Part shown: positions 1 to 64,000 of the stretch, one piece after another | How the letters are laid out: each line of letters starts with the position of its first letter | Numbering within the stretch: position 1 is the stretch's first letter | Virus record (IMG/VR): IMGVR_UViG_3300032268_001411 | Span: 1-64,000 of that record | DNA: 64,000 bases | From: a virus | Strand: one strand, 5' to 3' | Position numbers and translations under genes: made by a program | The notes under the pieces: generated by a model | The model's database searches: none | What the model saw: only the letters and a program-made list of their open reading frames with translations | What the model was told of the DNA's origin: nothing

Positions 1-200
1 CGTTGGACCGATTGGGCCATCATTACCCGTTGGACCGATTGGGCCATCATTACCCGTTGGACCGATTGGGCCATCATTACCCGTTGGACCGATTGGGCCA
101 TCATTACCCGTTGGACCGATTGGACCATCATTACCAGTAGCACCTGTCGGACCGTCATTACCAGTAGCACCTGTCGGACCGATTGGACCATCATTTCCAG
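1..200 (-). repeat. 27-base tandem repeats encoding collagen-like Gly-X-Y
   Basis: Five almost identical 27-base units starting at 1, 28, 55, 82 and 109 are followed by diverged units up to about 200. They encode GNDGPIGPT and GATGNDGPT type repeats in the fibre gene. The array continues beyond the left edge. Confidence 0.9.
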
Positions 201-798
201 TAGCACCTGCTGGACCTGTTGCTCCCATTTCTCCTGCTGGACCGACTGATGACGTTCCATTTATCAATAGATTACTACCATCAGTAGTTAATAGCACAGG
301 AGAAACTTCTGTGCCTAAATTTATACTACTTACAACGATTGAACCATCTGCACTTGACAGAGTTACACCTCCAACCACCAATGATTGTGAGCCGACATAT
401 AAAGTATGCCATTCATAGTCAAGTGAGCCTATATTGTAAGTAGATGTGGTTCCGGGCAATAAATCTCCGAAAATAGTTAGTACTTCATTTGTTGGACTTA
501 TGGTGTGTATGTCTTCTACCCAATTTTCTACTGCCTTATCAATAGTAAACGGTGTAATTGTCACTAAATCATCAATTATTCCTTGAAGTGTTAAGACAGA
601 TTCTAATGCTTCAGTAGAACTTTGAAAATCCAAAGTTATTAGTTTACCTGATTTTAAATTTATTTTTAATAAATTATTATTCTGAAGAATGTTCAAGATT
701 TGATAGGGATTAATAGAATACTTAGCAGTTCCACTATTATCTATAATTTGTAAATTTCTTTCACCTATTTTAACAAAATTATCTATATTATAAGCCAT
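1..798 (-). CDS. Tail fibre protein with collagen-like repeats (partial, C-terminus beyond window)
   Basis: Reading leftward from ATG at 798, the frame stays open to the window edge, so about 266 N-terminal residues are visible. The N-terminal part is unknown; it is followed by a segment ([16 protein letters not shown]) of the type that often precedes repeats in phage tail fibres. From about residue 195 the protein becomes Gly-X-Y repeats, mainly GNDGPIGPT, encoded by near-identical 27-base units. Collagen-like stretches form trimeric rods in phage fibres. The start lies 5 bases after the stop of the upstream gene (804-1937), which also begins MAY, so the two are probably co-transcribed adsorption-apparatus genes. 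The receptor-binding end is not in the window. Confidence 0.75.
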
Positions 799-803
799 AT
801 CTT

Positions 804-1937
804 TTATGCAGTTATAGTAAGTGTTAATTTAACTCCACTTATTGAGTTTTCAGCCAAGTCTTTGATATTCGTAAATTCTACACTATAAGTTCCAGATGAA
901 GTTATAGAAGTATAAATGGCAGAATCTTTAGTAATAACAAGATTCGATCCTGTAATGGTAAATAAACCATCTCTGGCATCTGAAACAGAACCAACTAAGA
1001 CATCCACCAACAAATTATTAGAAATTGTACCAAATGTACCCAAACTCATAGATGTTGAGAAAGTATTTCCTGAAGATGTATTATAAGGACCTGCAGTTGC
1101 ACCATTGAATTCGATGTATGAAGATGTACCTACTACTTGATTGTAGAAATAAACTATTGGTGCAATATCATCAGTTAGTGGTGATAGCGTATTGGTATTT
1201 ACATTTGGATTTTCTAAAATATAATTTATTAATGAGAAACCTTGGTTTACTGAATAAGTATCGCCAAATTTTAGAAAGACTTCACCTCTACTTTGATCAT
1301 CAATTGTTAGTATTAAACCAGTTCTTTCGACAGAGTTGATATTAGCTAATTGTAAATATATTAGAGGTCTATTTTGAGAATCCACCACCTTTATTGAATC
1401 ATTGATAACATGCGTTTTGATAGATGAATAACTTAATCCAACAAATGAAGTTCCTGTTTGGTTAATTATATCAACAAATGGATTATATTGGTCACTTTTA
1501 CTCGCAACTAAAATATCTAACATTACCGGGTAATTACCATTAGGATTAGTTAAATAAATTTGAGGAATTAAATTTGTTGAATTTCCTGTTAGTACCATTA
1601 TTTCACAAAAAGAACGAAGTCTAGTCAAGTCATTATGAAAAGCATATTGCACATAGTTATCTGCTTCTATTTTAGATTTTGTGTCATAAGTTGCAACAAT
1701 TGAAATAAAAGAAATACCATCACCTAATCCACCATAGTTTAATAGATAATCAGCTTGTCCTGGTCTAAGTGTAACTCTTGCTCTACTTATCTGTGAGTAT
1801 TTGATAGCTAAGGAAGAAAGTAACTGAGTTTCCACAGTATTTGCACCTTCTATAGCTACAATACTAGAATTTGAAAATTTTATAATTTTATCGTTGTTGT
1901 TACCCCAGAGTGAGGTTTGATTTTGACAATAAGCCAT
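804..1937 (-). CDS. Putative tail fibre / virion protein with C-terminal Ig-like domain
   Basis: A 377-residue protein not recognised at family level. It lacks a signal peptide and membrane segments. The C-terminal 90 or so residues (beginning near [10 protein letters not shown] and ending in VKLTLTITA) have the alternating pattern of a bacterial Ig-like beta-sandwich. The N-terminal 200 residues are rich in beta-strand-like segments. It shares the MAY start with the downstream collagen-like fibre gene and lies just upstream of it, which suggests a fibre or fibre-connector role. A promoter-like AT-rich element (TTAATATATAAAAT on the minus strand) lies about 20 bases before the start. Confidence 0.5.
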
Positions 1938-2063
1938 CCTTTCGATTTATTTTATTTTATATATTAAATTCTGAAATATTAATTATTACAATAACTTTTC
2001 TTACATTAATTTATATAATTAATAACCGAATTTTTATAAAAAAATGAAAGAAAAACTCTTTTT

Positions 2064-2073
2064 TTATATATAC
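2064..2073 (+). promoter_or_regulatory. TTATATATAC promoter-like element
   Basis: One of many TTWATATATA[G/C] elements placed just upstream of genes in this genome; here it is about 20 bases before the ATG at 2094. Its resemblance to the T4 late promoter (TATAAATA) is an inference. Confidence 0.4.
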
Positions 2074-2093
2074 AAAAAAATTACAATTAAAAC

Positions 2094-3032
2094 ATGTCTG
2101 AACAAAATAAACAAAACCTGTCCGAAGAAGAATATCTTAGAAGACACTTAGAAGATTTAGAAAATAAAACAACTTCGACTACACAACCTAAAATTCAAGT
2201 TCAGGTTGATAACTCAAGAATATCCGACTTACACTATTTTGCTTTTGATGTGAAAGAGTTCCCTGCTGGTATTTTCTATCCACCCGGTACTACTATACAA
2301 GTTAGACCAGCACAAGTTAAGGAAATACAAGCTTATTCTATGGTAGATGATAATAACTTCTATGATATCATCGAAAAAATGAATGATATGCTCTCTTCTT
2401 GTGTTAGAATAAAATATATTGATGGTAGAGTTGGTTCCTATTTAGAAATAAAAGACCCAGATAGATTTTATTTAATATTCTTGATTCGTGAGTTAACATT
2501 CCAACAAGGATCTTCTCTTACATCTGCAGCTAATTGTAGTTGTGGGGAACAAGTTTCAATAGAATTGAAGAGGGAAAATTTCAAAACATTTGAAGTTTCT
2601 GATAAAATCGCGAAATTTTTCGATCCACAAACACTTTCCTTTAGATTTTCAGTAAAAAATGGAAGAACCTTCAATTTAGCCCCACCTACAATTGGATTAC
2701 AAAAAAGTTTTACTGAGTATATTGTCAAAGAAAATAACGAAAAAAGAAAACCAAATCTTTCTTTCTTGAAAATTATACCTTTCATGTTGTATGATAGAAC
2801 ATCGATTACTCTCGATGGAATCAAAGCAAAATTGACAGAGTATGAAAAAATTGATGATATTTCATTCCAATTCCTAAATTCTGCAGTTGAGAAAATGAGT
2901 TTCGGCATTCAAAAACTAAAGAAACAATGTGCAACTTGTGGTTTGGAGGTTACCACAGATATGACATTTCCCGACGGACCGTCAGCTCTTTTCGTTGTTC
3001 ATGACGCATTTGAACAGTTTATTGAAGAATAA
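2094..3032 (+). CDS. Baseplate hub assembly protein, T4 gp26/gp51-like
   Basis: A 312-residue protein. The central part carries a C-x-C (CSCGEQ, near residue 147) and the C-terminal part a C-x-x-C (CATCG, near residue 280), consistent with a split zinc ribbon as seen in T4-type baseplate assembly chaperones. The assignment to the gp26/gp51 family is from general pattern and context, not from an alignment. The 3' end overlaps an ORF in the +1 frame (3001-3252) whose sequence looks like a direct continuation of this protein (amphipathic helix, Trp-rich stretch, acidic-basic tail). The real product may therefore be a longer fused protein made by a +1 shift, or the gene is interrupted by a one-base insertion. 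Confidence 0.5.
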   Translation: MSEQNKQNLSEEEYLRRHLEDLENKTTSTTQPKIQVQVDNSRISDLHYFAFDVKEFPAGIFYPPGTTIQVRPAQVKEIQAYSMVDDNNFYDIIEKMNDMLSSCVRIKYIDGRVGSYLEIKDPDRFYLIFLIRELTFQQGSSLTSAANCSCGEQVSIELKRENFKTFEVSDKIAKFFDPQTLSFRFSVKNGRTFNLAPPTIGLQKSFTEYIVKENNEKRKPNLSFLKIIPFMLYDRTSITLDGIKAKLTEYEKIDDISFQFLNSAVEKMSFGIQKLKKQCATCGLEVTTDMTFPDGPSALFVVHDAFEQFIEE

Positions 3033-3252
3033 ACTCTTACTTCAAAAGAATTATCACTTACAAGAATGGGCAATCGACGAGTGGCCCTTCTGGATTTTTG
3101 AAGAAAATATAAAAATAGTGAATGATTTGACTGAAGAGGAAGAAAAACAACGTAAAAAACAAGAAGACCAACAACAAAAATCAACACCTAACTTCAATCC
3201 AAGTTCCTATATGAACTCAATGAACAGTATGGCAAGTAAATTTGGTAAATAA
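3001..3252 (+). CDS. Small overlapping ORF, possible frameshift extension of the gp26-like protein
   Basis: 83 residues from ATG 3001, overlapping the last 32 bases of the upstream gene in the +1 frame. The sequence contains NYHLQEWAIDEWPFWIFEEN, then a charged segment (LTEEEEKQRKKQ) and a Ser/Met-rich tail ending in SKFGK. Removing one T from the TTT at about 3009-3011 would join both frames into one continuous chain. Tail-assembly chaperones are commonly made as a short and a frameshifted long form, so this could be programmed. It could equally be an ordinary translationally coupled gene. No classical slippery heptamer is evident. Confidence 0.55.
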   Translation: MTHLNSLLKNKLLLQKNYHLQEWAIDEWPFWIFEENIKIVNDLTEEEEKQRKKQEDQQQKSTPNFNPSSYMNSMNSMASKFGK

Positions 3253-3254
3253 TA

Positions 3255-3290
3255 AAAAAAAACTCAGATTTTTCTGAGTTTTTTTTTATT
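3255..3290. terminator. Bidirectional rho-independent terminator
   Basis: Stem AACTCAG / CTGAGTT with a short T-rich loop, flanked by A-run on the left and T-run on the right. It sits between the convergent ORFs ending at 3252 (+) and 3291 (-). Confidence 0.85.
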
Positions 3291-4976
3291 TTAAGATTCA
3301 AATATCCATTTTTTCAAACCGCAATCCCAAACTCTAAAGGCACCAACATCCTCTAACATTATTTCACTTTCTGATTTTTCACTACTATATCCACTTTCAA
3401 CAAGTCTAGATTTTCTAAAATTGGATTTATGTAACCTCTTCCCAGTTATAACCCACTTATAGTTTACTGGTGATTCCCCTATAAACTTAAAACCAATCTT
3501 TTCATATACCTCTCCTGTGAACAAGGACGTATCTGAGTAAGATATTATTGTTTTTGGGCTATAATTAGTACAAAAATATTTAAATAATTTAGATGATGAT
3601 CCAATGACAGTTGTATTCATCTTGTTACAAAATCTGGATAATTCCCATCTATCTCTATTTTTAGTAAAACACATTAATGAAACTATCTTGTTATCTTGTA
3701 ATAAAGCTATTTTTATGTTAGATTTACAGTTTCCTAAGATGTGATTTTCGTCTAAAAACTTTTTAGATTCCTTATTATCAACTATCGATATTTTACAATT
3801 TCTTGCAAAAATTCTAGAATTGTTTTTACCTATCCTATTTAAAATAATTGATTTCACTATATCATTTTTGTATATCCAATCATCTCCCCAGATATGTATT
3901 AATTCAATTCCAATCTCTGCACATTTTTTACTTTTATTTTTATGATAGTGCTTCCCCTTTTGTTCTTCTGAATGCCACCATAATCCATTAAATTCAAATC
4001 CTAATTTCAAATCTGGTAAATAAATATCAATTTCTTGTGGATATATAATCTTTTTATTGTTTAATATTTCCCCATTGTAGTTTTCCCTTATGAATTTTGA
4101 TAATTCTTCTTGCTGACCCGATATATTCGAATTGTGTGGATTACAATTGGTACAAATAGTTGTTTTTTCTCTGTATCTTATATAAAAGTCTTCTCGATTA
4201 ATGTTAAAATTATTTAGACATAAACCACAGAAGATTATAATATTCCTTTTAAATTTATTAAATTCAATATCAATTAATTCATACTGATTGTAGGTTTTTA
4301 ACCTACTTTCTATTTTATCTTTTAATTTTTTATTTTTTATTTCAATTAATTTTTTTATTGAAATATCGTGTATTTTTTTTAACATCCAAGGATGTTCTAC
4401 CCCATATTTACTTAGAGATGTACTTTTAAAATTTTCTTTGAAACTACTTTTTTTAAAAGAATCAATTCTTTTTTCTAAAATTTCTTTGGACTTAGATGGA
4501 TTATCTACTCCAAAATTATTTATTAGTGTGGATTTTGATTTATGTTGTGTTTGTTTAAGGCACATCGCCGAATTAGCTCCATATTTCTTTTGATTTGTTT
4601 TTATTATTTTATCTTTTATTGTTTTTGATTCTGCAGGTGTTTTGGTTCCCCATTTTTTCAAAGACTTCTCTTCCTTTATTTTTTTAATTTCCGGGTCCGA
4701 AGAAATACATTTGTTTGAACAATAATCTCTAAATCCTAATGTAGAGTTTATAAATTTTACAACATTATGACAATTATTATTTTTACAAGATGGAACCGAA
4801 CATAAATTATTTATACACAAATAAACTTTTTCTTTGAATGATGTAGTGACATCTATTGAATTTTTATTACAGAATCCGATTATATAATCGTATACTTCTG
4901 TATAGTTTTTTTGTAGATAAGATTCTTTGTAGAACTTTCCTGAGGGATCTGGATTGTCAAATATATCTAAATTCAT
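3291..4976 (-). CDS. Free-standing homing endonuclease, EDxHD/Vsr-like, GNAT-like C-terminus
   Basis: 561 residues in the same architecture as three other full-length genes here (27101, 34217, 40123). The N-terminus has a Cys cluster (CSVPSCKNNNC, CSNKC) suggesting zinc binding. About four degenerate 23-residue units with a conserved aromatic-Gly (KKWGT, KKYGA, NNFGV, SKYGV) follow. A nuclease core comes next: EIDIYLPDLKLGFEFNG, then WH, with IHIWGDDW about 30 residues later, matching the PD-(D/E)XK EDxHD pattern of the I-Bth0305I/Vsr group. The last 180 residues (FLDENHILG, ISYSDTSLFTGEVYEKIGF) look like a GNAT fold. It lies between tail genes, the usual niche of T4-type homing genes. Confidence 0.75.
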   Translation of the reverse strand: MNLDIFDNPDPSGKFYKESYLQKNYTEVYDYIIGFCNKNSIDVTTSFKEKVYLCINNLCSVPSCKNNNCHNVVKFINSTLGFRDYCSNKCISSDPEIKKIKEEKSLKKWGTKTPAESKTIKDKIIKTNQKKYGANSAMCLKQTQHKSKSTLINNFGVDNPSKSKEILEKRIDSFKKSSFKENFKSTSLSKYGVEHPWMLKKIHDISIKKLIEIKNKKLKDKIESRLKTYNQYELIDIEFNKFKRNIIIFCGLCLNNFNINREDFYIRYREKTTICTNCNPHNSNISGQQEELSKFIRENYNGEILNNKKIIYPQEIDIYLPDLKLGFEFNGLWWHSEEQKGKHYHKNKSKKCAEIGIELIHIWGDDWIYKNDIVKSIILNRIGKNNSRIFARNCKISIVDNKESKKFLDENHILGNCKSNIKIALLQDNKIVSLMCFTKNRDRWELSRFCNKMNTTVIGSSSKLFKYFCTNYSPKTIISYSDTSLFTGEVYEKIGFKFIGESPVNYKWVITGKRLHKSNFRKSRLVESGYSSEKSESEIMLEDVGAFRVWDCGLKKWIFES

Positions 4977-5025
4977 ACAACATTGTTTTTTACATATATA
5001 TTAAACACACCTATTTTTGTTCTAT

Positions 5026-5056
5026 AAAAAAACCCACATATCTCTATGTGGGTTTT
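5026..5056 (-). terminator. Terminator after tail sheath gene
   Basis: Perfect stem AACCCACATA / TATGTGGGTT with a 4-base loop, followed on the minus strand by a T-run. It lies just beyond the sheath stop codon. Confidence 0.85.
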
Positions 5057-5072
5057 GATATTTGAGGCTATT

Positions 5073-8000
5073 TTATGCGTTCTGGAAACCACCAGCTGCA
5101 ATAGCACCTGTTCTAAGAATTGTTATGTTGTTGACAATCACACCCATCGCGCGAATTGGTTCCACATAAGTATCTAAAACACCAATCTGATTATCGATTA
5201 TCTCAGTTGTATTATTTTCCTCATCACACTTATTGAAATAGTTAAATAAACCATTTTTATTTACATATTTCTCACAAATAGTGTCAGCTCTCAATTTGAT
5301 TTCTGCTCTTACATCTGAAGTATTGAATCTCCATTGGAATTCAAGTAACATTGCAGAAAGTTCTCTTTCAAGTTCAATTAGTACTTCTCTTACGTGGATG
5401 AATGATAAAGCAGAACGGTATAATGTTTGAGCTGTATTTTCAGTTTCAATGATATAACCTCTATTTCGTTTGAATACTAATGGATTCATCTGAGCTCCAT
5501 TCAAGTTTTCAATATCTTCTGGACTAAAGTTTATTTCAATTCCAGCTATATTTGTGACTCTACCATTAGTAACACCTGCTGCAATTGTCCAAGGAAGAAT
5601 TGCTGTTGTATTTGTGTTAATCTTTCTCAAGTAAGTAGACGCTACATATGGTGATGGAATTATATCAGCTGGTCTTCCATTGTCATTTACTGTTACATAA
5701 GGAAGGAAATAACCTACACTACTTACACCTCTACCATCACCGAATGAATAAAGAAACGCTGGTGATGATTCAGGATTACCACCCTGTGCTATGAATGATG
5801 TTTGTAATACTCCCTCTGAATCAACAAAACTTGGAGAAGTAGAGTTTTTAAACATTTTCATTGAAGGCATATTAATGAATCCAAAACAATCAAGTCTTTG
5901 ACCGCAAAGATCTACAAGTTGTTGCTTAGATCTTTCGACTAATCCTAAACCAAATGAATCAATCACGTATCTGAAATCAATTGCTTCTTTGTTAGTAAGT
6001 GCTTTAAATAATGGAGTGCCTTTGGCAATCAAATTTAAAATTGCAGATTGTCTAGACTCACTACCATCAGGCATAGATGCTTCTCTTACTCTAAATCCTT
6101 TTAGAGGTATAGATTGATAAGTTGTTACATAATCTTCAATAGTTGTATATCTAAGTGTTTGTAAATCTGTACCAAAAGCATATTTCTCAATTGGTGCATC
6201 ACAAGTAATTTCAACAAGTGTAGTGTCTGGAGCGTAAGCTCTTTTACTTACAATCTTAGTGATATTTCTTGTAACTTCACCTGGTTCGAGAGTGATAGAT
6301 GGATCTACATAGGCTTCTAAATAATCACCAATCTTGATTTCTGTATATCTAGAGCCTTTTACAAGTATTTTATTTGGTACTTGAGTATACCCAGTCGGTA
6401 CCTCAATTTCAACTGTTTGTTTATAATTTGTTTTATTACTATTGACAACAAATTTAGTATTTTCGTCAATGTTAATAGGAACAACAGTTGATAAGTCATC
6501 ATCAACAAAATCTACTGTTAGGTCACCAGACGATGTAGTAAACATTTTTAAATAAACTTTACCATCTTCATTTCTATTGAATACTAATTCCACATTTGAT
6601 AAATCCTCATTTACAACATCTTGAACAACTCTGTATGCTGTATATTGAGAAGAATATGTAGTACCTGTTGATGGATCTACTAAAGTATTATAGTAATTTG
6701 TATTGTCGTCTATTTGTAGTACACCCGTGTTCTCAACCGCACCATACACAGATATGTAGTCGTTGTAATTTACACTCCAAGACTGTATATCACTAAATAC
6801 AACATAGCTAAATGTACCCTCATTTTGGAATACAACTCTAATTGGACTTTCTGGATATCTAGTTTCAATAAGATTCTTGTAGAAGAAGTCGCCTGTATTG
6901 ATACTTCCGTTTTCAAAGTTTTGATAAAGTGTAGAATATTTAGCTACAACTCCCGAAGCAGTCGCCGAAGCTTCTGATGTCTTAGTTTGTAAACCATTTT
7001 GACCTAAAATCAACTCATTATCAATCTTATAGAAAACTAAATTTCCATTTAATACTGACTGTGGAACTGAAGTAGTTCCTAAGGTAAATTCAAATGATCT
7101 GTTAGATGTTGCCACATCTATTGGTGTTGTTAAATTAGCATTTTCCAAAGAGAATTTTTCATGAGTGTTAATATCACTTAACATTGTAGATTTGGTTACA
7201 TCACTTGAGTCTAAAACCTGTAGCATGTTTCTAAACAATCTAACTTTTCTCCATGTTTCATAAGCCGTTGTTGGTGCACTACCACTACTATTTAAAAACT
7301 CAAATTTAAATTTTCCTGATCCTAGATTTGTTATATCATAGTCACCTGAAGGACCGAAGTCTAGTGCATTATAACCTACACCCACACCACCACTAAATGA
7401 TTGACTTAGTGAGGTTACTACACTTATATTAGATCCTAAATCATTAGAGAATGTTAAACTTATTGGGAATCCGTTGTAAGTATCGTATGTACCTGGAAGT
7501 GCAGAGAAAATAATACTTTGTGAAGCTGAAAGAGTCACACCAAAAGATTGTGTCAATGAAACTATATCGGTAATTATTGCTTGCAAGTAATCAGCTAAAC
7601 TTGTTGTGGCACAAGTTACAGGTGTACTAACTAAAGTTCCATCATAGAAGAAACTAACTGTTGTACCTGATGCTGTAGGAGCACCATTGAATGTGAATGT
7701 TAAATCTGCTGGTTCTTCCGGTGAAAGTATACCAATATCGTTAACTGTAACTGTATTTGGTATAAATAATCCATTAGCCATACTAAATGTAAAGTAATTT
7801 AGAACAACATCATTATTTGGTAGAGTTGGTGGTAAATTCGATCCACCATTAGTCAATTTAATTTCACCAGTTGTAGAATCAATGTGAACTACTGATGTAT
7901 AAGAAGCTGTTGTTGCTGATGGAGTAAACGCAGATGCCGCAATTGACAATGTTCCAAGACCGAAGGTAGCACCATTTAAAGTGATATCTAATTTTGTACC

Positions 8001-9299
8001 ACTTACAACTGTATAAGGTGTAACTTGGTCAGAGTATACACCCAAGTTGATATTACCATTCAGAGTATATCCAATTGTAATAGATTGTGAACTACCGAAA
8101 ACTTCTGAACCCAAATCATATTCTACACCCTCAATAAAGTCTTCTGCGTACCAAGATGTTCTTGTTGTATCACCCCAAGAAGTTAGTTTACCTAATGATC
8201 CTGATGTTGCGGCTGAAGGTCCAAATGCAAATACCTGTTGTGTACCATCAGCTTGGTCTAAAGGTGTTTGAGCATAATCTACTAAATCTAAAATATTTGT
8301 TCTATAAGAAAGAAACTCCAAATCGAATTGACCGTTGTTGAGAATTCCATTAGCTTGTACTAAATTATTACCGATTAAGTCAACCATTCCAGTTGTATAA
8401 TCCTTTTCGAATTTGTCCATATCAAATGCACAGAAAAGTCCAGTTCTATCTGTATCGTTATTAATTATAGTTTCGATAAAGATATTTCTTCCATTATTAT
8501 CTCTAAAGAAAGGTATCAATGATAGACCTTCATAGTAACCTAATAGGTTAACATTTCTATCATTAGCGAAATCTCTAATTTTTGTTTTATCTAAACCATC
8601 TGGTGAGAAGTATTGTGCCCATTTGCTATCAACACTAAGTTCTGTATAATTTGACCAATCACCACCAACAACTACAACATCTACCATAAAGTCAGATGCG
8701 TAATCAGCTGGGTTTAAATATGATGGAACTTTGTCTGCAGATCCATAATATTCAACTATTTGTCTATCGAAACCGGTTAATTTAGTTTTGAAAACAAAAA
8801 TTGTAATATATTTATCTGACATATTAGTAAATGAGAGAAGTCTATCATCTGCCCCGAGATCATCACTAACTAAGTTGATGAAGGCGTCTGTATCTCTTTT
8901 CCAGAAACCAGTTGTATCAAAGAATCTTCTATAAGCACCTTCTCTGATTATGTCATTGAATTTATCTGATCTTGTAGAGACTGATTTATACTCTAAAGTA
9001 TCTAAAGTATCTGATGTGATAAGAAGATTCATTGCAAAAACTGGATTTGATTCCAGAAGTTTACCAACTGTTCTATGGAAGAAAGAACCTTTTCTTTCCA
9101 AGTTTCTGTCAATTGTACCGAAAATTCTCTCAAGGTCTTGGGCAGTCTGTAATAATACTGGTGTATTTACAGGACCCTTTCTTGAAAAACCAGCCACAAA
9201 TGTTGTTGTACCTGTTACTGTTGGTGTAACAATAATCGAGTTGTCGAATTCTTCTATAAAGATACCTGGTCTTTTGTATTTACCAATTTGAATCGCCAT
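5073..9299 (-). CDS. Contractile tail sheath protein (T4 gp18-like), unusually large
   Basis: 1408 residues, roughly twice T4 gp18 (659). The N-terminus (KRPGIFIEEFDNS, then TVTGTTTFVAGFSRKGPVN) is typical of myovirus sheath proteins. The C-terminal domain (VREVLIELERELSAMLLEFQ, VNNITILRTGAI) matches the conserved polymerising sheath core, which exchanges strands with neighbours and carries contraction. The extra mass lies in the middle (about residues 340-1000), rich in Ser/Thr/Gly beta-domains likely displayed on the outside of the tail. One of these (SLSQSFSGGV) resembles part of the protein at 42185-42862. A T4-late-like AT element precedes the start and a strong terminator follows the gene. 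Confidence 0.9.
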   Translation of the reverse strand: MAIQIGKYKRPGIFIEEFDNSIIVTPTVTGTTTFVAGFSRKGPVNTPVLLQTAQDLERIFGTIDRNLERKGSFFHRTVGKLLESNPVFAMNLLITSDTLDTLEYKSVSTRSDKFNDIIREGAYRRFFDTTGFWKRDTDAFINLVSDDLGADDRLLSFTNMSDKYITIFVFKTKLTGFDRQIVEYYGSADKVPSYLNPADYASDFMVDVVVVGGDWSNYTELSVDSKWAQYFSPDGLDKTKIRDFANDRNVNLLGYYEGLSLIPFFRDNNGRNIFIETIINNDTDRTGLFCAFDMDKFEKDYTTGMVDLIGNNLVQANGILNNGQFDLEFLSYRTNILDLVDYAQTPLDQADGTQQVFAFGPSAATSGSLGKLTSWGDTTRTSWYAEDFIEGVEYDLGSEVFGSSQSITIGYTLNGNINLGVYSDQVTPYTVVSGTKLDITLNGATFGLGTLSIAASAFTPSATTASYTSVVHIDSTTGEIKLTNGGSNLPPTLPNNDVVLNYFTFSMANGLFIPNTVTVNDIGILSPEEPADLTFTFNGAPTASGTTVSFFYDGTLVSTPVTCATTSLADYLQAIITDIVSLTQSFGVTLSASQSIIFSALPGTYDTYNGFPISLTFSNDLGSNISVVTSLSQSFSGGVGVGYNALDFGPSGDYDITNLGSGKFKFEFLNSSGSAPTTAYETWRKVRLFRNMLQVLDSSDVTKSTMLSDINTHEKFSLENANLTTPIDVATSNRSFEFTLGTTSVPQSVLNGNLVFYKIDNELILGQNGLQTKTSEASATASGVVAKYSTLYQNFENGSINTGDFFYKNLIETRYPESPIRVVFQNEGTFSYVVFSDIQSWSVNYNDYISVYGAVENTGVLQIDDNTNYYNTLVDPSTGTTYSSQYTAYRVVQDVVNEDLSNVELVFNRNEDGKVYLKMFTTSSGDLTVDFVDDDLSTVVPINIDENTKFVVNSNKTNYKQTVEIEVPTGYTQVPNKILVKGSRYTEIKIGDYLEAYVDPSITLEPGEVTRNITKIVSKRAYAPDTTLVEITCDAPIEKYAFGTDLQTLRYTTIEDYVTTYQSIPLKGFRVREASMPDGSESRQSAILNLIAKGTPLFKALTNKEAIDFRYVIDSFGLGLVERSKQQLVDLCGQRLDCFGFINMPSMKMFKNSTSPSFVDSEGVLQTSFIAQGGNPESSPAFLYSFGDGRGVSSVGYFLPYVTVNDNGRPADIIPSPYVASTYLRKINTNTTAILPWTIAAGVTNGRVTNIAGIEINFSPEDIENLNGAQMNPLVFKRNRGYIIETENTAQTLYRSALSFIHVREVLIELERELSAMLLEFQWRFNTSDVRAEIKLRADTICEKYVNKNGLFNYFNKCDEENNTTEIIDNQIGVLDTYVEPIRAMGVIVNNITILRTGAIAAGGFQNA

Positions 9300-9325
9300 A
9301 ATATATCATTAATTTTTTATTTTAA

Positions 9326-9337
9326 GTATATATAAAA
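9326..9337 (-). promoter_or_regulatory. TTATATATAC promoter-like element before tail sheath
   Basis: The minus-strand reading contains TTTTATATATAC about 30 bases before the sheath ATG, matching the element found before many genes in the window. Confidence 0.4.
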
Positions 9338-9375
9338 AGTAAAAAACATATTTTTTCTACTTTTTGAATAACTTA

Positions 9376-10011
9376 TTACTTTTTTTGTGCTTCTTCCTCA
9401 GTTTTTGTTGATTCATCCTCACTAACTGGATTAGACCTTTTTATCATTTCTTCTTTTCGAAGCCTCATTTCATTTTCTTTATGTTTTCTTTTCATCAATT
9501 CAAACTCTTTTTTGAGTTCTCTATCTAAATCAAAAATTTCTTTTTCTATTTCTTTAAATTTTTGAGAATTTTTTTCTATTCTATCATTGGTATTTCCCAT
9601 TTTGTCACCGGTGTAATCGAGAATACTCTGATTACCCTTGTTATCAGATATTGTTTTTTTATAATTCTCAATATCATCTTGATTTCCCTTGATAATCTCT
9701 TCCAAATCTTCTAATTGTCTTTTTAAGCTACAAATTTTTGCCCATTTTCCTAAATATTTATTTTTGAAATTTTTCTTTTTTGGATCAGCTGATTTATTCA
9801 CAATGAAACCTTTATTGAATAGTTTATTTTGTAAATCCTTTTCATTGAAATATGATTTATAGATGTTTTCTATATCAACTTTATAGCTATTAAACTTAGC
9901 GATGAGTTGCTCTTCATCATTTGCAAAGTTTTTATCCGATGCTGCTACTATAGAATCATCAGGTTGTGGAATAAACTTTTCACTTATAAACTGTTCGAAA
10001 GTTAGTATCAT
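9376..10011 (-). CDS. Coiled-coil protein with capsid-targeting-like leader
   Basis: 211 residues, mostly charged and predicted helical (LKRQLEDLEEIIKGN, KEIEKEIFDLDRELKKEFEL), ending in an acidic tail. The N-terminus MILTFEQFISEK closely resembles the capsid-targeting peptide of T4 internal head proteins (MKTYQEFIAE). It follows the 964-residue gene with a TAATG overlap and is therefore translationally coupled to it. A likely role is a packaged internal-head or core protein, but this is inference from the leader and context. No enzymatic motif is visible. Confidence 0.6.
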   Translation of the reverse strand: MILTFEQFISEKFIPQPDDSIVAASDKNFANDEEQLIAKFNSYKVDIENIYKSYFNEKDLQNKLFNKGFIVNKSADPKKKNFKNKYLGKWAKICSLKRQLEDLEEIIKGNQDDIENYKKTISDNKGNQSILDYTGDKMGNTNDRIEKNSQKFKEIEKEIFDLDRELKKEFELMKRKHKENEMRLRKEEMIKRSNPVSEDESTKTEEEAQKK

Positions 10012-12905
10012 TATAAGAAGTCTTTTAATTTTCCTGATAATCTTTTAGCACTGTCAATATCTTCTTTAAAAGGTACAGTTTGAGTGATTTTCATAGCTTC
10101 CCATTTGATTCCATCCGTATTTTTTGCCAATGCAGATATTTCGGTAATCGTCAAATTCAATTCACTTATTTGACCCCATTGATTTTTACCTATCAATTCT
10201 GCGTATTTGAATTTTAAATTTTTCCCAGTTGAAATGTTTTTCTCATCCAAATTCAATACACCTACTTGAATTTCTTGTTTAATATTTTCTATCGAAGATT
10301 CAACTTTGATTTCGTTAGCTACAATTTTATCCTTTAAATAATTATACACAAGGGGTGTCTTTTTACCAGTTTTGGTAAAGTGAAATCTAAAAACTAATCC
10401 TTTCTTACCGGAATCTGAAAGTATTCCCAAGAAATACATAATCATATGATTTACCTCACCAGCATTTTCCTTAAACTTAATTCTAATAAGTTCGTTATCG
10501 AAAATTCCACCATTAGCAAAATCTTTTAATTCTATTCTTGATCCCCTCTTTAGACTTCCACTCCAAAGTTCGAATGAAACCGTATCCTTTTCCCCTTTTT
10601 CGCTGTTATTCGTATTAAGAAATGATGATCTGTCTGCTTCACTTGCTGTCTCCTTATCTATATCTACAGCATCTGCTCCTCCAAAATATTCTTTAATAAT
10701 CTTCTTTCGTTGTTTTCTGAAATCGCCCTCACCGGCTAATAAGTCATTCATAAAATCTAATAGTGATCTACCAGCTCTTATCTTCTTGATTATTTCATCG
10801 CCTCCTTCAGCACCGTAACCTCTATCAGAATCTCTACCTTTAGTTTCACCAGAACCAAATTGACCTACACCTGGTGGCAAGAATCTTGCATTTGCTAATA
10901 TTTTTCTATATTTTGGTTTCTCTAACAGTCCCATTATTCCGTCTTGCCATTTATCAAATACAGCTATTGCTGCCCAAGGTCCTGGACCAGGAGTTTTATC
11001 AGCACCCCAATCCGGTACATTACTAGCACCCCCTATATAAGTATATTCTCTAAATGTCTTCAATGAAATCCTTCCTTCTGGTCTTCCAGAAGGTATGTAG
11101 TCTGTTGCATACATCCTATATGCTTTACCAAAAAGATTTACTATACGAATTATTCTATCTCTTGCCCCGGTACTACCTATTGGAAAAACATCTTCTACTT
11201 TTTCATCCACACTATCTTTTAATTCATTAATTTCTTTTACATCAACTTTCCATTCTTTTTCCTCACCCTCTTCAAAGTATTCATACCATAACTCTAATAT
11301 TTCATTTTCTACATCATCAGTATCCGCTTCTTCAAATAACCTGAATCTACGATAATCAAGAACTTTAGAATAATTTTCTTTCTTTTGACCTTCTTTATCT
11401 TTTTCTACAACTTTTTCTTTTTTAGGTAAATTAGGATAGATTTCTTTTAATTGACTATAGGACTCAATGATTTTTTTGATGGATTTCCCAGCTTCACCGA
11501 ATGTATTTACCAAACCTAAATCTTCTTTTAGACCTACCATTACTCTCAAAAGTAATGAAATATTTTTTGGTACTTCGCTATATCTACTTGAGATAGCTCC
11601 GTATTTTTCTTTTATTAGTGCTTCAAATGGTAGGGGCTTACCAACATTTTCACTATTTTGAACAATTTGTTTACCTATTGCGATTTGAACATTTTTATTT
11701 AGTTTTTCTCCTTCTTTTGACATATCAATCAATTCTTGAAGTAACTTTACTAAATTCGGCAAATTCACAGTTTTTGCTGCATTCAATATTTTCCTCCAAG
11801 ATGCTTTTGAATGAATCTCTGTCAATCTTATCACTTCCACATTCTCATAAATCGGGAGTGATTCGTTTTCAAAATAGAAACTCTCCTTTTTGGATAAATT
11901 TTTTGTATATACTGATTTTTGGGGAGAAGCAGATGTGTAATTATCATTCCGATCTTTAAAGGCAACAAATGTACTATCTTTACCTATTTGATTCCCTTTG
12001 ATATCATCTTTAGTTAACCATTTTTTATCCAGACCAGCAGATATAACATTGGTTGTTGAGATTGCTAAGGTAGGGAGTTTTTTACCATTTTTACTGGTAT
12101 GAATGTATTCTTTACCAGGTTGGATATTATCTTTTTTTGTTTGGGTATCACCCTCTATCAAGACTCTTTTATTCTGAATTATAGCATTAATAGATATAAG
12201 TGATTTAAAAATTTGAGTTACTTGCCAGAAAAAATTAAGTTCAGGATTCTTCTTTAAATCACCACCACTCATCTTTGATGGGTCTATATTTGAACTTTCA
12301 CCATCACCTCCCTCACTATCTCCTCCTTCACTATCTCCCTCTTCATCTTCCCCTCCTTCTTCCTCTTCACCCTCCTTTGGTTCAAATTCAACTTCCTTTA
12401 GAGCATCTCTAAATGCAATCAATTTTTTTAGGAGCTCGTCCTTTTCTGGTAAATATTCTTCTTTGATTTGTTCGACAGATTTGATACAATCGTTCAATAA
12501 CCCATCTTCATCATCTTTACCATCTCCTATTAAAGTTGTACACTTTTCATTAGTGCTAGCGTCACTTGATACAACGTTGAAAACTTCTGTTAGAAGACTG
12601 ATTACTTTTAATTTTTCAATTTTTCTCTTATTGTTTTCCCCCTCGATTACCAAATCACCAATTAATTGATTAAGTTCATTTTCCACTTGAGATACTACAC
12701 TATTAATTCGTAAACTTTTTGCATAAATCTTAGACTTTCTAATAAAAGAGTTTATAAGCCTACCCAACAAAGATCCACCCCAAGTGATTTGATTTTCTAA
12801 CGTTTCTCTTACTAATTGAGAACCACTATAATATTCTTGTATATTAGAGCTTTCTAACTTTATTTCTTTGTTTAGAAAATCATTTCTATTTTTTAAATAT
12901 CTCAT
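10011..12905 (-). CDS. Large unknown protein with capsid-targeting-like leader
   Basis: 964 residues, not recognised. The N-terminus MRYLKNRNDFLN...LESS fits the leader motif shared by many proteins here. A low-complexity Glu/Gly/Ser stretch lies around residues 175-215. The middle is helical and Lys-rich; residues around 620-730 contain Gly/Pro-rich loops (PPGVGQFGSGETKGR) followed by YGAEGGDE. The C-terminal 200 residues look like alternating beta-strands (RIELKDFANGGIFDNELIRI, then MIMYFLGIL). It has no signal peptide or membrane segment. It sits upstream of, and coupled to, the coiled-coil leader protein. A packaged or virion protein is the best guess; ADP-ribosyltransferase-type motifs as in T4 Alt were looked for and not seen. 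Confidence 0.6.
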   Translation of the reverse strand: MRYLKNRNDFLNKEIKLESSNIQEYYSGSQLVRETLENQITWGGSLLGRLINSFIRKSKIYAKSLRINSVVSQVENELNQLIGDLVIEGENNKRKIEKLKVISLLTEVFNVVSSDASTNEKCTTLIGDGKDDEDGLLNDCIKSVEQIKEEYLPEKDELLKKLIAFRDALKEVEFEPKEGEEEEGGEDEEGDSEGGDSEGGDGESSNIDPSKMSGGDLKKNPELNFFWQVTQIFKSLISINAIIQNKRVLIEGDTQTKKDNIQPGKEYIHTSKNGKKLPTLAISTTNVISAGLDKKWLTKDDIKGNQIGKDSTFVAFKDRNDNYTSASPQKSVYTKNLSKKESFYFENESLPIYENVEVIRLTEIHSKASWRKILNAAKTVNLPNLVKLLQELIDMSKEGEKLNKNVQIAIGKQIVQNSENVGKPLPFEALIKEKYGAISSRYSEVPKNISLLLRVMVGLKEDLGLVNTFGEAGKSIKKIIESYSQLKEIYPNLPKKEKVVEKDKEGQKKENYSKVLDYRRFRLFEEADTDDVENEILELWYEYFEEGEEKEWKVDVKEINELKDSVDEKVEDVFPIGSTGARDRIIRIVNLFGKAYRMYATDYIPSGRPEGRISLKTFREYTYIGGASNVPDWGADKTPGPGPWAAIAVFDKWQDGIMGLLEKPKYRKILANARFLPPGVGQFGSGETKGRDSDRGYGAEGGDEIIKKIRAGRSLLDFMNDLLAGEGDFRKQRKKIIKEYFGGADAVDIDKETASEADRSSFLNTNNSEKGEKDTVSFELWSGSLKRGSRIELKDFANGGIFDNELIRIKFKENAGEVNHMIMYFLGILSDSGKKGLVFRFHFTKTGKKTPLVYNYLKDKIVANEIKVESSIENIKQEIQVGVLNLDEKNISTGKNLKFKYAELIGKNQWGQISELNLTITEISALAKNTDGIKWEAMKITQTVPFKEDIDSAKRLSGKLKDFL

Positions 12906-13110
12906 TAATTTTTTGATTAAATTTTTAGTATATATTATTTTTGATTTCTTTAAAAAATAAAAATTTTGATTTAATTGAATAATTTCAGTTCAAACACATA
13001 TTTTTTATTTTTAATTTTGAATTCCGGTAAATTTTGAAAATTTTCTAATATTAGTTTTTTAATCCCAAATTATCTTGATATATAAGATTATAATATTAAA
13101 CTTTAGTGAT

Positions 13111-13395
13111 ATGAGATTCTCAGAGCTTATTTACAATGACGAAAAAATTTATAGTGACTATAAAATCAATAGAATCCTCGAGAAGGAAAAGATGCAATGG
13201 TTAATCGATTCAGAAATCGAGTGTGCAAAAATCGAAATCAAAAACAAAACTCTGGTATGGCATGATGGTTACTTTTTCGGTGACTGGTATTATGGTATTT
13301 TCAAGAGTGGAGAATTTCACGGCAATTTTGAAAATGGAATCTTAGAAGGCGGTAATTTTTATGGAAATTTTGTTAGTGGAATAAAATTGATTTAG
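13111..13395 (+). CDS. Small protein with MORN-like Gly-aromatic repeats
   Basis: 94 residues from ATG 13111; the frame is open further upstream, but this start gives MRFSELIYND, similar in style to the leader family. The C-terminal half has short repeats of the form G-aromatic-x-G (GYFFGDWYYGIF, GEFHGNFENG, GNFYGNFVSG), reminiscent of MORN repeats, which form beta-hairpins. The function is unknown. It lies in front of another small unknown gene on the same strand. Confidence 0.55.
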   Translation: MRFSELIYNDEKIYSDYKINRILEKEKMQWLIDSEIECAKIEIKNKTLVWHDGYFFGDWYYGIFKSGEFHGNFENGILEGGNFYGNFVSGIKLI

Positions 13396-13418
13396 ATATA
13401 AAAAACAATTTTCATCCT

Positions 13419-13874
13419 ATGAAAAGGAAAAACCAGTTCAGAGAGAGTAGTATAAAGCTACAAAACAATCCAAAAGATTTTAAAATTACCAAAATGAACT
13501 CTCAAGAAACTTTATTCGAATTTGGTGAAGTAATCACAAGTGATTTAGCCGAAGCAATTTCAATAATGCTAAGAGAACCTGATATGGCAAATGATAAAAT
13601 TTGGAAAAATATTATTACAGAAAATATTGAACAGGTAGAACCCAGAAGAGCTCTATATTGGTTGACTGGAGGTGACTTAGAATGGACAACACTCAAAAAC
13701 TTCAATAAAAATTGGATAGAATGTGAGTGGGACTTTCAAGAAGAATTTGGATTCACTATCATAGAAATATTAAAAAAATCTAAAACTTATGATGATGTAA
13801 GAAGAGGATTTACAAAAAAATTAAATTTACCAATTCTATACGAATTTGCACTAAGAAAAAACTTTGTAAGATAA
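13419..13874 (+). CDS. Hypothetical protein
   Basis: 151 residues, no recognised family. The start MKRKNQFRESS is loosely like the leader motif; an internal Met (MNSQETLFEF) is an alternative start. The remainder is helical with several Trp residues (RALYWLTGGDLEWTTL, NWIECEWDFQ). It is 23 bases downstream of the MORN-like gene and followed by a terminator, so the two probably form a small operon. Confidence 0.5.
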   Translation: MKRKNQFRESSIKLQNNPKDFKITKMNSQETLFEFGEVITSDLAEAISIMLREPDMANDKIWKNIITENIEQVEPRRALYWLTGGDLEWTTLKNFNKNWIECEWDFQEEFGFTIIEILKKSKTYDDVRRGFTKKLNLPILYEFALRKNFVR

Positions 13875-13879
13875 AATTA

Positions 13880-13909
13880 AAACCCACCAAAAAATATGGT
13901 GGGTTTTTT
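13880..13909 (+). terminator. Rho-independent terminator
   Basis: Stem AAACCCACC / GGTGGGTTT with T-run, directly after the gene ending at 13874. Confidence 0.85.
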
Positions 13910-13918
13910 AATATATAG
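13908..13918 (+). promoter_or_regulatory. TTAATATATAG promoter-like element, 5 bases before ATG
   Basis: The element ends only 5 bases before ATG 13924. If it is a -10-type element, the transcript would start at or near the start codon (leaderless mRNA). Confidence 0.4.
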
Positions 13919-13923
13919 AAAAT

Positions 13924-14793
13924 ATGGAAGCACATTTTTTTGACATCGATACCCTAGTTAAAGTAGAAGGCAATGCATGGATTGTAGATAAACGTAATCC
14001 GAAAGTACCAATTATGAAGATTTCCAAGTCTGATTTACATCTTTTGGAAAATGGTATTTATAAAAAACAAGGAAATAAAATAGAATTTAACGGTAGAACC
14101 TTTTGGTTACCAACCGATTTATATAATCAAATCAAAATTAAAGCTAAATTATTCAAAACAGATTTAGCTAATTTAGCAATCTCTTTACAGGAATTTTATA
14201 ATAAATCAGTTGTAGAAGAACTGAAATTTGAATTCAATTTAGAAACTTTATTGACTCTTAAAAATACACAACCTGAAATTTTCATAATCTGCTCAAAGCA
14301 AACTAAAAAAAACTACCAGGTAATTGTAGAAAAATTAAAGGAGGAACTATTAAAGAGCGGTATGAAAGTAAAATCTTTCTACTATATCAGTGATACATTC
14401 TATAACATTGACGATGACACTATTAGATTCAAAAAATTGAGACTTTTTCTACAACATTTAGTGGGTTTCAAAACTTCTGGACAATCCTTCTCAACAGAAG
14501 AAATTACACAATATAATAAACTATATTATTATGACGAACAGATTGACACACTTCAATTAGAAATGGAAGTAAATCCAATGCTTAATTTACTTTATTCAAA
14601 TACCAGAAATGGTATAAAGGATTTAATAAAGGAAAATATTAAAGAGCTAGAACCAGTAATAATAATTAATAAAATTAACGATAACATTTATAATAGATTA
14701 GAAACCACAAAAGTTATTTTAGAACTATCAAGTTTTATTGAGAAATTTGAAGGTTACTCAATTACAAATAAAATTAAAAATAAATTGTTTTAG
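13924..14793 (+). CDS. Hypothetical protein
   Basis: 289 residues, no recognised family. The N-terminal 60 residues look like a small beta-domain (FFDIDTLVKVEGNAWIVDKR, then IEFNGRTFWLP). The middle has a Rossmann-like strand-helix pattern (EIFIICSKQTKKNYQVIVEK), and the C-terminal half is helical with a di-isoleucine strand (EPVIIINKIND). It converges on the gene ending at 14790 with a 4-base overlap. There is no signal or membrane segment. Proximity to terminase genes hints at a head or packaging role, but nothing in the sequence shows it. Confidence 0.5.
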   Translation: MEAHFFDIDTLVKVEGNAWIVDKRNPKVPIMKISKSDLHLLENGIYKKQGNKIEFNGRTFWLPTDLYNQIKIKAKLFKTDLANLAISLQEFYNKSVVEELKFEFNLETLLTLKNTQPEIFIICSKQTKKNYQVIVEKLKEELLKSGMKVKSFYYISDTFYNIDDDTIRFKKLRLFLQHLVGFKTSGQSFSTEEITQYNKLYYYDEQIDTLQLEMEVNPMLNLLYSNTRNGIKDLIKENIKELEPVIIINKINDNIYNRLETTKVILELSSFIEKFEGYSITNKIKNKLF

Positions 14794-15407
14794 TCCTTAT
14801 TCTTCAAATAGGTATCGATCATATTATTAAGACTACGACTATCAAAAATTTGACCATCCTTTTTATCTTCAGTTTCCTCAGTTTGAGTATTTTTGACTTC
14901 GTTTGATTCCGCTATCTCATTCATACCAAAATCTCTTCTCATATCTTTATAGAATTTTTCTAAATCAGTTCTTTGATTTTGTGAGAATTTAATATTTTCA
15001 CGAATTTGTGATATCGATTGATTTACTACTTCGTGCATTCTCGCAGAACTATCACCATTATCTACCTGTCTTAACTGAGTTAAAAAGTTTTTACGAGTCA
15101 TTTTTTGTAAGAATATTGTGTCAGCATAAACTTGCGCATCCTCTTTCATCTTATTCTGTATGTAAGGATGTTTTATTACACCCGGGTTATCACCCAGATA
15201 TAAATCCACTAGAGACTCCAAAACTTCACCCGCTTGTGTTTTAGAATCCTCAATATCAGCATCATAATCATAGATTTGAATCTCACCTAAATCAGGTAAA
15301 TCCTCTCTTTTAGCTAAATATTTAGATACATCCAAGTCTTTATTTTCTTCCTGAATTCTGTTAAACTCAGATTGTAAGTCGTTTATTTTCTCTTCCTTTT
15401 TATTCAT
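14790..15407 (-). CDS. Hypothetical helical protein next to terminase (possible small terminase)
   Basis: 205 residues from ATG 15407 (MNKKEEKINDLQ). It is helical and charged, with an acidic, Thr-rich segment near residue 180. The gene is divergent from the large terminase N-terminal gene with only 52 bases between starts. A small terminase subunit is often adjacent to the large one and is a helical oligomer of about this size, so TerS is a reasonable but weak guess. No helix-turn-helix is clearly visible. The middle carries a region (DLYLGDNPGVIKHPYIQNKM) that looks ordered and conserved. Confidence 0.45.
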   Translation of the reverse strand: MNKKEEKINDLQSEFNRIQEENKDLDVSKYLAKREDLPDLGEIQIYDYDADIEDSKTQAGEVLESLVDLYLGDNPGVIKHPYIQNKMKEDAQVYADTIFLQKMTRKNFLTQLRQVDNGDSSARMHEVVNQSISQIRENIKFSQNQRTDLEKFYKDMRRDFGMNEIAESNEVKNTQTEETEDKKDGQIFDSRSLNNMIDTYLKNKD

Positions 15408-15459
15408 ATCTGTAAGAAAATTGAAATTTCTTATATATATCAAAAAAATAAGGTTTTAT

Positions 15460-15984
15460 ATGGCAAAAGTTGCTCAAAAACAAGAAGAAGAAAGAAAAAT
15501 AATTTTTGATACTCAATTAGTCGAAGAAGTGACTAATAAGATTAACGATGGTGTGATTGTTAAAAGATTTCAAAATCCATGGTTTCAAAATGAAATCGGG
15601 GTTAGAAGATCAGGTATAACATTTAGATTAAGCGAAGATGAAATTCAAGAGTATATAAAATGTAAATTAGATATTAAATATTTTGCTGAAAAATATTGTA
15701 GAGTCAAAACCGAAGATGGATCTGTTAGTAATATAAAACTAAGAGACTACCAAAAAGGAATATTAGATTTATATACAAAAAACAGATTTTCAATACTATG
15801 CGCAAGCCGGCAAGTGGGTAAATGCTTTAATTTCAACACTTTGTGTAAAATGGAAGATGGTAAATTAGAAAGAATTGGTAAAATATATTATGATTTATTG
15901 AGAAAAGAAAGAAAATTAACGATTCTCGAAAAAATTAAAATATTTTTGTACAATTCCCTTTTCTCATTAGGCAGGAAGCCATAA
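15460..15984 (+). CDS. terL: Terminase large subunit N-terminal part fused to N-terminal half of a split intein
   Basis: 174 residues from ATG 15460. Residues 1-121 are the start of a phage large terminase: an adenine-binding-type region (LRDYQKGILDLY) and the Walker A beginning SRQVGK. Directly after the Walker A lysine, at residue 122, the sequence changes to CFNFNTLCKMEDGKLERIGK, an intein block A with the required Cys1. The intein part is 53 residues and ends in a basic, hydrophobic helix before a stop at 15982. The remaining intein and the rest of terminase are at 17108-19351, beyond an endonuclease gene. Protein trans-splicing would rebuild SRQVGK-TINAA, the complete P-loop. Only block A is in this half, an atypical split resembling AceL-TerL. 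Confidence 0.85.
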   Translation: MAKVAQKQEEERKIIFDTQLVEEVTNKINDGVIVKRFQNPWFQNEIGVRRSGITFRLSEDEIQEYIKCKLDIKYFAEKYCRVKTEDGSVSNIKLRDYQKGILDLYTKNRFSILCASRQVGKCFNFNTLCKMEDGKLERIGKIYYDLLRKERKLTILEKIKIFLYNSLFSLGRKP

Positions 15985-15988
15985 AATT

Positions 15989-15999
15989 TTAATATATAA
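15989..15999 (+). promoter_or_regulatory. TTAATATATAA promoter-like element before intein-associated endonuclease
   Basis: AT element lying between the N-intein stop (15984) and the endonuclease ATG (16013). It suggests the endonuclease has its own transcription start. Confidence 0.35.
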
Positions 16000-16012
16000 A
16001 AATAAAATTTTT

Positions 16013-17029
16013 ATGGAAAAAATTCTAATTGAAGATAATGATGATTTGGTGACTTGTAGAATTTGTGGTGGTCGACATAAAAGATTGTACGGTAAACATT
16101 TTACTGTTAATCACAAAATCACTTCTAAACAGTATAAAGAAATGTTTCCTGGTGCTCCAATTATGTGTAAAAATGATATGAAAAAAACTACTTTGAATTC
16201 AGGTAAGCACATGAAAGAGGATAGATACAAACAAATGTTCCGTGAGAAGGTATTGGGTGAGAAAAATCCAAATCATAGAAGCAGAACAACAGAACAGGAA
16301 AGAAAGTCGAGAAGTCCATTTTCAAAACAGTTTATTGGATATTTTGATATTGAGAATAAAGAGGATCACATTAGTAAATTTGTTAAAGAAAGTTTAAAAG
16401 ATAGAATAACTTCAACACAAAAAGAATATTACATCAAGAAGGGTTTTAGTGAGGAAGATGCAACTAAGCTATTATCCGATAGACAAAAAACATTCAGTCT
16501 CGAAAAGTGTATTGAAAAGTATGGTGAGGAACAAGGTCATAAAAGATGGTCAGAAAGACAAAGTAAATGGCAAAAAAATCTATTGGAAAATGGAAATTTA
16601 AAATGTGGATACTCGAGTATAAGTCAAGAATTATTTTATGAAATAATTACCTATTATAAAAATAAATCTGATTTAATGGAAGTTTACTTTGCTACCAAGA
16701 ATAAAGAATATTTTATCAATACATCTGATTCTTTTTTTTCTTATGATTTCGTTGACATAAATAGGAAGAAGATTATAGAATATAATGGTGATAATTATCA
16801 TGCAAATCCGAATAGATTTTCTGAGAATGATTATCCACACCCGTTTAATAAAAAACTTGGTTTTTCCTCCAAAGAAATTTGGAACAGAGATAATCAAAAA
16901 AAATTGGTTGCTGAATCGAAGGGTTTTGAAATTTTGGTGATTTGGGATAGTGAATTTAAAAAAAATAAAAGTGAAATAATACACAAATGCTTACATTTCT
17001 TGGAAATAGAGACTATTGAAAATATTTGA
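16013..17029 (+). CDS. Free-standing homing endonuclease inside the fractured terminase gene
   Basis: 338 residues. The N-terminus has a zinc-finger-like pattern (CRICGGRHKRLYGKHFTVNH) followed by ITSKQYKEMFPGAP, as in MucR-type fingers. The central part is helical (KYGEEQGHKRWSERQSKWQ). The C-terminal part is a Vsr-like PD-(D/E)XK core: FVDINRKKIIEYNGDNYH, then NRDNQKKLVAESKGFEILVIW. It lies between genes for the two halves of a split intein, the arrangement described as fractured genes with a Vsr-like endonuclease family. Its likely job is to cut intein-less terL alleles so that the whole insert is copied in. It differs from the four larger endonucleases of the window and lacks their repeats and GNAT-like domain. 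Confidence 0.8.
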   Translation: MEKILIEDNDDLVTCRICGGRHKRLYGKHFTVNHKITSKQYKEMFPGAPIMCKNDMKKTTLNSGKHMKEDRYKQMFREKVLGEKNPNHRSRTTEQERKSRSPFSKQFIGYFDIENKEDHISKFVKESLKDRITSTQKEYYIKKGFSEEDATKLLSDRQKTFSLEKCIEKYGEEQGHKRWSERQSKWQKNLLENGNLKCGYSSISQELFYEIITYYKNKSDLMEVYFATKNKEYFINTSDSFFSYDFVDINRKKIIEYNGDNYHANPNRFSENDYPHPFNKKLGFSSKEIWNRDNQKKLVAESKGFEILVIWDSEFKKNKSEIIHKCLHFLEIETIENI

Positions 17030-17107
17030 AATTAAGCAATATTTAATGAAAATGAATACTTCCTTTATAAAAGAGATAAGTAATTTAAAAAAAATAATCT
17101 ACTCACA

Positions 17108-19351
17108 GTGAAAGAATTTATAAGACGTATATTAATAAAATTTATTTACTTTCTGATTGAAATCATAGAAAAAATTGAGTTTAGAGAGAGAGATTTGGAC
17201 GAAGAAGATGTTTCGAAAAAAATTCTAAATACAATATCCAATTTGAATTTTAAGGTCCTGTCTGATAGTGGATTTGTGGATTGTACTGATATTCATATTA
17301 CGCAACCTTATAGAGTTTATTTTGTTAGTCTTGAGAATGGTTATTTTTTAGAGGCAGCGGATAATCATATTTTATTTGACAAAGATTTTGAAGAAATTTT
17401 TGTCAAAGATTTGAAAATAGGCGATTTTGTTCATACCGATTGTGGGTTGATAGCTGTTAAGACTGTGAAGAGGATGAATAGAAAACAATCCATGTTTGAC
17501 CTGAGTATCGATCATCCGGAACACAGATTTTTCACAAATGGTATATTGAGTCACAATACAATCAATGCTGCCATTACTATGTTACACTTCATTACATTCA
17601 ATAATGATAAGAATATTATGATTGTAGCGAATATCAGGGGTACTACAATTGAAATTATTGATAAAATAAAAAATATTTATGTTCAATTACCATTTTTTCT
17701 AAAATCCGGTATTAAAAATTGGAATCAACAATCTATCATTTTTGAAAATGGATGTCGAATAAAATCTTCAGCAAGAAGTAAAACTCCAGCAATCGGTTTT
17801 ACCATTGACTTTCTTTACCTTGATGAATTTGCACATATTCCATCTAATATTATTGAGCCTTATTATACTGCTGCCTTTCCAACCGTATCTGCAATTGAAA
17901 ATTCAAAGATTATTATCACTTCAACACCAAATGGAATGAATTTATTCTATAAGTTATTGACTAATGCTGAGAGACCTGAGGGTGATCCTTTGAAGAATAA
18001 CTATAAGGCAATGAGGGTTTATTGGTACCAAGTCCCGGGTAGATTTGTTACATATTTTAGATTAAATAATCATAGACTTTATGAAAACGGATTGACAAAA
18101 GAAGAAGTTTTTAATCAAGTTATTGAAGAATTTTCTGAAATTACCAAGGTTGAAATGAAATTCATACCAGATTTAACAAAGGATGTTATTTACATTTATA
18201 ATAATGAAAATTGCTCGGATATAGATGTTAAAAAATTTATTGTCCGAAAAGAAGATAGAGAAATTTCTATACATTCTATAGCTGAAGTTACGACTTGGAA
18301 AGAAGAAGCTATTAAAGATATTGGTGGTGAGGATGCTTTCAATCAAGAATATGGATTAAGATTTATAAACGCTACAAGATCTTTACTTAATGAGAATATT
18401 ATAGAACATCTATTAAATAATAAAAAACCTTTTATTTATAGGGACATTGAGGAGTTAGATAAAAAGTTAAAATTCTCTTATGGTGATTTGAAATGGATTG
18501 ATGACGAGGATGTCTTTTTACCTGAACAAAGAAAATCTGTAAAGGGTACAATCTCTATCGATATTTCTGAAGGGTTAGGTCAAGATTATTCGATAATTAA
18601 TATTTTCAAAATTAGGGAAAAATCAGATGATGTTATTGAATCACAGAAATTTAAGTATACACATTTAGCAGACTTTTTCTGCTTAGAACAAATTGGAATT
18701 TATAGATGTAATTACGCTTCTGTTAAACAATTAGCAGAGATTTTTTATCTTTTAGCTTTTGAATACTTTGATTATGAGAATTTCAAAGTTGTTTTAGAAT
18801 TAAATAATTATGGTAATGAATTCTTAGCACATTTACCTCACGTCTTTGAAGGAAAAAATAATTATGGTTCTAGTATATTTTTTAGGTATAAACATCGAGC
18901 AGATTCACCTGAAGAAAAAGTTGGATTAAAAGTTGGTGAGAATAAAAATATGTTAGTAAAGGATTATCAAGAAGCAATGGAAAAGAAAAATTTCATTGTT
19001 ACCAATGAAGATAATATTCGAGAAATTACGACTTTTGTTAAACATATCACTTCTGCTGGTAATATTAGATATGCTGCAGATATAGGGCACGATGATACAG
19101 TTATGTCTTTAGTAAATGCTGCTTCAGTATTTTCAAAGTTTGATTTTAGAGAAATGGTAGACGATTACGCAAACTCTATTGTAAGTAAAGAGAAGTTAAC
19201 CTACTGGAATCAAATTTTAAAACAAGTTGAATACACTGAGATCACTGATTATCAGAGTATATTGGATGTGAATAGAAAAAGAAGAATGGCAGAACAACTT
19301 AGAAATATGAATACTAAGATTCTTGGAAACAATAATTATGGTAGGTGGTAG
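17108..19351 (+). CDS. terL: C-terminal half of split intein fused to terminase large subunit C-terminal part
   Basis: 747 residues, apparently from GTG 17108 (TAA at 17081 in frame; no ATG before the coding part). Residues 1-150 are the C-intein: a hydrophobic-basic helix (FIRRILIKFIYFLIEIIEKI), beta-strands, block B (ENGYFLEAADNHILF), block F (FDLSIDHPEHRFF) and the terminal NGILSHN with penultimate His and final Asn. Thr151 is the +1 residue and continues the terminase P-loop (TINAA). Then come Walker B (FLYLDEFAHI, near 235), a coupling motif ITSTPNG, and the RNase H-like nuclease with Asp residues at SIDISEG (near 482) and DIGHDDTVM (near 658). The protein packages DNA into the prohead at the portal. 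Function requires trans-splicing with the 15460-15984 product. Confidence 0.87.
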   Translation: MKEFIRRILIKFIYFLIEIIEKIEFRERDLDEEDVSKKILNTISNLNFKVLSDSGFVDCTDIHITQPYRVYFVSLENGYFLEAADNHILFDKDFEEIFVKDLKIGDFVHTDCGLIAVKTVKRMNRKQSMFDLSIDHPEHRFFTNGILSHNTINAAITMLHFITFNNDKNIMIVANIRGTTIEIIDKIKNIYVQLPFFLKSGIKNWNQQSIIFENGCRIKSSARSKTPAIGFTIDFLYLDEFAHIPSNIIEPYYTAAFPTVSAIENSKIIITSTPNGMNLFYKLLTNAERPEGDPLKNNYKAMRVYWYQVPGRFVTYFRLNNHRLYENGLTKEEVFNQVIEEFSEITKVEMKFIPDLTKDVIYIYNNENCSDIDVKKFIVRKEDREISIHSIAEVTTWKEEAIKDIGGEDAFNQEYGLRFINATRSLLNENIIEHLLNNKKPFIYRDIEELDKKLKFSYGDLKWIDDEDVFLPEQRKSVKGTISIDISEGLGQDYSIINIFKIREKSDDVIESQKFKYTHLADFFCLEQIGIYRCNYASVKQLAEIFYLLAFEYFDYENFKVVLELNNYGNEFLAHLPHVFEGKNNYGSSIFFRYKHRADSPEEKVGLKVGENKNMLVKDYQEAMEKKNFIVTNEDNIREITTFVKHITSAGNIRYAADIGHDDTVMSLVNAASVFSKFDFREMVDDYANSIVSKEKLTYWNQILKQVEYTEITDYQSILDVNRKRRMAEQLRNMNTKILGNNNYGRW

Positions 19352-19376
19352 CACTTCAACAACTTTATGGAAGTAT

Positions 19377-19430
19377 AAAGGCATGAATCTACCTTCTTTT
19401 TGTTGACACAATGTGCTGATTCATGCCTTT
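19377..19430. other. 13-bp perfect inverted repeat with 28-base loop
   Basis: AAAGGCATGAATC (19377-19389) pairs perfectly with GATTCATGCCTTT (19418-19430). The loop contains TTGTTGACACAATGTGCT, which can alternatively pair with the upstream AGCACTTCAACAA at 19350-19362. It lies between convergent terL and clpS, so it may simply be a terminator, but it lacks a T-run of normal length. Confidence 0.5.
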
Positions 19431-19465
19431 ATTTGAAAAGTATTCTATTATTACTCAAGATTTTT

Positions 19466-19747
19466 TTAAGCTAATTCCATAGTCACTGTCAATCCAGCAC
19501 TTTTAAGTAAATTATACATTTTTTTGATTGTTTCTTGATCACCTCTTTTCACATCACATTTTCCAGTATAATGCACTAGAATAGCACATTGATTTGCTTG
19601 TTCTACTTCGTGTTTGCAATATTTAACAAGACATTCAATGACAAACTCAAAGGTATTAAAGTCATCGTTGTGAAGCATTAAAATGTAGGGTTTAGATAAA
19701 ATTTCGTCTAATTTTTCTTCTGTTTTTGATCTTGTAATTGTACTCAT
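19466..19747 (-). CDS. clpS: ClpS-like adaptor of the ClpAP protease
   Basis: 93 residues, the size of bacterial ClpS without its long N-terminal tail. It has the family signature: PYILMLHNDDFNTFEFVIEC (the NDD residues and following hydrophobics form the N-degron pocket), then CAILVHYTGKCDV with the conserved His, and a C-terminal helix-strand (LLKSAGLTVTMEL). ClpS binds N-terminal Phe/Leu/Trp/Tyr and hands substrates to ClpA; in E. coli it also inhibits ClpA degradation of ssrA-tagged proteins. A phage copy could redirect host proteolysis. It lies immediately downstream of, and convergent with, terL. Its own AT-rich promoter-like sequence is upstream. Confidence 0.88.
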   Translation of the reverse strand: MSTITRSKTEEKLDEILSKPYILMLHNDDFNTFEFVIECLVKYCKHEVEQANQCAILVHYTGKCDVKRGDQETIKKMYNLLKSAGLTVTMELA

Positions 19748-19848
19748 AGTTTTATTTTTATTTATTATGTATATATTTTTTTAAAGAAGTTTAAAATTTG
19801 AATATATAGAAACAAAATTACACATTAATTTTTAAAAAACAAATTTTT

Positions 19849-20268
19849 ATGAAAATAGATTTAAAATTAATAATTATTATACTTCTTTCTCTACTTTCAG
19901 TTTTCTTTTTTTTCTTATACATCAATTCTAATGATGATATTTTAGCAGCAGAAAATAGAAGATTAATGAAAGAAGTAAAATTGATCGAAAAACAGAGAGA
20001 TTCTTTGGCAAAAGAACGCAATTATCTAAGAGTTGAATTTGACAAAATTGAAAACCAAATCAAAGAAAGAGATAATAAAATTTCTGCTTTAGGTCAGAGG
20101 CTAATAGATTCGAAAAAAGAATTGGATTCAGTTAAAAACCAATTGAAAGATTTTTTAGATCAAATGGATAAAATAAATAAGGAAATAGAAAGAATTAAAA
20201 AATTTCCACCAAAAAGAGAGGGAGAAGACTTGATTAATTCTTTAACAAAAAAAATGGAAGAAAAATGA
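19849..20268 (+). CDS. Inner-membrane coiled-coil protein, i-spanin-like
   Basis: 139 residues. An N-terminal membrane segment (LIIIILLSLLSVFFFFLYI, about residues 6-25) with a short cytoplasmic start is followed by a long coiled coil (NRRLMKEVKLIEKQRDSL and onward) to residue 120. This is the layout of Rz-type inner-membrane spanins, which span the periplasm to help disrupt the outer membrane at lysis. The stop overlaps the start of the next gene (ATGA), like Rz/Rz1 pairs. No holin or endolysin is seen nearby, so the lysis role is inferred from topology only. Confidence 0.55.
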   Translation: MKIDLKLIIIILLSLLSVFFFFLYINSNDDILAAENRRLMKEVKLIEKQRDSLAKERNYLRVEFDKIENQIKERDNKISALGQRLIDSKKELDSVKNQLKDFLDQMDKINKEIERIKKFPPKREGEDLINSLTKKMEEK

Positions 20269-20807
20269 AATATTTATTAGCTATACTTTTCTCTATCTCT
20301 ATTGGAGGGACATTATTTTCACAAAGAAGTTTAGAAATTGACACTATACCGGAAAAAATAGAACAATACCCGGCATGGTTCATACACAAAGGTGATACGG
20401 TTGGCTTAATTTTCACTGTAGAACAGGTTCAAAAGATAGATTCGGATATGGAACTACTTTCTTGGCTTGAAAAAAAAGGATTTACCTGCGACTCCACAAT
20501 ATCTGTTTATATCAAGGTTATTGATGAGTATAAAAAACAGGTAACAATTTTTGAGACAACTATTTCTGAGCTAAAAAATCAAATATCAGACAAGAATAGT
20601 CAAATCAACAATCTGAAAAAGACGGTTCAAAATTGGGAGAACGATTTTAAATTAGCCGAGGAAGAGATTTTAAAACTCAAAAGTGTAATCACGAATTCTA
20701 ATATAAGAATACTGAATCTAAAAACACAAAGAAATTTATCTATTGGTGGTGGAGTTTTAGTTGCTACTGCAGCTACATTAATTACATATTTTATATTAAT
20801 TAAGTAA
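20265..20807 (+). CDS. Exported coiled-coil protein with C-terminal membrane anchor, spanin-like
   Basis: 180 residues. It has an N-terminal signal-like segment (YLLAILFSISIGGTLFSQ) without a lipobox Cys, a small domain, a coiled coil (about residues 85-150), and a C-terminal hydrophobic segment (IGGGVLVATAATLITYFILI). A signal plus C-terminal anchor with a coiled coil between is the topology of unimolecular spanins, though those carry a lipoprotein signal. The gene overlaps the upstream membrane coiled-coil gene by four bases, so the products probably act together in the envelope. A structural or superinfection role is also possible. Confidence 0.5.
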   Translation: MKYLLAILFSISIGGTLFSQRSLEIDTIPEKIEQYPAWFIHKGDTVGLIFTVEQVQKIDSDMELLSWLEKKGFTCDSTISVYIKVIDEYKKQVTIFETTISELKNQISDKNSQINNLKKTVQNWENDFKLAEEEILKLKSVITNSNIRILNLKTQRNLSIGGGVLVATAATLITYFILIK

Positions 20808-20824
20808 TTTTGAGTTTTAGAATA

Positions 20825-20834
20825 TAATATATAG
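20825..20834 (+). promoter_or_regulatory. TAATATATAG promoter-like element
   Basis: The element lies about 25 bases upstream of ATG 20860 and matches the recurrent motif. Confidence 0.4.
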
Positions 20835-20859
20835 TATATAAAAATAAAAATTTTAGAAA

Positions 20860-21525
20860 ATGAAACACATTAGAAATTTCGAAGGTTATAAAAACAAAAG
20901 AAGAAGAGACGATATTATTAAAGAATCTGTTCTACAAGTTAATGATATTTACAAAGTTAGAACTATGATTGATATTCCTCAATCACTTATTAACTCTTAT
21001 GTTAAAAAAGTAAAAGAAACATCTGGAAAAAATTTACGTCAATATTTTGGTGATGTGGATATCGCTGAAGAAATTGTAAAATTCATTGCTATGACTCAGC
21101 TTGATTCAGAAAAGATACCCGCTAACGCACTATTAGGCGGACAATCTCAGGCACAATCACAATCTCAAGTACAAGTACAAACATCACAAACTCAGGGTCA
21201 AGCACAAACACAGACACAGGAAGAGGATGATTTCGAAGATGTACAATCTCAAGGACAAGGTCAAGGACAGGGTCAAGGACAAGGTCAAGGACAGGGTCAA
21301 GGACAAGGTCAAGGACAAGGTCAAGGACAGGGTCAAGGACAAGGTCAAGGACAAGGTCAAGGACAGGGTCAAGGACAGGGTCAAGGACAGGGTCAAGGAC
21401 AGGGTCAAGGACAGGGTCAAGGACAGGGTCAAGGACAGGGTCAAGGACAAGGTCAAGGACAGGGTCAAGGACAAGGTCAAGGACAAGCACAATCACAGGA
21501 ACTTCCAGAGGAAGAAGAAGATTAG
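20860..21525 (+). CDS. Gly-Gln repeat protein with capsid-targeting-like leader
   Basis: 221 residues. The start MKHIRNFEGYKN and a later IIKES fit the leader pattern. Residues 30-85 form a helical domain (VRTMIDIPQSLINSYVKKV, VDIAEEIVKFIAMTQL). Residues 90-125 are Gln-rich with Ser/Ala/Thr, and from about 130 the chain is an almost pure GQ dipeptide run of about 39 repeats, ending in an acidic tail. The run is encoded by a 12-base unit with synonymous variation only, which suggests selection on the protein. Such a polar, flexible chain may be a prohead core component or a packaged phase-separating protein. Function is unknown; it is followed by a strong terminator. Confidence 0.6.
   Translation: MKHIRNFEGYKNKRRRDDIIKESVLQVNDIYKVRTMIDIPQSLINSYVKKVKETSGKNLRQYFGDVDIAEEIVKFIAMTQLDSEKIPANALLGGQSQAQSQSQVQVQTSQTQGQAQTQTQEEDDFEDVQSQGQGQGQGQGQGQGQGQGQGQGQGQGQGQGQGQGQGQGQGQGQGQGQGQGQGQGQGQGQGQGQGQGQGQGQGQGQGQGQAQSQELPEEEED
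21253..21486 (+). repeat. 12-base tandem repeat encoding Gly-Gln-Gly-Gln
   Basis: About 19.5 copies of GGACAAGGTCAA or GGACAGGGTCAA. Variation is at third codon positions (CAA/CAG). Both strands and several other frames stay open through the array, which produces long shadow ORFs. Confidence 0.95.
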
Positions 21526-21545
21526 TAAAAAAAATTATAACATAT

Positions 21546-21578
21546 AAAAAAACACCGAATTTTCTCGGTGTTTTTTTA
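21546..21578 (+). terminator. Rho-independent terminator
   Basis: Stem AACACCGA / TCGGTGTT with T-run, after the GQ-repeat gene. Confidence 0.85.
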
Positions 21579-21594
21579 TTTTCAATATATTAAA

Positions 21595-21605
21595 TTAATA
21601 TATAG
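21595..21605 (+). promoter_or_regulatory. TTAATATATAG promoter-like element, 4 bases before ATG
   Basis: The element ends 4 bases before ATG 21610, again implying a very short or absent 5' leader if it is a promoter. Confidence 0.4.
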
Positions 21606-21609
21606 ACAT

Positions 21610-22227
21610 ATGAAATACCTAAGTCAATATAAAGATTTTGATAACGAGTCTATATTACTAATAATAGATGTTCAAAAAAGTTTTAGTGAATTCTTCACAG
21701 ATAATTACGTAAAGCAATTAAAAGAATATTGTAGGGATTTTGACAAAGTTTATCAGGTTTATGATAACCATGTAGAGGGTAAAAATCCAGATAAAGATTA
21801 TCTTTATAAAAAAAATCCCCCTTCTCCAGTAAATGGTGATATATATAAGTTCCCAAAACAAGTCGATATTATTGAAAAAAGATATCGATATGATGTCGAG
21901 ATAGATTTTTTCAAAAAAGAATTAAGTTCCTCTATGTATAAGGAGATTAAATCTCGTGAAGAAAAAAACGATATAAAAGTTGGTGAATTTTTTGAAACCA
22001 AGAATGGTACGATATTGGTTTTTATAAACAATAATCATAATTGGTTTGAATGTCCAGTTAAACTTTTTAACTTACTTCAAGAATGGAAAGGAAAACAAGT
22101 TGTTATTGTTGGTGGTGCTGATAGAGAATGCCTTACAGATGTTGAGGTTACAGCAAAATCTTTAGGAGTAAAAGTTAGAAGAAACGATAACTACATCTAT
22201 TCTGCTCAACATTGTCCTATTAAGTAA
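21610..22227 (+). CDS. Isochorismatase-like cysteine hydrolase with capsid-targeting-like leader
   Basis: 205 residues from ATG 21610. The first 14 residues (MKYLSQYKDFDNES) are the leader seen on many proteins here. The enzyme fold starts immediately after: LLIIDVQKSF (catalytic Asp), and VVIVGGADRECLTDVEVTA near residue 175, where Cys in REC matches the nucleophile of nicotinamidase/isochorismatase enzymes and the TA motif follows. A central insertion (residues 60-130) is unlike short family members. Substrate is unknown; nicotinamide or another small amide is possible, which would suit NAD manipulation. A hydrolase carrying a head-targeting leader suggests delivery with the virion. It converges with gp25 with an 8-base overlap. 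Confidence 0.65.
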   Translation: MKYLSQYKDFDNESILLIIDVQKSFSEFFTDNYVKQLKEYCRDFDKVYQVYDNHVEGKNPDKDYLYKKNPPSPVNGDIYKFPKQVDIIEKRYRYDVEIDFFKKELSSSMYKEIKSREEKNDIKVGEFFETKNGTILVFINNNHNWFECPVKLFNLLQEWKGKQVVIVGGADRECLTDVEVTAKSLGVKVRRNDNYIYSAQHCPIK

Positions 22228-22606
22228 GTCTACCAAACTGAGAATAAACATCTACATCAGCAAATTTTAGATTGACAAACATAATATCTTGAAATCGCTC
22301 AGGATCCTGCACAAAAACAACATTTAAATTATAATTTATTTGAAAAAGTTCTGGGATGTATTGTTGAATTTGTTCGTTTATTTTTTCTTTAACAAATTCA
22401 GCAGATACTTTTGTTTGATATAGTAAATCTAAGAGGTTGGCGCCAAAGTTTGGATCACCAAGAACTTCGCCTTGGTTTGTAAAAAGCATTACCTCGTATT
22501 TTTGTATTATTACATTGATTAACTCACTCTCATTTATTTCACCAATTGTATACCTTGGATGTCCTCTATATAGTATATAAAAATCTGTAAAATCGAAAGC
22601 TGCCAT
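22220..22606 (-). CDS. 25: Baseplate wedge subunit gp25-like
   Basis: 128 residues, close to T4 gp25 (132). The family signature is clear: YEVMLFTNQGEVLGDPNFGANLLDLL, summarised by the motif LFTNQGEVLGDPNFG, followed by a helix and C-terminal strands (INYNLNVVFVQDPERF). The protein nucleates sheath assembly at the baseplate and is related to part of the sheath fold and to T6SS TssE. An upstream minus-strand element TTAATATATAG lies at 22630-22640. It is convergent with the isochorismatase-like gene. Confidence 0.88.
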   Translation of the reverse strand: MAAFDFTDFYILYRGHPRYTIGEINESELINVIIQKYEVMLFTNQGEVLGDPNFGANLLDLLYQTKVSAEFVKEKINEQIQQYIPELFQINYNLNVVFVQDPERFQDIMFVNLKFADVDVYSQFGRLT

Positions 22607-22629
22607 TTTAGGAAAATAAATAATTTAGT

Positions 22630-22640
22630 CTATATATTAA
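22630..22640 (-). promoter_or_regulatory. TTAATATATAG promoter-like element before gp25
   Basis: The exact recurrent element on the minus strand, about 24 bases before the gp25 ATG. Confidence 0.4.
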
Positions 22641-22652
22641 ATTACTATCCTA

Positions 22653-23630
22653 TTAGATAAATAATTCTCTAATTTTTCCGATAAGTGAAATCGATAGCAC
22701 AGTTGGGTCTAAACAAGTAGATAACATATTACCATAATTTGTTACTATATGTGTAACTTCGAATAATCTTTCGATTTTTACTTTTCTATTTTCTATACAA
22801 TCTTCTACTAGTGGTTTACCCAAAAGAAAAAATATTTCATCGATTTTTTCAGCACCTAAATTATTTACAAAATGGTAAATATCCTCAAAAGTCTTAGAAT
22901 TTGTGAAAATCAAATCATATAGATCATTTTTCGTTTTTAAATTTATCGTATTGCTAGTCTCTAATAATTTACCAGTTAATCTGAAGTTATCTAATTCAAC
23001 TAGAATCGATCTAAAATCTGGAAATTTCTTATTAACTATCTTTACTACTTCTTCTTTATTAATTTCAATTGACTCTTTCGGTGCAATTTCCTTTATAATT
23101 TTTTTAGCTATTTCAGTTTTTAAATATTTTTCCTCTTCTAAGTTTTGACAATCGAAATTGACTTCAACTAATCTTGAGCGAATTCCTTGAGAAACCTTGT
23201 TTATATGATTTGTAGTGAAAATAAATCTGACATTTTTTGACGAATATTCTTCAATGTAGGCTTTGAGAGCATCTTGATATTGAATGGAAGTTCTTTCGAA
23301 CTCATCTAAGAAGACATATTTTATACTGTCTACATTAATTTGTTCTGTCAAATCAAACCCCATATAAACCTTGGAACAAAAATCATCAATTTTTGAACGC
23401 AAAGTATCTATTGAGGTGTAAAAAGAAGAGTTTATTTCGATATGTGGACAATTTTTTAAATATTTACCAATCAAAATTCTAGCCAGTGTAGTTTTTCCCG
23501 TACCAAAATGTCCATAAAGAATAACGTTTTGATTCAAACCTGATTTGAACACATCTTTTATTCTGGGTAATAAAATTATGTCATCTAAATTCTTTGGGCG
23601 CCATCTCTCTGATAGTAAAAGTTGTTTCAT
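22653..23630 (-). CDS. 44: Sliding-clamp loader subunit, T4 gp44 / RFC-like
   Basis: 325 residues. AAA+ ATPase with a clamp-loader N-terminus (LLLSERWRPKNLDDII), Walker A GHFGTGKTT (near residue 40), Walker B YVFLDEFE, sensor 1 IFTTNH and the arginine-finger motif SRLVEV. It loads the sliding clamp at primer-template junctions during phage DNA replication. The C-terminal third is helical as in the collar domain. A partner like gp62 and the clamp gp45 are not seen in the window. It lies in a structural-gene neighbourhood, next to gp25. Confidence 0.9.
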   Translation of the reverse strand: MKQLLLSERWRPKNLDDIILLPRIKDVFKSGLNQNVILYGHFGTGKTTLARILIGKYLKNCPHIEINSSFYTSIDTLRSKIDDFCSKVYMGFDLTEQINVDSIKYVFLDEFERTSIQYQDALKAYIEEYSSKNVRFIFTTNHINKVSQGIRSRLVEVNFDCQNLEEEKYLKTEIAKKIIKEIAPKESIEINKEEVVKIVNKKFPDFRSILVELDNFRLTGKLLETSNTINLKTKNDLYDLIFTNSKTFEDIYHFVNNLGAEKIDEIFFLLGKPLVEDCIENRKVKIERLFEVTHIVTNYGNMLSTCLDPTVLSISLIGKIRELFI

Positions 23631-23679
23631 GATAATTTTTTAGTTTATAATTAAATTATTGAAGGAAGTTCTTGAATAA

Positions 23680-23689
23680 TTATATATAC
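23680..23689 (+). promoter_or_regulatory. TTATATATAC promoter-like element
   Basis: Recurrent element about 38 bases before ATG 23728 of the gp15-like gene. Confidence 0.4.
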
Positions 23690-23727
23690 AAAAAGATTAA
23701 AAAATCTAAATTATTTTAAAAAAATTT

Positions 23728-24657
23728 ATGATAGGAGAAAAATTTAATTACCAAGATACCTTTTTTAGAGATTTAACTCTCTGCGTTTTAGACACTTTAG
23801 AGGGCGAAATTAGATGGGTGAATAGATTTTCTTCAGGTGATAGAGAAGTTAATGTTCCTTTTTATTATTCACTAACCGGTGACGAAAGATTTTTAATGGA
23901 CTCTTTCAATGACGACATAGTGAATAGCAACAGATTTGTTGATGTTAACACAGATCAGATACCAAGAGCTCACTTAACTATGACCGGATTCGACATTCGT
24001 TCCGATGAATTTTCTAATCCAAATGTTTGGTTAAGAATGGTTGTAGAAAATAACGACGAAATTAGAAGAGTTTTAGCCAAGATTAGAGCAGTTCCAGTAA
24101 CAGTAAAATATGATATGTCAATATTACTCTCTTCTGAGATTGATATCTTCAAATGTAATCAAGCTATAATGGATACACTTTGGTTATATAGGTTTATGTA
24201 TTTCGAATATAATTTCATGAATATTGATGCTGTTATGTTGATACCTGATGGGTCACAAGTAGAAATACAAAGAGAAAAAAGTCTAACATCTGATAACACT
24301 TTGAAGATAACTCTAAGCTTTGAAGTTCAAACTTACTATCCTGCTTTTAGAAAACCAAATTTGAGAGATTTACAATCTGGTCAATTTTTTGGTAACTACC
24401 CTTGGTCAAATGTAAATTCTTCTTTATCAAATAGATATAATGATAATGGAACACCAGGAACTAATGGTCCCAGTTCAACAGTGACAGGTCCGAATGGACA
24501 GCCACTAAGTAGTACATCAAATAATGATGGTAGAACAGACCTTATATTTTCACCTAAACGAACAAGATGGTATTTAAATTTACTTGAAGTTACCGGGAGA
24601 GGTACTGCAAGAGAAACTAACGAAAATAATGATAATGATATAAATTCACAAAATTGA
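23728..24657 (+). CDS. 15: Tail sheath stabilizer / tail terminator, T4 gp15-like
   Basis: 309 residues. The pattern parallels T4 gp15: an N-terminal region followed by SGDREVNVPFYYS, then IPRAHLTMTGFDI, VKYDMSILLSSEIDIFKCNQ and LKITLSFEVQTYYP, with equivalent landmarks in the same order in gp15 (272 residues). In T4, gp15 caps the tail after sheath polymerisation and joins it to the head neck. The C-terminal 90 residues are extra: a Gly/Asn/Ser-rich linker (GTPGTNGPSSTVTGPNGQ) and a short ordered end. The match is from memory of the T4 sequence, not from a computed alignment. Confidence 0.7.
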   Translation: MIGEKFNYQDTFFRDLTLCVLDTLEGEIRWVNRFSSGDREVNVPFYYSLTGDERFLMDSFNDDIVNSNRFVDVNTDQIPRAHLTMTGFDIRSDEFSNPNVWLRMVVENNDEIRRVLAKIRAVPVTVKYDMSILLSSEIDIFKCNQAIMDTLWLYRFMYFEYNFMNIDAVMLIPDGSQVEIQREKSLTSDNTLKITLSFEVQTYYPAFRKPNLRDLQSGQFFGNYPWSNVNSSLSNRYNDNGTPGTNGPSSTVTGPNGQPLSSTSNNDGRTDLIFSPKRTRWYLNLLEVTGRGTARETNENNDNDINSQN

Positions 24658-24659
24658 AT

Positions 24660-24670
24660 TTAATATATAG
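24660..24670 (+). promoter_or_regulatory. TTAATATATAG promoter-like element
   Basis: Recurrent element just after the gp15-like stop, upstream of the gene starting near 24733; a second AT stretch (TATAATATATAC) lies at about 24712-24722. Confidence 0.35.
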
Positions 24671-24732
24671 TAATAATAAATACAAAAAGTGAAAAAAATG
24701 ACTTTTTGTATATAATATATACATTAAAAATA

Positions 24733-26028
24733 ATGATAGTTAATATGAAGAATCTCAAATTAGAGTTATTCAACTTTAGAAAAGGTTTATCGGTAGATCA
24801 AGAAGATATATCTGTTATTTTAGAAAGTCACTTACATGCTTGTAAAGATTACTCTGAAAAAACAATTATCGATTCACTTAATGAAAAGTTGAAAATTTAT
24901 ACTTTTGATAGAAGTATCAAGAAATTTTTAGAAAGTTTGAATAATGATGTATCAGAATATCAACTTATATATGAGCTAAAACATCTTTATAATGTTTTAA
25001 ATTCTAAAAATCAAGGTGAGGTTCTCAGACAACCAATCAATGTACTTTTACAAACAATAAATCTTGAATCAGATCAAGATAAAATGTCTAAAATCTTGAA
25101 TGAACTTGCGGTTTATGATTGGGTACCTGAAATCAAACTTTTTGTTTATAACTTAACAAAGTCACCACAACAAAAACAGAATCTACTCTCTGGTGGTAAA
25201 GCAGAAGCAGTTTACACAATTGTTGAAAGAGTAGAAAATGGTTATCTTTGTCATATCAAAGATTCTTGGTTCCTTTTAGCTGACAATACAATCGAAAAAA
25301 CTTTATTAGAAGCACACGTACCAGATGATCAAAAACTCAGAACACTAAGAACTTTAGAAACTGCTATGAAGTTTGCTTCTATTAACGAAGATAGAGTTAA
25401 TTTCAGAATTTCAGAAAATTTAACTATCGGACTTTCAGTAAATAAAAAAGGAGTTCTCTTCATCAATGATGACGAGATGAACAAAGAAACTACATTAGAA
25501 AGCCTTTTCGCTTCCCCAATTATTCCTATCGTTAACAAGAATTTTTATCCTGTTCTACTTGAAACATCAAACAATTTAAATAAAATCGTAGAACTAGACG
25601 TAGTAAAAAGAGTATCAAATTTAATCAATCCTTTCTTAGAAGCATTTGCATTTAATTATAAGAATAATTGTTATATGTATAGATGTGATTCAAGATATGG
25701 AAACAGCTTCTATAAATATGAGTCGGCGATACAATTGGTGAATGAAGCTAAAAATGAATTGAATTATGACCTTACTTATTTTTATGAAAATAAATTATCA
25801 AAAGAAGTAGTAACTAAAAGAAAATTAGAAGACAAAGAAAGAGAAATAACTATTAAATTAGAAGATGTAAATTTCAACATCGAAAAAGTAGAATCGTCAA
25901 TTAAATATATCGGTGAATCAAAAGCTTTATCAGTTGCTTTAGATAATCTTAAAAAGAGAAAGAAACATTTAGACAGTGAGATTATGGCAATCAAAGAATT
26001 ACAATATAAAGAAAGAACAAGACATTAA
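24733..26028 (+). CDS. Hypothetical virion-associated protein with C-terminal coiled coil
   Basis: 431 residues from ATG 24733; MKNLKLELFNF from 24745 is an alternative start. It is not recognised. The N-terminal 150 residues are helical, a beta-rich middle domain follows (YTIVERVENGYLCHIKDSWF, NLTIGLSVNKKGVLFIND), and the C-terminal 90 residues form a coiled coil (KLEDKEREITIKLEDVNFN). There is no catalytic motif, signal or membrane segment. It sits directly downstream of the gp15-like gene and before a terminator, so a neck or head role is possible, unproven. Confidence 0.5.
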   Translation: MIVNMKNLKLELFNFRKGLSVDQEDISVILESHLHACKDYSEKTIIDSLNEKLKIYTFDRSIKKFLESLNNDVSEYQLIYELKHLYNVLNSKNQGEVLRQPINVLLQTINLESDQDKMSKILNELAVYDWVPEIKLFVYNLTKSPQQKQNLLSGGKAEAVYTIVERVENGYLCHIKDSWFLLADNTIEKTLLEAHVPDDQKLRTLRTLETAMKFASINEDRVNFRISENLTIGLSVNKKGVLFINDDEMNKETTLESLFASPIIPIVNKNFYPVLLETSNNLNKIVELDVVKRVSNLINPFLEAFAFNYKNNCYMYRCDSRYGNSFYKYESAIQLVNEAKNELNYDLTYFYENKLSKEVVTKRKLEDKEREITIKLEDVNFNIEKVESSIKYIGESKALSVALDNLKKRKKHLDSEIMAIKELQYKERTRH

Positions 26029-26031
26029 AAT

Positions 26032-26064
26032 AAAAGTCCTCAACTTAAGTTGAGGACTTTTTTA
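26032..26064. terminator. Bidirectional rho-independent terminator
   Basis: Stem AAAAGTCCTCAAC / GTTGAGGACTTTT with loop TTAA, between convergent genes at 26028 (+) and 26062 (-). Confidence 0.9.
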
Positions 26065-26701
26065 TAAATCCAATTTTTCTAAATTTCTTTCCCTAATTAG
26101 AAGTTTAAACTCAGAAATTAAATTATTTTTACTTGATGCTGCACCTATAGTTCTGAAATTCTCACCATCAAAAGTAACAAAGTATTTGATAGCTCTGAAG
26201 AAACCGAATTTAATAATATTTCTCTCGAATGGAATAACACAATCATCTATATTAATTTCTTCAATTGAAATAATTCTATCAGTATCTATATGAACTACTT
26301 TGTCTTTATATTGTAATAATAATCTATCATATAGAATTGAACAATATTCATAAATCAGAGCTACTACTGAATGATGTGATTTATTTGATGCAAATCTTCC
26401 ATATAATGAATTTATCTGAGTTCTTCTAATATCATACTCAGACTTATTAGTTTCTTTCAATCGCTCTCTATCCTCAAGAAAATATTTAATTATACTATAT
26501 TCATCTTCTACATCGATTAGACCTTCTTCATGTAATAAACAAATAATTCTTGGATATAATAAAGAAAAATCTAATTGATGTAAATTTTCTAATAATTTGT
26601 CTTGATGCTCAGAATTTATCCATTTATATCCACCAATGTAATAATGACCTTCTTTCAGAAAGTTCTGATAATCTTTCTCTTATTTCATTAGTTATTCTCA
26701 T
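26062..26701 (-). pseudogene. Family B DNA polymerase palm fragment, frameshifted at its start
   Basis: Reading leftward, the frame open from 26679 encodes motif A (LDFSLLYPRIICLLH), motif B (RRTQINSLYGRF) and motif C (HIDTDRI) of family B polymerases, then a short end (GFFRAIKYFVTFDG). The catalytic Asp residues are kept, but DTDS is DTDR. There is no exonuclease domain and the whole fragment is only about 205-212 residues. No ATG opens this frame. ATG 26701 (MRITNEIRERLSEL), overlapping the end of the HAD gene, joins it only after a +1 shift; removing one T from the TTT in GAACTTTCTG would do this. It may be one piece of a split polymerase, a decayed copy, or a gene broken by an assembly error. 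Confidence 0.6.
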
Positions 26702-27059
26702 TGAAAACCTCAATTTTAGTATTTACTTCAATTAATTCCGACCAAGTTCCTTTATAAGTTGTTGCTTTTACTGGTCTATTATCTATCCAATGATAGACTT
26801 GTCCGTCTTTACATCTTGGTTTATCCATAACTAAGCCATGATATTTGAACCCCTTTTCTGATAGCCATTTCTCAGTAACTTCTCTATCTTTTGATTCACG
26901 AGCGGTAAAAAAAGTAATAACATTACCCTCATCATACCACTTATTCAATATAAGTCTACTTTCTTCAAAGTGATTTGCTGTTGCATATAAATGACTATCT
27001 TCATTTCTTATATCGTCACAAATCGTACCATCACAATCAATCAAAAATATTTTATTCAT
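26688..27059 (-). CDS. HAD-superfamily phosphatase, polynucleotide-kinase-phosphatase type
   Basis: 123 residues. HAD motif I is FLIDCDGTICDD at the N-terminus, motif II is ITFFTARESKDRE, and a late acidic motif is HWIDNRP. Length and pattern resemble the stand-alone phosphatases related to the phosphatase domain of T4 Pnkp, which remove 3'-phosphates during nucleic-acid repair; other small HAD substrates are possible. It overlaps the start of the polymerase fragment (26701) by 14 bases. A homing endonuclease gene follows upstream. Confidence 0.75.
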   Translation of the reverse strand: MNKIFLIDCDGTICDDIRNEDSHLYATANHFEESRLILNKWYDEGNVITFFTARESKDREVTEKWLSEKGFKYHGLVMDKPRCKDGQVYHWIDNRPVKATTYKGTWSELIEVNTKIEVFNENN

Positions 27060-27100
27060 TAATTTATTTTTTCAATTATATAATTTAGATTGAATCAGGT

Positions 27101-28888
27101 TTATCTTTTGAATACCCATTTTTCTTGACCACAAGAATAAACTCTGTAATAACCAATCTCTTGTAAAATTTGCGATTCTGATTTATTTTTATCATATCCC
27201 ATTTTAATCAATCTTTTCTTATTAAAATTGAATCTATGTTTTCTTATACCATCAACTATCCAAAAATAATTAGGTTTAGAAAGACTCACTTTTTTGAAAC
27301 CCAATTTCTGATATAAGTTACCACTGAATAATGATATGTCAGAATAAGAAATTATCTCATTCACTTCATAGTTTTTAAGAAAGTGTGAAAATAATTTAGA
27401 GGCAGCACCAATTACATTATAATTTATCCTATTGCAAAATCTAATTAGCTCATATTCCCTTTTAGAGTTTGTAAACCTCCAACCAAATGTCATTAGACTA
27501 ACTAATTCATTATTAAAGTATAACCCAAGTTTAAGTTGAGAAGGACTTGAGCCTTGTATATGATTACTATTTAGAAATTGTGAAGAATCATTAGAATCTA
27601 CTAACTTTATCTCACATTTCCTAGCATAAATTTTATTATCTAGGAGATTTAATTTGTTTAAGATTATTGATTTAGTTATATCCCTTTTATATTTCCAATC
27701 GTCTTCCCAAATATGCAGAAGATGTATATCTTTTTCTTTACATTTAAATGTCTTATCTCTATGATAATATTTATCTAAATAAATTTCTGAGTGCCAATAA
27801 ACACCATTCATTTCAATAGCCAATTTATAATCAGGTAAATAAATGTCTAATTCTTTACCTTCTAAAATACTCCTATCTTTTTTATTGTAGCTTAAATTCA
27901 ATGAATTTAAAAAATCTTGTATCTCTAATTCCATATTTGAGTGTCCAAGGTTAATGTCTAAACATTTTGTACATATACAAATTTTCAAATTGTGTCTTGA
28001 ATATAGTAAATCTCTATTAATTTTGAAATTACGGCTACACTCTTTATGGAATATTTCAAAATTTGAGTTCCGATAATCAATAATCTCAAAACCTTCACCT
28101 ATCAAGTTTTCATATCTTAACTTGGTAAGATTCTCTCTATTATTTCTTAGTTTATTCTTAAATTCTTCTGTTTTTGAATAGTGTTCTACACCCCAATTTT
28201 CGATAGAAGTTTCCTTGACTTTCTCTCTATATTCTAATGACTGAGAGTAATTATCTACACCCCATCTACTTTGAGATATTTCTTTGATTTTAGATTTGAA
28301 TTCTGTTGTTTGTGAATATCTTTTCACACCATAGTTATCCAAAAAAGACTTAGTAGTCTTTTCTTTTATGTCTATATTTTGTTGTGGATACTCTACACCA
28401 AACTTTTCTAAATTTGATTTTTTAATTTTTTCTTTGTGTGTTGTAGATTTGAAAGTATTATCTACACCGAAGTTTTTTAGACATGTATTCTTATATTTCT
28501 CTTTGAATTCTTCAGTTTTTGAAAAATGATCGACACCATAGGTATCCAACAGACTATTTTTAAGTTTATCTTTTATTTCTTCTGATTGCATTGGGTTTTC
28601 AACACCCCATTTTTCTAAACAGGTTTCCTTACGTTTGATATTATTACATTTGTTACAAAAGTATTTTTCTTTTAAACCCTCTGTATATTCATAGTAGAAT
28701 CTGAATTCATTGCTCTTTTCCACACCGCAATTATCACATATTGATGTGATAATTGTGGTAGATCCGGGCATTAAATCTTCAATTTTTACCTGTATTGGTT
28801 TTTTGAATTGTATATCATATCCCTTTCTTTTGAAATGTTCAAAATTAGTCCTATGACCCCTAATTTCTATATAGATTTCTTTTATCAT
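27101..28888 (-). CDS. Free-standing homing endonuclease with seven tandem WG/YG repeats
   Basis: 595 residues. The order is: an N-terminal zinc ribbon (CDNCG, then FCNKCNN), seven consecutive units of about 23 residues each carrying [W/Y/F]GV plus a hydroxyl/Glu/Lys pattern (for example KWGVENPMQSEEIKDK, NWGVEHYSKTEEFKNK), a second zinc ribbon-like region (CSRNFKIN, ICTKC), the EDxHD nuclease core (ELDIYLPDYKLAIEMNG, YWHSE, LLHIWEDDW), and a GNAT-like C-terminus (FLNSNHIQG, ISYSDISLFSGNLYQKLGF). The repeats are probably a modular DNA-binding array. The gene sits between the HAD gene and the late sigma factor gene, with a leader-less style promoter element 5 bases before its ATG. Confidence 0.75.
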   Translation of the reverse strand: MIKEIYIEIRGHRTNFEHFKRKGYDIQFKKPIQVKIEDLMPGSTTIITSICDNCGVEKSNEFRFYYEYTEGLKEKYFCNKCNNIKRKETCLEKWGVENPMQSEEIKDKLKNSLLDTYGVDHFSKTEEFKEKYKNTCLKNFGVDNTFKSTTHKEKIKKSNLEKFGVEYPQQNIDIKEKTTKSFLDNYGVKRYSQTTEFKSKIKEISQSRWGVDNYSQSLEYREKVKETSIENWGVEHYSKTEEFKNKLRNNRENLTKLRYENLIGEGFEIIDYRNSNFEIFHKECSRNFKINRDLLYSRHNLKICICTKCLDINLGHSNMELEIQDFLNSLNLSYNKKDRSILEGKELDIYLPDYKLAIEMNGVYWHSEIYLDKYYHRDKTFKCKEKDIHLLHIWEDDWKYKRDITKSIILNKLNLLDNKIYARKCEIKLVDSNDSSQFLNSNHIQGSSPSQLKLGLYFNNELVSLMTFGWRFTNSKREYELIRFCNRINYNVIGAASKLFSHFLKNYEVNEIISYSDISLFSGNLYQKLGFKKVSLSKPNYFWIVDGIRKHRFNFNKKRLIKMGYDKNKSESQILQEIGYYRVYSCGQEKWVFKR

Positions 28889-28893
28889 ATAAT

Positions 28894-28904
28894 CTATATA
28901 TTAG
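28894..28904 (-). promoter_or_regulatory. CTAATATATAG promoter-like element
   Basis: Minus-strand element five bases before ATG 28888. Confidence 0.35.
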
Positions 28905-28927
28905 AATTTCAAACGAAGTTTTGCCAA

Positions 28928-29342
28928 TTAAATAGAATGTAAACCCTGTCCATCATTCGAACTCTCAATAGAAATAAGGCGAATAAGATGTTCAGCATCG
29001 CCTTTTTTCTTATATAAGTCGTTGTAACCCTTTGCTAATCCCCTCTTGAATATCTCTGTGAAGTAAGCGAAAGCGTTGTCAGATTTTTCTTCATTAAAGT
29101 TGTACCAGCTTGAGAACATATGTAAGAGACCGGTTTGATAGCAATCCATTCTATCATCGTTATTATAGTATCTCATTTTCTTGATTGTTCTTTTGGCTAA
29201 AATTTCAAGCATCAATTTTGATTTATTGGTAAGTTTACCTTGAGCTTTACTGATTATTATTTCGACATATAAGTCTTTATTATGTAAGTAGATAAGGTTA
29301 AAATTATTTTTTATAGGAAAATTTAAATCCTTTTTCTTTCAT
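28928..29342 (-). CDS. 55: Late-transcription sigma factor gp55-like, with an apparent +1 frameshift near the start
   Basis: The frame from 29337 down to 28928 reads LIYLHNKDLYVEIIISKAQG, then MLEILAKRTIKKMRYYNNDD, QTGLLHMFSSWYNFNEEKSD and AYFTEIFKRGLAKGYNDLYK. This follows T4 gp55 region by region (NNKELLQAII, QEMIADGIEA, FDETKYKNPHAYITQ). gp55 directs RNA polymerase to late promoters together with the sliding clamp. The likely start ATG 29342 (MKEKGFKFSYKK) is in another frame and hits a stop; one A too many in the A6 run at 29307-29312 would explain it. In-frame ATG 29212 would give only about 94 residues and lose the conserved N-terminus. Programmed shift, mutation or sequencing error cannot be separated here. 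Confidence 0.75.
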
Positions 29343-29466
29343 GTTATATCGTACATTTTTTATTTGTTTATCTTTGTTTTAAAAATTTATATATTTGTAA
29401 AAATATCTTTTTAAGATTACAACCTTTCGTTGATTTATAAATATTACTTTTACTAAATTTAAATAT

Positions 29467-29784
29467 ATGAAAAAAGTTTTTGCACAAATTTGGGAAGAAT
29501 CTGAACTAGGGCAGGGCACAAAAGAAGATGGGATATCACTACATTTAACATTCGATAATGCTAAAAATTACATTAAATCTGTTTACAAAGATAGAGATTC
29601 TGTAGAAGTACCCAATTCATACGAAAGAGTTGTTGGTGAAATAATTGAAATCAAGATTTCGAATTCACTATACAAAGAATTAAATAAAACTAAATTGGGA
29701 ATTAGGATTCCACAGCATTCCTTAACGAATCTTAAAAATTTGGGAGAGATAAAATTTATTTATGATGACAATCTTTACTACTAG
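29467..29784 (+). CDS. Hypothetical protein
   Basis: 105 residues, not recognised. Mixed strands and helices (FAQIWEESELGQGTKEDGIS, then SYERVVGEIIEIKISNSLYK). Its 3' end overlaps the start of a membrane-protein gene by 23 bases in another frame, so both are probably translated from one message. A 120-base AT-rich stretch separates it from the divergent gp55 gene and holds its presumed promoter. Confidence 0.55.
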   Translation: MKKVFAQIWEESELGQGTKEDGISLHLTFDNAKNYIKSVYKDRDSVEVPNSYERVVGEIIEIKISNSLYKELNKTKLGIRIPQHSLTNLKNLGEIKFIYDDNLYY

Positions 29785-30127
29785 TCTTTTTAATCTATTA
29801 ATCCTACTTTTTATTTGGGTTGAAATATTTGGATTCCTTAATAGGGGTAGAGTTTATAGAAAATTTGATTTTCAAGAAATTGAAAATTATAATCCAAAAC
29901 TCTACCTGTTTTTTTACGCTTCAAAAATTACATATTTAATTTTTATACTAATAGGGTTCTTCACAAACTATTACATCTATTCTATTATACTTTTCTCTTT
30001 AGGATTTTTCAGATATTTTGCCATTAGGACAAAAAAGAATATCCTTATAAATCTTTATGATTTTTTGAATCCATTTATCAGTAGTATAATACTGATTATT
30101 ATTTTGTGCCAAGAATTTTTTCGGTAA
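29762..30127 (+). CDS. Small integral membrane protein
   Basis: 121 residues with three or four hydrophobic segments: residues 5-24 (TSLFNLLILLFIWVEIFGF), 48-70, 70-88 and about 100-117 (FISSIILIIILC). Loops are short and basic. No family recognised; holin or superinfection-exclusion functions are conceivable but unsupported. It overlaps the preceding gene by 23 bases and converges on the gp4-like gene with a 29-base overlap. Confidence 0.55.
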   Translation: MMTIFTTSLFNLLILLFIWVEIFGFLNRGRVYRKFDFQEIENYNPKLYLFFYASKITYLIFILIGFFTNYYIYSIILFSLGFFRYFAIRTKKNILINLYDFLNPFISSIILIIILCQEFFR

Positions 30128-30608
30128 TTATTATAAACTCAAATCCCTTTCTTTGGCAATAGTCAATCATATAACTCCATTTACTTAAATTTTTGTTATA
30201 CATTTTCAGTGCATATTCAAAGTTCTTCAACTGTTTAGCACTTGGATTCGGTTTTAATACTGGCTCAACTGTTTCTGAGTATGGCTTTACCTCAGCTACA
30301 ACTTTTGAGATAGATCCATCCTCTCTTTTTAATTCATAATAAAAATCTGGATAGTATGTGTGATCAGTTGTTTTATATTCTTGTGATTCTGAAACCCATT
30401 CAGTTTTAGAGTAGGGTATTTTAAGATGTTCCGCTGCCCAATTTATAATCTTAGAATTGTTATCTAAGTAAATCATCATTTTCTGTTCCAAACCAGAACG
30501 ATAATATAGACCACCTTGAGAATTTAGTTTTATTACTTTATCTTTATTTACTGGTGTAAATAAACCCTGGTGGTACCTGTTTGATTGTTTCGGAGCGCTA
30601 TTCAACAT
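30099..30608 (-). CDS. 4: Head completion nuclease, T4 gp4-like
   Basis: 169 residues. It tracks T4 gp4 closely: YRSGLEQKMMIYLDNNSKII (T4 YRSLWERRMMKYCD), then IPYSK, YYPDFYYEL, VVAEVKPYSETVEP and FEYALKMYNKNLSKWSYMID. The D...EVK residues form a PD-(D/E)XK-type nuclease core. In T4, gp4 completes DNA-filled heads before tail joining. It lies next to the gene at 30655 in divergent orientation, as T4 gene 2 neighbours gene 4. Confidence 0.85.
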   Translation of the reverse strand: MLNSAPKQSNRYHQGLFTPVNKDKVIKLNSQGGLYYRSGLEQKMMIYLDNNSKIINWAAEHLKIPYSKTEWVSESQEYKTTDHTYYPDFYYELKREDGSISKVVAEVKPYSETVEPVLKPNPSAKQLKNFEYALKMYNKNLSKWSYMIDYCQRKGFEFIIITEKILGTK

Positions 30609-30654
30609 ATTTCAGTATCTATTTTTAAATATATATCTAAAAAATAGGTTTCGA

Positions 30655-31344
30655 ATGGGAGAATTATTAGAAAGATCAAAACTTGGTGAATTGGTATATG
30701 GTGCTGGACTATTGGAAAACTACAAAAATAATTCACTATATTTTTTTAGCAAGTTCAAGGAGTCCGATAAATTTGTGACTAGTATCAATCCGAAGAATAT
30801 TCAACCAGGCGGGTTTTATTTCTTTCATTACAAGGATGACTCGAATTGGATGAAGTACTCACCATTATTTGTAATTGATTTTAAGAAATTTAGCAATATA
30901 CTTCTGGTATATGCCATAAATCTAAACTTCTTACCAATTGAGCTAAGATTTACTATATTTGATAAATTCATAACCGAAGACGATTTAGATAAAGATAGAC
31001 TTCTTGATGTTGATTTTGACGGTGTTTATAAGGAACTAAGAAGTTTGGGATTTGAATACGCAATAGTGGAGTACAATTTTGCACAAATCAAACTCTGTCA
31101 TAAAATAAATATGGAACTTAGTCCAAGATTCCTATACTCCGGACATCCAATCAATAAATATGATCCAAAAAAACTATATTCAATTTGGCAAGCTAAACTC
31201 GAACACAGGACTGAGAGAGATAGCGAGATGTCCACATTGCTTGTCAATGATTTTCTAAAAATGAAAGACGAAGCCTATCAGGAGTTATCAGCACTCAAAG
31301 GACACGTAGAAAGATTGAGAAGATCAATTAGTAAATATGGATAA
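30655..31344 (+). CDS. Putative virion/head protein next to gp4
   Basis: 229 residues. A central pattern (PGGFYFFHYKDDSNWMKYSP, LFVIDFKKFSNILLVYAINL, then NFLPIELRFTIFD) matches a family I recall in T4-like phages, in which a small beta-domain carries a Tyr/Phe-rich PLF-type motif. DNA end protector gp2 would fit the gene order beside gp4 but I cannot confirm it. The C-terminal 60 residues form a helix with many charges. It has no signal or membrane segment. It may be co-transcribed with the HTH gene at 31397 and portal. Confidence 0.5.
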   Translation: MGELLERSKLGELVYGAGLLENYKNNSLYFFSKFKESDKFVTSINPKNIQPGGFYFFHYKDDSNWMKYSPLFVIDFKKFSNILLVYAINLNFLPIELRFTIFDKFITEDDLDKDRLLDVDFDGVYKELRSLGFEYAIVEYNFAQIKLCHKINMELSPRFLYSGHPINKYDPKKLYSIWQAKLEHRTERDSEMSTLLVNDFLKMKDEAYQELSALKGHVERLRRSISKYG

Positions 31345-31380
31345 AAATAGTGAAAAATATAGAAATGGGACAGGTATATT

Positions 31381-31390
31381 TTATATATAG
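31381..31390 (+). promoter_or_regulatory. TTATATATAG promoter-like element, 6 bases before ATG
   Basis: Recurrent element ending 6 bases before ATG 31397 of the small HTH gene that precedes the portal gene. Confidence 0.4.
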
Positions 31391-31396
31391 TCAAGT

Positions 31397-31552
31397 ATGA
31401 AAGCTAAAGAAGTTTTAGAAAAATATAAAATTACCAGAAGAACCCTTACAAATTGGGTTAAAAGAGGTGTAATTAAAGTCGAGAAAACACCATCTGGTAG
31501 ATATATCTACTTTGATGGAGTAGATAATATTGGAAAAATTGAATCAGAATAA
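31397..31552 (+). CDS. Small MerR-like helix-turn-helix protein
   Basis: 51 residues: MKAKEVLEKYKITRRTLTNW then VKRGVIKVEKTPSGRYIYFD. This is the compact winged helix of MerR/excisionase-type DNA-binding proteins (helix, turn, recognition helix RTLTNWVKRG, and a beta-wing with G-R-Y). It ends three bases before the portal ATG and is the first gene after a promoter-like element, so it could regulate the head operon or act in DNA packaging. The gene is too short for usual ORF cut-offs but is a clear match. Confidence 0.75.
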   Translation: MKAKEVLEKYKITRRTLTNWVKRGVIKVEKTPSGRYIYFDGVDNIGKIESE

Positions 31553-31555
31553 AAT

Positions 31556-33307
31556 ATGGCAGGAAGTTATAACCCACTAAATAATAGAAGTGAGATTGGA
31601 TATGTATCCTCAGCAGTAGAAAACAAGGGATTGTTTAATAGGCTTCTTAGAAGTCTATCGAATTTTGGGATGAAATATGATGATATGTTGATGCGTAATA
31701 CAGTCGGGGTCGGGATAAATGAGGATCCTTATTCGCAAAAGGGCAATTCAATGCTGGATTTTTTCTCACAACGCGCAGTTGCTTCAGTTTTGAATAGAAA
31801 ATCAATACCTTACTTAGATAGATCCTATGCAGACAAGAGAAGAATTCTTAGAGAATACTCTATAAAAGATGAGTTAAGAGATTTTGTTTCGAGAATATCG
31901 GATGAATCTATTATTTATAGCGAAGGTGATTTTTGCTCAGTCAAGCCACTATCAAATGATTACTCACAAGATATTCGTGATAAATATTCAGAATATTTTG
32001 AGATAATTTATAATCGTTATGGATTTGGAGATAATATTACTGCTTGGAATATGATGAAAGATTTTCTCATTGATGGATATGTGGCGATTGAAATAGTTTG
32101 GGATGATAAAAAGAAAAATATAATTGGTTTTAATAGATTAAGACCAGAAACTTTAGTGCCTGGGGGTGAACCAGCTATCGGTACAATTTGGATACAATAT
32201 CCAGAAGATCCACAATTGAGAAGAATTTTCTTAGACTCTCAAATAGTATTCATTTCATATTCTACTCAAAATGATTATTCCGAGACATCATATCTTGAGG
32301 GATTGATAAAGCCTTATAATCAATTAAAGATTATGGAGCAAACAAGAATAATGTTTAATATTGTAAATGCATCAGTTTATCAGAAGTTCACTGTGCCCAT
32401 TAAAGGTTTACCAAGACAGAGAGCTGAAGAACAGGTTGCTCAATTGATTGCTGATTATTCTGAAGAAATCGAATGGGATGACACACTTGGAACAGTTACT
32501 GTCAATGGTAGAAAACATCTACCCTATAATAAACAAATATGGTTTCCAGAAGGTGATGCTGGTACACCAAATATGACACTAGAATCACCTCAGGGTCATA
32601 ATTTAAATGAAAATGATATGTTGACTTGGTTCTTCAACATCTTAAAAAGAGCATCAAAAATACCAATGCAAAGATTTGATAAAGACGGATCTACAGGCGG
32701 TGGAACCGTTTTTGACGATGCCGCTTCTATGACAAGAGATGAGGTCACATTTGCAAATTTTGTAAATCGTTTAAGAGCTAACTACAAAGAATTAATAGTT
32801 AAACCCCTTAAACTTCAGATGTTGATGGAATTCCCTGAGTTAAGAGAGGATGAAATATTTCTTAACCAAGTTGATGTTTTATTTTATTCACATCAGTTAT
32901 TCGAAGAATGGAAAAAAACAGGTATTATGGAAAAAAGAGCTGGTATACTAAGTACACTTTTAGGTATTCAAACCGCAGATGGGCAACCATATTTTCACAT
33001 TGATTACCTTATCGATAAAATTATGAAATTAACACCAGAAGAGAAAGAAGAAAACCAATCTTATTGGCTTAAATCTAAGGCAGGAGGTGGATCGGCTGAG
33101 GGTGCAGAAGGTGGTGATATGGGAGCAGAAGGTGGTGATATGGGTGGTGGCGATATGGGTGCTGGTGATATGGGTGCTGAATCTGGAGCAGCACAAGGCG
33201 GTGCACAAGCCGGTGGAGCTCAGGCAGGGGCTCAGGCAGGCGGAGCACAGGCAGGTGGTGCTCAAGCAGGTGGTGAATCCGGTGGTGGGGGAGAATTTGA
33301 ATTTTAA
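31556..33307 (+). CDS. 20: Portal protein, T4 gp20-like
   Basis: 583 residues (T4 gp20 524). The conserved portal core includes RRILREYSIKDELRDFVSRI, IIYSEGDFCSVKPL, LIDGYVAIEIVWDDKKKNII, LRPETLVPGG, FISYSTQNDYSETSYLEGLI and the wing/stem region GHNLNENDMLTWFFNILKRA. It forms the dodecameric DNA channel at the capsid vertex and docks terminase. The last 75 residues are unusual: repeats rich in Gly, Ala, Met, Asp and Gln (GGDMGAEGGDMGGG, QAGGAQAGAQAGG) ending in GEFEF. The gene begins three bases after the HTH gene and ends in a terminator. Confidence 0.9.
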   Translation: MAGSYNPLNNRSEIGYVSSAVENKGLFNRLLRSLSNFGMKYDDMLMRNTVGVGINEDPYSQKGNSMLDFFSQRAVASVLNRKSIPYLDRSYADKRRILREYSIKDELRDFVSRISDESIIYSEGDFCSVKPLSNDYSQDIRDKYSEYFEIIYNRYGFGDNITAWNMMKDFLIDGYVAIEIVWDDKKKNIIGFNRLRPETLVPGGEPAIGTIWIQYPEDPQLRRIFLDSQIVFISYSTQNDYSETSYLEGLIKPYNQLKIMEQTRIMFNIVNASVYQKFTVPIKGLPRQRAEEQVAQLIADYSEEIEWDDTLGTVTVNGRKHLPYNKQIWFPEGDAGTPNMTLESPQGHNLNENDMLTWFFNILKRASKIPMQRFDKDGSTGGGTVFDDAASMTRDEVTFANFVNRLRANYKELIVKPLKLQMLMEFPELREDEIFLNQVDVLFYSHQLFEEWKKTGIMEKRAGILSTLLGIQTADGQPYFHIDYLIDKIMKLTPEEKEENQSYWLKSKAGGGSAEGAEGGDMGAEGGDMGGGDMGAGDMGAESGAAQGGAQAGGAQAGAQAGGAQAGGAQAGGESGGGGEFEF

Positions 33308-33313
33308 TCAAAA

Positions 33314-33348
33314 TAAAAAAGGGAAAAATTAATTTTTTTCCCTTTTTC
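33314..33348 (+). terminator. Terminator after portal gene
   Basis: Stem AAAAAGGGAAAAA / TTTTTCCCTTTTT type with a TTAA loop. It overlaps the end of the truncated endonuclease ORF on the minus strand. Confidence 0.8.
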
Positions 33349-33739
33349 TTTTTTCTATTATTTCCTTTGATTTTGAAGGGTTATCAACACCCCACTTTTC
33401 AATCATGGTTTCTTTTATTTTATTTTTTATTTTTTTACTTTGTATTGGATATTCAACTCCATGATTTTCTACCAAAGTTTCTTTTCTTTTCTTCTCGGAA
33501 CATTTTCTACAAAAGTAATCACCCCAACGATTTCCATATTTGACATAGTTTTTGAAAATAACTTCTTTAACTACACCACATTTATCACATTTACAATTTA
33601 TTTTATAATGACTACCCGAAGTTAATAATTCTATTGGTATAACTAAATTTTCACCAAGAGTTACATCGTAACCAAGTTCTTCATAATATCCGAAATTTGA
33701 TTCGGTTATTTTTACCAATATTTCTCTCGTTAGTATCAT
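33329..33739 (-). pseudogene. Truncated homing endonuclease (N-terminal remnant)
   Basis: 136 residues with the same N-terminus as the full-length family: a beta-domain (YYEELGYDVTLGENLVIPIE), a zinc ribbon (CKCDKCG, FCRKCSEKKR), and two repeats (NHGVEYPIQSKKIKNKI, KWGVDNPSKSKEIIEKR). It then ends inside the portal terminator; the nuclease core and GNAT-like domain are missing. It looks like a gene cut off by deletion, perhaps during invasion next to the portal. Its ATG overlaps the stop of the gene upstream (33736-34215). Confidence 0.7.
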
Positions 33740-34215
33740 TTTTTTAATGAGTAGTGATAGGATTCTGTCCCACTTATAAACTTTACATTTAGATCTATAT
33801 CAAATGTAATGATTTTTTCTTCTGAGTTATATATGGGAACAAGCTCTAGCTCTAACTCATCCTTTTTCAAATTTTGTAGTGGTCTCCCAATTGCAGTATT
33901 CAATATTTTTATACCTGCCCAAAATTCACCATCCTCAAAAGATATTTCAGTTATAACGTGAGAAGCATAATATTGACTTATATCATTTCTTGTACCAGAA
34001 CCTTGATAAGTTGAACCATAACGTGTATTATCTATTGAAATCGAACCGAGTCTTTGAAATTTATCTTCACCACTTACATTTTCTTCTAAAGAAAAAATTT
34101 CATTTATAAACTCATCTCTCCTTAACATTATAGCAACTTCATTAGAATAATTTCTAATGAATTCCCACATATCTGATTCGAAATTTTCTCCGGTTTGTCT
34201 AATTTTTATTTTCAT
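33736..34215 (-). CDS. Hypothetical protein, possibly prohead-protease-like beta domain
   Basis: 159 residues. A central segment (SHVITEISFEDGEFWAGIKI, then LNTAIGRPLQNL) resembles the strand-turn of prohead proteases (ILDTDAGRKVKAL in T4 gp21, and LLNTYWGKEAKSL in the protease at 35999), but no catalytic Ser/His pair is obvious. The rest is beta-rich (IITFDIDLNVKFISG). It lies between two endonuclease genes in the head-gene block. The function is unknown and the resemblance may be coincidental. Confidence 0.5.
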   Translation of the reverse strand: MKIKIRQTGENFESDMWEFIRNYSNEVAIMLRRDEFINEIFSLEENVSGEDKFQRLGSISIDNTRYGSTYQGSGTRNDISQYYASHVITEISFEDGEFWAGIKILNTAIGRPLQNLKKDELELELVPIYNSEEKIITFDIDLNVKFISGTESYHYSLKK

Positions 34216-34216
34216 T

Positions 34217-35845
34217 TTATAAATTTAATTCCCACTTAATTTTACCACAGTCCCAAATTTTTGGTATCTCTAATTTCGATTCTGATATTCCAGTTACAGA
34301 TTTCTTAAAATTAGATTTGTGTACTCTCCTTTCACCTACTACATATTTATAATCCGGTTCACTTTCACTCACTTTCTCAAAATTTAACTTCTGATATAAA
34401 TTTCCTCTACTCCAATCTTTGTCTGCATAACTAATTATTCGTTTTGGTTTCAAATTATCTAAAAAAAATTTCAAAAGTTTAGAAGCCCCACCAATTATAT
34501 TATGTTCCAATTTATTACAAAATCTATTCAGATTCCACTCGTACTGAGACATTTTCTTACGACCTTCCCATTTATCAAATGTCATCAAAGAAACTAATTC
34601 TTCATTGTAAAATAAACCTAATTTGATATTTGAATTAACATGACCTTGAATGTGATTATTATTCAAAAATTCTCTAACTAATGTAATATCCTTTATTTCA
34701 ACAACCTTACACTTTCTAGCGAATATTTTTTTGTTGATTCCAATCAAACTTTTTATTTGACTTTTGATAATTTCACCCTTTTGTTTCCAATCATCCTCCC
34801 AAATATGAATCAATCTTATTCCATTTTTTTCAAAAAAATTTGATTTATTAAGATGAAAACTTTTATCTTTATATCTATCTGAATGCCAATAAATACCATT
34901 CATTTCGAACCCTAATTTTAATTCTGGTAAATAAATGTCTATTTCTGCCCTATCTATTTTAAAATTTTGAATTATTTCACCATTGTAAATTGATTTGATA
35001 TAATTAAAGAGTTTGATTTCTTGTCCAGATTGATTCTTACCTATTGGGTTACAAACGGTACATATTTCAGTGTTAGTTTCTCTTCTTTTATAGAAGAGAA
35101 CTCTATTAATCGAATATTTTGAATTGCAACTATTGCAAAAAATATTATAAAATTCATTTTCTATTGATATCAATTTATCAATTTTTTCAAAGGATTTTTT
35201 TGATAGTGTATTTTTTAATGAGGTTTTTATTTTATCAATTACAAATTCATTTTTTGACGGTGCTTCACTCCCCCATTTTTCTATATTTTTTTTGATACTT
35301 TTTTCTTTGAAATAAACTGATTGAAATAAATAATCACATCCATATTTTACTCTATTGGAGTTAATTTGATTTTTTTTGAAATCATCTGACCTGAATATAT
35401 AATCTACACCATTATTTCTTATTGATGTTTTAACCTTTTTAATCTCAATTGAATTTAATTGTGACACATTTTCAACACCCCATTTTATTTTATTAGTTTC
35501 AATTCTTTTTCTATTTACTTCTTCTTTATCTAATTTAGAAAAACTCTCTTTTATTTTTTCTTTTACTTTTTCTGACTGTGAAATAAATTCAACGCCAAAC
35601 TTTTCTAAATTAGTCTTTTTAGTTTTTTCTTTGGTAGATTCTAACTGAAAAACATTTTCGACTCCATACTTCTCTAAGTTATTCTTTTTTAGTTTACATT
35701 TTCTACATAAATATTCACCATCTATATATCCATAAGAAGTATAGAGTTTGAACTCTAAGCTCTTTTCTATCTCACAAATATCACACTTCACCTCAATTTC
35801 TTTTTTACTCCACTTTCCTAAACCACCTATATCACTTAGAATCAT
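34217..35845 (-). CDS. Free-standing homing endonuclease, EDxHD/Vsr-like
   Basis: 542 residues. Zinc ribbon at the N-terminus (CDICE, LCRKCK), six repeats carrying [Y/F/W]G (KYGVENVFQLE, KFGVEFISQSE, KWGVENVSQLN, NNGVDYIFRSD, KYGCDYLFQSV, KWGSEAPSKNE), a second Cys pair region (FCNSCN, ICTVCN), nuclease core (EIDIYLPELKLGFEMNG, YWHSD, LIHIWEDDW), and a GNAT-like C-terminal domain (FLNNNHIQG, ISYADKDWSRGNLYQKLNF). It lies just upstream of the protease-scaffold gene on the other strand. It ends one base before the 34215 gene start, so transcription probably runs through. Confidence 0.75.
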   Translation of the reverse strand: MILSDIGGLGKWSKKEIEVKCDICEIEKSLEFKLYTSYGYIDGEYLCRKCKLKKNNLEKYGVENVFQLESTKEKTKKTNLEKFGVEFISQSEKVKEKIKESFSKLDKEEVNRKRIETNKIKWGVENVSQLNSIEIKKVKTSIRNNGVDYIFRSDDFKKNQINSNRVKYGCDYLFQSVYFKEKSIKKNIEKWGSEAPSKNEFVIDKIKTSLKNTLSKKSFEKIDKLISIENEFYNIFCNSCNSKYSINRVLFYKRRETNTEICTVCNPIGKNQSGQEIKLFNYIKSIYNGEIIQNFKIDRAEIDIYLPELKLGFEMNGIYWHSDRYKDKSFHLNKSNFFEKNGIRLIHIWEDDWKQKGEIIKSQIKSLIGINKKIFARKCKVVEIKDITLVREFLNNNHIQGHVNSNIKLGLFYNEELVSLMTFDKWEGRKKMSQYEWNLNRFCNKLEHNIIGGASKLLKFFLDNLKPKRIISYADKDWSRGNLYQKLNFEKVSESEPDYKYVVGERRVHKSNFKKSVTGISESKLEIPKIWDCGKIKWELNL

Positions 35846-35964
35846 AAGACTGAATTATTTTTATCAAATTAACCATACACTATATATAAAAATAAATCAT
35901 TTGTTTCATTGGTATTTTATTTATCCATAAAAAATCCACCTTTATTTTTTTTCGGTTTTTTACA

Positions 35965-35974
35965 TTATATATAC
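35965..35974 (+). promoter_or_regulatory. TTATATATAC promoter-like element
   Basis: Recurrent element 24 bases before the ATG (35999) of the protease-scaffold gene. The 150-base gap between divergent genes holds nothing else obvious. Confidence 0.4.
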
Positions 35975-35998
35975 AAATATAAAAATAATTATGCCTTA

Positions 35999-38179
35999 AT
36001 GAAACCAATATTAATTGTTGAAAACAACGCAAATCCCTTAAAGGAAAACGTTAGAATTTCAGGTGGTAAGAAAGATTATGTTTTGGGTGGTATTTTCACT
36101 GAATTTGATGTAAAAAATCGAAATGAGAGAATTTATACTGCTTCAAAATTTCTTCCATGCCTAAATGAATTGAATGAACGTATTCAGACTATGGGTGTGG
36201 TTTATGGTGAATTCGATCATCCCGACGTCTTCGACACATCACTATCACGTGCTTCTCACATTATTAGAGGAGCAAAATACATCAAAGAATCTAACCGTGT
36301 TGAAGGTGAGATTAAATTATTGAATACTTACTGGGGTAAAGAAGCCAAATCACTAGTTGATGATGGTTGTCCAGTATTTGTATCTTCAAGAGCTGCTGGT
36401 GTAACGGAATCAGATGGAACAGTAACACTTAAGAAGTTATTTACCTATGATATTGTTGCTGATCCTGGATTTGGATCTGCTAGAATGAAATCTATTAATG
36501 AATCCTTTGGATTTTCTAATAAATCTAACTTTAGGATATATGAAATGTCCGACGAGTCTAAAATCAATGATCTTTTCAATATGAATAACAAAGACTATGT
36601 TACTAAGCAACAGTTGTCTGACTATTCTAAGTATTTAGTGAATGAAATCGCTTCTACGAAGAAAGCTGCACAATCAGCTCTAAAGACTGGTAACTTAAAT
36701 CCAAGAAAATTAGAGCAATTACTTGAGTACTATGAAGAACTCAATAAAACTAATTCTCAAATGGTCAAATATCTTGACTACCTAGCAGAAAAAGTACAAG
36801 TAGTTGTAAATGAAAACAAATCACTTAAGACTACAACTAAAAAACTAATTTCTCACAACGACTATTTAGCTGAGAACCTCGAAAAGGCTATTAATTATTC
36901 TGAATATGTTGCTGAAAATGTAGATAAGAATATTTCTTACACTAAATATTTGGCTGAAAACCTTGATAAGAATATTTCTTACTCTGAATATGTAGCTGAG
37001 AATGTTGATAAAAACATTGAATATTCTAACTACTTGGCAGAAAATCTTGACAAGAACATTGCTTACTCTGAATACGTAGCTGAAAACTTAGATAAGAACA
37101 TTGCTTACTCTGAATATATTGCAGAAAATCTCGACAAAAACATTGCTTACTCTGAGTATATCGCAGAAAACTTGGATAAGAACATTGCTTACTCTGAGTA
37201 CATCGCAGAAAATCTTGACAAGAACATTGCTTACTCTGAATATATTGCAGAAAACTTAGATTCATCAATTGCTTACTCTGAATACTTGGCTGAGCATGTT
37301 GAAGGTAACATTGCTTACTCTGAATACATCGCTGAGCACCTTGATGATAACATCGCTTATTCTGAATACCTAGCTGAGAACTTGGATAAAACAGTTTCTT
37401 ATGCTGGAATGATTACTGAAAAAATGAATAGAGGTGGTAGACTATTTGAGAGTAACGCTTATGGTAGCGATATGATGCCAACTTTATCTGAAGTAGGTTT
37501 CGAGGAAATCGAAGATGAAAAATACGAAGAGGAAGAAGAGGGTGATGATGATACATATATGATGATGCAACATCCTAAGAAATCTATGTATATGGGAATG
37601 GAAAATTCTATGGACATGGAAGCTGAAGAAAGCGAAGAAGACAAAGAAGCCTATGTAGGCGAATCTGATACTGAACTATCAAAACAAATAGATAAACTTA
37701 TTGAAGAAGCTAGAAAACGTAAAGTTTCTGAAACAAATGATTTAAATTTTTTGAAGTTTTTGAATAAGTCTCAAGTGAATAGTTATTATAACTTAACAAA
37801 TGAGGAACAAGAACAAGTAAAGCTTTACATAAACGAAAGAAGTTATTTTACTGGTAAAGAAGTTCTAAATTTAATTCAAGAGTCTCTTTCAGTAAAGAAC
37901 GAATCACTAGAAGAAAAAATGATTAGATTGATGCCTGATAACGTTAAGACAGTTTGGTCAGAATTGAGTGATTCAAGTAAAAAATCAATCCTTTCACAAG
38001 CAAGACTCTACCCAGATTTAACAAATGAGAGCAAAATTGAGAATTTCTGGATGACAAGAAGTTTGCTTAAAAAACAAACACCTACTAAGAAATTAGTAAG
38101 CCATACTTCCCTAATTCAAGAAGATAAATTATCTGATAATGAAATGAAAGGAATTTTGGAAAGATTTAAAAATCTCTAA
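35999..38179 (+). CDS. Prohead protease fused to repeat-containing scaffold (gp21-gp22 fusion)
   Basis: 726 residues from ATG 35999. Residues 1-175 match T4-type prohead protease gp21: GGIFTEFDVKNRNERIYTAS, VVYGEFDHPDV (His), ASHIIRG, GEIKLLNTYWGKEAKSLVDD and VFVSSRAAG (Ser). The protease domain passes into a long helical region with 13 units of 14 residues, typically YSEYIAENLDKNIA (residues about 286-467), then an acidic Met-rich segment and a helical C-terminus. The repeats look like a scaffold rod. T4 encodes protease and scaffold as separate genes 21 and 22; here one chain would place the protease inside the core and self-cleave. The capsid gene follows at once. Confidence 0.85.
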   Translation: MKPILIVENNANPLKENVRISGGKKDYVLGGIFTEFDVKNRNERIYTASKFLPCLNELNERIQTMGVVYGEFDHPDVFDTSLSRASHIIRGAKYIKESNRVEGEIKLLNTYWGKEAKSLVDDGCPVFVSSRAAGVTESDGTVTLKKLFTYDIVADPGFGSARMKSINESFGFSNKSNFRIYEMSDESKINDLFNMNNKDYVTKQQLSDYSKYLVNEIASTKKAAQSALKTGNLNPRKLEQLLEYYEELNKTNSQMVKYLDYLAEKVQVVVNENKSLKTTTKKLISHNDYLAENLEKAINYSEYVAENVDKNISYTKYLAENLDKNISYSEYVAENVDKNIEYSNYLAENLDKNIAYSEYVAENLDKNIAYSEYIAENLDKNIAYSEYIAENLDKNIAYSEYIAENLDKNIAYSEYIAENLDSSIAYSEYLAEHVEGNIAYSEYIAEHLDDNIAYSEYLAENLDKTVSYAGMITEKMNRGGRLFESNAYGSDMMPTLSEVGFEEIEDEKYEEEEEGDDDTYMMMQHPKKSMYMGMENSMDMEAEESEEDKEAYVGESDTELSKQIDKLIEEARKRKVSETNDLNFLKFLNKSQVNSYYNLTNEEQEQVKLYINERSYFTGKEVLNLIQESLSVKNESLEEKMIRLMPDNVKTVWSELSDSSKKSILSQARLYPDLTNESKIENFWMTRSLLKKQTPTKKLVSHTSLIQEDKLSDNEMKGILERFKNL
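36854..37399 (+). repeat. Thirteen 42-base tandem repeats in the scaffold part
   Basis: In-frame units of 42 bases encode 14-residue repeats (consensus YSEYIAENLDKNIA). Central units are nearly identical, outer ones diverged. A further degenerate unit precedes the array (YLDYLAEKV). Confidence 0.9.
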
Positions 38180-38221
38180 TCTATAAAAAATCCACGTTTA
38201 AAATTTATTAAATTTTTGGGG

Positions 38222-38231
38222 TTATATATAG
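38222..38231 (+). promoter_or_regulatory. TTATATATAG promoter-like element before major capsid gene
   Basis: Recurrent element 27 bases before the capsid ATG; the highly expressed capsid gene makes this a good reference copy. Confidence 0.45.
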
Positions 38232-38257
38232 ATAAAATAAAAAAAAACAAATTAATT

Positions 38258-40024
38258 ATGTCACACATTAGAATAGACAAACAAAAAGCACTTAAAAAAT
38301 GGGCTCCTGTATTGGAGAACATGGGTGTTGTAAGCGAAGACAGACTTGACTGGATGTCTGAGTATGCTGAATTCCACACAATCAACGAAAACGCATACGT
38401 AAATGCAGCTAATGCTGGTATGGGTGCTGTAAGTTCACCACAACCATCTCTTTATGCTGGTTCAAACAACTACGCTGGTGGTAGTATCGCTGCTGGTAAT
38501 GCATTAAATAACTTTGGTAATATTGGATCTGGTGATTTGGGTCAAAACCTACTTCCAGTAGCAATGAAGATCGCAGCTCAAACAATTGGTTTGGATCTAG
38601 TATCTGTAAAACCATCTCCGGGTCCGAAATTAGACCTTCTTTATATTGACTTCCAATATGATGATGTTGATACAAATCAAGGCCGTCCATTAGTTTTTAA
38701 AGTTAACTCTGGTGTTAATAACACTGCAGTAAATGCCGCTATTAGAGCGTTGAGTGGATATAGCACTAACATTTTAGAATCAGTTGGTGGTATTCAATCA
38801 GCATTGAGTTCAGGTTCTCCTTACCATGTTTATGTTTCTTTAAATGCAACTGGAAATAGTGGACTCGGTGCTATCGGTGTAGTTCAACTTTCAACTACTA
38901 CAGGTTTGTCTGATAAAGAGGGTATTGCTGAATTTCTTGGTTTCTCTCGTATTGACGGTTATCCAATCTTCAGAGCGTTCAGACAAGCAAATGCTGTTGG
39001 AAATATGACACTAACTTCGCCATACGCTGCACCTTATCAATACGAACCAAGTCTTAACACTTTCAATCCAACTGGATCAATTGCTGGTCAAATTAACTTG
39101 ATTGCTGGTGTAACAGTTTCAGCTGTTGTTGAATTAGTATCAGCTTTAGAAGATCAACTTCCAGCTTTCTCTACTAACTTCACAGACAACTCTCAGAATG
39201 GTAGATATCCAATGAGCCGTTCTGAAGATGATTTAACTTACGCTGGTGTAATCGGACCAAAGATTTCTTCGAAATCAATTGCTGTTGGTACTATCGAAGT
39301 TTCTTCAGTATTGAGAAGAACTGAAATCGAAGACATTAAAGCTAACACAGGTATGGACATCGTTCAAAAAATGGAATCTATCCTTGTAAACGAATTGTCT
39401 CAGACAATCTCTAAACAAATCGTAGGTAAAGTATTTGAAATGGGTGATTTGAACAGAAATACTGCTCCACTTGGTGGAACTGGTTCTGGTGTTATTGCAA
39501 ATCAAACAGTTTTCGACTTAGATACTATTTACGCAGTAACTGGACCTGGTGGTGAAACTACTCACGCAGTACAACGTAAACTTATCACTAAGATGGTTCA
39601 CGCTTCTAACTATATCGCAACTGAAGGTCGTGTAGGTCCTGCTCAGTACGCTGTAACAAACGGAGCTTTGGCTGCATCACTTATGGACATCGCTGGTTAC
39701 ACTGTTAACCCAGTTAAATCTAAAATCAACGGTTCAGGTCAACTTTACCCTGTTGGACAGATTGGTGATATCCAAGTATATGTAGACCCATATATGAAGT
39801 ATAACGATAACAGAATCGTTTTAGGTAGAAAGAACAATCCTGATCAACCAGGTATTATCTTCGTACCTTACTTGATGGCTCAGTCAATCAGCCTTATTTC
39901 TGAAGCTACATTCGCACCAAGAATGTTGTTAAGAAGCCGTTATGCAGTCGCGGAAGTTGGTTGGTTCCCACAAAAACAGTATATGACTATTAAAGTGCAA
40001 GATGCTAATGGTTTCCTTAACTAA
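38258..40024 (+). CDS. 23: Major capsid protein, T4 gp23-like
   Basis: 588 residues from ATG 38258. Typical gp23 features: an N-terminal helical leader (KWAPVLENMGVVSEDRLDWM) likely removed by the prohead protease, NLLPVAMKIAAQTIGLDLVS, then PLVFKVNSG, RTEIEDIKANTGMDIVQKME and the C-terminal GRKNNPDQPGIIFVPYLMAQ, RMLLRSRYAVAEVGWFP. It forms the hexamers of the icosahedral head in the HK97 fold. It is preceded by the protease-scaffold gene and followed by a strong terminator. Codon third positions are less A/T biased than in neighbours, as expected for high expression. Confidence 0.93.
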   Translation: MSHIRIDKQKALKKWAPVLENMGVVSEDRLDWMSEYAEFHTINENAYVNAANAGMGAVSSPQPSLYAGSNNYAGGSIAAGNALNNFGNIGSGDLGQNLLPVAMKIAAQTIGLDLVSVKPSPGPKLDLLYIDFQYDDVDTNQGRPLVFKVNSGVNNTAVNAAIRALSGYSTNILESVGGIQSALSSGSPYHVYVSLNATGNSGLGAIGVVQLSTTTGLSDKEGIAEFLGFSRIDGYPIFRAFRQANAVGNMTLTSPYAAPYQYEPSLNTFNPTGSIAGQINLIAGVTVSAVVELVSALEDQLPAFSTNFTDNSQNGRYPMSRSEDDLTYAGVIGPKISSKSIAVGTIEVSSVLRRTEIEDIKANTGMDIVQKMESILVNELSQTISKQIVGKVFEMGDLNRNTAPLGGTGSGVIANQTVFDLDTIYAVTGPGGETTHAVQRKLITKMVHASNYIATEGRVGPAQYAVTNGALAASLMDIAGYTVNPVKSKINGSGQLYPVGQIGDIQVYVDPYMKYNDNRIVLGRKNNPDQPGIIFVPYLMAQSISLISEATFAPRMLLRSRYAVAEVGWFPQKQYMTIKVQDANGFLN

Positions 40025-40046
40025 TCAGTTATATCCTATTCATATA

Positions 40047-40078
40047 AAAGAGAGAACTTCGGTTCTCTCTTTTTTTTT
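40047..40078 (+). terminator. Strong terminator after major capsid gene
   Basis: Stem AAAGAGAGAAC / GTTCTCTCTTT with a TTCG tetraloop and T-run. Confidence 0.95.
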
Positions 40079-40122
40079 ATTCAAAGGAGCAAACATTACT
40101 TTGACATATAAATATAATATAA

Positions 40123-42099
40123 ATGAATAAGTTAGAAATAATTGACAAAATCTTACAAGATGAAGGAAACCGATTAAGAGAATCATATTTCATCAAAAAT
40201 AGTCCCCATATTCTGGATGAAATATTGCAATATTGCACTAATATTACTCACATACCTTTCAAACAGAAAATTTGGCACTGGGTGAATGATAATCCAAATG
40301 AATACCTTTGTAAATGTGGTAACACAACAACTTTCAATAGAAACTGGAAAGATGGTTATAGAAAATATTGTTCGGCTAAATGCTCAGCAACTGACACTTC
40401 TACAAAAGAAAAACGTAAAAACACAAATGTTCAAAAATATGGGGTTGATAATGTTGCTAAAGCAGATAGCATTAAAAATAAACAAATGGAAACTAATTTA
40501 GATAGATATGGTACTAAATCATCTGCTCAAAACGAAGAAGTTAAAAAGAAATATAAAAATACTATTAAGAAGAAATATGGAACTGAATATTATTTTCAAT
40601 CAGATGATTTTAAATTGAAATCAATGGATTCCAATTTAGAAAAGTATGGAACTCATTTTACCAAAACAGAAGAATATAAAGAAAAAACTAAGAAAACTAA
40701 TTTAGAAAAATTTAATAATGAGTGGTACACACAAACAGAAGAGTATAAAGAGAGATATAAAAAAACTTCTTTAGAAAAATGGGGTGTTGAAAGCTTTCTA
40801 CAATCAGAAGAACTTAGAAACATTTTAAAAAATAATAAGCCCGAAATAATAGAGAAAATTAAAAAAACATCACTACATAAATGGGGTGTTGAATGGTATA
40901 ACAAAACCGATGATTTTAGGAATAAAATAAAGGAAAAGTGGGAAAGTGGTGTCTATTCGAATATAAAATCAAAATCGATAATTACAAATAATCTTTTATA
41001 TGGATTTGATTGGTTTACTCAAACAGAAGAATGGAGGAATTATTTAAAGTCTGATGAATTTAGGAATAAAATAAAATACTCACTTATTGAAAAATCTAGC
41101 GAACATTATAAAAATATAGGATATGTTCTATTGGATATTGAAAATGACTTTGTTACATTAAAGGGTAACTGTGGACACACATTCAAAATAAAAATCTACA
41201 ATGCGAGTAGAAGGAACATCAATGGATTAATTGTATGTACAGAATGTAATCCAATTAATATAAGCCAATCTGGTTCTGAAATAAACCTCGTGAGTTGGCT
41301 AAATCAACATATAGAATTAGAAACAAAAAACAGAAGTCAAATTTCACCACTTGAGCTAGATATATACATTTCTTCTAAAAGTGTTGCAATTGAATATAAT
41401 GGACTATATTGGCATTCAGAACTTTACAAAAACAAGAAATATCATTTAGAAAAACTTCTAAGATGTAATGAAGTCGGTATAGACTTAATTCAAGTTTGGG
41501 AAGATGATTGGTTAGAAAGACAAGAAATAGTTAAGTCTATAATCCTCTCTAGACTTGGATTGATTCAAAATAAAATTGGTGCGAGAAAGTGCCATATCGA
41601 ATTTATCCAGGATAGAAATTTAGTGAATAATTTTTTTGATAACAATCATATACAAGGAAAGACTAATTATAAGTTTGCTGTTGGGTTGTTTTATAATGAA
41701 GAATTAGTTTCTTGTATGTTATTCAATAAACCAAAAAAGGATTTTGAATTAGTAAGATTCGCTAATAAAATAAATTTAACTGTGAGTGGGGCAGCATCAA
41801 GACTATTTAAATATTTCAACGATAATCAAGATGTTTCTGAGATAGTTTCATTTGCCGATAGGGCAACTTTTAATGGTAATTTATATAGGGAATTAGGTTT
41901 TGAATTTGTCCATAGGACGGAACCAAATTTTTGGTGGATAGTAGACGGCAGAAGAAAACATAGATTTACTTATAATAAACAGAAATTAATAAAGGCTGGT
42001 GGTGATCCGAATAAAACTGAAGTCCAAATAATGAATGAAATGGGATATCAAAGAATATTTGGATGTGGACAAGATAAATATGTTTATAAAAAACACTAA
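40123..42099 (+). CDS. Free-standing homing endonuclease, largest copy
   Basis: 658 residues. The N-terminus (FKQKIWHWVNDNPNEYLCKC, then YCSAKCS) is a zinc-ribbon domain also present in the 3291 copy. Eight repeat units follow ([K/R]YG or KWG every 22-24 residues; some are longer), a central strand region with CGHTFKI and CTECNP, the nuclease core (ELDIYISSKSVAIEYNGLYW, then HSE, LIQVWEDDW), and a GNAT-like C-terminus (NNHIQG, FADRATFNGNLYRELGFEF). It lies between the capsid gene and a putative decoration gene, on the late strand. It is the only large copy on the plus strand. Confidence 0.75.
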   Translation: MNKLEIIDKILQDEGNRLRESYFIKNSPHILDEILQYCTNITHIPFKQKIWHWVNDNPNEYLCKCGNTTTFNRNWKDGYRKYCSAKCSATDTSTKEKRKNTNVQKYGVDNVAKADSIKNKQMETNLDRYGTKSSAQNEEVKKKYKNTIKKKYGTEYYFQSDDFKLKSMDSNLEKYGTHFTKTEEYKEKTKKTNLEKFNNEWYTQTEEYKERYKKTSLEKWGVESFLQSEELRNILKNNKPEIIEKIKKTSLHKWGVEWYNKTDDFRNKIKEKWESGVYSNIKSKSIITNNLLYGFDWFTQTEEWRNYLKSDEFRNKIKYSLIEKSSEHYKNIGYVLLDIENDFVTLKGNCGHTFKIKIYNASRRNINGLIVCTECNPINISQSGSEINLVSWLNQHIELETKNRSQISPLELDIYISSKSVAIEYNGLYWHSELYKNKKYHLEKLLRCNEVGIDLIQVWEDDWLERQEIVKSIILSRLGLIQNKIGARKCHIEFIQDRNLVNNFFDNNHIQGKTNYKFAVGLFYNEELVSCMLFNKPKKDFELVRFANKINLTVSGAASRLFKYFNDNQDVSEIVSFADRATFNGNLYRELGFEFVHRTEPNFWWIVDGRRKHRFTYNKQKLIKAGGDPNKTEVQIMNEMGYQRIFGCGQDKYVYKKH

Positions 42100-42152
42100 A
42101 AGTCTTCTTTTTATTAATAATTTACTTTATTGAATTTTTTTCTTTTTTTTCT

Positions 42153-42163
42153 TTAATATATAC
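42153..42163 (+). promoter_or_regulatory. TTAATATATAC promoter-like element
   Basis: Recurrent element 21 bases before ATG 42185. Confidence 0.4.
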
Positions 42164-42184
42164 TATTAAAAATAATTTAAAACT

Positions 42185-42862
42185 ATGTCAAAACCCTATT
42201 TCAAAATCAATTCTGCTACTTATTCGAGTTCTCTTCTAACTATTAATTATACTTTTTGGAGAAACAGAGGTAGTGTTCTAGGTGGATCCGACTTAACAGT
42301 AACAGGTATTTCATCTACTTCTTCATTATCTTTCTATGAACCAGATATTTACAACTTGGGAGGTAAAACAAAATCTATTCAAGTAGTAAACCTACAAGGT
42401 GGTTCAGGTACTACATATGTCGATCCAGCTGCAATTGTATGGACATTCAGTGGTACGCCATCTACAACTACCAATGCTAAGCTTACAATAGATAATACAA
42501 TCTTAGGTTCTACCCAATTGTCTTCAGTAACAGCATCTAATAGTAATTTAGCGACGTTCTTAAGCTCAATTGCTAGTTCTATCGTTGGTAATAGCTCTGG
42601 GGTTTCTGCTGTTTCAACTTCAACAACCTTAACAGTTAGTGTACCAAATACCGGTAATAAATACAATAATAAAGCCTTAACGATTAATTTGACTCAAGGT
42701 AGTGGTGGTTCAACAATTGTTGGTACATCAAATCAAGGCTTGACTAATTCTGGCACGTTCTCAGGTGGTGTTACTAATTTCAGTATTGGATTATCTACCT
42801 TTAGAGGTGGATACGATCAAGAATATACTGTTTCTTCTTCAACATTCTCACTTATCCCATAA
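42185..42862 (+). CDS. Putative virion decoration protein, beta-rich
   Basis: 225 residues, almost entirely Ser/Thr/Gly/Asn-rich beta-strand sequence without charged helices. It contains a domain (NNKALTINLTQGSGGS, GTFSGGV) that resembles an insertion in the tail sheath protein here (ISLTFSNDLGS, SFSGGV). Position right after the capsid gene suggests an outer-head protein or another surface protein. There is no signal peptide. The resemblance is by eye. Confidence 0.5.
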   Translation: MSKPYFKINSATYSSSLLTINYTFWRNRGSVLGGSDLTVTGISSTSSLSFYEPDIYNLGGKTKSIQVVNLQGGSGTTYVDPAAIVWTFSGTPSTTTNAKLTIDNTILGSTQLSSVTASNSNLATFLSSIASSIVGNSSGVSAVSTSTTLTVSVPNTGNKYNNKALTINLTQGSGGSTIVGTSNQGLTNSGTFSGGVTNFSIGLSTFRGGYDQEYTVSSSTFSLIP

Positions 42863-42869
42863 GAAACTA

Positions 42870-42903
42870 AAAACCTCTTCTTAATTTGGGAAGAGGTTTT
42901 TTT
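42870..42903 (+). terminator. Rho-independent terminator
   Basis: Stem AAACCTCTTC / GAAGAGGTTT with T-run after the gene ending at 42862. Confidence 0.85.
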
Positions 42904-42943
42904 AATTTAGTTAGAGAGTTCCAGTTTTATTGAAGGTGCTGAT

Positions 42944-44008
42944 TTAATTTGATAACTCACCTTTTATAGCTGGTCCAGATTTATACCCAAGTAATTTTAT
43001 ATCATCATATTCAATATCAAAAATAGATTTTTTACTAATTTGTATAGTTGGTAGTTTAAATGTAGGTAAATTAATTTGAAGCTTTGCTTGTTCTATGTGA
43101 TTTAAATATATATGCGCATCACCAATAGTAACTATCAATTCATCGGGTATCATATTAACTTCGTCAGATAATAAGTGAAGTAATAGACCATATGAGGAAA
43201 TATTAAAAGGACACCCTAAAAAAACATCGTTTGATCTGATATTGATTTTCAAACTTAATTTTCTTTTTGGAAAATTCAATTCATCTAATTTTTCCCACGT
43301 CATATCATCTCCAAATGAAATATGTTTACCTAAACTATGGCACCATTCTTCAACTCTTTCCACTTCTGTCATTTCATAAGTATAACATTGAAAGAAGTTA
43401 TGACACGGCCTCAACGCCATGCTTTTCAGATCAGCCACATTCCAGGCAGATACAATTAAGCCTCTATCATCTGGATTTGTCCTTAGGTCGTTGATTAGGT
43501 TTGCGATTTGGTCTATTTTTTTAAACTCCATGTAAGTATCGGACTCCATTGATGTATCTTTTCTATTAGATTTCCAACTTCTCCATTGCTGCCCATACAC
43601 CGGGCCGAGTTCACCCCACTTATGAGCAAATGCACCATTTGATTGTATTAAAGCAATAAACTCTTCTTTGGTGAAAGGTATTCCATTATCTAATCCCGCT
43701 GTCTCATTTGGATTTTTACTATGTTCTTTCAAGTACCTTTGATAAGCATCGCCATCCCAGATATGCACACTCCTATCAACTAAATATTTAATATTTGTTT
43801 CTCCTCTTAAAAACCAAATAAGTTCATGAATTACACCTTTGAAAAAGACTTTTTTTGAAGTTAAAATTGGGAATCCTTCCTGCATATTGAATCTCATTGT
43901 ATAGTCGAATACTGAAATGGTGCCTGTACCAGTTCTATCTTTTTTAACTCCACCCTTTGTAAGAATATGTTGAATCAATTCTTTATATTGTTTATCTACT
44001 GAATTCAT
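42944..44008 (-). CDS. thyA: Thymidylate synthase (ThyA)
   Basis: 354 residues, larger than E. coli ThyA (264) because of insertions around residues 95-165 and 220-245. Hallmarks: KKDRTGTGTISVFDYTMRF, EGFPILTSKKVFFKGVIHEL, GPVYGQQWRSW, the catalytic Cys in LRPCHNFFQCY, and the C-terminal IGDAHIYLNHIEQ. It methylates dUMP to dTMP with methylene-tetrahydrofolate, supplying dTTP for phage replication. It follows the DNA glycosylase gene on the same strand (12-base gap), so nucleotide metabolism and repair are transcribed together. Confidence 0.95.
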   Translation of the reverse strand: MNSVDKQYKELIQHILTKGGVKKDRTGTGTISVFDYTMRFNMQEGFPILTSKKVFFKGVIHELIWFLRGETNIKYLVDRSVHIWDGDAYQRYLKEHSKNPNETAGLDNGIPFTKEEFIALIQSNGAFAHKWGELGPVYGQQWRSWKSNRKDTSMESDTYMEFKKIDQIANLINDLRTNPDDRGLIVSAWNVADLKSMALRPCHNFFQCYTYEMTEVERVEEWCHSLGKHISFGDDMTWEKLDELNFPKRKLSLKINIRSNDVFLGCPFNISSYGLLLHLLSDEVNMIPDELIVTIGDAHIYLNHIEQAKLQINLPTFKLPTIQISKKSIFDIEYDDIKLLGYKSGPAIKGELSN

Positions 44009-44020
44009 ATAAAAACTTTT

Positions 44021-44833
44021 TTATATTTTATTCGCTTTCTTGGGTTTGTTTATTGAGTAAGGACATTCTTTTTCCCATTTTAGATTGAACCAGAATGTCC
44101 TACCTAGTTTATCCTTACAGGATAAACCTTTTTGATAATAAACCCAACTATCAAATTTTTCTGAATTCGTGTCAATTGGATTGTGCCACGTCATTAGTTG
44201 ACCCCCGTTGAATGAATATGCTGTCTCTGGGACACTTTTACATAAATCTAATATCTGAGGGTGGTTTTGAATTGCTACTCTCCCAGATAGAAAAGGATTG
44301 ATATCAGCGTAGTATAGTATGGTACTTCTGATATAGTTACCCACGCCATTAAAGTATTCTTGATTTAAGAGAACTTCACAGATTGGTTTATCAAATAACT
44401 TTTTATCTAAATTATCTATGATATTTTGTTTAAATTTGTCAAAGTCTAAGGTTGGGTCTGCTCCTCTTTTTGTTCCTTTGAAAGGTCCACCTACAGAATA
44501 TTTCGGACCCATCCATCCACCGTATAAAATTAAGGAGTGTCCAGTTTCATCATCGAATCTAAGTCGAATATATTTTGTTAAATCCCAATCTTTTGTAGTG
44601 ACATATTTCCAATTACCCATCATTCCCATAAATACGTGTATAGGGAATTTAGAATCTATATCTAAGATTAAGTCTTTTCCATAAGAACGAGCTTTAATAG
44701 TGACATTTTCTAATTGTGTTTGGAATGGTATTGGTATATTTCCCCTTTGCACGTGAAAGGCTCTAATAAATTTATTTTTTGAATTTAGATTTATAAAATC
44801 TGCGGATATTTTATATTCAGCAATTTCTGGCAT
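44021..44833 (-). CDS. Formamidopyrimidine-DNA glycosylase / endonuclease VIII-like
   Basis: 270 residues from ATG 44833; this start exposes the catalytic N-terminal PE (MPEIAEY) of the Fpg/Nei family. Other landmarks are the helix-two-turn-helix region (LLNQEYFNGVGNYIRSTILY, then YADINPFLSG) and a beta sandwich N-terminal domain (VFMGMMGNW). The usual C-terminal zinc finger is absent or replaced (SCKDKLGRTFWF lacks the four-Cys set), as in NEIL1-like members. It excises oxidised bases and nicks DNA. It lies directly upstream of thyA. Confidence 0.85.
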   Translation of the reverse strand: MPEIAEYKISADFINLNSKNKFIRAFHVQRGNIPIPFQTQLENVTIKARSYGKDLILDIDSKFPIHVFMGMMGNWKYVTTKDWDLTKYIRLRFDDETGHSLILYGGWMGPKYSVGGPFKGTKRGADPTLDFDKFKQNIIDNLDKKLFDKPICEVLLNQEYFNGVGNYIRSTILYYADINPFLSGRVAIQNHPQILDLCKSVPETAYSFNGGQLMTWHNPIDTNSEKFDSWVYYQKGLSCKDKLGRTFWFNLKWEKECPYSINKPKKANKI

Positions 44834-44891
44834 AAAAATTTTGATTAAAGATTGATTTTCTAAATATATACAATAAAATAAAAAAGAAGTT

Positions 44892-45083
44892 ATGAAACAA
44901 GAAGGAGATTTAATTAAAAGCACTACAAATATTTCCAAAGAAGAACTTAATCTTCTAAGAGAAAAATTTGTAGTAGAGTATTCTAAAAAGAAAGGTTGGG
45001 ATAAAAATAACCTATCAACAAATCAAATGATGGAGATTGTTGAACAAAAGCAATACCGGAATCCTGGTATTATCCTAAGTTAA
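44892..45083 (+). CDS. Small hypothetical protein
   Basis: 63 residues, helical (ISKEELNLLREKFVVEYSKK) with a C-terminal segment NQMMEIVEQKQYRNPGIILS, a pattern I recall in small proteins of other T4-like phages. It overlaps the convergent peptidase gene by four bases. Function unknown. Confidence 0.6.
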   Translation: MKQEGDLIKSTTNISKEELNLLREKFVVEYSKKKGWDKNNLSTNQMMEIVEQKQYRNPGIILS

Positions 45084-46036
45084 AGTTCATCAATATAAAT
45101 TTTGAGTTCATCTCTTGAACCAATGTATATGTTCCGACCTTCACCTAAATCACAATAACAATCTTGACCATCCCATTCGATTTCAAATGGGTTATAATCA
45201 CAAGAGCTCTTTATGAAATTGTGAATTAAGACTTTTTCAGACTCAATTTTATCATCAGGGAAATCTTCGAGTTCTAAATCAAAGTCTAAATCTATATCCA
45301 AATCTTCAAAATCCTCAGGTGTATTTCTAATAATTGGTAATGATTCCCAATCAACTTTTACACATGCTTTACAAAGTTTAACAAGATATTGAATATCTTG
45401 TTTTTCATTTGTAGTGTGTTCACCATAATAACCTACTGAGATATTAGTACACTCATTTACAATATCTATAAATTGAGCAGAATCTGTTAAAACACCAGTA
45501 TCATCTGGTACTAATTGCAAAGTCTCATCCGCCTTACTAAATTCCTCTGAGAGTGCAAGTGCAAATTGATTAGAACAACATCTTCCCATCCATTGTTCGG
45601 TGATAATTGAATGTGTACCCCTTCTATCAAATGAAACTACTTTAGTGATCATCTTTTCTCTAAAATCACTGGACAAGGCACGGCTTCCGATACATCCTAC
45701 TTCTTCACCTTTGAAGAAATAATAAAGCCCTGGTACTTTTTGATTTATCATATAGAGTAGTACAGTCATTCCGGCTTTATCGTCTGCTCCTAAAATAGTT
45801 GTACCATCTGATTGGATATAATTATCTTTAAAAGTATGTTTGATATTGACGAATTCTCTTGAGGCTGTATCTAAGTGACAAGTAAACATGGTTGAATACC
45901 CTTCACCGATGCTTATGAAGTAGTTACCAAATTTGTCCTTTTTACATCCGTTTGGTAGAAATCTTTCTAAGAGGTGTTCCATACCGTAGGGAATGGTTGT
46001 TTTGGTTAGTTGTAAAAACTTTTTCTTAATTCTCAT
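45080..46036 (-). CDS. M20-like zinc peptidase
   Basis: 318 residues. Metal-site motifs of the M20/M28/M42 clan appear in order: FTCHLDTAS (His), ILGADDKAGMT (bridging Asp), FFKGEEVGCIGS (catalytic Glu and metal ligand), VSFDRRG (Asp ligand) and VGYYGEHTTNE (His ligand). M20 enzymes such as peptidase T trim small peptides. The C-terminal 100 residues form an acidic, non-peptidase region (DLDIDLDFDLELEDF) followed by a small domain. It is paralogous to 51274-52659. A phage with two such enzymes is unusual. Substrates are unknown. Confidence 0.8.
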   Translation of the reverse strand: MRIKKKFLQLTKTTIPYGMEHLLERFLPNGCKKDKFGNYFISIGEGYSTMFTCHLDTASREFVNIKHTFKDNYIQSDGTTILGADDKAGMTVLLYMINQKVPGLYYFFKGEEVGCIGSRALSSDFREKMITKVVSFDRRGTHSIITEQWMGRCCSNQFALALSEEFSKADETLQLVPDDTGVLTDSAQFIDIVNECTNISVGYYGEHTTNEKQDIQYLVKLCKACVKVDWESLPIIRNTPEDFEDLDIDLDFDLELEDFPDDKIESEKVLIHNFIKSSCDYNPFEIEWDGQDCYCDLGEGRNIYIGSRDELKIYIDEL

Positions 46037-46141
46037 TTAACATTATTTAAAATATGTCTGCAAATATATTAATTATTTTCTATTTGTCCTAATTTTCAAA
46101 CAAAAAAATTAAAATAAACTATAATAAAAAAAATCTTTTTA

Positions 46142-46894
46142 ATGAACAATACTCATGTACCAAAATTCACCTATGTCATACCTTTCAGATATAGAGCTGA
46201 TAGAATTATTCCACTAAGAAGAGTTGTCGATTTAATAAACGGATTTCAAGGTTCTGAAATCATGATTATTGAACAAGATAAACACTCTAAAATCTCACAC
46301 TTAAATTTAAAAGCTAAACATATTTTCATCGAAAGTGATTTACCTTTCAATAAGTCTTGGGCTTACAATGTTGCTCTTAAAAGAGTTATTTCTCCAGTAA
46401 TTATTTTTGCTGATGCTGACTTTATTATGAATCCAAATGAGCTTATAGAATCTTTAAAGGCTTTAGAGGATTGTGATTGTGTTATACCTACTTCTAATAT
46501 TGTAAATTTAACACCGGCTGAAAGTGCTGGTGACTTGAATCAAATATTTTCTATCAAGAAACCTGGTTATAAATCTGCCCTTACAAATGGCGCAGTTTTA
46601 TTTAAAAAGGAAGCTATTCAAAAAATTGGTGGTTGGAATGAGGATTTTATAGGAATAAGTCAAGAGAATCAATTCCAGGACATAAAAATAAAAGCTTTAT
46701 TGAACTTTAAGGAACTCCATTATACGGGTTATCATTTGTTTCACAGACAAGATCCACCTGATTCTACATTTTTTCAGCGTAATAATCAAATAATGGATAC
46801 TTATAGAAATGCTACATCTGATATTTTAAATCAACATATTTCTCAAACTGTTTATAAGATGGGATTTAAGAATAAATTTTCCGGTTTATATTAA
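46142..46894 (+). CDS. Glycosyltransferase, GT-A fold (GT2/GT7-like)
   Basis: 250 residues. The N-terminus FTYVIPFRYRADRIIPLRRV is typical of GT-A enzymes; IIFADADFIMNPNEL holds the DxD metal motif; and GAVLFKKEAIQKIGGWNEDF with GISQENQFQDIK is the acceptor-side region of the galactosyltransferase C-terminal type. The enzyme would transfer a sugar from a nucleotide sugar to phage DNA, a virion protein or a cell-surface acceptor; which is unknown. It is an isolated gene followed by a terminator. Confidence 0.8.
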   Translation: MNNTHVPKFTYVIPFRYRADRIIPLRRVVDLINGFQGSEIMIIEQDKHSKISHLNLKAKHIFIESDLPFNKSWAYNVALKRVISPVIIFADADFIMNPNELIESLKALEDCDCVIPTSNIVNLTPAESAGDLNQIFSIKKPGYKSALTNGAVLFKKEAIQKIGGWNEDFIGISQENQFQDIKIKALLNFKELHYTGYHLFHRQDPPDSTFFQRNNQIMDTYRNATSDILNQHISQTVYKMGFKNKFSGLY

Positions 46895-46899
46895 TCAAA

Positions 46900-46930
46900 A
46901 AAGGATATATTTCAAAAATATATCCTTTTA
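46900..46930. terminator. Terminator
   Basis: Stem AAAGGATATAT / ATATATCCTTT between the convergent genes ending at 46894 (+) and 46928 (-). Confidence 0.8.
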
Positions 46931-47500
46931 TTTTGTTTCTACTCTAAGTTTTTCATACTTCATTAATAACTTGTAGAGTTTATCCCATTCTATTTCAATA
47001 TTACCAACTTCCTTTTTAACCCAATTGTTGTTATTATAGTATTCGACTACCATTCCCTTTCTGAGTTCTTCTTTTTTCTTTGGAAAATAGTATTTCTTAT
47101 TTTCTAAAAAAGTAAATGACATACCATTATAAAGATAAGTTCTATCTTTCATTTCTGAATCATATAGCACTAAACTTAGATTCTTTTCAGAACCATCAGA
47201 CATAATTTTATTTACAAAATCATAATCACGATATTTAACTATTACAGATTCTTGCTCGAATTTGTCCATAAGATAAATAGCATCAAATCTTAGATTATCA
47301 TTAGTATCTTCTGTGAAGGCTAGAAATGCCTTTTCATGCCTATTTTTGTAATATCCTTGTACTTGTAAGATAGTATAGTCTTTTGAGTAAAGAATACTGC
47401 AAATTCTTTCACAATTGACATCATTCTCTAATTTTGAGTTATAGGATTTTTCTGGAGAGATGAGTATATAGCTTAATTTCTTATCTAATAGATTTAACAT
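46928..47500 (-). CDS. Hypothetical protein, DUF3293-like pattern
   Basis: 190 residues. The N-terminal part (SPEKSYNSKLENDVNCERIC, ILQVQGYYKNRHEKAFLAFT, KFEQESVIVKYRD) resembles small phage and bacterial proteins that combine an Asn near the start, a GYY/GHY motif and a late QxS, as in DUF3293-type sequences; this is a by-eye resemblance. The C-terminal third is a small beta-domain (GMSFTFLENKKYYFP). It lies downstream of the polymerase-like gene on the same strand, with an AT-rich promoter-like stretch at 47501-47515. Confidence 0.5.
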   Translation of the reverse strand: MLNLLDKKLSYILISPEKSYNSKLENDVNCERICSILYSKDYTILQVQGYYKNRHEKAFLAFTEDTNDNLRFDAIYLMDKFEQESVIVKYRDYDFVNKIMSDGSEKNLSLVLYDSEMKDRTYLYNGMSFTFLENKKYYFPKKKEELRKGMVVEYYNNNNWVKKEVGNIEIEWDKLYKLLMKYEKLRVETK

Positions 47501-47532
47501 AGCTTATATATTAAATAAGTCAAGTATAAAAA

Positions 47533-48780
47533 TCAAAAATTAAATTCTTCTTTAATTTTTTGATTAAAAATTTGTTCTATTTTCAATTTATGTTTTTTCG
47601 CACAGATTATACTATCGTGTACAGTAATCAATTTTACTTCTGGATAGATATCCATTACTTCCTTAATAATTTTATTAAAGATTAAATTTGATTCCAAGTG
47701 TTGTAGCTTGTGCGCTAAGATTTTATAGTTTTTATTTTTGGTTTTAAAGTCTTTAATAAAATCATAAATTGTTGGAAAAAATTTAGAGAATAATTTGGTT
47801 GACTTCGAATTATTATTTTTGCCAAAAAGTACTTTATAGATATGTTCTTTTATAACCCCCTTTTCCTTAATCTCGGAATTATCAATAAAGAAGTCGTAGA
47901 AAAGTCCATTTATTGTAAGATATCTAAATAGATTCAATTCTGATAGGGATATTCTATTATCATCTACACTATTTATAATTAGGTTAAGAAAAAGTGGCTG
48001 ACTATTTTTAATGTCAAATTCGATAGTCTCATCCCCTTCTATTTTTAGACAATTTTTTCTGATAAATGATTTAAGAATAGTAAAATTGGTATGAAATCTA
48101 CCAAAGTCATCAAAATGATAAAAGAGTTGATTCACATTAATACATTCAACACTATATTTATTTCTATTGTAGATATCGACATCTTGTAAAGTAGAATCTA
48201 AAAAGAAAATTGATTTTTCATATTCGATTTCCACTGAATACAAATCATTAATTAATTTGATTTTAACTTCTGGTAAAATTTTATTACTAAGATTCTTCTC
48301 TACTTCTATTTCAGATATAGAATTTTTGTGTTTTTTTAATAAAACTTTATCATAGTTTCTATAACGATTGATTTTACCACCAATTATATCATCACTCAAT
48401 TTATAAATTCTGGAGTTTTTTCCTTGTAGATAATTTTGAACTAAAATTAAATGGTTTACATTTACCAAATAGTCAATATAGTAGTTATATAAGTATCCAT
48501 ATTTATCTTTTAGTACAATTGAAGATAAATTAAACAGATTTTCTTTTTTGAAATAGTATTTTAGGATTAAGGTGTGTACTAAATCTATGATGTAGGCGGA
48601 TTTTAGCTTCTTTTCTTTCCATTCAAAAAATTCCGAATTGGATAAACTGGATAATGATTGTGGTAAAAATTGAACACTGAATTTCTTTTCAGTTTTTTTG
48701 ATTTCGAATTTTACCTTAGGTTTATATTCTATGACTTCACACATATCAATTATAAATTGATATGTGTGAAGTGTTTTCAC
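47533..48780 (-). CDS. Family A-related polymerase-like protein (TV-Pol type)
   Basis: 415 residues if it starts at GTG 48780; an in-frame ATG at 48744 (MCEVIEYKPKV) is the alternative. The C-terminal half shows a family A polymerase palm pattern: IEFDIKNSQPLFLNLI (motif A Asp), EHIYKVLFGKNNNS with FSKFFPTIYDFIKDFK (motif B-like Lys region), a helix LAHKLQHLESNLIF, and LITVHDSIICAKKH (motif C His-Asp). The pattern recalls the TV-Pol family described from transposons and prophages. The N-terminal half may be DNA-binding. A perfect 17-bp inverted repeat covers the start region. Confidence 0.55.
   Translation of the reverse strand: MKTLHTYQFIIDMCEVIEYKPKVKFEIKKTEKKFSVQFLPQSLSSLSNSEFFEWKEKKLKSAYIIDLVHTLILKYYFKKENLFNLSSIVLKDKYGYLYNYYIDYLVNVNHLILVQNYLQGKNSRIYKLSDDIIGGKINRYRNYDKVLLKKHKNSISEIEVEKNLSNKILPEVKIKLINDLYSVEIEYEKSIFFLDSTLQDVDIYNRNKYSVECINVNQLFYHFDDFGRFHTNFTILKSFIRKNCLKIEGDETIEFDIKNSQPLFLNLIINSVDDNRISLSELNLFRYLTINGLFYDFFIDNSEIKEKGVIKEHIYKVLFGKNNNSKSTKLFSKFFPTIYDFIKDFKTKNKNYKILAHKLQHLESNLIFNKIIKEVMDIYPEVKLITVHDSIICAKKHKLKIEQIFNQKIKEEFNF
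48734..48772. promoter_or_regulatory. Perfect 17-bp palindrome over the start of the polymerase-like gene
   Basis: Arms ACTTCACACATATCAAT (48734-48750) and its complement (48756-48772) flank TATAA. On the minus-strand mRNA it would form a stable hairpin that includes the alternative ATG at 48744. It could be an operator, a translation-control hairpin or an origin-type recognition site. Confidence 0.7.
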
Positions 48781-48831
48781 CTTTCAAAAGTTTAGTTAAT
48801 ATTTTATTAAAATTAAAAAAACTGGAATTTT

Positions 48832-50160
48832 TTAAATTCCAGCTTTCATATCTTTACCTTTATCCGGTACTCCACCTAACTTACCTTTTTTCTTTTTAGT
48901 TTCTTCACCTTCCTTTTCAATTTCATTGTAAACATCTGGATATACCTGTTCGGCACCATCAACGTCATATTTTACGTCAAACCATTTTGAAAAATCAACT
49001 AAACCTGTTCTCATTAATTCCGTTTCACCTTTTCTTTTATAGAACTCATCTATTTTAGATTGAATTTTATCAACAAAGGTATTGAAAATTACTAAAGTTG
49101 CATCAGTAAATAAACCAACTGGTTTTTTCCTTTTTTTATTGAATGAACCTAAAATCACTTTGAAAATATATTCGAACTTTTTATTTTCACTAATGATTTC
49201 TTTAGTCATTTTATTTGGAATTAGTTCTGTGTTGATTCTGAATTTATCTTTATCGAAAAATTGAGGTACAACAAAGTCAAAATTCATAAGGTCTTCTTTA
49301 ACTTCAGTTAAATAGATGTTAAAAATTTTACATATTAGGTAGATATAAATTTCTTCTCTTTTAGAACCTTTCAATTTAATCTCATTCATGTTTATCGACC
49401 CACAGAAGTTTAAAAAATTAATTAAGATTAAACTATAGATTTCAACGAAATCGGTTGAATTTGATTCTGAAAATCTAGTATATAGTGGATTCAATATTTC
49501 GAATGATACATCTAATCCATCAACATTAATTACAATTTTCTCAAGGTTCTTTTGAAAATCATCATTCATTAAAAATGAATTTTTGATTTGAGGATTCAGT
49601 AATTTATAGAAGAAGTAGGCAAACGATTTTTCACCGAACACATATTCCAAATCCCCCTCACTTGTATTTAAGAAGTATTTGATAGCTTCTTTTGAGTGAC
49701 TATTTAATGTGCCTTTAAAGATATAAGGAATTACATCTACTTCAAATAGTCTTGAATATTCGTCTAATTCTTCTGGTGTATAGTTAAATTTGCCGTTTTT
49801 GCAAATAGAAGTAAGTACGAGATTATTTTTTGGTATTCTGTTGTATTCAATGTTGGCTGGCTGTGGATCTGGAAAAAATTCAAAACAAAACCACCATTTT
49901 TTATCCATTAGACCCTTTACTCGGTCGCTAAAACTAAGAAAATAGTTTATAGCTTTATTATAGTAATTTTGTAGAGTTAGATCTATTAGATTGAGTGGAT
50001 CGTTAGAAATAGATTTGGCTTTTATTTGAAATTCTTGACCATTCCAGTTAACGAATATTTTAGAACCTTGTATGTCTTCGAATACGGTGATTTCTGAATT
50101 AAGAATTTTATCGATTAATTCGTCATCTTTAATTTGATTTAAAGTTATTAATTTACCCAT
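48832..50160 (-). CDS. Hypothetical protein, conserved-looking, possible nucleic-acid enzyme
   Basis: 442 residues, mainly helical. The N-terminal part (KIFVNWNGQEFQIKAKS, then WWFCFEFFPDPQPANIEYNR, IPKNNLVLTSI) vaguely resembles nucleotidyltransferase (ligase/capping) domains, with a possible motif-III-like FEFF, but a canonical KxDG lysine motif is missing, so I do not assign it. The C-terminus is Lys/Gly-rich and disordered. It is separated from the polymerase-like gene by 51 bases on the same strand and shares a 60-base intergenic region with the divergent 50226 gene. Confidence 0.5.
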   Translation of the reverse strand: MGKLITLNQIKDDELIDKILNSEITVFEDIQGSKIFVNWNGQEFQIKAKSISNDPLNLIDLTLQNYYNKAINYFLSFSDRVKGLMDKKWWFCFEFFPDPQPANIEYNRIPKNNLVLTSICKNGKFNYTPEELDEYSRLFEVDVIPYIFKGTLNSHSKEAIKYFLNTSEGDLEYVFGEKSFAYFFYKLLNPQIKNSFLMNDDFQKNLEKIVINVDGLDVSFEILNPLYTRFSESNSTDFVEIYSLILINFLNFCGSINMNEIKLKGSKREEIYIYLICKIFNIYLTEVKEDLMNFDFVVPQFFDKDKFRINTELIPNKMTKEIISENKKFEYIFKVILGSFNKKRKKPVGLFTDATLVIFNTFVDKIQSKIDEFYKRKGETELMRTGLVDFSKWFDVKYDVDGAEQVYPDVYNEIEKEGEETKKKKGKLGGVPDKGKDMKAGI

Positions 50161-50225
50161 ATAGATTAATTTTTTGTTTTTAATTTTCTATTATTTAATA
50201 TATATAAAAAAAAGTAAGTTTAATT

Positions 50226-50858
50226 TTGAAATACTTAAAAAAATATGGACTATTTGAATCTAATACAGAGATTGATTCAATTTGCCAAAAATATGGTATA
50301 CAAAACTACACTATTAATGGAGATGGAACGGTTGATGTTGATGGAGATGTTGATCTGTATAATAGAGGATTAACTAAACTTCCACTAAAATTTGGAAAGG
50401 TAAGTGGTAATTTTTATTGTTCTTATAATAAATTTACTACATTAGAGGGTTGTCCAAGGGAAGTAGTTGGTGATTTTTATTGTCACAGGAATCAATTAAC
50501 TACATTAGAGGGTTGTCCAAAGGAAGTAGGTGGTAGTTTTGATTGTTCCCATAATCAATTAACTACATTAGAGGGTTGTCCAGGGGAAGTAGGTGGGTAT
50601 TTTGATTGTGTAAATAATCAATTAACTATTATTAAAGGGGAATTGGAGTTTGTTAATATCAAAGTACCTCCCAATATTGAAAATAATCCTATACAAGAAG
50701 TTTATCAATTATTTCCCACTTTCAAATCATTTCAATATAGTCTAGATTATAATTACTTTAGATCTCCAAATCAAATTGTTAAACATAGATTTGAGGAAGC
50801 TTGCCAAGAAGCAGGTATAAAAATCCCGAAAAAAATAAAAGGATACCAATACATATGA
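50226..50858 (+). CDS. LRR-like repeat protein with capsid-targeting-like leader
   Basis: 210 residues from TTG 50226 (no ATG before the conserved start). It opens with MKYLKKYGLFESN, the clearest leader of the family. After a short domain (SICQKYGIQNYTINGDGTVD, shared with 61036-61914), there are four 20-residue units with NQLTTLEGCPxEVGG, which form a leucine-rich-repeat-like solenoid containing regular Cys residues. The C-terminal part (KHRFEEACQEAGIKI, KIKGYQYI) is shared with its paralogues. The stop overlaps the start of the NFACT-R gene (ATGA). Such repeats usually bind proteins; a packaged effector is possible. Confidence 0.65.
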   Translation: MKYLKKYGLFESNTEIDSICQKYGIQNYTINGDGTVDVDGDVDLYNRGLTKLPLKFGKVSGNFYCSYNKFTTLEGCPREVVGDFYCHRNQLTTLEGCPKEVGGSFDCSHNQLTTLEGCPGEVGGYFDCVNNQLTIIKGELEFVNIKVPPNIENNPIQEVYQLFPTFKSFQYSLDYNYFRSPNQIVKHRFEEACQEAGIKIPKKIKGYQYI

Positions 50859-51244
50859 AATACTTAAAAAAATATGGACTATTTGAATCAAACAAGCCAA
50901 ACTACCAAACGCTTCAAATAGGAGATTTTAAAGCTTATCGTGGAAGAGACGCCTCAGCAAATGAATATGTTACATTTCAATTAGCTGATGAAAATGACTT
51001 ATGGTTTCACGCAAAAGGAGTACCAGGTAGTCACTTAGTTATTAAAGTAGATGATAAATTAGTCACACCGGAAATAATTCAAAGTGCATCAGAAATCGTT
51101 GCTAAAAATTCTAAAACAAAAGAAAAAGAAGTTCAAGTAGTGTATTGCCAAAAGAAATTCGTGACTAAAGTTCAAGGAACTAATTTAGGACAAGTTAATG
51201 TTGATAAAATCAATGCTTATGAAATAACCGTTTCAATAAATTAA
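50855..51244 (+). CDS. Stand-alone NFACT-R (RqcH C-terminal) domain protein with leader
   Basis: 129 residues from ATG 50855, overlapping the previous stop. Residues 1-13 (MKYLKKYGLFESN) are identical, including the DNA, to the leader of the upstream gene. The rest is the NFACT-R/DUF814 domain: IGDFKAYRGRDASANEYVTF, DLWFHAKGVPGSHLVI (the family hallmark), ASEIVAKNSKTKEKEVQVVY, then KVQGTNLGQVNV. In bacterial RqcH this C-terminal domain lies on the 50S subunit during Ala-tailing of stalled nascent chains. The NFACT-N, HhH and coiled-coil parts are absent. It may compete with host RqcH or act with the phage tmRNA; both are inference. Confidence 0.85.
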   Translation: MKYLKKYGLFESNKPNYQTLQIGDFKAYRGRDASANEYVTFQLADENDLWFHAKGVPGSHLVIKVDDKLVTPEIIQSASEIVAKNSKTKEKEVQVVYCQKKFVTKVQGTNLGQVNVDKINAYEITVSIN

Positions 51245-51251
51245 TATATAC
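51241..51251 (+). promoter_or_regulatory. TTAATATATAC promoter-like element
   Basis: The element overlaps the stop codon of the NFACT-R gene and precedes ATG 51274. Confidence 0.4.
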
Positions 51252-51273
51252 AAATAAATATTATCTAAATCTA

Positions 51274-52659
51274 ATGGGATTTTGGAAAGACCAACAACAA
51301 AAACAATTCGAAGGAGGTAGAGTCATAAAATTTACTGATGATTTTTGGCAAATGCTCGATAGAATTGCCATCGGCGCTCGAGGCAAAGGACACGAAAAAT
51401 TAATTTGGGATATATCAGGATTAGACTCAAATTCAACTATAAAAAACCCCATGGGAGTTGAACAAGTAGATATGTCAGATAACCAGTGGCACTTCGACCT
51501 AATAGTAAATGGTAAAAAAACAAAAATAAAAGTCTCTCAATTTATTAGAAACTTCTTCGGCGATGAATTCGATAGAAACGAAATCTATGACTTCACTCTT
51601 GAATACAACAAAATCATAGACAACCTAACAGAGTCTGATACATCTAATAGAATTACACCAAGACAATTTAAGTTTGAACCACTCAATGTAAGAGATACCT
51701 TTATTTCCCTTGTCACAGAAACCTATCCAATGGGTCACGAAGATGAACTACTACCATATATTACACCAGGACTTAAAAGAGATAAATTCGGTAACTATTA
51801 TTATATAATTGGTGATAGTGATACAGCTTTTACTTGCCACTTAGATACAGCATCAAGAAATAAAACTAATGTCAATTTAGTTTCACACCAAAAAGATGGA
51901 CAAGATTTTATTATAACTGATAAAACATCCATTTTAGGGGCAGATGATAAGGCTGGTGTTACAATCCTAATGTATATGATTGCTAAAAAAATACCAGGTG
52001 TTTATTGGTTTTTCTATGGTGAAGAAAGAGGTGGTCAGGGTTCGGCTAAAGTAGCAAATAACTTTGAAAACTATAAATTTATGAAAGGTATCAAAAAAAT
52101 GATATCCTTTGATAGAAGAAATTACTACTCAGTAATCACTCAGCAAATGAATTTACAATGTTGCTCAAATGAATTTGCTGATAATCTTTGTAAAGAACTA
52201 AATAAAAGTGGATTAAAATTAAACTTAGATCCAACCGGTGTATTTACTGATTCAGCTAATTTTATTGATTTAATTCCTGAATGTACTAATGTATCTGTGG
52301 GTTATTTTAACGAACATACACACGATGAAATGCAAAACATAACTTACTTAGAGAAATTATGTAAAGCTTGTGTAAATGTAAATTGGAAAGGATTGAAATC
52401 TTATAGAAAGATTGGTTTAGATGATGATGTATTCTTAAAATATAGTAGACTAATTAAAGTCTTAAAAAGAAATACTTTTTATAATAGTGATAGTACCAAG
52501 GGTTCTGCTGGAAAACTCTTGATACAATTAGAGATTGTTGATTCAGATCCAGATCACCTTTATCAGGATTTGGTAGACCTACAAAAAATATTTGCAACAC
52601 ACAGATTGGATCCAGATATTACATTTGATGAACAATTTATAAAAATTGAATTAAGTTAA
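51274..52659 (+). CDS. M20-like zinc peptidase with extra N-terminal domain
   Basis: 461 residues. Residues 1-140 form an additional domain (FWQMLDRIAIGARGKGHEKL, WHFDLIVNGKKTKIKVSQFI) absent from the paralogue at 45080-46036. The peptidase follows with the same motifs: FTCHLDTASR, ILGADDKAGVTI, FFYGEERGGQGS, ISFDRRNYYS, TDSANFIDL and VGYFNEHTHDE. The metal ligands and catalytic Glu appear intact. It is located between the NFACT-R gene and the tmRNA, so a role in clearing peptides or tagged fragments is tempting but not shown by the sequence. Confidence 0.8.
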   Translation: MGFWKDQQQKQFEGGRVIKFTDDFWQMLDRIAIGARGKGHEKLIWDISGLDSNSTIKNPMGVEQVDMSDNQWHFDLIVNGKKTKIKVSQFIRNFFGDEFDRNEIYDFTLEYNKIIDNLTESDTSNRITPRQFKFEPLNVRDTFISLVTETYPMGHEDELLPYITPGLKRDKFGNYYYIIGDSDTAFTCHLDTASRNKTNVNLVSHQKDGQDFIITDKTSILGADDKAGVTILMYMIAKKIPGVYWFFYGEERGGQGSAKVANNFENYKFMKGIKKMISFDRRNYYSVITQQMNLQCCSNEFADNLCKELNKSGLKLNLDPTGVFTDSANFIDLIPECTNVSVGYFNEHTHDEMQNITYLEKLCKACVNVNWKGLKSYRKIGLDDDVFLKYSRLIKVLKRNTFYNSDSTKGSAGKLLIQLEIVDSDPDHLYQDLVDLQKIFATHRLDPDITFDEQFIKIELS

Positions 52660-52661
52660 AA

Positions 52662-53318
52662 ATGAGACTAAAGAAATATTTAGAATTAATTAAGGAATCT
52701 AAAAGTATAGATGGTTCAATTTTACAAAAATTACAAATCTATCTTACTGATTCAATCGGAAGTAGCGTTCGTTCATTAGGACTAACTGCTACTGATATGC
52801 AACAAATCTGTACTGATTTAGATATTGAAACTGTAGAAGAGTTTTTAGAATTTTATCCATTCCCGAATCAAAGAATTAGGGGATACGTAGAAGAGTTTTT
52901 CTCTGGTAAAGGGGAAGAATTATTCTACGGACAAGATGAAGAAGACTATTATAGTTTCGATGATGATGATGATGACGATGATGACGATGATGAGGAATAT
53001 GTAGAAGAGGATGAAGAGGATTTGGGTGGGGTGGCAGCATTAGCACACAGGATGTTAGAAGAAAGTGGTCTTGAGAATTTTTATGTTTCGAATAAGGGTA
53101 ATAATATTTCGATTCAATTTGTCTTAAACAAAAAGGAGAAGTTCTCTAAACTAACAAAGATACTCGGACTTATAAAGAAATTAGGTTCTGATATTCTAAT
53201 CCAATATGATTCTGAAATGGATTTATGGGAAACAAAAAGAGAAGATCCACTTTTAACTTTTGATTTCTATTATAATAAGGACACAAAAGGAAAATTTAAA
53301 GAAGATTTGCCTTTTTAG
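52662..53318 (+). CDS. Acidic protein with capsid-targeting-like leader
   Basis: 218 residues, starting two bases after the peptidase gene. The N-terminus MRLKKYLELIKESKS fits the leader motif. A helical domain (LQIYLTDSIGSSVRSLGLTA) is followed by a run of about 11 Asp and then Glu-rich sequence (residues 100-125), and a C-terminal mixed domain (LARLIHK-like helices are absent; strands NISIQFVLNKKEKF). Function unknown. Its coupling to the peptidase and closeness to the tmRNA make it part of the same accessory cluster. Confidence 0.55.
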   Translation: MRLKKYLELIKESKSIDGSILQKLQIYLTDSIGSSVRSLGLTATDMQQICTDLDIETVEEFLEFYPFPNQRIRGYVEEFFSGKGEELFYGQDEEDYYSFDDDDDDDDDDDEEYVEEDEEDLGGVAALAHRMLEESGLENFYVSNKGNNISIQFVLNKKEKFSKLTKILGLIKKLGSDILIQYDSEMDLWETKREDPLLTFDFYYNKDTKGKFKEDLPF

Positions 53319-53340
53319 ACTAAACTTTACCTTTTAAAAA

Positions 53341-53350
53341 TTATATATAG
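53341..53350 (+). promoter_or_regulatory. TTATATATAG promoter-like element before tmRNA
   Basis: Recurrent element ending 17 bases before the mature 5' end of the tmRNA, so the RNA has its own transcription start. Confidence 0.45.
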
Positions 53351-53367
53351 TTTAATAATTCTAAAAT

Positions 53368-53718
53368 GTGGGTGAAATTGGCAATCGATTCGCGAGGTGG
53401 AGTTAGTTCTGCAAACATCGGTGGATATTATCCGATTAACAAATAGATATCAAAACGCTTTAAACGGCAACACAAACGAAGTAGGAAGCAAAGAAGATTT
53501 AGTATTTGCCCTACGCAACAACATCCTTACGGTCAACGAGGTAGCTGCTTAAGCTGAACAGTTCCAAACAGTCCAGACACTGAAAAGTCTCGTTGAAAGT
53601 CAGAATAAAACGTTAAACTTAACTGAATATTTTGTCCATTTAGAAAAATTGACTAAGTTTGTAAATGAAGAATTAAAAACAATCGAAGAAGACCAGGGTT
53701 CAAATCCCTGCACCTACA
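53368..53718 (+). ncRNA. ssrA: Phage-encoded transfer-messenger RNA (tmRNA) with an expanded tag
   Basis: The ends form a 7-bp acceptor stem (GTGGGTG 53368-53374 with CACCTAC 53711-53717) with a G3-U70 wobble, the alanine identity element. A T-arm with the 5-bp stem CAGGG/CCCTG and loop TTCAAAT precedes the 3' strand. CCA is not encoded. The 5' part (ATTGGCAATCGATTCG) resembles the tmRNA D-region; TTAGTTCT (53403-53410) can pair with AGAATTAA (53669-53676) as helix P2, and a hairpin lies at 53417-53436. TATCAAAACG precedes the tag as in Bacteroidetes tmRNAs. The tag frame starts at GGC 53466 with GNTNEV and ends VNEVAA before TAA 53550: 28 residues instead of about 9. It rescues stalled ribosomes and tags their products. 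Confidence 0.8.
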
Positions 53719-53723
53719 CAATC

Positions 53724-53753
53724 AAAAGTCTCAAATAAATTTGAGACTTTTTC
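53724..53753 (+). terminator. Terminator after tmRNA
   Basis: Stem AAAAGTCTCAAA / TTTGAGACTTTT with loop TAAA and a T-run. Confidence 0.9.
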
Positions 53754-53774
53754 CTCTTAAAAAGTTAAACAATA

Positions 53775-54734
53775 ATGAAATATATTATTAAATGGGAAAA
53801 CTTCAATGAGTCCAAGGGTATATCAGATTCTTGTGAAAAAATATTAAATACAATATGGAGTGACATAGAAATCAATATTAATAATTCGAATTCATTTTAT
53901 TCACATTTCAATATAGATGAGTCAGATTTTAAGTGCAAAAATATTAGCTTAAATTTTACAATAGTCGAGGGGAATGAAAATTTATGTAACGCACAAACTA
54001 TACTAAATGATTCAAAAATAGAAAACGGTTATTTAACTAATTTGGAAATAAAAGTCAGTATTCTTTATAAAGAAATTGATGATGAATTTTTGTATTATAT
54101 AAAATCAGTTTTATTTCATGAGCTATTACACATATTTCAACATTATAATATTTTACTTGGTAATAAATTTAGACCAGAATCGTTTTCTATTGGCAGTGTA
54201 ATACCACAACTAAGGAATATCGTAAAAACAAAATTTGGTGAGTATATCTTGGATATTTTATACTATTCCCTAACACACGAGTTATCCGCTCAAATTCATC
54301 AATACTATTTATACAGAATAAATAATAGAGAATATAAAAGAATTTTTGATATAAGAAAACTTCTTGATAGATTTAAGATTAGCAATATTTCTCCAGATGA
54401 AGAAAATGATGTAAAATTTATAAAAAAACATATCATTGGATCTATTAAACATTTTACTAAAAATTCAAATTATTTGAAAGATAGCAATAAATCAATTTGG
54501 AGTGAAGATGATTTAAATAAATTTTTATTGAAATTCAAAAACTTATTGGACTTTAAAGTAAAATGGATAGACAAGAAAATGAAACTTATTGATGATAAGA
54601 TTAATCAAAGTAGAATTATAAAATATGATGAGAACATTACATTACCACAAGATTGGAACTTTTATGATATTTACAATGTTTATGATTTTATAAAAGAAAA
54701 TCTCAACGACGCAAAAAATAAAGATTTTGTCTAA
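53775..54734 (+). CDS. HExxH zinc metalloprotease-like protein with capsid-targeting-like leader
   Basis: 319 residues. It starts with MKYIIKWENFNESK, a clear leader. Around residue 115 the helix SVLFHELLHIFQHYN carries HELLH, the zinc-metalloprotease motif; a further Glu (THELSAQIHQYYLY, near 175) could be the third ligand, as in gluzincins. The rest is helical and Lys-rich, without a signal peptide. A protease carried in the head and injected could act on host proteins early in infection. It follows the tmRNA terminator by 20 bases. Activity is predicted from motif only. Confidence 0.65.
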   Translation: MKYIIKWENFNESKGISDSCEKILNTIWSDIEININNSNSFYSHFNIDESDFKCKNISLNFTIVEGNENLCNAQTILNDSKIENGYLTNLEIKVSILYKEIDDEFLYYIKSVLFHELLHIFQHYNILLGNKFRPESFSIGSVIPQLRNIVKTKFGEYILDILYYSLTHELSAQIHQYYLYRINNREYKRIFDIRKLLDRFKISNISPDEENDVKFIKKHIIGSIKHFTKNSNYLKDSNKSIWSEDDLNKFLLKFKNLLDFKVKWIDKKMKLIDDKINQSRIIKYDENITLPQDWNFYDIYNVYDFIKENLNDAKNKDFV

Positions 54735-54757
54735 ATAATAAAATAAAAATAATAAAT

Positions 54758-54913
54758 ATGAAAGAATTACTTTTACACCCAGTTACATCTATTATCATCA
54801 AAACTTTGGCAGTTTTATGGATAGTCTACAATTTCACTTTTATGAGCGTGATTACCCTACTAATACTAATCTGTGCTTATGATGCAATTAGTGATTTCTA
54901 TAAAGAAAATTAG
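54758..54913 (+). CDS. Small membrane protein
   Basis: 51 residues: MKELLLHPVTSIIIKTLAVL, WIVYNFTFMSVITLLILICA, ending YDAISDFYKEN. Two hydrophobic segments (about residues 9-25 and 28-41). It is 23 bases after the metalloprotease gene and followed by a terminator. No family recognised. Too short for typical ORF cut-offs. Confidence 0.5.
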   Translation: MKELLLHPVTSIIIKTLAVLWIVYNFTFMSVITLLILICAYDAISDFYKEN

Positions 54914-54929
54914 TAGAATTATCCCAAAA

Positions 54930-54962
54930 TCAAAAGTTTCAAATTTATTTGAGACTTTTTTA
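54930..54962 (+). terminator. Terminator
   Basis: Stem AAAAGTTTCAAA / TTTGAGACTTTT (one G-U pair) with a T-run. It is very similar to the terminator after the tmRNA, so the two may be copies. Confidence 0.8.
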
Positions 54963-54970
54963 ATATATAG
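54960..54970 (+). promoter_or_regulatory. TTAATATATAG promoter-like element
   Basis: The element overlaps the end of the preceding terminator and lies 17 bases before ATG 54988. Confidence 0.4.
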
Positions 54971-54987
54971 AAATAAAAACGTCTTCA

Positions 54988-55656
54988 ATGAGAATATTAA
55001 AATATTTCGAGAATTTTTTGAATCAAAGTCACGAGGAAAAAGCTTATACAAAAATGTTTTCATTTCGTCAAGGTGAAGGTGGTTGTATAAATTGTAATAC
55101 AAATTCCATCAGTATAATACAAAAAGAAACAAATATATTATATGATTTCAAGAAGTATATAAATTTTGAGGGTAATATATTCAATTCAAAAGTTCGTAAT
55201 ATATCAACTATAAGCATAACTTCTCAAAAAACTAAAAATGATTTAGCTAAATTAGGAATAGTTTCAAACAAAACAAAAATAGTTAAATATCCGGATATAC
55301 CTGAAAATCTACAAAATCACTTTATGAGAGGAGTTTTTGATGGTGATGGATGTATTTCACTAAGATGTGATAAAAGAGATGGTAATCAAAGAGGACAAGT
55401 AAATATATGTTCTGGTAGTTATGATTTCATCAAAGAATATTACGACAAATTAGTCAAATTTTGTAGTCTTTCCGGAAAAAATAAAATCAGAAATCCAAAA
55501 GGAACTTACTATGTTGTAGATTGGGGAGGATTTTCAGATGTAGAGAATATCTATGAATTTTTTTATAAAGACGCTACAGTCTATTTGAGCAGAAAAAAAG
55601 AAACTTTTGAGAAAGTAATCTCTATAACAAAAGAAAAAATTAAATATAGAAAATAA
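54988..55656 (+). CDS. LAGLIDADG-type endonuclease with leader-like start
   Basis: 222 residues. The start MRILKYFENFLNQSHEEK resembles the capsid-targeting leader. From about residue 50 the sequence follows single-motif LAGLIDADG homing endonucleases: ETNILYDFKKYINFEGNI, DLAKLGIVSNKTKIVKYP, the motif helix HFMRGVFDGDGCIS, and a YDFIKEYYDKLVKF helix. The region between (GEGGCINCNTNS) is unexplained. It may be a homing gene that captured a leader, or an insertion into a former leader-bearing gene. It ends one base before the DNA methylase gene. Confidence 0.65.
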   Translation: MRILKYFENFLNQSHEEKAYTKMFSFRQGEGGCINCNTNSISIIQKETNILYDFKKYINFEGNIFNSKVRNISTISITSQKTKNDLAKLGIVSNKTKIVKYPDIPENLQNHFMRGVFDGDGCISLRCDKRDGNQRGQVNICSGSYDFIKEYYDKLVKFCSLSGKNKIRNPKGTYYVVDWGGFSDVENIYEFFYKDATVYLSRKKETFEKVISITKEKIKYRK

Positions 55657-55657
55657 T

Positions 55658-56608
55658 ATGTGTGCTGCGATGGTTTCTTATTTTGGAGGCAAGAGTTCCT
55701 CTGTATTCCTTGATTTTATTAATAAAAAGATTCCAAAGACAGGTATCAAAACCTACCTAGAGCCCTTTGCTGGAAGTTACGCTACGTACCTCGATGATGA
55801 TACTCTTAACTTCGAAAAAGTCATTTATAATGACAAAAACAGACATCAAGTTAATCTTTATAGATGTTGTGCTGAGCCAGAAAAATTCTTACCGGTTTTA
55901 GAAAAACTAAAACAAACACTCTTACACACAACTGAAACTGATCCACTTAAAAAATGGGATTTCTATAAAGCACTTTACAGAAAGTATGTAGATAATGATT
56001 TCTTAGATAATAATGATTTTGAGATTGGTGACTTTAAGAGAGCCGCTATCTATGCTTTCCTTATTACATCAAGCTTCTCTAGTGTGTTCCCCAAAAATGC
56101 AGGCTTCAGTGGTTATAAAAAAGATAAAGATAGACTCAAATTAGAAGTACTTATCGATAAATTGAAGAAGAATAAATATACACAGAAGCTACAATCTATC
56201 ACAGAGTTCAATAATATTGATTTTCAAGAATTAATTCTTAAATATGATAGTCCAGAAACCTACATTTACCTTGATCCCCCGTACTGTCGCTTCGATGAAG
56301 AAAAAGGAGATGATGATGCGAAAAGATTATCTTGGTATGGTGCAGCTGATGACTCTGTCTTTGGTATAGCTTCGCACAGAAGACTTTTAGAATTGATTAA
56401 AGGCATAGAAAGTAGATGGTCACTATCATACTATTACTTCCCTCTCTTAGAAGAATTATTACCAAAAGATAAATATTTCTGGTTTGAAAAAGAAGTTAAT
56501 AGAAGTTCTGCAAATGGTGGAAACAATCACGAATCAAAAGGTAAAGCAGCCAAAGGCACCGAACTCTTAATTCTTAACTATAATCTAGAAACAGGTGAAA
56601 AGGTATGA
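55658..56608 (+). CDS. DNA adenine N6-methyltransferase, Dam/D12 class
   Basis: 316 residues from ATG 55658 (MVSYFGGKSS from 55670 is an alternative). Motifs: SYFGGKSS (SAM-binding region), YLEPFAGSYATY (motif I), YIYLDPPYCRF (motif IV, DPPY) and a helical target-recognition region (FPKNAGFSGYKKDKDRL). D12-class enzymes methylate adenine in a short site such as GATC. In phage it protects DNA from restriction or marks DNA for processes like packaging. It overlaps the next gene by four bases. Confidence 0.88.
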   Translation: MCAAMVSYFGGKSSSVFLDFINKKIPKTGIKTYLEPFAGSYATYLDDDTLNFEKVIYNDKNRHQVNLYRCCAEPEKFLPVLEKLKQTLLHTTETDPLKKWDFYKALYRKYVDNDFLDNNDFEIGDFKRAAIYAFLITSSFSSVFPKNAGFSGYKKDKDRLKLEVLIDKLKKNKYTQKLQSITEFNNIDFQELILKYDSPETYIYLDPPYCRFDEEKGDDDAKRLSWYGAADDSVFGIASHRRLLELIKGIESRWSLSYYYFPLLEELLPKDKYFWFEKEVNRSSANGGNNHESKGKAAKGTELLILNYNLETGEKV

Positions 56609-57306
56609 AAGTAAAAGATTTGAAGGGTGAGATTAAGATAGACTCAGATTTTTCAAGAATACTTAAAAGAGATGATAGGATTAATCTCTATAAACCTATT
56701 GATTTTAGGTTAAGTTATACAAAGGAATACTTCTCACTTGTAGATGATAATTATATAGATAATAATCTAATTTCCGCTGTTAAAAATGAAATCGAACAAA
56801 AAATTGATGAATCTTTACTTCTTAAATATGAGAATTTTAGTGAAGAACATTTAGATGTCAGTGATTTAACTTATGAATATACTATTATTAGATTAAGAGA
56901 TTTTTTGAGTGAATGTAATACTGATTTTATGGTTGCTGATTATAAAATTGCCACTCATTTCTTTTCTTCTGATTTTTTTGTTCCATCAAAACCGACTACT
57001 GGTATTTCAAGATCTATTTTTCATTATGGTACACTTTACGATAAAATAGATTACTTTATTAATCATTCTATTGGTGATAATAATAACATAATCTTATGTG
57101 GTAAGAGAGGGAGTTTTTCTTATAATTTTTATTTGGAGTGGGTTCGTGTTGTTGAAGATGAATTGAATATTAATTTAGATGTTAGATATTATTTACAAAC
57201 TAATATAAATGAGAGTGACTTCTTTAGACTCCACTTCCATATTGATAAAGATACTATTCCGAAATCATTTACTAGAGATAAAACTATTGATAATCTACTA
57301 AATTAA
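56605..57306 (+). CDS. Hypothetical protein
   Basis: 233 residues, not recognised; translationally coupled to the methylase (ATGA overlap). Mixed composition with repeated Asp/Tyr. A central patch FFVPSKPTTGISRSIFHYGT and a C-terminal LDVRYYLQTNIN, RLHFHIDKDTIP look ordered. There is no signal or membrane segment. It may be an accessory to the methylase, but nothing proves it. Confidence 0.5.
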   Translation: MKVKDLKGEIKIDSDFSRILKRDDRINLYKPIDFRLSYTKEYFSLVDDNYIDNNLISAVKNEIEQKIDESLLLKYENFSEEHLDVSDLTYEYTIIRLRDFLSECNTDFMVADYKIATHFFSSDFFVPSKPTTGISRSIFHYGTLYDKIDYFINHSIGDNNNIILCGKRGSFSYNFYLEWVRVVEDELNINLDVRYYLQTNINESDFFRLHFHIDKDTIPKSFTRDKTIDNLLN

Positions 57307-57336
57307 AAAAGAGTTGAAAATTCAACTCTTTTTATT
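57304..57336 (+). terminator. Rho-independent terminator
   Basis: Stem AAAGAGTTGAA / TTCAACTCTTT with T-run, after the gene ending at 57306. Confidence 0.85.
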
Positions 57337-57377
57337 TTTTACATATCTCCCCAATTTGGAATTGGTGCCCAAGTATC

Positions 57378-57488
57378 TTATTCTTCATCTGTCCAATCAT
57401 CGTCATATTGTAATGGTGTCAATCCTAAAAAATCAGCGATATAATCACAATCTGCATCTTGTAGGTAATCGTGTTTTAACTTTTTCAT
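57378..57488 (-). CDS. Very small acidic protein, possibly truncated by a stop
   Basis: 36 residues from ATG 57488: MKKLKHDYLQDADCDYIADF, then LGLTPLQYDDDWTDEE and TAA. After the TAA, the same frame continues with protein-like sequence DTWAPIPNWGDM before another TAA at about 57342. This suggests either a recent nonsense change or read-through of a 49-residue protein. An AT-rich promoter-like stretch lies upstream at about 57525. Confidence 0.45.
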   Translation of the reverse strand: MKKLKHDYLQDADCDYIADFLGLTPLQYDDDWTDEE

Positions 57489-57559
57489 ATTCTATTTTTT
57501 TTTTTGTGATTTTCACTATAAAGATATATATTTATTTTTAAAAATCAAATTTATTTTTT

Positions 57560-59218
57560 TTAACCACATTCTGGACAACTAACCTCACCATGTCCATAAC
57601 AGTAATCACACTGTAAAGCACCATTCCCCTCACATTCACCACAATCTATACATCCTTCACCAGAACAATCCTCACATTTGAATGTACCTTCACCTGAACA
57701 ATCTTCACATTTGATAGTTCCTTCACTATCACATTCTCCACACTCTAATTTTCCTTTACCTTCACAACTGGAACACTCTTCCCCTTCTTCCCCTTCACCA
57801 CTTCCTTCACAATCAATACACTCTATATCTCCGTGACCAGAACAAGATTCACATTCTATCGTTCCGTCACCTGAACATTCACCACATTCAAAACTACCAT
57901 CGCCATCACAATTACTGCACTCTACTGTACCATTACCACCACAATAATCACACTCAACTTCACAGTTACCACCACATTCAGGACACTCAACTTCATTACC
58001 ACCACAATAATCACACTCACTACCTGCATATCCTCCACCAGTATCTGTAAGTTCCAAAGCATCACCATATTTTTTAGTAGAAAGAGTTCCATCATTAACA
58101 GAATAATATTTAAGTGTATCTACATATGGATAATAATCATAATGCTTTGCTTTTATCTCGACAACTATGGATCCGAAGTCAACTTCTTTACCCTCTGGAC
58201 TTATCATTTCAGAAGTTGACCAATGATCGTTATTGACTTTTCTATACCAGCCGTTTGCTTTTGCATATTGTCTAAAAAGTTCAAAGTCAGAATCTTCATG
58301 GACATAAGTTCTATCCATATAGATAATACCTTCTTTAGGTTCACTTAAAGTCCAAACTAACGCTCTACCTCTAATTTTTTTACCATCTTCTGTTTTTAAG
58401 ATTAATAGGCTACAAACATCTGGATTTTGAATATAAATCTGAAAGTATCTTTGACAATTATCATATCTCATACAAGAAGTAGAAAGTGTGCCTTTTGTCG
58501 TTCCTAATTGATAGTTATCCACGTGATACCAATATTTAATTTTATCACCTTTCACCAATTCAAAATGTCTAAAAACATCATTCTTTTGTTCAATCGCAGA
58601 TCTATATTTAGAAACAAAATCTTCAATCACTGTATCCGAAAAGTTTTGTTTAGCCGCACTCAATATAGCTCTAATTCCTCTACCAACACGAATTGGTTGA
58701 CGATTCATCAAGAAGGGTAAATTTGATATTTCTTCGTATCTAACCTTAGTTTCGTTGATTACAGTTGTACCACCGGGAAATTTAATTTTCAAGTAAATGG
58801 TACCACTGCTTGGTGATACAATTCTTTTTAGGACTTCCCCCTTTTCATCAATTTGTGGTTTATAAGCTTTCTCACCAACTGGTTCATACTCAAGAAGTTC
58901 AAATAGTTCAGAATTGGCTTCTGAGTGAGTTGGAATACCACCTCCACCCATATAATAGACAACTTTTTGAGCGTTTTCTGGCTTTAATATTTGTTGAGCC
59001 TTTTTATCGGTGATAAAAGAAATTTCTTCTTTGTTTTTTGTAATATCGATGTAATTATTAGTTAGGGTTAAATCATCACCTTTAGATTCGATATCGATTA
59101 AGGCTGTTGCTACTGGAGATTCAATTCCCCTAAGAATATTCTTGAAATCATCAGAATAAACTAAAACTGATTCTAAAAGTAGTGATTCAAGTAAAAAATC
59201 TTTGTATCTATTAATCAT
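57560..59218 (-). CDS. Leader-bearing protein with a long DnaJ-like CxxC zinc array
   Basis: 552 residues. It begins MINRYKDFLLESLLLES, a leader. Residues 20-380 form an unknown domain with a conserved-looking stretch (GTLSTSCMRYDNCQRYFQIY, then GRALVWTLSEP and YMDRTYVHEDSDF) that I recall in phage proteins. Residues 395-552 contain some fifteen CxxC pairs, mostly of the form CxxCxGxG (CDYCGGN, CSNCDGDG, CEDCSGEG, CDYCYGHG), the zinc-binding repeat of DnaJ. DnaJ has four; this array is far longer. The full-length paralogue begins at the right edge (63721). It may bind unfolded protein or form a redox or structural rod. It is upstream-coupled to the 59231 gene strand. Confidence 0.65.
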   Translation of the reverse strand: MINRYKDFLLESLLLESVLVYSDDFKNILRGIESPVATALIDIESKGDDLTLTNNYIDITKNKEEISFITDKKAQQILKPENAQKVVYYMGGGGIPTHSEANSELFELLEYEPVGEKAYKPQIDEKGEVLKRIVSPSSGTIYLKIKFPGGTTVINETKVRYEEISNLPFLMNRQPIRVGRGIRAILSAAKQNFSDTVIEDFVSKYRSAIEQKNDVFRHFELVKGDKIKYWYHVDNYQLGTTKGTLSTSCMRYDNCQRYFQIYIQNPDVCSLLILKTEDGKKIRGRALVWTLSEPKEGIIYMDRTYVHEDSDFELFRQYAKANGWYRKVNNDHWSTSEMISPEGKEVDFGSIVVEIKAKHYDYYPYVDTLKYYSVNDGTLSTKKYGDALELTDTGGGYAGSECDYCGGNEVECPECGGNCEVECDYCGGNGTVECSNCDGDGSFECGECSGDGTIECESCSGHGDIECIDCEGSGEGEEGEECSSCEGKGKLECGECDSEGTIKCEDCSGEGTFKCEDCSGEGCIDCGECEGNGALQCDYCYGHGEVSCPECG

Positions 59219-59230
59219 ATTTAATTTTTT

Positions 59231-60289
59231 TTAATTTGCTTCTGTATATAACCAATCATATACTTGTTGAACATTCTCAAGTGCTGCTGCCACGTGATCT
59301 TCTGCCCAATCGTGTCCATTATTCAATAATTTATCTACTTCTTCTTCATCCATATCAAGTATATCTTCACAGAATCTAACCATATTCTCCAGGTTAGCAA
59401 AAAACATATAGTTATTATGTTTTTTTGATTCCTTAACTTTTTCTTCATAATCAGATTTATTCGTTAAGAAGTTATAAACGTGAGAAAGTGATTCTTTAGC
59501 TGTAGAAATATGTGTTTCAGCCCAATTGTGCCCATTAGAAAGTAAATCATCTACTTCATCTAAATCACAATCTAAGATTGCCTCTGCATATCTGTGAATT
59601 GTTTCAATGTTTCCGAAAAACATATAAGAAGAAGATCCTTCGTGAGAATACTCTTCTTCATCATCACACCCACAGTCGTCATCATCACATCCACAATCGT
59701 CCTCATCTTCTTCATAATCACCACCATCTAACATATCCATAATTGTTTCCATTTCATCTTCCATCTCACCACATTCACAATCATCACAACAATGGCAATC
59801 GGACTCACCTGTGCAATCATCACAACAACCACATCCCTGATAATCATCCTTCTCCTGTGGAGATGAACTATCATTTAGATTACGATTGGTTTGAGGAACT
59901 TGTGGATCGTTTACCAAAAATGAAACGAATGATTCAAAATTTTTAAGCTTTGTTGGCTCTACAACATCAGTATTGTTTTTGAAGAAATGATTTGGATTAA
60001 TGGCATCATCTACTACTTTGAGTGGTACCCCTTTATCTTGGGGAAAATCTTGTTGAATTTGTTTTTTTCTACCCCTTGTTTCATCTTCTGTTGAAGAGTC
60101 GTATTTGTGAGATACTTTATTATATTTTGATTTAAATTTATGTGGTAAATCATAGTTTGGTTCATCGATATAAGAACGTTCAATTTCTCCTAATTCATCT
60201 TTTTCCGCCCTTTCTTTGTTTACAAAATCTTTGAAATGTTGAATTCGAGAATAGGGTGTTTGATAGTTATTTGTGTTATCTTTTCTCAC
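59231..60289 (-). CDS. Cys/Asp-rich protein with duplicated C-terminal domain
   Basis: 352 residues. A disordered N-terminal half (with IQHFKDFVNKE near residue 18, leader-like) is followed by a Cys-acidic cluster (GCGCCDDC, CHCCDDCECG, CGCDDDDCGCDD; residues about 155-225) that could bind metals. Two copies of a 55-residue helical domain follow: YMFFGNIETIHRYAEAILDC...GHNWAETHISTAKES and YMFFANLENMVRFCEDILDM...GHDWAEDHVAAALEN. This domain is familiar from other phage small proteins but has no known function to me. It precedes the CxxC-array gene by 12 bases; both are Cys-rich and probably co-expressed. Confidence 0.55.
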   Translation of the reverse strand: MRKDNTNNYQTPYSRIQHFKDFVNKERAEKDELGEIERSYIDEPNYDLPHKFKSKYNKVSHKYDSSTEDETRGRKKQIQQDFPQDKGVPLKVVDDAINPNHFFKNNTDVVEPTKLKNFESFVSFLVNDPQVPQTNRNLNDSSSPQEKDDYQGCGCCDDCTGESDCHCCDDCECGEMEDEMETIMDMLDGGDYEEDEDDCGCDDDDCGCDDEEEYSHEGSSSYMFFGNIETIHRYAEAILDCDLDEVDDLLSNGHNWAETHISTAKESLSHVYNFLTNKSDYEEKVKESKKHNNYMFFANLENMVRFCEDILDMDEEEVDKLLNNGHDWAEDHVAAALENVQQVYDWLYTEAN

Positions 60290-60329
60290 TTTTTTAAGTT
60301 AATTTTTTGATTATTTATATATTAAAATA

Positions 60330-61019
60330 TTATTTTAGCTTTTCGTCCAAAATTTTAGCAATGTTACTTCCTATCATAAAGTGGATATTTTGTAGTGTAT
60401 CGGATTCTATTGTTTGATAATCATCTAAAAATCTAAATTGAAATTTATAGGTATCAAAATCATCTTTTTCTTTGCCTTCCCTTTTAGATATTGAGAGGAA
60501 AATCCTATAATTATTATTGATATTGATTTCAAAATCAAATGTAATTTTATCACAAGGTACAGTTTTGAATTTGGGATTGTAAAGTACTTCAAATATAGAA
60601 TAGTCGGTAATTTTTGCCCTTTTCATATAATAGTTTAAGAACATTGCTGGTGCTTCGATAAAATCTGATAAGATTTGAATATCTTGTCCGAAGTCATTTG
60701 ATTCTATAATATCTCCTACTTTATTTTTTAGTTCTACCACATTCCTAAATTCAACTTTTCGATAAACACAATTAATATCATAAAGATAAATAAATGAATT
60801 ATCAATTAAATTTATTTTATCTAAATCAGTTTTGAATACAAATTTTGTATGTATGATTAAGGTATCAACAGTTGATAAATTATGTACAGATATGACTAAT
60901 TTATAGAACTCTTTATTGTCTGATAATTCATAAACTGATTCTACAGAAGATACTTTACCTTCTTCTTCTTCAAAGATTTCTTTGAAAGCGCTTTCTATTT
61001 CAGATATTTTTGTTTTCAT
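60330..61019 (-). CDS. Hypothetical protein
   Basis: 229 residues, not recognised; Glu-rich start (MKTKISEIESAFKEIFEEEE) and mostly beta/alpha alternation (KLVISVHNLSTVDTLIIHTK, NYRIFLSISKREGK). No leader, signal or membrane segment. It is 16 bases downstream of the repeat-protein gene on the same strand and 40 bases upstream of the Cys-rich gene. Confidence 0.5.
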   Translation of the reverse strand: MKTKISEIESAFKEIFEEEEGKVSSVESVYELSDNKEFYKLVISVHNLSTVDTLIIHTKFVFKTDLDKINLIDNSFIYLYDINCVYRKVEFRNVVELKNKVGDIIESNDFGQDIQILSDFIEAPAMFLNYYMKRAKITDYSIFEVLYNPKFKTVPCDKITFDFEININNNYRIFLSISKREGKEKDDFDTYKFQFRFLDDYQTIESDTLQNIHFMIGSNIAKILDEKLK

Positions 61020-61035
61020 TTTGTTTTCTTTTTTT

Positions 61036-61914
61036 TTAAATGTATTGATATCCTTTTATTTTTTCTGGTACAGTAATACCTGCTTCCCCACAAGCTTCTT
61101 CAAATCTATGTTTGACTATTTGATTTGGAGCTCTAAAGTAATTGTAGTCTAAACTATATTGAAATGATTTAAAATTGGGAAATAATTTATAGACATTATG
61201 TATAGGGTTATCTTCTATATCAAAATTTCTCCCAATTTTAACAAATTCTAATTCATCATTTATAATAGTTAATTGATTATTTGAACAATAAAAATCACCA
61301 CCTACTCCTTTAGGACAACCCTCTAATGTAGTTAATTTATTGTTATAACACCAAAAACTATCAACTACTTCCTTAGGGCAACCCTCTAATGTAGTTAATT
61401 TATTGTTATGACACCAAAAATTACCACCTACTTCCCCCGGGCAGCCCTCCAATGTAGTTAATTTATTATTATGACAATTAAAATTACCACCTACTTTCCC
61501 CGGACATCCCTCTAATGTAGTTAATTTATTGTTATCGCAATTAAAATTACCACCCACTTTCCCCGGGCATCCCTCTAATGTAGTTAATTTATTATTATGA
61601 CAATGAAAACTACCACCTACTTCCCCTGGACACCCCTCTAATGTAGTTAATTTATTATTGTGACAATAAAAATTACCACCTACTTCCTTAGGACACATAT
61701 TTAAATTATCTAAGTTATTGTATTCGCAAAAAAAGCTACCCGTAACTCTACCAAATTTTAGAGGAAGTTTAGATAGGTTTTTTTCGGATACTCTAACATT
61801 CCCATCAACATCAACCGTTCCATCTTCATTTATAGTATAATTTTGTATACCATATTTTTTGCAAATAGAGTCAATATCTTCAACTGATTCATTAAACTTT
61901 TTTAAGTATTTCAT
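61036..61914 (-). CDS. LRR-like repeat protein with capsid-targeting-like leader
   Basis: 292 residues. It begins MKYLKKFNESVEDIDSICKK and shares the following domain (YGIQNYTINEDGTVDVDG) with 50226-50858. Eight 20-residue repeats follow (NKLTTLEGCPGEVGGNF, CHN and variants), nearly identical at DNA level, so copy number has recently expanded compared with four in the other gene. The shared C-terminal domain (KHRFEEACGEAGI, KIKGYQYI) ends the protein. Its start overlaps the stop of the next repeat gene by four bases. Confidence 0.65.
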   Translation of the reverse strand: MKYLKKFNESVEDIDSICKKYGIQNYTINEDGTVDVDGNVRVSEKNLSKLPLKFGRVTGSFFCEYNNLDNLNMCPKEVGGNFYCHNNKLTTLEGCPGEVGGSFHCHNNKLTTLEGCPGKVGGNFNCDNNKLTTLEGCPGKVGGNFNCHNNKLTTLEGCPGEVGGNFWCHNNKLTTLEGCPKEVVDSFWCYNNKLTTLEGCPKGVGGDFYCSNNQLTIINDELEFVKIGRNFDIEDNPIHNVYKLFPNFKSFQYSLDYNYFRAPNQIVKHRFEEACGEAGITVPEKIKGYQYI

Positions 61915-62903
61915 ATGTATTCGTAACCCCTTATTTTTTGTGGGAATACTTTCCTTTTTTTCTTAATATTAGGATTGTCACTATAATATTCTTCCCATAA
62001 CACTTCATATACTTCTTGAAATCTACTTCTGAATATTTTATTACCCCCAGCAAAATAATTCCATTCCATACTTTTTCGGAAATTTTCAAAGCCTGGCGCT
62101 AAAGTTCTATAGATTTCATATATAGGATTATCCTTGAAATTGAATTCAGCAACTCCGGTTCTTGTTTTTGTTCCAACACGAATACGACTGAAATTTTGAC
62201 CTACCAATGTAATCAGATTATTATTACAATATAAACCAACTCCGATTTCTTTAGGACAATAATCGATTGATGTCAATTGATTAAATGAACAATCAAAAGT
62301 ACCAGCAACTACATCCGGGCAACCTTTGAGCGATGCTAATTTGTTGTGTTTACAACTAAAATCCCCACCTATTACTTTAGGACATCCTTCAAGTGATGTT
62401 ATTTTGTTATAGGAAAAAAGTAATGATTTACCAATTTCTGGTAAATGTTCCAGTGATGTCAATTGATTGTAGGAACATACAAAATTACCATCAATCTTTT
62501 TTGGTGCACCTTTTAATGATGTTAGGTTACTGTGTGCACAAACAAAATCACCAGTAACTTCATCTGGACAATTTTCCAATGTTGAAAGTGGGTTGCTATA
62601 GAACAAAAAATCACCATTAACTTTACCAAGTTTTATAGGTAATTTTTCCATTGGTTTTACTATGATAACATCACCATCAACATCGATAAATCCATTTTCA
62701 TTAATTGTGTAATTTTTAATCTCCAATTGTTCACAAACGAATCCTTTAACTTTATTTTCAATTTCTGGATGTCCAGACGCTATTAATAAAGCTAAATCTA
62801 TATCGTCCATATTTCCAGTTGAAATTAACTTCTTTAGATTTTCAATCTCTTCAGGATTTAAATTTTCCTTAATATAATTTTTATATTTTTTCAAATATTT
62901 CAT
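61911..62903 (-). CDS. LRR-like repeat protein with capsid-targeting-like leader (diverged)
   Basis: 330 residues. Leader MKYLKKYKNYIKENLNPEE; a short helical domain; then about eight diverged 20-residue repeats (SNLTSLKGAPKKIDGNF, NKITSLEGCPKVIGGDF) and a C-terminal domain with WNYFAGGNKIFRSRFQEVY and KIRGYEYI that matches the other two family members. It is co-transcribed with its paralogue downstream (4-base overlap) and the nucleotidyltransferase upstream (3-base gap). Confidence 0.65.
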   Translation of the reverse strand: MKYLKKYKNYIKENLNPEEIENLKKLISTGNMDDIDLALLIASGHPEIENKVKGFVCEQLEIKNYTINENGFIDVDGDVIIVKPMEKLPIKLGKVNGDFLFYSNPLSTLENCPDEVTGDFVCAHSNLTSLKGAPKKIDGNFVCSYNQLTSLEHLPEIGKSLLFSYNKITSLEGCPKVIGGDFSCKHNKLASLKGCPDVVAGTFDCSFNQLTSIDYCPKEIGVGLYCNNNLITLVGQNFSRIRVGTKTRTGVAEFNFKDNPIYEIYRTLAPGFENFRKSMEWNYFAGGNKIFRSRFQEVYEVLWEEYYSDNPNIKKKRKVFPQKIRGYEYI

Positions 62904-62906
62904 ATT

Positions 62907-63659
62907 TTATTTATACCTCCTATCATAAGCTAATCTTCTAGCTTTAATTATTCTTTCTATATATCCATTCCTTCTTAACAATTTGAAAACCAAATTCTCA
63001 ACCGAGAATTCACCATCTTTTTGAAGTCCAGCCTTTCTCGAATCTTTAATCTTCTTCCAAAGTTTTTTTATCTTCTCAGCCACATCTTCTAAATCACCAC
63101 TGGACTCAATATCCTCTTCAATATCTTTAACTCCTGACATAAATTTTTCTGCCTTACTACGAATTAATTCTTCATCCGGCACAAAATCTGCCCTAGTTGG
63201 TTTTACTACCCATTCATCATTCATTAGAGAATAAACACCAGTAGATATTCTATCGTGACCTAAATCTTCACAAAATAGTTCAACTTCAAAACCTAAGATT
63301 CTAATATCGTGTTGAAGTTTCCATACCTTCTCTTTAGCATCTAAATACTTTTGTACTAATTCCCTATTATCATCTACTTTAGAAAAATCAAAGATTAAAT
63401 GAACATCGAAATCAGAATAATCACTCCAATTATAATTGGCTAGGGAACCCGTAAAAACAACATCCCTTAATTCTACATCACCCAATTCTAAATAATCAAA
63501 ATAATCGTTTGCTAATTGAAGTAAATTTTCTTTGATACTCTCATCTAATTCAAAATTATCCCAAATTTTAGGATTTAATTCATCTTTTAAGTGAAATGAT
63601 TTGATTGGTGCAAATTGTGCCTGGGCAAAATTCTGAAATTCTAAAATCTTTCTGAACAT
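62907..63659 (-). CDS. Nucleotidyltransferase-superfamily protein
   Basis: 250 residues. The N-terminus MFRKILEFQNFAQAQ is loosely leader-like. The Pol-beta nucleotidyltransferase signature is clear: VVFTGSLANYNWSDYSDFDV (GS with DxD) and EVELFCEDL with the third acidic residue. The rest is helical with a basic C-terminal end (LLRRNGYIERIIKARRLAYD). It could add nucleotides to RNA or protein; such genes are common in large T4-like phages. It is the first gene of the leftward operon at 61-63.7 kb. Confidence 0.75.
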   Translation of the reverse strand: MFRKILEFQNFAQAQFAPIKSFHLKDELNPKIWDNFELDESIKENLLQLANDYFDYLELGDVELRDVVFTGSLANYNWSDYSDFDVHLIFDFSKVDDNRELVQKYLDAKEKVWKLQHDIRILGFEVELFCEDLGHDRISTGVYSLMNDEWVVKPTRADFVPDEELIRSKAEKFMSGVKDIEEDIESSGDLEDVAEKIKKLWKKIKDSRKAGLQKDGEFSVENLVFKLLRRNGYIERIIKARRLAYDRRYK

Positions 63660-63720
63660 GATATTTTAGTAATCTTATTTTAATATATATATATATTAAA
63701 CTAAGACATACAATTTTTAT

Positions 63721-64000
63721 ATGATTAAATCTTATTACCAATTTATAATAGAATCCGTGCTATTTACCTCAAATCAATTCAAAGATATCTTGAAGTCTAT
63801 TGATGATGTAATCGCAAAAGACTTTCTCGAACTAATCGACCAGGATATAAAAACTACTTTTAATGCACTTAATGTCACTGATAAGAATGACACTATATCT
63901 TTTATTCCTGATAACCAATTTCAAAATAAAATCAAATCATCTAATTTAGAAAATTTATTAAAAGATGATAAAAATAAAACATCTGTAGGTCGCCTTATAC
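63721..64000 (+). CDS. Paralogue of the CxxC-array protein (partial, runs off right edge)
   Basis: From ATG 63721 the frame is open to the window end (about 93 residues). It starts MIKSYYQFIIESVLFTSNQF, a leader, and continues FKDILKSIDDVIAKDFLELI, which matches the beginning of the protein at 57560-59218 (FKNILRGIESPVATALIDIE). ISFIPDNQFQNK likewise matches ISFITDKKAQQI. It is transcribed divergently from the nucleotidyltransferase operon. Confidence 0.6.
   Translation, partial: MIKSYYQFIIESVLFTSNQFKDILKSIDDVIAKDFLELIDQDIKTTFNALNVTDKNDTISFIPDNQFQNKIKSSNLENLLKDDKNKTSVGRLI

Follow-up and report, generated by a model that had tools for sequence, protein, structure and literature searches.

In established tmRNA biology the molecule is alanylated by way of its G3–U70 pair, is delivered by SmpB and supplies a resume codon, after which a tag is translated and the chain released. 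The tag is usually about 10 residues long. The stretch of viral DNA analysed here (the window: 64,000 nucleotides, positions 1–64,000 of IMG/VR record IMGVR_UViG_3300032268_001411) holds, at 53368–53718, what a sequence-only reading took to be a phage tmRNA with a tag frame of 28 codons, enlarged from about eight. The locus raises the question of whether such a tag is real, how it arose and what a virus might gain from it. Our overall reading, to which we give a probability of about 0.7, is that this is a working phage tmRNA, that its long tag is ancestral to a clade of phages and selected as a peptide, and that the tag is probably a degron.

That the locus is a genuine tmRNA is close to certain. 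The Rfam model RF00023 aligned end to end with 53368–53721 in a cmscan search (positions 1–374; 41.6 bits, E 3.6e-15), a score falling just under the Rfam gathering score of 47, and ARAGORN run on the window did not detect the tmRNA at 53368–53718. The other Rfam E-value matches (SpF41, PhrS and similar) were rejected as chance or as overlap with the T-arm and terminator, and a single-sequence thermodynamic fold was uninformative (z -0.74). The parts of the gene, all on the plus strand, are as follows.

53368–53718, plus strand: tmRNA (ssrA) gene, from the RF00023 match and an alignment of 51 sequences, with mature ends placed by homology
53368–53374, plus strand: 5' strand of the acceptor stem, GTGGGTG, containing G3; 7 of 7 pairs with 53711–53717
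53375–53391, plus strand: D-loop region with GG (AAATTGGCAATCGATTC), the GG being absent from relatives with a GGCRG-type T-loop
53417–53451, plus strand: pseudoknot 1, stems ATCGG/CCGAT and GATAT/ATATC, from pairing and covariation
53466–53552, plus strand: tag reading frame, 28 codons and a TAA stop, GNTNEVGSKEDLVFALRNNILTVNEVAA, from homologous tags and an in-frame synonymous excess
53694–53710, plus strand: canonical T-arm, CAGGG-TTCAAAT-CCCTG, with a 5-bp stem and the loop TTCAAAT, from the sequence
53711–53717, plus strand: 3' strand of the acceptor stem, CACCTAC, containing U70; pairs with 53368–53374
53724–53752, plus strand: intrinsic terminator, AAAAGTCTC-AAATAAATTT-GAGACTTTTT, a hairpin followed by a T-run

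The acceptor stem with its alanine determinant, the normal T-arm, the terminator and the 28-codon frame (53466–53549 plus TAA) had all been described in the sequence-only reading, and all of them hold. Acceptor pairing is intact in each of the 51 aligned sequences, the window among them, as is the G3–U70 pair that specifies alanine identity. The discriminator A lies at 53718 and CCA is incompletely encoded, the DNA reading ACA. Pseudoknot 1 is positioned upstream of the resume codon; its first stem is paired in 100% of the 51 sequences and shows compensatory changes, while its second is 79% paired. The window's tmRNA combines a canonical T-loop with a D-loop that has no D-stem, and the terminator hairpin and T-run occupy the same place in most of the aligned relatives.

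The long tag is shared by a large family. Pattern scans of IMG/VR together with a profile search gathered about 110 homologous tmRNA loci, from IMG/VR and from two genomes of 634 and 642 kb, with tags of 27–30 residues and the core NEVGTxEDLVxALQNN. The 54 distinct tags follow the consensus GNxNEVGTxEDLVxALQNNxLxVxEL, to which a variable stretch of two or three residues and a terminal A or V are added; 33 aligned tags show no variation at V6, V13 or L16. Some of the hits are biased because one search pattern required part of the tag core; a pseudoknot pattern blind to the tag nevertheless led, for most of its matches, to these tags. Existing tools detect few of these genes: the Rfam cut-off was passed by two of the 16 loci tested (L022, 63.6 bits; L158, 57.4 bits), ARAGORN gave no result for 105 of 110, and neither detects the homologues that the 634 and 642 kb genomes carry without annotation, which were reached via a weak blastn match. 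An exact search of IMG/VR for the window's T-arm and acceptor gave no match, and looking for the tag sequence in proteins encoded elsewhere by these phages recovered only the tmRNA itself. Across 84,980 bacterial and archaeal species the first tag pattern had no matches; a broader one had two, both rejected as ordinary protein frames. Three other possible phage tmRNAs with a motif like pseudoknot 1 were seen in passing (L135 near 2186, L138 near 4093 and L167 near 2275), and these candidates carry unrelated long tags, read by eye (ANNVRPMFAKKKVATTFYAKRVLAAA; GKTKNVPVIEMITEMRAAA).

The carriers appear to be huge T4-like phages. The record containing the window spans 75,593 bases and is a virus contig, probably a fragment, and the window encodes a T4-like portal, a gp23-type capsid protein, a prohead protease and a tail sheath; immediately after the major capsid protein gene there is a large homing-endonuclease-like gene at 40123–42099 (phrog_3339, DUF7487). 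The portal is 75% identical to that of LR756502.1 (642 kb) and 72% to that of LR745206.1 (634 kb), falling to 55% for LR756504 (636 kb), 49% for LR756501 (735 kb), 35% for LR756500 (462 kb) and 33% for Lak phages. Al-Shayeb et al. 2020 (PMC7162821) describe complete huge-phage genomes of 634, 636, 642 and 735 kb, use the clade name Mahaphage, and predict Bacteroidetes hosts for five Mahaphage genomes above 634 kb. LR745206.1 and LR756502.1 are thus putative ‘Mahaphage’ genomes, and the hosts of the long-tag family are predicted in that literature to be Bacteroidota. Two neighbouring genes recur beside the tmRNA.

51274–52659, plus strand: peptidase family phrog_4191 gene, second upstream of the tmRNA, from PHROGs (E 2.3e-66)
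52662–53318, plus strand: gene for an acidic protein with no family match, directly upstream of the tmRNA, from tblastn

In 86 loci of the family the peptidase gene is a close neighbour of the tmRNA, and in 53 the acidic protein gene has a tblastn match close to it.

Substitution patterns suggest that the tag is maintained as a peptide. Within a 15-codon core, 60 of the 139 changes inferred on a tree from which the tag columns had been left out are synonymous (0.43), against a random expectation of 0.25 ± 0.03; the observed fraction was reached in none of 400 simulations, and there is no such excess in the +1 and +2 control frames (0.20 against 0.23, and 0.12 against 0.21). This tree-based test with frame controls replaced a simple pN/pS of 0.53 over unique cores, which could not settle the matter given the skewed codon use. 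Since the synonymous excess is present in the tag frame and absent from the others, the frame is taken to be translated; length differences within the tag are multiples of three throughout the 51-sequence alignment. It can be said with high confidence that the long tag is both translated and selected. The same bases also form two RNA hairpins.

53488–53509, plus strand: RNA hairpin within the tag frame, GCAAA-GAAGATTTAGTA-TTTGC, from covariation
53525–53541, plus strand: second RNA hairpin within the tag frame, CCTT...GAGG, at the position of tmRNA helix 5, from covariation

In the first, around the EDLV codons (alignment columns 138–141/154–157), all four pairs have changed on both sides and 95% of cells are paired; in the second (columns 174–177/187–190) the corresponding values are three of four pairs and 91%. 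The covariation score over the four helices tested was reached by none of 500 shuffles. Linked residue changes in the tag, T-R...A against S-N/K...F, are accounted for by this base pairing, so part of the conservation of the tag is due to RNA pairing. Taken with selection on the frame, the covariation indicates that peptide and RNA are both constrained.

The tRNA-like elbow varies across the family. The TTC T-loop is retained in 12 of the 51 aligned sequences, including the window, and seven of those 12 have the D-loop GG. A further 27, among them the phages of 634 and 642 kb, have a GGCRG-type T-loop on a stem that is mostly 6 bp, and have lost the D-loop GG; examples are L001:2988–3370 and L002:2728–3108, which with 25 other relatives carry the loop GGC[A/G]GT[A/G]. 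With the 6-bp form, acceptor plus T-stem would total 13 bp, the figure also found in bacterial tRNA-Sec. The contact between D-loop and T-loop may have changed to match a phage SmpB.

The largest relatives encode proteins with which such a tmRNA could act. Of the family records first checked, the five largest (276–642 kb; W01, W02, G001, G002 and G011) each have an SmpB scoring above the curated cut-off, and the one SmpB that was scanned passed both NCBIfam equivalog cut-offs. Among seven related records, four have ClpP (W01, W02, G001 and G003) and four have a two-AAA ATPase of about 700–710 residues with a ClpB_D2-small domain (W01, W02, G001 and G002), termed ClpC-like because one scanned protein has a UVR motif, without a Clp_N domain. 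At L210:725–2830, and in its homologues L211–L213, there is a ClpC-like unfoldase with a UVR motif in which an acidic N-terminal stretch replaces the Clp_N domain. SmpB, ClpP, Clp ATPase and Lon were not found on the window's own 75.6-kb record, an absence that says little because the contig is probably a fragment. Lon was also considered as reader of the tag and set aside, being absent from the 10 records searched. SmpB, ClpP and a Clp ATPase are also encoded by phage Lak-A1, which has a 10-residue tag. Their presence is therefore not tied to the long tag, and this weakens a Clp-specific link to it.

A working scheme can be proposed from these parts. The tmRNA would be charged with alanine through G3–U70 and delivered, with an SmpB that the largest relatives encode themselves, to ribosomes stalled on broken messages; translation would resume at GGC and stop at TAA, where the chain would be released carrying Ala and a further 28 residues. 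The middle of the tag, which opens with the helix-capping pattern T/S-x-E-D, may serve as a recognition element made up of the capping motif and a short helix (x-E-D-L-V-x-A-L). An AF2 model of a 30-residue family tag places a helix at residues 9–17 with modest confidence (mean pLDDT 74, pTM 0.37). The small hydrophobic end, [A/V]-COOH, may be where an AAA+ protease first engages the tagged protein. In E. coli, tag variants ending LVA and AAV are still degraded and destabilise GFP (PMC9097571), and by analogy the A/V end would fit an AAA+ protease degron. Altered recognition of the tagged proteins by protease or adaptor is plausible, and on balance we favour a phage-specific degron. The reader may be the phage's ClpC-like unfoldase, lacking the N-domain, together with ClpP, rather than host ClpXP, although that the phage Clp proteins are the main reader is doubtful. 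More speculative still, and rather unlikely as a whole, is a picture in which the huge phages of Bacteroidota possess a trans-translation and proteolysis line of their own: the phage tmRNA and SmpB would add a conserved, partly folded tag of about 29 residues, its sole reader would be the N-domain-less ClpC-like protein with ClpP, the tag codons would double as RNA hairpins, and half the family would have an elbow remodelled to suit the phage SmpB.

The tag might instead be no degron at all, shielding rescued proteins from host ClpXP or rerouting them, a phage compartment or adaptor being examples of a destination, with ribosome recycling still taking place. The replacement of the host LAA end by A/V ends such as ATV, MAV and AVA would suit this, as would an internal motif that exceeds the needs of a simple C-degron; yet all 54 tags keep a small hydrophobic end of a kind that E. 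coli degrades in its LVA and AAV variants (PMC9097571), and related phages have Clp proteins, so we regard shielding or rerouting as unlikely. It is less probable again that RNA structure drove the extra length, with two hairpins added to the messenger part and the peptide mostly a by-product. The strong covariation of both hairpins, and the residue changes that track their pairing, speak for such an origin, but the synonymous excess is confined to the tag frame, the lengths change by multiples of three, and amino-acid conservation is also seen in the unpaired loop GAAGATTTAGTA and in the flanking EV and LQNN codons. A tmRNA that is decaying, or a decoy that blocks host trans-translation and does no tagging, would have a parallel in the tag-less RNA of phage DS6A, which has been suggested to block host trans-translation (PMC4131195). 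The covariance score below the Rfam cut-off and the non-canonical T-arm of about half of the aligned relatives would agree with this; the acceptor stem and G3–U70 intact in 51 of 51 sequences, the intact pseudoknot 1 and the purifying selection on the tag frame make it highly improbable.

The origin of the length can be weighed in the same way. The sequence-only reading proposed a recent insertion of 60 bases by duplication into an ancestral GNTNEVAA tag of this phage, with a 9-base near-repeat as its trace. The near-repeat (AACGAAGTA/AACGAGGTA) does exist, but it is not evidence for duplication, because 27% of codon-shuffled window tags hold a 9-mer repeat of equal quality; its 3' copy (NEVA) is restricted to the window's subclade, others having VEDLATV, VNELEVA and the like. 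With the same long core in close and distant members of the family, and about 110 homologues with a long tag, such an insertion is contradicted and has next to no probability. What does stand is expansion from a short tag at some time. Tags of 10 residues occur in Lak-A1 (DDEIDFRMAA), Lak-B5 (DDEIEFRMAA) and LR756500 (GNNAEMRMAA), and a portal tree rooted on Vibrio phage nt-1 groups the long-tag phages in a single clade with 97% support, separate from the short-tag phages. Since outgroup phages have ordinary 10-residue tags, expansion took place somewhere in the ancestry of the long-tag clade, the simplest reading being that it occurred in the clade's ancestor. LR756504 has a 24-codon tag, DNVNSFEQSILNELFAPVEMAVAA, read by eye, in a tmRNA at 280507–280863 (L255) that is above the Rfam cut-off and missed by ARAGORN, and LR756501 has a divergent tmRNA candidate at 718300–718820 (L233; 21 bits to RF00023) with a 33-codon tag, GDYKMNAEDMMSIPTSLTGKVATESFVEDLVLA; these 24- and 33-residue tags are too dissimilar to prove one origin. 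Separately, tags of the VEDLATV type (L045, L112 and others) contain EDL twice (REDLVAAL...VEDLATV), and a 9-mer near-repeat is present in 36 of 60 family tag DNAs, compared with 27% when the window's tag is shuffled. The repeats within these tags may stem from an ancient internal duplication that is distinct from the one first proposed. The AA end was likewise said to be kept; this is true of the window's tag (VAA), the only one of the 54 distinct tags to end so, 31 ending in A and 23 in V.

A working tmRNA with an ancestral, peptide-selected long tag that is probably a degron has partial counterparts elsewhere. The tag of Mesoplasma florum, AANKNEENTNEVPTFMLNAGQANYAFA, has 27 residues and is read by that organism's own Lon, a dedicated protease largely orthogonal to the E. 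coli system (PMC9097571). By analogy, it offers a natural precedent for a tag of this length with a dedicated protease, the two kinds of tag sharing a length of about 27 residues, a small hydrophobic end and an internal recognition region, which for the phages is presumed. M. florum is, however, a bacterium whose tag is read by Lon, whereas no Lon was found in the phages searched, and the sequences differ except for a short NTNEV, probably a coincidence. Tags of Bacteroidota, the likely host phylum, are GETSYALAA and GEENSYAMAA; the host and phage tmRNAs share a GGC resume codon and a stop after a small hydrophobic end, but the host tags have 9–10 residues ending YALAA or YAMAA, and the phage tags 27–30 without a Y-A-[LM]-A-A end. 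Lak phages and LR756500 are also huge phages, with a related portal (33–35% identity) and, in Lak-A1, SmpB and Clp genes, but their tags are the ordinary 10 residues ending MAA. Bacillus phage G carries an ssrA whose tag, AKLNITNNELQVA, also ends VA but has 13 residues; SmpB was searched for in that phage and not found. Mycobacteriophage tmRNAs are further phage-borne examples known from the literature (PMC4131195), and a tag attributed to Bxz1 had no match in the phage collection.

Part of this was known already: long tags in mollicutes, and tmRNAs (found by ARAGORN) and SmpB in huge phages, as reported by Al-Shayeb et al. 2020 (PMC7162821). The main-text tmRNA passages of that paper contain no tag sequence or tag family, and ARAGORN as used there misses the tmRNAs of LR745206.1 and LR756502.1. 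A search of about 5.4 million open papers, bioRxiv not among them, yielded no conserved long-tag family of phage tmRNAs, dual-coding hairpins or altered T-arm.

The analysis thus brings to light a large family of phage tmRNAs, for the most part unannotated and mostly missed by ARAGORN and the Rfam cut-off, that keeps a tag of 27–30 residues in which a conserved internal motif and two hairpins occupy the same bases. More than 100 related contigs share the long tag, which selection acting on the peptide seems to have maintained, so the viruses probably label incompletely made proteins with their own tag. The tag is a new candidate orthogonal degron, and it makes testable why a virus brings its own ribosome-rescue tag and whether host proteolysis is redirected by it.
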